Part shown: piece by piece, positions 1-14,370 of the stretch
Layout of the letters: every line of letters starts with the position of its first letter
How positions within the stretch are numbered: the first letter of the stretch is position 1
NCBI GenBank assembly: GCA_905373325.1
Contig: CAJPTB010000009.1
Coordinates: 1-14,370 of the forward strand
Length of the DNA stretch: 14,370 bases
DNA from: an uncultured Ancrocorticia sp.
GTDB lineage: Bacteria; Actinomycetota; Actinomycetes; Actinomycetales; Actinomycetaceae
Direction: 5' to 3'
Program-made: the position numbers and the translations under genes
Notes under the pieces: model-generated
Told to the model about the DNA's origin: nothing
The model's database searches: none
Seen by the model: only the letters and a program-made list of their open reading frames with translations

Positions 1-594
1 GCCCGCATCGTCGGCTGCCCCTTCGCCGTCACCGCCCCCGCCACGCTGCTGCCCATCGGCCAGGCGCTCGTGACCGAGACGGGCGGCACGCCGGTCGTCG
101 TCGCAGAGGAAGACAGGGGCCTCTATCACGCGGCCCTCGCCCACGGCGCAAACCACCTCGTCACCCTCGTCGCCCAGTCGATGCGGGTGCTGGAGGCCCT
201 CGGGGTCGAGGCTCCGGGCGCCTACCTCGCGCCCCTCCTTCAGGCCGCCCTCGACGGCACGCTCAGCTCCGGCGAATCGGCGCTGACCGGGCCGGTTGCG
301 CGCGGCGACGTCGGCACCGTGCGCGAGCACCTCGCCTCGCTCGATGCGCTCGCGGCGACGGGGGACTACGCGGACATACCGCCCGCCTACCGCGCGCTCG
401 CGAGGGCGACGGCGGCGCGGGTCGCGGCCCGAAGTCTGCGGGAGCCTCCGGCGATTGATCGCCTGCTGGCCGAGCTGGACGGCGGCGCTTCAGGTTTGGC
501 GACGCCGGGCTCGGCGGAGCCTGACGGAAGCGTCGACTCGCGCTTGCGGGCTTCGGACGGAGGCGACAGTTCGTATTCCGCCGAGCCGGACTGA
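1..594 (+). CDS. DUF2520 Rossmann-like protein, 3' part (5' end outside window)
   Basis: The frame is open from base 1, giving 197 residues without a start; the internal GTG at 70 is not a credible start. The helical C-terminal DUF2520 half is recognisable: the YHAALAHGANHLVTL segment (about residues 44-58) and ALTGPVARGDV (about 94-104) are hallmark stretches. The family has an N-terminal NAD(P)-binding Rossmann domain, missing here because of the window edge. In actinobacteria these genes commonly precede panC, and a 2-dehydropantoate-reductase-like role has been suggested; the exact reaction is inferred. The last ~40 residues are a low-complexity Gly/Ser/Asp tail with the tetrapeptide AEPD twice, probably lineage-specific and disordered. 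The next plus-strand gene, panC, is 1.8 kb away because a minus-strand gene lies between. Confidence 0.85.
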   Translation, partial: ARIVGCPFAVTAPATLLPIGQALVTETGGTPVVVAEEDRGLYHAALAHGANHLVTLVAQSMRVLEALGVEAPGAYLAPLLQAALDGTLSSGESALTGPVARGDVGTVREHLASLDALAATGDYADIPPAYRALARATAARVAARSLREPPAIDRLLAELDGGASGLATPGSAEPDGSVDSRLRASDGGDSSYSAEPD

Positions 595-752
595 GGGGGC
601 TTGGGCCCGGCCACATCGGACTAGGCCGCCTGTTCGAGCTTGTGGCCGGTTCGGACGGGAGCGTCGGTTGGAACTCGGCGGACTTACGAATCGGCGAGCG
701 ACAACAAGGGCAGCGCCCGGCGGCGATGGAACAGCCGAGGACGGAGGAAAGG

Positions 753-785
753 ATGTTAACCGCGCTGAGTAGAATCGCTGGCTGA
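753..785 (+). CDS. possible 10-residue leader-type ORF
   Basis: ATG at 753 is preceded by a strong Shine-Dalgarno (GGAGG at 743-747, 5-nt spacer) and reads MLTALSRIAG, then TGA. A strong hairpin begins 16 nt after the stop, resembling a leader-peptide/attenuator layout. No plus-strand gene follows until panC at 2401, so it may be a relic separated from its target by the amidase gene, the start of a decayed gene, or chance. Translation is unproven. Confidence 0.25.
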   Translation: MLTALSRIAG

Positions 786-801
786 GCAGTTGAGTATGAC
801 G

Positions 802-853
802 CGGCGGCCGCAGGGGACAATCCCCGCGGCCGCCGACTGGAATGTTTGTATTT
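802..853 (+). terminator. strong intrinsic-type terminator hairpin
   Basis: CGGCGGCCGC at 802-811 pairs perfectly with 826-835. After a bulged A (812), GGGGA (813-817) pairs with TCCCC (821-825) around a 3-base loop (CAA). A T-rich stretch (TGTTTGTATTTT, 842-853) follows on the plus strand. This suits termination of plus-strand transcripts from the DUF2520 gene. The same stem could also affect minus-strand transcripts about 100 nt past the amidase stop. Confidence 0.7.
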
Positions 854-935
854 TCGCGGAGCGCCTCAGAGGCATTTCATCCTCTGCGCGCCGTTGATTT
901 CGATGAGCTCAACGAAATATACCGCGTGATCGCCG

Positions 936-2135
936 CTAAGTGCGCTGCGGATACCACTTCTTTTCGCCTTTAGGCATGGAAGACAATGGCTGGTCGATCT
1001 GATCGTCGGTGTGATAGCTCAGATAAGGTTCGCCATTTTCAACCTTGGTGACGATCATCGTGTGGGTCATCTCGGTAGCGCCTTTGGCTTTGTATTGCAA
1101 GATGTCTCCCGGCTGCAATTCATAGAAATTGTTTAGCAAGGTCGTTCTTTTCAGCCCACCACTGCCGTTCGCCATGCGGAAGAAGTTTTCGGCACCGGAC
1201 CAAGTCCAGCTGTTGCGGGGATAGCTGAAAGGCAGTCCTCCGCCGTACCACCAGGCGTTGTCGTCTTTATAGTCGAAGCGTGAATGGTAGACCTGCTCCC
1301 ATCCGCCTGCTTCCATGGCTTGCGACACAAAGTTGGTGCAATCCCCGCCTTCGTTTTCCTTATAGTAGTGATACTTACGGTTCGGGGATTTGGCGTACTT
1401 GCGAGCGTACTCCACCGCTTTCTTCTTTTGTTTTTGCGTCAAAGTGAGTGGTACGACGGCCGGTGCCTTCCGCTGCTGACCTTGCGCCAACTTTTCTCCC
1501 GTGTACTGCGATTTGTCATCTCGCCTGCCCTCTGGAGAATTTGACGCGTCTTTTTGGGGTTTGGGAAGGTAGCTGACGAGGTGCTTGTCGTAATAGTCGC
1601 GATCTTTGACTACGAGGCCATAGATGCATCCGCGGGCGTCTATTTTGATTTCGTGGGGAATAATTCCTTCCCAGTTGACGTCGTCCTTCGCGATATGTCG
1701 AGAAATTTCGATCTGTGCGGTGACGACGAGACTTCCGTTGCTTTGCTTTTTTACAGCAACATCATTGACCTTGACGCGGACCTTGTCGACAAAGCGTGCC
1801 CCTTTGGGGCCGTTTGCCATGGATTGAGCCATTTCCTGGGCGGATGCTGCAACACCGTCCGCGCTTTTCTGGGCCGCGGGCTTCACGGGAAGTCCCTTTA
1901 GCCGCGAATCGGGTTTGTCCTTTTTGGCGATGAAAGCGTCGATGTTGACCTGCTTTTCCATCGCCGCCACTGAATTGGCTGCTTTATGCGGAAGATCGTC
2001 CATATTCGCGGAGCCTGCCTTGACGGCGGACGGGCTTGTTCCGATCGGAGACGGGCCCGCGTTTGCCGGGCTGCCGGGGAACAGCATCGCTGCTGTGCAT
2101 ATTGACGCGGCCAATGTGAGGCGTCGTTTTCTCAT
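936..2135 (-). CDS. secreted protein with C-terminal amidase (Amidase_6-type, papain-like) domain
   Basis: 399 residues. The start at 2135 is chosen because AAGGAG lies 8 nt upstream and the N-terminus is then a classical Sec signal peptide: MRKRR, a hydrophobic core, then PANA before Gly27. The frame is open 41 codons further upstream, without signal-like character. Residues ~27-250 are Lys/Ala-rich and of unknown fold. The C-terminal ~150 residues match the putative amidase domain: GGDCTNFVSQ with likely catalytic Cys266, and MTHTMIV with likely catalytic His358. Such domains are thought to cleave amide bonds, possibly in peptidoglycan or peptides; the substrate is unknown. Base composition is visibly lower in GC and Lys codons are far commoner than in the flanking pathway genes. 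It splits the usual DUF2520-panC neighbourhood, so horizontal acquisition is likely. Confidence 0.8.
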   Translation of the reverse strand: MRKRRLTLAASICTAAMLFPGSPANAGPSPIGTSPSAVKAGSANMDDLPHKAANSVAAMEKQVNIDAFIAKKDKPDSRLKGLPVKPAAQKSADGVAASAQEMAQSMANGPKGARFVDKVRVKVNDVAVKKQSNGSLVVTAQIEISRHIAKDDVNWEGIIPHEIKIDARGCIYGLVVKDRDYYDKHLVSYLPKPQKDASNSPEGRRDDKSQYTGEKLAQGQQRKAPAVVPLTLTQKQKKKAVEYARKYAKSPNRKYHYYKENEGGDCTNFVSQAMEAGGWEQVYHSRFDYKDDNAWWYGGGLPFSYPRNSWTWSGAENFFRMANGSGGLKRTTLLNNFYELQPGDILQYKAKGATEMTHTMIVTKVENGEPYLSYHTDDQIDQPLSSMPKGEKKWYPQRT

Positions 2136-2302
2136 TCTTCTATCTCCTTGTTTATTTCGTTTAATTGGGTGCGTGCGGCGTCGACAAATCAACTCTGAAT
2201 TTTTCCAGGATTTTCCATTTGTGCGCCGATGGTTCAATCGTCTCTCTAAGACCGTCACATTAAAAGGGCTGTTCGTCCCCTGATTTTTCGGATACGGGTT
2301 AT

Positions 2303-2308
2303 TACAAT
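2303..2308 (+). promoter_or_regulatory. TACAAT -10-like box upstream of panC
   Basis: TACAAT lies in an AT-rich patch (GGGTTATTACAATCTTAAG, 2296-2314) just before the panC region. No convincing -35 is seen. It could drive a leadered panC transcript in addition to the leaderless promoter at 2388-2393, or be fortuitous. Confidence 0.3.
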
Positions 2309-2313
2309 CTTAA

Positions 2314-3420
<1,107 letters not shown>

Positions 3421-3428
<8 letters not shown>

Positions 3429-3861
3429 ATTGCGTATGCGCCGAATGATGACCGGCAAGATCCATCGCGTCACCGTCACGGGTGCGGATTTGCATTACGT
3501 CGGATCGATAACGATCGACGCCGATCTGCTTGACGCCGCCGATATTCTTCCCGGCCAAGAGGTTGACGTGGTCGACGTGACGAACGGCAGCCGCCTCACG
3601 ACCTATGTGATTCCCGGTGCGCGGGGGAGCCGAGTGTGCCAGATCAACGGCGCCGCCGCGCACCTGGTGAAGACAGGCCACGTCGTCATCGTCATCTCGT
3701 ATTCGCTGCTCGACGACGCGTCCGCGCGCAGCTACGAGCCGCGCGTCGTCTTCGTCGACGCGGACAACGCTATCGTCGAGACGGGGGGCGAGCCCGGCCA
3801 AGCGCCGCCGGGCCACGGGCTGCGCAGCTCGGGCGAACCTATTGCCTCGTTCCGGAAGTAA
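3421..3861 (+). CDS. panD: aspartate 1-decarboxylase precursor
   Basis: 146 residues. PanD decarboxylates L-aspartate to beta-alanine, the substrate for PanC. It is made as a proenzyme that self-cleaves at Gly-Ser, leaving a pyruvoyl group on the new N-terminal Ser. Here the site is YVGSIT with Gly28-Ser29, preceded by the conserved [15 protein letters not shown]; the INGAAAHL segment is also typical. GTG at 3421 is preferred because GGAGG (3407-3411) lies 9 nt upstream and it overlaps the panC stop, implying translational coupling. ATG at 3436 ([11 protein letters not shown]) matches the family's usual length slightly better but lacks a good ribosome-binding site. The C-terminus has a modest Gly/Pro-rich extension. 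No damage is visible. Confidence 0.95.
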
Positions 3862-3897
3862 CCGCCTGGCGCATCGGGAGTAGCCGTCGGGCCTGCC

Positions 3898-3909
3898 GAA
3901 CCGCGGTTC
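3898..3909. repeat. 12-bp perfect palindrome between converging genes
   Basis: GAACCGCGGTTC is self-complementary and lies between panD and the minus-strand EspG-like gene. It could be a weak terminator core or a protein-binding site. No T-tract follows on either strand. Confidence 0.3.
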
Positions 3910-3989
3910 CGTTACGGTTATGCTGCGCTCGCGTCGTGCCCGCCTCGTGAGGCCACGGTTACATTGCGGTTGCGGCTGTTAGATCGCGG

Positions 3990-4703
3990 TCACGACCACG
4001 GCGCGATCGCCGCGGCCACGGCACGCCACACTTCGAGCGACGTCACGGCCACGGGAACCGCGGTGTCGCCATCGACCGTGATCCCGACCATGCCGGCCGA
4101 CGTGTCGAGGACGCACACGGTGGTGCGCGCCTGAGGCTCGCCGACGGCGACGTCGAAGGACTGAATGAGCCACAGCCGCCAGTCGTCCTTTTTGATCGCC
4201 TCGCTGGCGGCCGGCCACACCCCTCTGAGCGTCTCGGCGAGGTCGTCGCGGGCTTTGGCGTTGCGGTCGCTGTCGCTCGGGCGCAGGAGGTCGCGGATGA
4301 TTCTCGCGGAAAAACCCGGAAGGGCGCCCTCCGGGAGGCGGGGCCGAGGGCCGATGCCGAGCATCTCCAACAGCGTGAGCGGAAACTGGCCCGGCTCCTG
4401 CCGCCGCAGAACCGTCACCTCGCCGTCGGTGATGTCGAGCAGCACGCTGCGGTCCTTGGCCACCCACGTGCGGGCTTCGCGCACCACTCCGGCGTCGCAC
4501 ACATATAGACGCACCGCTCCCGCGGCCTGCTGATAGGCCTGCAGAAGCTTTGCAGCCGACTGCGAGAGTGCGCCGTTTTCAAGGAAGCCGCGCTGCTCAA
4601 GGTCGCCCATGAGGTTGAGGGGCGCGCCCTCGCCGTCGAGAAGGTCTTTCAAGGCCTCCCATTCGTCGGTGGGGAAGACGACGCTGATCGTGTCGCTGCT
4701 CAT
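3990..4703 (-). CDS. EspG-like type VII secretion chaperone candidate (copy A)
   Basis: 237 residues, no signal peptide or membrane segment, probably cytoplasmic. The ATG at 4703 has AGGAGG upstream and overlaps the previous gene's stop (ATGA), so the two are translationally coupled. The layout resembles ESX EspG chaperones: an early L..RGFLE.GALS motif, a hydrophobic strand series with DAGVVREAR, an acidic GEV strand, a P-rich turn (IGPRPRLPEG), and a C-terminal VWRAVAAAIAP helix. EspG proteins bind PE/PPE-type substrates and hold them for secretion. The 231-residue protein at 7916-8611 aligns along its whole length, sharing DAGV, LxxGPR, the DWxLW tryptophans and VCVLDTSxG. The EspG assignment is by eye; paralogy between A and B is certain, the function is inferred. 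Confidence 0.6.
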   Translation of the reverse strand: MSSDTISVVFPTDEWEALKDLLDGEGAPLNLMGDLEQRGFLENGALSQSAAKLLQAYQQAAGAVRLYVCDAGVVREARTWVAKDRSVLLDITDGEVTVLRRQEPGQFPLTLLEMLGIGPRPRLPEGALPGFSARIIRDLLRPSDSDRNAKARDDLAETLRGVWPAASEAIKKDDWRLWLIQSFDVAVGEPQARTTVCVLDTSAGMVGITVDGDTAVPVAVTSLEVWRAVAAAIAPWS

Positions 4704-5149
4704 TGTTCGCCTCCTGAGGGCTCGAAGCTGGTGGCCATGTCGATCAGAGAGTCGCCGATCGTGGGAAGGTCGGCGGAGGCGCACGTGACCGTCACGACGT
4801 AGCCGGGCCTCCTGGCCGAGCGCCTGCCTCCCGTCAGCAGCGCGAACTGCATCTGGGTGACGTTGACGGTTTCAACGGTCATCGACAGGGCGTGGACGAT
4901 TGCCGGGTGGCCCGCTATTTCCAATCCACCGACGTCGATGACGTGCAAACCTGGAATCGTCTGGGACGATTCTTCGATCATGGCGGCGGCCCAATCGTCG
5001 AGCGTGCCGCTGACTCCCTCCTCGTACGTGACGACGGCGGAGGGCGAGTAGCCCAGGTAGCCCCGGGGGCCCATGGCGATGTACTTGGCAGCCTGATATT
5101 CGTCCGGCACATCGCGGACCTGCCAGGAATCAGGTAGCGTGAGATGCAT
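4700..5149 (-). CDS. LpqN/DcrB-like small protein (copy A)
   Basis: 149 residues, no signal peptide. It opens with MHLTLPDSWQV, the beta-strand start common in LpqN/DUF1795 (PsbP/DcrB-fold) proteins, and carries the family-like core IPGLHVIDVGGLEIAGHPA, then Q-rich and V-rich strands and a C-terminal helix ending in SFEPSGG. Copy B (7494-7916) shares VxDVGG, GHPAxV, VET/TET, TQM and the terminal SF motif. In mycobacteria LpqN-type proteins are lipoproteins; this one lacks a lipobox and is likely cytoplasmic. It overlaps the EspG-like gene by 4 nt, so they probably form one operon. A TAGGAT box lies 6 nt before the ATG. Its role is unknown; pairing with an EspG-like gene twice in this window suggests a shared task. 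Confidence 0.6.
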   Translation of the reverse strand: MHLTLPDSWQVRDVPDEYQAAKYIAMGPRGYLGYSPSAVVTYEEGVSGTLDDWAAAMIEESSQTIPGLHVIDVGGLEIAGHPAIVHALSMTVETVNVTQMQFALLTGGRRSARRPGYVVTVTCASADLPTIGDSLIDMATSFEPSGGEQ

Positions 5150-5161
5150 ATGTCCATCCTA
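5150..5161 (-). promoter_or_regulatory. -10-like box or ribosome-binding site before the LpqN-like gene A
   Basis: On the minus strand TAGGAT (5161-5156) is followed by 6 nt and then ATG (5149). This fits a leaderless transcript, but the same bases contain AGGA at a normal Shine-Dalgarno distance, so the site is ambiguous. The 5170-5300 stretch upstream carries several short CGTGAA-like direct repeats of unknown meaning. Confidence 0.3.
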
Positions 5162-5300
5162 AGCGGGGCGGGCCGATCCCCTTGGGGGTAAAGAGACCCA
5201 CGTGTTTTTAAGGGTGAGTTTCGCGGCGAACCGGCGTGAAGGCGACGTGAAACAAACGTGGAGCCTGTATGAAATCGGCGCGAAACGTGCGTGAAAGCGG

Positions 5301-5714
5301 CTAACTGGAGACTTCCTTTTGGGCTTCGTCGATGCGGACGGCGTCGCTCCATTTGATCGACGCCGGTTTCAAAGTCAAAGCATGGCCGTTCGCCGTTTCT
5401 TGGTCGTCGAAGGAAAACGCCGGGCGTCGGACTGCATCGCGGATGGCGGCTAGCAGCAGGGGCGGAAAGAAACCGAAGAGGCAAACGACGATCGCCCGCT
5501 GGACGGGCAGCGGAATCGGATCGAAGGGGGCGGTCCGCACGTATCCTTGGGGGTCTGCTTGCGGCTGGCCGAAGTTCGCCGCGACGGCAACGGCTGCAAC
5601 TGCTCCCACAGCTTCCAATGCGCCGAGCCGCACCCCGATCGTGTCTGTCGGCGCCAAGGGGTTCGGCTGGTTGGGAATCCTCTGAGTCTCTTCCGGCGTT
5701 CTTCTGCCTGCCAT
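5301..5714 (-). CDS. small two-helix membrane protein, unknown function
   Basis: 137 residues, not recognised. GAGGA sits just upstream of ATG 5714. The N-terminal ~25 residues are charged and Pro-rich. Residues ~31-47 form an Ala/Val-rich hydrophobic segment, and ~74-91 form a second one (LFGFFPPLLL). The C-terminal ~45 residues are soluble and mixed-charge. The likely topology is a hairpin with both ends in the cytoplasm. It lies 150 bp upstream of the LpqN-like/EspG-like pair on the same strand and may share their transcript. A membrane partner for that pair is a guess. Confidence 0.6.
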   Translation of the reverse strand: MAGRRTPEETQRIPNQPNPLAPTDTIGVRLGALEAVGAVAAVAVAANFGQPQADPQGYVRTAPFDPIPLPVQRAIVVCLFGFFPPLLLAAIRDAVRRPAFSFDDQETANGHALTLKPASIKWSDAVRIDEAQKEVSS

Positions 5715-5752
5715 GGCTGTCCTCGTCTCTTTGCGTGAAAGTAGGTCAAATA

Positions 5753-5758
5753 ACTATA
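5753..5758 (-). promoter_or_regulatory. -10 box upstream of the small membrane protein gene
   Basis: TATAGT on the minus strand, close to the TATAAT consensus, places a start site some 30 nt before ATG 5714, leaving room for its ribosome-binding site. No clear -35 is seen in the GC-rich sequence upstream. Confidence 0.4.
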
Positions 5759-5894
5759 CAGGAGACCGCGGGGACGCGGGTCGGCCGTCTCATCGACGTC
5801 GGGGAGACTGTGCGGGCGGGATGTCCGGCGGCCGCCGCTGTGCTCACTTACTGCATCGAGCGGAAAAATCTCACGTAAATTCTCTACGTCAACG

Positions 5895-5916
5895 CCCCGA
5901 GGAACCGCCCTCGGGG
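5895..5916. repeat. perfect 8-bp GC stem-loop
   Basis: CCCCGAGG (5895-5902) pairs with CCTCGGGG (5909-5916) around a 6-nt loop. Neither side has a clear T-tract. It lies between divergent genes, so it is either an old terminator left at the edge of an inserted block or a regulatory structure. Confidence 0.5.
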
Positions 5917-6015
5917 TATGTTCTGGCGCTTATCCTCAACTCAACTTCGGAAGCTCTCCGGCAGGGCTGGGAAGGACTCCCCAAGACGCTGCACTTCTTC
6001 TAGGGATAAGCTTTT

Positions 6016-6036
6016 TCATGTATCACGTAAACATGA
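6016..6036. promoter_or_regulatory. operator-like dyad before the EspC-like gene
   Basis: TCATGT (6016-6021) and ACATGA (6031-6036) are inverted repeats with a 9-nt spacer, about 80 nt before the EspC-like start. The size and spacing suit a dimeric regulator, but 6-bp arms may arise by chance. Confidence 0.25.
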
Positions 6037-6115
6037 GCTCGTTGTGGATTCGCAGTCTTTCCCTGAGCCCAGGGAGCTTGAGGCTGGCGCGGGCGAACTT
6101 AGTAGGAGACAAGGC

Positions 6116-6463
6116 GTGTCTACAGATGATTACCTCCGTTACAACGACCCTTCCCAGGAGTATCTCCAAGTTGACCCCCAGGAAATGGAGGCTGCGGCGA
6201 AGGGGTACGAGCAGTTGGGGGAGGAGATAAGGGGTGCCAAACTCGCCGATCCCTCGGGGTTTGGACGTTCCGACAGTTTCGCTTCAAAGGTGGTTGGATA
6301 CTTTCGTTCCAAAGTTGAAAGTGAGGCAACCTCCGTAGAGGGGCTGGCTGAGGGTGTCCGCTATGTGACCAATATGGTCGTGCAGCAGGATGGAGAGTCT
6401 GGTCAAGCTTTTAATCTCGACCAGTACGGCGAGTTTCTTGAAAAAATGGAGGGCAAGAAATGA
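6116..6463 (+). CDS. EspC-like small type VII secretion protein
   Basis: 115 residues. The GTG at 6116 is chosen for its AGGAG (6104-6108) and because the protein then has the expected ~100-residue size. Residues 19-50 (VDPQEMEAAAKGYEQLGEEI) match the opening of ESX EspC-type secreted proteins, V-D-P followed by an amphipathic Ala-rich helix. A second helical region runs from ~60 to 115, giving a helical-hairpin layout. There is no W-x-G. The only YxxxD is at residues 16-20, not at the C-terminus where the ESX export signal normally lies. Its stop overlaps the next start (ATGA), so it is translationally coupled to the WXG protein and may be its secretion partner. Base composition is visibly lower in GC than in panD or lysS. 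The family call is by eye. Confidence 0.65.
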   Translation: MSTDDYLRYNDPSQEYLQVDPQEMEAAAKGYEQLGEEIRGAKLADPSGFGRSDSFASKVVGYFRSKVESEATSVEGLAEGVRYVTNMVVQQDGESGQAFNLDQYGEFLEKMEGKK

Positions 6464-7488
6464 TAAACACTCATGTGGATGCCGATCCTGGTGCGATCGA
6501 GGCTGCAAAGGCCGATATAGAGGCGCTAAAGAGAAGCCTGGATGACTGGGTCTCTCGGCTCTTCGACATTGGTGGCAATCTTTTAGAATCCTGGAAGGGC
6601 ACTTCTGCTTCCGCCTTCGAGGAGCGGAACAGAGAGACAGCCAGCCACTATGATAATCTCAGCGAAAAATGTCAGGAGTACATTACGGTGCTGGCTGAGT
6701 TCCGCCACGAGATTGATGAAGTGAAAAAGGGATTCGAAAAGATGCGTGCGGAGGCGCTGACCAGGAATTTCCTCGTGACCGGTGAGGAGATTGAGCTCCG
6801 ACCGGAACCAACATTTGCAATACCGCAAATGCCCATTTTTCGTGAATTTGTTCGAGCTCATGACCTCCTCCGTTCCCGCGAAGCTCAGGCTCATAATTCT
6901 TTCCAAGTAAAAAGTGAGAGCATAGCGAGTCCTTCTTTCCTCGAAGGGCTAAAAGCCTCTTTGGGTGTTCCCTCTTGGTATGGAAATTCGTCTGCTGGTC
7001 GATGGCTGGATCATTTTAAGACTTCTAACATGATTTTCGGCTTCTTCGGTGACTTCCAAACGCTTTTGGGTGCTCTGTCCAACGTTGAAGAACTTAAAGA
7101 TTTCAGCAAAAAATACGGATATGGGATGACAGGGCTCAGCTTCCTTTCCGCGCTCGGAGACGGTTACGGAGCGTTCAAGGATCAGTGGAACCGTGATTCT
7201 TACGATCCAACATTGTCGTTTCCCGAGAAAGTTGTGCGTGCCGATCTCAAAGGAGGGTACGACGCAACTTTTTCTTTCGCTGGGCCTTACCTGGGCGCAA
7301 CACTCGGGACAGCCGCTGGTGCTGCTGTCAGCGGTGGGACTGCCGCAGCTGCCGGCGGATTTTTTGGCGGTCAAGCTGGTACTGCTGTGGCTGACTGGGG
7401 GAAGAGGCAGCTCAATGTTCCATTCAGCGAGTTCGTCGACAAACAGGTTAGAATGGCACCGAAATGGCTCAAGGATCTGAATGGGTGA
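6460..7488 (+). CDS. WXG-type secreted protein with C-terminal double glycine zipper (candidate type VII effector)
   Basis: 342 residues. ATG 6460 overlaps the previous stop and has GGAGGG upstream. The first ~110 residues are helical with W45-K46-G47 (SWKGTSASAF) at the helix turn, the WXG100 hallmark, followed by a long coiled second helix (~55-105). Residues ~110-190 are a linker. Residues 273-314 are Gly/Ala-rich and hydrophobic, with glycines at 275, 279, 283 and 287, and again at 299, 303 and 307: two GxxxG zipper runs. This resembles pore-forming LXG toxins such as streptococcal TelE. No enzymatic toxin motif is visible. It has no Sec signal, as expected of a type VII substrate. The LpqN-like and EspG-like genes follow within a few bases. 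A membrane-acting effector is my inference; a structural surface protein is the alternative. Confidence 0.6.
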   Translation: MINTHVDADPGAIEAAKADIEALKRSLDDWVSRLFDIGGNLLESWKGTSASAFEERNRETASHYDNLSEKCQEYITVLAEFRHEIDEVKKGFEKMRAEALTRNFLVTGEEIELRPEPTFAIPQMPIFREFVRAHDLLRSREAQAHNSFQVKSESIASPSFLEGLKASLGVPSWYGNSSAGRWLDHFKTSNMIFGFFGDFQTLLGALSNVEELKDFSKKYGYGMTGLSFLSALGDGYGAFKDQWNRDSYDPTLSFPEKVVRADLKGGYDATFSFAGPYLGATLGTAAGAAVSGGTAAAAGGFFGGQAGTAVADWGKRQLNVPFSEFVDKQVRMAPKWLKDLNG

Positions 7489-7493
7489 CAGGG

Positions 7494-7916
7494 ATGATCA
7501 CGCTTTCGGATGAATGGGTTGAAATCGACACGATGGATCCTGCCACACTGTTGATGGCTCGCAGGCCGCGAACGGACTATGGCTGCATGCCAGTTGTTCT
7601 CGTCAAGCGGCTTCTACGTGCTAAAAAAGGAATCGAGGAAGGGGTGTATGCGATTCTGGCGTCCTCGGTGGGCGAAAACCCAACATGTCGAGTACTTGAT
7701 GTTGGTGGGACTTCGCTCGATGGGCACCCTGCTGTCGTCGCCATGTTTACCTACAGTACGGAGACGCAGAATATGACTCAAATGCTCTATTACGTTGCAC
7801 CCGAAGGATCATCTGCAGATTATGTTCTGGCGTTCGCGGCTGCGACGGCCGATTTCGGCCCGACAGCTCGAGCTTTTACCGACATAGTGGCGAGTTTCCG
7901 GCTGGAGGAGGCCTGA
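7494..7916 (+). CDS. LpqN/DcrB-like small protein (copy B)
   Basis: 140 residues. ATG 7494 gives MITLSDEWVEI, which aligns with MHLTLPDSWQV of copy A, and lies 5 nt after the effector stop. An in-frame ATG at 7464 would add 10 unlike residues inside the upstream gene. The core VLDVGGTSLDGHPAVV, then TETQNMTQM, then a helix ending in SFRLEEA, matches copy A but with clear divergence, so the duplication is old. No signal peptide or lipobox. Its stop overlaps the next gene (TGATG). It lies between a putative effector and an EspG-like chaperone, so it could be a co-chaperone or an immunity factor; the sequence does not decide this. Confidence 0.6.
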   Translation: MITLSDEWVEIDTMDPATLLMARRPRTDYGCMPVVLVKRLLRAKKGIEEGVYAILASSVGENPTCRVLDVGGTSLDGHPAVVAMFTYSTETQNMTQMLYYVAPEGSSADYVLAFAAATADFGPTARAFTDIVASFRLEEA

Positions 7917-8611
7917 TGCGAGCCAACGCCAATGTTATCCTATCGGAAAGAGTATGGGATAATTTACATACTTTTCTTAAGGATGAACGCCTTCCGGAAA
8001 GCTGCATGGCTGAACTTACACGTCTAGGTTTTCTCGAAAGAGGGCTGCTCACCGACGTCGGACAAAGCCTTCTTGCCGCGTACATAGAACCTGTTGGGTA
8101 TGTTCAGCTCATTCTTAACGACGCCGGCGTCCTGCGGCACGCTGCGGCCTGGATTGATCAGGATAAGAAATCAAGCGTAGCTCAGATAGTCGACGGCGAC
8201 ATCGCGATATCGAGCTATAGACCCGCGGAGTTCCCCGTCGTCATGATTGATCTGCTTGATATCGGGCCACGCCGTATTGCTCATCCTCCGGCCGAAGTCA
8301 CTGTTCCCAAAGAGTGGGTGCTGGAGCTACTTGAATCGACCGATGCAGGTTTGGATGGCAGACTTGCTCGTGAGATAGGGGCATCGTGGCCTGAGGCATG
8401 CAACGCCATGTACGACGGTGATTGGAAACTTTGGTTTGTGTACTCCAGGTCGGCAAAGGAAGCGCAGCAGATTCGTGCGTCTGTTTGTGTTCTTGACACA
8501 AGCAGCGGTTATTTCAGCATTGTTTCGAATGGTGACGCTGCGATCATCCGTCCGGCCACAACTTTGCAGGTCTGGTGTGCGCTGGCGGAGGTGATCGCTC
8601 CCGCTACGTAG
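7916..8611 (+). CDS. EspG-like type VII secretion chaperone candidate (copy B)
   Basis: 231 residues, cytoplasmic-looking. ATG 7916 overlaps the upstream stop, with GGAGGAGG just before it. It shares the full layout of copy A: GFLERGLLTD, LNDAGVLRHA, a VDGDI strand, LDIGPRR, the GDWKLW tryptophans, SVCVLDTSSG, and a C-terminal VWCALAEVIAP helix. As with copy A, EspG membership is judged from pattern only. Position at the end of an EspC/WXG operon fits a substrate-specific chaperone. Codon use is lower in GC than in copy A, so the two copies have different histories despite lying 3 kb apart in opposite orientation. The next gene, lysS, has its own promoter 160 nt on. Confidence 0.6.
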   Translation: MRANANVILSERVWDNLHTFLKDERLPESCMAELTRLGFLERGLLTDVGQSLLAAYIEPVGYVQLILNDAGVLRHAAAWIDQDKKSSVAQIVDGDIAISSYRPAEFPVVMIDLLDIGPRRIAHPPAEVTVPKEWVLELLESTDAGLDGRLAREIGASWPEACNAMYDGDWKLWFVYSRSAKEAQQIRASVCVLDTSSGYFSIVSNGDAAIIRPATTLQVWCALAEVIAPAT

Positions 8612-8771
8612 ACCGCTCCCTTTGCCGGAGACGCATTGTGGCAGAGGCTGGCGGGCCTTGGCGTCCGTTGGGCGGTCCAAAGGGCCGAATCCGCGCGCAC
8701 CCCACGCCCGCGGCGCGCCATGCGGCCAGAACCGGGACGAAGCCAAATCCGCACGGGCGAGCTCCACGCTG

Positions 8772-8787
8772 TAGTCTATTGTCCGTG
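8772..8787 (+). promoter_or_regulatory. -10 box with leaderless start of lysS
   Basis: TAGTCT (8772-8777), 7 nt, then GTG 8785. There is no Shine-Dalgarno, and the arrangement is identical to panC and to the sigma-factor gene. No -35 consensus is seen. It also fixes the lysS start, which is otherwise open upstream to 8575. Confidence 0.55.
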
Positions 8788-10326
8788 ACTACCAACGAGA
8801 CGCCCGCCGCGGCGCCGCAGAACGACGACCTTCCCGGCCAGATCAGCATTCGGCTCGCCAAACGCCAGAAGATGATCGACGAAGGCATCGAACCGTATCC
8901 GGTCGAGCTTCCCGTCACAACGACGATTCCCGAGCTGCGAGAGAAATACGGCAGCCTCGAAGCCGGCGTCGAACTGGCCGACGTCGCCGTGGGGATCGCC
9001 GGACGCGTCATGCTTTCGCGCTCGTCCGGAAAAATCGCCTTCGCGACCCTTCAGGACGGCCCCGGAAACCGCATCCAGGTGCTTTTGTCGCTGGCCAACG
9101 TCGGCGAGGAGGCCTTCGCCAGATTCAAGACCGACGTCGACCTCGGCGACCACCTTTTCGTGGAAGGGTACGTCGGAACGTCCAAGCGCGGCGAGCTCTC
9201 CGTATTCGCCCGCTCCTGGCAGATTGCCTCCAAGGCCATCCGCCCCCTGCCGAAGGTGTACACGAACGCCGACGGCGAAGACGTCACCCTTTCCGAGGAG
9301 TCGCGCGTGCGCATGCGCCACCTCGACCTCATCATGCGCCCGGCGGCCCGCGACATGGTGCGCCTTCGCGCGGGCGTCATGAAGTCTTTGCGCGCCAACT
9401 TCGACGATCGCGGCTACCTCGAGCTTGAGACGCCCATGCTCCAGGCCATCCACGGAGGCGCGGCCGCCCGCCCGTTCGTCACCCACATCAACGCCTACAA
9501 CCAGGATCTTTACCTGCGCATCGCCACCGAGCTCTACCTCAAGAGGGCAGTGGTGGGGGGCGTTGACAAAGTCTTCGAAATCAACCGAAACTTCCGCAAC
9601 GAAGGCGCCGATTCGAGCCATTCCCCTGAATTCACGGCGATCGAGGCGTACGAGGCGTACGCGACGTACGACACGATGGCGGAGCTGACCCAGTCGCTGG
9701 TTCAGCGCGCCTGCCTCGACACCCTCGGGACGACCACGGTGACCCTTTCCGACGGGACGGAATACGACCTGGGCGGCCAGTGGGCGCGCATCGATCTTTA
9801 CACCTCAATCTCCGAAGCGGTGGGCGAGGAGGTCACGGTCGAAACCCCGCGCGAAAAGCTTGAGGCGATCGCCGACCGCCACGGGATCTCCGTGGCGCCC
9901 TACTGGGTCGCGGGGAAAATCGCCGAGGAGATCTTCGAAGAGCTCGTCGGCTCGAAACTGTGGGAGCCGACCTTCGTTCTCGACTTCCCGGAGGACACGT
10001 CGCCCCTTACCCGGCCTCACCGTTCGAAGCCCGGACTGACCGAGAAATGGGACCTGTACGTGCGCGGGATAGAGCTGGCGACGGCATACTCCGAGCTTGC
10101 CGATCCGGTGATCCAACGCGAGCGTTTGGCAGCCCAGTCCTTGGAGGCCGCCAACGGCGACCCCGAAGCCATGCAGCTCGACGAAGAATTCATCGAGGCC
10201 CTCGAGCAGGGATTCCCGCCGTGCGGCGGCATGGGGATGGGCGTCGATCGGCTTTTGACCGCCATGACGGGCCTCGGCATCCGGGAGACGATCACGTTCC
10301 CGTTCGTGCGCCCGCAGGGCAAGTGA
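8785..10326 (+). CDS. lysS: lysyl-tRNA synthetase, class II
   Basis: 513 residues, normal for the family. It charges tRNA-Lys with lysine in two ATP-dependent steps. The N-terminal region (~60-190) is the OB-fold anticodon-binding domain (VAVGIAGRVMLSRSSGKIAF). Motif 1 is near FDDRGYLELETPML. Motif 2 is FEINRNFRNEG at 264-274 with the ATP-binding Arg271. Motif 3 is GMGMGVDRLLTA with Arg489. The catalytic domain is complete, with no frameshift. The open frame extends upstream to 8575, but residues there are Arg/Pro-rich and unlike the family, so GTG 8785 is used. Linkage of panD and lysS is usual in related actinobacteria; here the type VII block separates them, which supports insertion of that block. 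Confidence 0.97.
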   Translation: MTTNETPAAAPQNDDLPGQISIRLAKRQKMIDEGIEPYPVELPVTTTIPELREKYGSLEAGVELADVAVGIAGRVMLSRSSGKIAFATLQDGPGNRIQVLLSLANVGEEAFARFKTDVDLGDHLFVEGYVGTSKRGELSVFARSWQIASKAIRPLPKVYTNADGEDVTLSEESRVRMRHLDLIMRPAARDMVRLRAGVMKSLRANFDDRGYLELETPMLQAIHGGAAARPFVTHINAYNQDLYLRIATELYLKRAVVGGVDKVFEINRNFRNEGADSSHSPEFTAIEAYEAYATYDTMAELTQSLVQRACLDTLGTTTVTLSDGTEYDLGGQWARIDLYTSISEAVGEEVTVETPREKLEAIADRHGISVAPYWVAGKIAEEIFEELVGSKLWEPTFVLDFPEDTSPLTRPHRSKPGLTEKWDLYVRGIELATAYSELADPVIQRERLAAQSLEAANGDPEAMQLDEEFIEALEQGFPPCGGMGMGVDRLLTAMTGLGIRETITFPFVRPQGK

Positions 10327-10447
10327 CGACGAAAGGCTTGTAAAAGCTTATAAGGCAGCGCCCCGCGGGACGAGCGACGCAAAACATCGGACGGGGCGGC
10401 TGCCCTGCGGGGGCGGGCGACGAAGGCATAGACCGGAGCGCAGCCGT

Positions 10448-10498
10448 GAGACGTGGCGCGGGGCGGCGAGATCGCGGCCCCACGCCACGCGACGTCTC
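10448..10498. terminator. imperfect inverted repeat between lysS and the lipoprotein gene
   Basis: GAGACGT (10448-10454) pairs with ACGTCTC (10492-10498). Inside, GTGGCG and GGGGC segments pair with GCCCC and CGCCAC across a bulge, giving a long GC-rich hairpin. It lies in the 269-base gap between convergent genes, so a two-way terminator is plausible, although no T-tract is present. Nothing else is recognisable in 10327-10595. Confidence 0.4.
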
Positions 10499-10595
10499 GG
10501 CGGTATGCACGCCGCCTCGCCAAGAAGATTCCGACGTCGCGGACGTCGTCTCGGATTCGATCGGCGGCACGCGACGCCTCCTTTTCCAGACGCCG

Positions 10596-10901
10596 TCACT
10601 TGTCGGTCATGGAGCCGTCCTTCATCGAGCCGTCTGTTCCCTTGTCCTTCATGGACCCATCGGTCATCTTGTCCTTGTCGGTCATTTTGTCTTTGTCTGT
10701 CATCTTGTCCTTGTCGGTCATTTTGTCTTTGTCTGTCATCTTGTCCTTATCCGACATCTTGTCTTTGTCCGACATCTTCTCGTTTTGCGTCGTCGACATC
10801 TTGTCGGAGGGCTGATCGTCGGCGCTGCACGCCGCCAAGCCCAAGCCTGCGGCAAGGGCGACGGAGGCCAGAGCGGTCGATGCGAAGAATTTGCGAGCCA
10901 T
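10596..10901 (-). CDS. methionine-rich hexapeptide-repeat lipoprotein (MxKDx-type)
   Basis: 101 residues. ATG 10901 is preferred because AAGGA sits 6 nt before it; ATG 10907 would abut the ribosome-binding site directly. The signal peptide ends in the lipobox LAAC with Cys25, so the mature protein is anchored on the outer face of the membrane. The mature ~77 residues are almost entirely repeats: six copies of KM(S/T)DKD, then degenerate GSMKD units, with 11 methionines and many Asp/Lys. This resembles the pentapeptide MXKDX repeat family, with a six-residue period. It is divergent from dipZ and shares its promoter region, where mycobacteria keep the fasciclin lipoproteins Mpt70/Mpt83 with dipZ. 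An oxidant sink or metal-binding role is speculative. Confidence 0.8.
   Translation of the reverse strand: MARKFFASTALASVALAAGLGLAACSADDQPSDKMSTTQNEKMSDKDKMSDKDKMTDKDKMTDKDKMTDKDKMTDKDKMTDGSMKDKGTDGSMKDGSMTDK
10668..10775 (-). repeat. 18-bp tandem repeat, six units, in the lipoprotein gene
   Basis: Units begin at 10668, 10686, 10704, 10722, 10740 and 10758. The 36-bp pair 10668-10703 is repeated exactly at 10704-10739, so the last expansion was in two-unit steps. Each unit encodes KM(S/T)DKD. Copy number can change by slippage without breaking the frame. It is coding and has no spacers, so it is not a CRISPR. Confidence 0.9.
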
Positions 10902-10959
10902 GGGCATTCCTTTGTTCGAGTGGTTGTTTGCAGGGCGGATCGTTCCGCCTTCAATCACT

Positions 10960-10987
10960 GTTCGGCGCCGCAGGGCATGCCGGATGT
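10960..10987 (-). promoter_or_regulatory. SigK-type promoter for the Met-rich lipoprotein
   Basis: On the minus strand ACATCC (10987-10982), 16 nt, CCGAAC (10965-10960). As I recall, mycobacterial SigK promoters read CCATCC-N16/17-CCGAAT, so each box differs by one base. The predicted transcript starts ~50 nt before ATG 10901. Confidence 0.6.
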
Positions 10988-11008
10988 GTGAACTGTTGCA
11001 CACATCCG
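10981..11008. repeat. 10-bp-arm palindrome joining the two divergent -35 boxes
   Basis: CGGATGTGTG (10981-10990) and CACACATCCG (10999-11008) are perfect inverted repeats with an 8-nt spacer. Each arm contains the -35 of one SigK-type promoter, so the two promoters are exact mirror images up to their -35 boxes. It could also bind a dimeric regulator. Confidence 0.75.
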
Positions 11009-11029
11009 TGGGCGACGTCGGCGTCGAAC
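11002..11029 (+). promoter_or_regulatory. SigK-type promoter for dipZ
   Basis: ACATCC (11002-11007), 16 nt, TCGAAC (11024-11029), with the same spacing as the divergent promoter. The predicted start is about 30 nt before ATG 11066, leaving room for the AAAAGGA ribosome-binding site at 11055-11061. Confidence 0.6.
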
Positions 11030-11065
11030 CAACGGTGACAGACAAACGGCGGTGAAAAGGAAACC

Positions 11066-12748
11066 ATGTTCTCGCAGATTCTCATCGGCTTGTTCGGCGG
11101 CCTGATCACGGGCGTATCGCCCTGCATACTGCCGATGCTCCCCATCATCTTCCTCGCGGGCGCGACCGGCGCCTCCTCCGACGGCAAGCCGCCGTCAAGA
11201 AAATACCCCCTCCTCATCACGCTCGGGCTGGTCGTCTCCTTTACGGCCGTGACTCTGCTCGGATCGACTGTCCTCAGCCTTCTGGGGCTTCCCCAAGATT
11301 TCATTCGGTGGGCAGGCGTCGCCTTCCTCGCGCTCATCGGTGTCTCGCTTATGATCCCGAAGGTCGAGGAATGGCTGGAAAAGCCGTTCGCGCGCATACG
11401 CATGAAACAGGTGGACAAGCGTTCCAACGGATTCGTCTTCGGCCTCGTGCTGGGAACCGCCTACGTTCCATGCGCGGGACCGGTGCTCACGGCGATCAGC
11501 GTGGCGGGCTCGACGGGGAGAGTCGGCGCTGAAACCGTGGCGTTGGCGATTTCCTTCGCCGTCGGGGTCGCCATTCCCCTCTTCTTCTTCGCCCTCGCCG
11601 GACGGGGCGTGACCGAGCGCGTCAAGGGGTATCGGAAGCGGCAGCGCGGGATCCGGATCGCGGCGGGAGGCGCGATGATCGCCTTGGCGGCGGGCATCGT
11701 CTTCGATCTTCCGGCGAAAATCCAGCGGGTCATTCCCGATTACACTGCGAATCTCCAAAAGGCCGCGGACGAGTACCTTCACGACGAGCAGTCGGGAAAG
11801 TTCACGTGCTCGCCGGATTCGGCCGAACTCGCCGACTGCGGGCCGCAGCCCGAGATAACCGGGATTGCCGCCTGGTTCAACACCCCCGGCGGTCGCGCCC
11901 TAGAGCACAAGGCGCCCGCCGGCGGAGTGCGGCTCGTCGACTTCTGGGCGTACTCGTGCATCAACTGCCAGCGCTCGGTGCCGGGGATCGAGAAACTCTA
12001 CAAGGCCTACCGCGACTACGGGCTTCAGGTGATAGGAATCCACTCGCCAGAGTACGCCTTTGAAAAGGTACCGGAAAACGTCAAGGGCGGCGCGCAAAAG
12101 CTTGGAATCACCTATCCCGTCGCCGTCGATTCGGATCTGAAGACGTGGAGCGCCTTCGACAACCACTATTGGCCCGCGCACTACCTCGTGGACGCGCAGG
12201 GCAAGGTTCGGCATATCCACTACGGCGAACATGGCGAAGCGAAGGCAGAAAAGCTCATCCGAGAATTGCTCGCCAAGCAAAACCCGGGAAAAAAGCTTCC
12301 CGATCCGGTTTTCTCCGACAAGGACGATTCGAAGGCCGACGCCGCTCGGGCCGAGGAGGCGAATCCGGAGACTTATCTCTTCCCGGATAGGGCGCGTTAC
12401 TACGACGGCAAGGTTCCCTTTGCCGAGGGCACCGTCGACTACGGGCAGTCAGACGACCCGAAGCCAGGCAAGTTCAATCTTTCAGGCAAATGGACGGCCG
12501 ACGGCGAATCGGCCGCGCCCGCTTCCGAGGGCGCAAGCGTAAAACTGGGGCTTCATTCCCGTCGCGTCTACCTCGTTGCATCGGGCAAAGGCCAAATAAC
12601 CTACACCTTCCAGGGGCGCAGCTACACAAAAAAGGTCGAAGGAATTCCCAACGCGATCGACCTTCTCCCCGGCGACGCCGCCAAGAGGGGCACCCTCACG
12701 GTCACGGCGAGCGGCGGTGTTCGCCTCCACTCCTTCACATTCGGGTGA
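11066..12748 (+). CDS. dipZ: DipZ: CcdA/DsbD-like membrane domain fused to thioredoxin-like and C-terminal domains
   Basis: 560 residues. Residues ~1-225 form the CcdA/DsbD-like electron-transfer membrane domain, with Cys20 (SPCILPMLP) and Cys136 (YVPCAGPVL) as the expected redox pair. Residues ~270-400 are an extracytoplasmic AhpC/TlpA-type thioredoxin domain with the active site C298-I-N-C301 (WAYSCINC) and the cis-Pro region NHYWPAHYLVD. Residues ~425-560 are the DipZ-specific beta-rich C-terminal domain (PETYLFPDRARYYD onward), likened to carbohydrate-binding modules in the M. tuberculosis protein. It carries reducing power from the cytoplasm to extracellular thiols. AAGGA lies 4 nt before the ATG. 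The sigma factor starts 123 bp later, and a SigK-type promoter precedes dipZ. The three genes therefore form a redox-stress unit as in mycobacteria, where dipZ is in the SigK regulon. Confidence 0.93.
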   Translation: MFSQILIGLFGGLITGVSPCILPMLPIIFLAGATGASSDGKPPSRKYPLLITLGLVVSFTAVTLLGSTVLSLLGLPQDFIRWAGVAFLALIGVSLMIPKVEEWLEKPFARIRMKQVDKRSNGFVFGLVLGTAYVPCAGPVLTAISVAGSTGRVGAETVALAISFAVGVAIPLFFFALAGRGVTERVKGYRKRQRGIRIAAGGAMIALAAGIVFDLPAKIQRVIPDYTANLQKAADEYLHDEQSGKFTCSPDSAELADCGPQPEITGIAAWFNTPGGRALEHKAPAGGVRLVDFWAYSCINCQRSVPGIEKLYKAYRDYGLQVIGIHSPEYAFEKVPENVKGGAQKLGITYPVAVDSDLKTWSAFDNHYWPAHYLVDAQGKVRHIHYGEHGEAKAEKLIRELLAKQNPGKKLPDPVFSDKDDSKADAARAEEANPETYLFPDRARYYDGKVPFAEGTVDYGQSDDPKPGKFNLSGKWTADGESAAPASEGASVKLGLHSRRVYLVASGKGQITYTFQGRSYTKKVEGIPNAIDLLPGDAAKRGTLTVTASGGVRLHSFTFG

Positions 12749-12858
12749 CAGATGAGGATGGCGGGGACAGCGGCGATACGTAGGGTGGCAACGCGTCCAA
12801 CGGTGGGGGCGATGCCGACTGCGAAGGGCGTTGCGCGGCGAGGCGCCGAGCGAGCCGT

Positions 12859-12874
12859 TAGCATAGTTGCCGTG
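12859..12874 (+). promoter_or_regulatory. -10 box with leaderless start of the sigma-factor gene
   Basis: TAGCAT (12859-12864), 7 nt, GTG 12872, again without a Shine-Dalgarno. It looks like a housekeeping promoter; no SigK-type boxes are seen here, so autoregulation like that of mycobacterial sigK is not evident, except by read-through from dipZ. Confidence 0.5.
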
Positions 12875-13420
12875 CACGATGCTCACAACGATCTTGACCG
12901 CTTGCTCGCCGCGGTTGCGAAGAGCGACAGCGAGGCCTTCGGCCTCCTCTACGACCGTGCTGCCGGCCATCTTTTGGCCCTCATTCGCCGCATTGTCGTC
13001 GACGCCGACCTGGCCGAGGATGTTCTGCAGGAGGTCTTCTGGCAGGTGTGGCAGCGTGCGTCGTCCTTCGACCCTGCGAAAGGCAGCGCCAAGGCGTGGC
13101 TGGCCGTCCTCGCTCGGAGGCGGGCCATCGACTGCGTTCGGTCGCGCGAGTCGCGACGTCTTCGCGAGGCTTCTTCGGCCAAATTCGAGGTCGAATACGA
13201 TTCTGTGGCCGAGGCCGTCTTTTCTCACGAGCGGAGCGGCGAGGTTGCGCGCGCCGTCGCCGGCCTCGACCAGCCGGTCCGCTCCTGCATCGACGCGGTC
13301 TTCTTCCGGTCGATGACCCACGTGCAGGCGGCGCAGGCTTTGAACATGCCGTTGGGCACCCTCAAGACCCATATCAGGAATGGAATCGCGCAGCTGCGCG
13401 AGGTTGTGGAGGACCGATGA
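12872..13420 (+). CDS. sigK: ECF RNA polymerase sigma factor, SigK-like
   Basis: 182 residues from GTG 12872. The frame is open upstream to 12752, but that part is unlike the family. Sigma-2 spans ~8-95: SDSEAFGLLYDRAAGHL, DLAEDVLQEVFWQVW (the core-binding and -10 region), and FDPAKGSAKAWLAVLARRRAID. Sigma-4 spans ~125-180 with the helix-turn-helix MTHVQAAQALNMPLGTLKTHIRNGIAQLR that reads the -35. The downstream RskA-type gene and upstream dipZ identify it as SigK-like. M. tuberculosis SigK has a redox-active disulfide in sigma-4; here only Cys139 lies in sigma-4, the other cysteine (Cys88) is in sigma-2, and the C-terminal cysteine appears absent. The stop overlaps the anti-sigma start (ATGA), giving coupled synthesis. 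Likely targets are the divergent promoters at 10960-11029. Confidence 0.9.
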   Translation: MHDAHNDLDRLLAAVAKSDSEAFGLLYDRAAGHLLALIRRIVVDADLAEDVLQEVFWQVWQRASSFDPAKGSAKAWLAVLARRRAIDCVRSRESRRLREASSAKFEVEYDSVAEAVFSHERSGEVARAVAGLDQPVRSCIDAVFFRSMTHVQAAQALNMPLGTLKTHIRNGIAQLREVVEDR

Positions 13421-14046
13421 CCGAACGCGACGACATCGCCTTCGGCACTCCCGAAGCCGAACTGCTGGGCGCGGCCGCCTTCGACGGCGAGCCGCTGCAG
13501 CCGCCCGCTAACGTCAAGGCGGCGCTCATGGCGCGCATTTCTTCGGGCGGCTCAGGGAATGCTCGCGCCGACGTCGTCGAGCTTCCCAGGCGAAGAACAT
13601 GGGTGCGAAGGCTTGCGGGGGCGGCCGCCGCCGTCTTCCTCGCCGTCGGGGGCTTCGCCGCGGGCAGGGCGTGGACGATGCGCGGAATGTCCGATGAAAC
13701 AAAGTTCAATGCCCTGAACCAGGCGTCCGATTACAGCCAGATGTCCCACAAAATGGCCGACGGACACACCATCCGGCTCGTGTGGTCGTACAAGGAGCAT
13801 TCCGCAGCGCTGGTCATGCCCGCGGGGATGCAGATTCCACGCGGAAAAGCCGTTCAAGCCTGGTCGGTCAAGGGCAAGCGAATGACCTCGATGGGCATGT
13901 ACCCTTCGGGAAGCAAGGCGCGGTACGCGTTTTTGTCTGCTATGCCGGACGAGGGGGAATCGGTCATGCTGACGATGGAGCCGGCTTCCGGTTCGTCCGC
14001 TCCGTCGTCGGACATGGTCGCGGACATCCCCATGGGCAAAAAATGA
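13417..14046 (+). CDS. rskA: anti-sigma-K factor, RskA-like
   Basis: 209 residues. It starts within the sigma-factor stop codon. The N-terminal ~60 residues are cytoplasmic and presumably bind SigK; no HxxxCxxC zinc motif is seen, in keeping with the RskA type rather than zinc anti-sigma factors. One membrane helix runs from ~66 to 85 (LAGAAAAVFLAVGGFAAG). The extracellular part is the RskA C-terminal domain: SAALVMPAGMQIPRGKAVQAW, then TSMGMYPSG, then a beta-rich end with MLTMEPASGSS. It is rich in Met. In mycobacteria, staged proteolysis of RskA frees SigK. Bases 13827-13867 recur as an inverted copy at the window's right end. Confidence 0.9.
   Translation: MTERDDIAFGTPEAELLGAAAFDGEPLQPPANVKAALMARISSGGSGNARADVVELPRRRTWVRRLAGAAAAVFLAVGGFAAGRAWTMRGMSDETKFNALNQASDYSQMSHKMADGHTIRLVWSYKEHSAALVMPAGMQIPRGKAVQAWSVKGKRMTSMGMYPSGSKARYAFLSAMPDEGESVMLTMEPASGSSAPSSDMVADIPMGKK
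13827..13867 (+). repeat. left arm of a 41-bp inverted repeat (inside rskA)
   Basis: Identical, in reverse complement, to 14330-14370. The arms are about 460 bp apart, and the right arm touches the window edge so may continue beyond it. Beyond 41 bases the match has one mismatch and then five more identical bases. Confidence 0.95.
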
Positions 14047-14048
14047 GG

Positions 14049-14081
14049 CGTCGGGCCCGGTGCGTGATGCCGGGCCCGACG
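14049..14081. terminator. bidirectional terminator hairpin between rskA and the surface-protein gene
   Basis: CGTCGGGCCCGG (14049-14060) pairs perfectly with 14070-14081 around a 9-nt loop. It sits 3 nt after the rskA stop and 5 nt from the convergent gene's stop. No T-tract is seen, but position and strength suit a shared terminator. Confidence 0.75.
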
Positions 14082-14085
14082 TGCG

Positions 14086-14370
14086 TCACTTCGAACGCCG
14101 CCGACGCACGACCCTCAGCGCGAACGCGGCCGTCGCCAAAGCCGTTCCCGTGACCGTTATGGCAATTGTCCGCGCCGTCGATCCGTCCGACGCCTGTCCG
14201 ACTTCTTCCGAGTAACGCACGGTCAGATCGTCGGGTGCGTCCGCAGCCGACGAAGCCGAGCGTGAAACTGCCGGCGCGTTGAGTGCGGGGCTTTCGATCT
14301 CGATGTCCAGGGTCGGAACGTCGCCTTGGCCGACCAGGCTTGAACGGCTTTTCCGCGTGGAATCTGCATC
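14086..14370 (-). CDS. C-terminal part of an exported, membrane-anchored surface protein (5' end outside window)
   Basis: The frame is open from the window edge to TGA at 14088-14086, giving 94 residues. The end has a single hydrophobic helix (TIAITVTGTALATAAFAL) followed by a basic tail VVRRRRSK, the usual stop-transfer end of a Gram-positive surface protein. The part before it is Ser/Ala/Asp-rich. No LPxTG motif is present. Codons from 14330 to the edge are an inverted copy of rskA sequence, so the first ~14 residues of this fragment may not belong to the real gene if the junction is artificial. Function not recognised; convergence with rskA may be incidental. Confidence 0.6.
   Translation of the reverse strand, partial: DADSTRKSRSSLVGQGDVPTLDIEIESPALNAPAVSRSASSAADAPDDLTVRYSEEVGQASDGSTARTIAITVTGTALATAAFALRVVRRRRSK
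14330..14370 (-). repeat. right arm of the 41-bp inverted repeat (window edge)
   Basis: Reverse complement of rskA bases 13827-13867. Here it is read in a different frame by the minus-strand surface-protein fragment. Confidence 0.95.

Follow-up and report, generated by a model that had tools for sequence, protein, structure and literature searches.

Results

Gene organization of the locus

In the window, which is the whole 14,370-nucleotide stretch of DNA that was analysed, a gene for a methionine-rich lipoprotein and a dipZ gene are transcribed away from each other. The lipoprotein gene (10596..10901, minus strand, called as an open reading frame with its ATG at 10901) encodes 101 amino acids, with DKMTDKDKM-type repeats after the lipobox LAAC. 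The dipZ gene (11066..12748, plus strand, ATG at 11066) encodes 560 amino acids with a DsbD-type membrane domain and thioredoxin-like domains. Both remaining genes of interest are found downstream of dipZ on the plus strand: a SigK-like ECF sigma factor at 12752..13420, given here as the longest open reading frame, with homology beginning near 12878 and Pfam matches to Sigma70_r2 and r4, and an RskA-like anti-sigma factor of 209 amino acids at 13417..14046, with a methionine-rich C-terminal part and an RskA_C score of 51.3 bits (cut-off 29.4).

Among solved structures, the sigma factor was nearest to M. tuberculosis SigK (4nqw, 105.6 bits; the next structure scored 70.8), in agreement with the original prediction that SigK/RskA-like genes lie just downstream. 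The best NCBIfam model was SigK PRK09646, with a score of 160.7 bits that is under the curated cut-off of 226, and the protein is therefore called SigK-like and not SigK proper. The anti-sigma factor scored 97.5 bits against the NCBIfam antisigma model, just below the cut-off of 100. For the lipoprotein, Pfam returned no family and NCBIfam none above its cut-off; the curated MXKDX model was absent among the nine weak NCBIfam matches (E up to 10), and the likeness to MrpX/MXKDX peptides is one of composition only.

The gene arrangement is widespread in relatives. The DipZ protein of the window is 94, 70, 55 and 56% identical to those of four relatives, the first being Peptidiphaga gingivicola (G001/L084), the nearest compared genome, with which 36% of the window's 31-letter words are shared. 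The window accordingly comes from a member of the Actinomycetaceae that resembles Peptidiphaga. Matches to sigK and rskA were found within the fetched stretch in 32 of 35 loci (34 named loci and the window) and were absent from it in L108, L112 and L120, and a divergent methionine-rich lipoprotein was found in most relatives. The number of lipoprotein repeats varies between close relatives, as the protein has 101 amino acids in the window and about 131 in L084.

Two side observations concern other genes. Small proteins are encoded at 5918-8611 and 3990-4784 of the window, ahead of a lysyl-tRNA synthetase gene; by eye, the product of 7916-8611 (plus strand, without a Pfam match) resembles that of 3990-4784 (minus strand). 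Second, shorter dipZ-like matches occur in six genomes of genus g9 (G189, G196, G011, G199, G194 and G177), with 47-50% identity to residues 15-424 and one in-frame TGA or TAG each, which may reflect decay or another cause.

Twin promoters and a shared palindrome

The sequence ACATCC-N16-YCGAAC, which had been predicted on both strands, occurs twice without mismatch in the window, at 10960-10987 on the minus strand and 11002-11029 on the plus strand. The left promoter faces the lipoprotein gene and consists of a -35 box ACATCC (10982..10987, minus strand), called from the motif match and its conservation in relatives, and a -10 box CCGAAC (10960..10965, minus strand), called from the motif match and the family -10 tally. 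The right promoter faces dipZ and consists of a -35 box ACATCC (11002..11007, plus strand) and a -10 box TCGAAC (11024..11029, plus strand), the latter called from the motif match. With up to two mismatches allowed, the window contained 3 matches compared to 2.46 expected by shuffling. The loose motif alone is thus unremarkable; two perfect, divergent and adjacent matches are unusual.

Both -35 boxes are embedded in an inverted repeat (10981..11008), the arms of which (10981-10990 and 10999-11008) are 10 bp long, 100% complementary as predicted, and separated by 8 nt. At the center of the repeat is a 16-bp palindromic core, TGTGAACTGTTGCACA (10987..11002), that matches TGTGA-N6-TCACA, the standard CRP consensus, at 9 of 10 positions and is the only CRP-type site of at least 8/10 in the window. 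The center of this putative CRP/GlxR-type operator is 7 bp away from both -35 boxes, measured to their 5′ edges, and the last base of the operator is the first base of the dipZ -35 box.

Conservation of the palindrome in close relatives

P. gingivicola BA112 (L061/L084, G001) and Actinobaculum sp. oral taxon 183 F0552 (L062/L085, G003) have retained the two promoters together with the repeat. The expectation of conservation in relatives was borne out for the promoters and the repeat, but not for the exact -35 sequence, as both -35 boxes of G001 read ACATCT, a symmetric change that preserves the palindrome. In G003 the flanks of the palindrome are altered symmetrically on both sides and the arms are longer; the repeat is annotated as a feature on the basis of its perfect arms and of these paired base changes in G001 and G003. 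The asymmetric 8-nt loop was also kept, in the form GTGTGAA[A/C]TGTTGCACAC, in all three sequences (window, G001 and G003), indicating that more is conserved than two mirrored -35 boxes would require. With up to 3 mismatches allowed, TGTGTGAAMTGTTGCACACA occurred once in G001 and once in G003, and was absent from G002, G006 and G026. Taken together, these sequence comparisons support the presence of two divergent SigK-type promoters that are conserved in relatives and lie beside a putatively cognate sigma/anti-sigma pair.

The inverted repeat of oral taxon 183 (L085, identical to L062) has 16-bp arms, 6 bp longer than those of the window. Near-palindrome template-switch correction could be the source of both the longer L085 arms and the paired -35 change in G001.

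Promoter pairs and the CRP-type dyad across the family

A total of 90 upstream records were compared, consisting of 33 named loci, the window, and 56 records from other genomes, in which the same species often appears twice. The named loci used were 34 of 79, of which L120 (30% identity, promoter not found) was dropped before the 90 records were counted, and the best 56 of 73 dipZ-like matches from genomes were used; L107, from Corynebacterium, is counted among the 90 as a record without a pair. A strict divergent promoter pair was present in 59 of the 90 records, giving 39 distinct intervals. The promoters have the form ..ATC(C/T)-N15/16-NCGAA(C/T). Of 78 promoters, 67 have a spacer of N15 and 11 one of N16; CAATCC and CCGAAC are the boxes seen most often. 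The usual family form, CAATCC with N15, is unlike the ACATCC with N16 of the window.

A dyad resembling TGTGA-N6-TCACA was found between the -35 boxes at 7/10 or better in 38 of the 39 distinct pairs, and at 8/10 or better in 32. Four of the 39 pairs lie outside the set in which the pattern was first seen, and all four fit. The exception is A. oricola (L092/L168), in which both promoters are present and the best dyad between them reaches 5/10, so this locus is scored as being without the site. When 1,024 five-mers with 11 spacers (11,264 dyads) were searched openly in 35 intervals, TGTGA-N6-TCACA had the highest total (280 of 350), tied only by its shifted form GTGAC-N4-GTCAC. In 60 dinucleotide shuffles of the same 35 intervals, the maximum was 219 for TGTGA-N6-TCACA and 239 for whichever dyad scored best. 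Restricting the set to 20 chosen lineages gave a total of 157 of 200, compared to a shuffle maximum of 140. These dyad statistics, and the DipZ tree described below, rest on 35 pairs plus an incomplete set of single-promoter loci.

The 30 family records without a strict pair hold 15 distinct single promoters. In 12 of these the site is present at a distance of 7, 18 or 29 bp, and the other three (L104/L209, L112/L215 and L181) lack it at the expected places; in three family records (L180, L217 and L218) the promoter was not found. In the A. oris/naeslundii/johnsonii group (seven named loci) the promoter on the lipoprotein side is missing, and the lipoprotein has only 1-2 methionines compared to 4-20 in the others where it was found, counts that are biased toward methionine because the lipoprotein finder favoured methionine-rich frames. 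In A. denticolens (L087) the strict left promoter is missing, yet the lipoprotein has 10 methionines. A. culturomici (L108) has kept the promoters and the site; sigK was not found in its fetched stretch, and its dipZ contains an in-frame stop (G180).

Two promoter pairs without the CRP-type site, that of A. oricola (L092) and that of L271 from the same-order family f19, have other inverted repeats that extend the -35 boxes (GGATTGGAGAA..TTCTCCAATCC and GGATTGGTCGGA..TCCGACCAATCC, respectively), and these are perhaps the operator of a second regulator. In L107 (Corynebacterium sp. HS2168-gen11), a 9/10 CRP-type site, TGTGATTTATTTCACT, is seen by eye upstream of a CCGAAT box; a strict SigK promoter for dipZ was not found at this locus.

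Helical spacing of the operator-like dyad

Measured from the dyad center to the 5′ edges of the two -35 boxes, the distances were 7, 17-19 or 28-30 bp, and both offsets fell in these classes in 38 of the 39 pairs, compared to a maximum of 9 in shuffles. The pair of offsets is 7/7 in Peptidiphaga, and elsewhere 7/28-29, 17-18/17-19, 18/28-29, 28/18 or 28/30. For the 40 offsets of 20 lineages, which were hand-picked by the author from the tree, the best period was 10.6 bp with R = 0.961, the highest R among 2,000 random sets being 0.545. A. oricola, which has no site, was left out of this test and included in one on the gaps alone, which gave a period of 11.1 bp with R = 0.911 (null maximum 0.710). 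On the DipZ tree (42 rows), the operator arrangement changed at least nine times.

If transcription starts are assumed to lie 6-8 nt past the -10 box, then the offsets correspond to positions of about -41.5, -52 and -62.5. According to PMC7192510, CRP acts from -41.5 at class II promoters and from -61.5 at class I promoters. Given the assumed starts, about -41.5 and about -62.5 would correspond to the positions described for class II and class I activation, respectively, and the commonest offset of 18 bp (about -52, with the same assumption) is not a classical place for CRP.

Crp, adenylate cyclase and other sites in the genomes

A Crp orthologue with 64-100% identity was present in all 37 family genomes tested, which are relatives of the window and include G001 and G003. 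The A. oricola genome (G078) has Crp although its dipZ locus is without the site. Each of five genomes contained one strong HTH_Crp_2 protein, with other matches at, just over or just under the cut-off. The solved structures nearest to the G001 Crp were mycobacterial and related Crp/Fnr-family proteins (233 bits), and in the alignment to them the recognition helix region is near-identical. In f19, four of five genomes are without a Crp orthologue at 1e-20 and the fifth, G491, has a 27% match; among the five f19 dipZ loci, four are without an 8/10 site within 250 bp, and in the remaining one, L268 of G491, a site scoring 8/10 is found at a distance of 31 bp from the -35 box. L271 is the only one of these five loci with a strict promoter pair. 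In f22, a Crp orthologue with 51% identity was found in two genomes.

The adenylate cyclase family PF00211 was present in five of five genomes. In G001, a site of the form TGTGA-N6-GCACA (TGTGATTGAAGGCACA) coincides in part with the earliest start that the cyclase open reading frame could use (its 5′ end), and in G002 another of this form (TGTGATTGAATGCACA) is located 34 bp upstream of the cyclase open reading frame; no site of 8/10 or better was found near the cyclase in G003. CRP-type sites with at most one mismatch numbered 20, 11 and 16 per genome, compared to 7, 6 and 5 for the reversed pattern.

The original prediction had proposed a genome scan for ACATCC-like promoters as a means of defining the regulon, and such a scan proved uninformative. 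The pattern MATCYN{15,16}YCGAAY had 47, 25 and 35 matches in G001, G002 and G003; reversed, it had 6, 6 and 3. The excess in G002 is found in a genome with no dipZ match at 1e-60 and a sigma match of only 1.5e-4. The excess is therefore not specific to SigK, and a regulon is not claimed.

Discussion

We consider it likely that the palindrome is a CRP/GlxR operator fused to two SigK -35 boxes, and that cAMP-Crp co-activates SigK-RNA polymerase in both directions. The promoters, the operator-like dyad, its conservation and helical spacing, and the presence of a Crp orthologue and an adenylate cyclase are read from the genomes themselves; from these we infer the binding of Crp, cAMP as its ligand, activation as the effect, and the roles of the gene products. 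According to this model, the anti-sigma factor would free SigK upon an envelope signal, probably an oxidative one, and the freed SigK would recognise both divergent promoters. cAMP-bound Crp on the shared operator would contact SigK-RNA polymerase on either side and aid the start of transcription. Transcription of dipZ-sigK-rskA would then amplify the sigma factor itself, with the methionine-rich lipoprotein produced simultaneously from the other side, and full output would need both signals. The task of the system is likely the defense of the envelope against oxidants, by analogy with the ECF-controlled methionine-rich hypochlorite sinks described in the available part of PMC8315932.

In Peptidiphaga, the operator would be class II-like (about -41.5) for both promoters at once, and one Crp dimer could serve two polymerases, perhaps in turn. 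In other Actinomycetaceae, the same operator-like dyad lies one or two helical turns farther from one or both promoters. A broader reading, which we put forward tentatively and with somewhat less than even confidence, is that of an AND gate evolving across the family, in which one Crp dimer activates two SigK promoters and the operator has moved by whole turns at least nine times. Peptidiphaga would be the extreme case, with the dimer class II-like for both promoters and shared by two polymerases, and with the operator and the -35 boxes forming one palindrome.

The main rival to co-activation is that Crp binds but represses, which in Peptidiphaga would mean covering both -35 boxes and blocking SigK-RNA polymerase until cAMP falls. 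The overlap in the window is consistent with this, as the operator shares one defined base with each -35 box, its flanks cover more, and both promoters are served by one operator. In most relatives, however, the boxes are found 18 and 28-30 bp away from the site, which is too far to simply occlude the further promoter, and the helical phase is kept despite this distance, a phase that fits contact with the polymerase rather than occlusion. We therefore regard repression as unlikely, though a realistic alternative. There is also the simpler reading of the original prediction, that the palindrome consists of two extended -35 boxes of mirrored SigK promoters and involves no further regulator. Each 10-bp arm does owe 6 of its positions to a -35 box. 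This reading is very improbable given the conservation of the 8-nt loop across three species and the presence, in 38 of 39 pairs, of a TGTGA-N6-TCACA core in the interval separating the promoters, a core that persists outside both boxes where these are 35-58 bp apart.

The dyad alone cannot name the protein that binds it, and there are several weaker HTH_Crp_2 matches per genome, so a regulator with a similar half-site, either from a different HTH family or a second Crp/Fnr protein, has a slim chance of being the true ligand of the operator. The single strong HTH_Crp_2 protein in five of five genomes, the identity of the dyad with the standard CRP consensus, and the occurrence of the same form at the cyclase genes of G001 and G002 argue for Crp instead. 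Rex, the NADH-sensing repressor, has the operator consensus TTGTGAA-N4-TTCACAA, to which TGTGAACTGTTGCACA comes near by eye. As the dyad seen across the family has the TGTGA-N6 form and not that of Rex, we give this candidate virtually no chance. The Rex family PF06971 was above the cut-off in none of five genomes (one sub-threshold match, in G001), compared to 6 of 14 control genomes.

If co-activation by cAMP-Crp is true, then the promoter itself is the point at which the global cAMP regulator meets an envelope-stress sigma factor, and evolution has already tried out several spacings in which CRP acts together with an ECF holoenzyme. The family would then offer a natural series for asking which CRP-polymerase contacts survive when an ECF sigma factor replaces sigma-70. 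Among open-licence papers, none was found by title or abstract that reports CRP on SigK promoters, and nothing was found in the open-licence literature that joins DipZ, Actinomyces and a sigma factor.

A single CRP target that activates divergent promoters in E. coli was reportedly described by El-Robh and Busby in 2002, and the present locus is similar in that one putative site would serve two promoters. The placement of the putative operator at helically spaced distances from the promoters would also be similar to class I and class II activation by CRP (PMC7192510). In contrast to the known CRP systems, the promoters here are of the ECF sigma type and not sigma-70, both promoters of Peptidiphaga would be class II-like at once, and the geometry forms a natural series across the family.

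PMC7509140 describes SigK sites as conserved among Actinobacteria, and in M. tuberculosis SigK-dependent promoters are reported for mpt83, mpt70 and dipZ alike (PMC9861118). The locus is similar to the mycobacterial SigK/RskA regulon in having a SigK-like sigma factor, an RskA-like anti-sigma factor, and a dipZ target with its own SigK-type promoter. It differs in that the divergent partner is a methionine-rich lipoprotein and not an MPT83/70 protein, that sigK and rskA come after dipZ, and that a CRP-type operator lies between the promoters. None of nine f22 loci, presumed to be mycobacterial, had a 7/10 site within 120 bp upstream of dipZ, and a strict divergent pair was present in one of the f22 loci (L273), with a gap of only 3 bp.

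The locus also resembles the hypochlorite systems BcrS-BcrXQP of Brucella, in which BcrXQP is induced by HOCl, and MrpX of Azospira, since in each an ECF sigma/anti-sigma pair adjoins a methionine-rich repeat protein (PMC8315932, in the available text). Unlike BcrS-BcrXQP and MrpX, the window has a lipoprotein and DipZ rather than MsrP/MsrQ, and its sigma factor is SigK-like and not ECF16.
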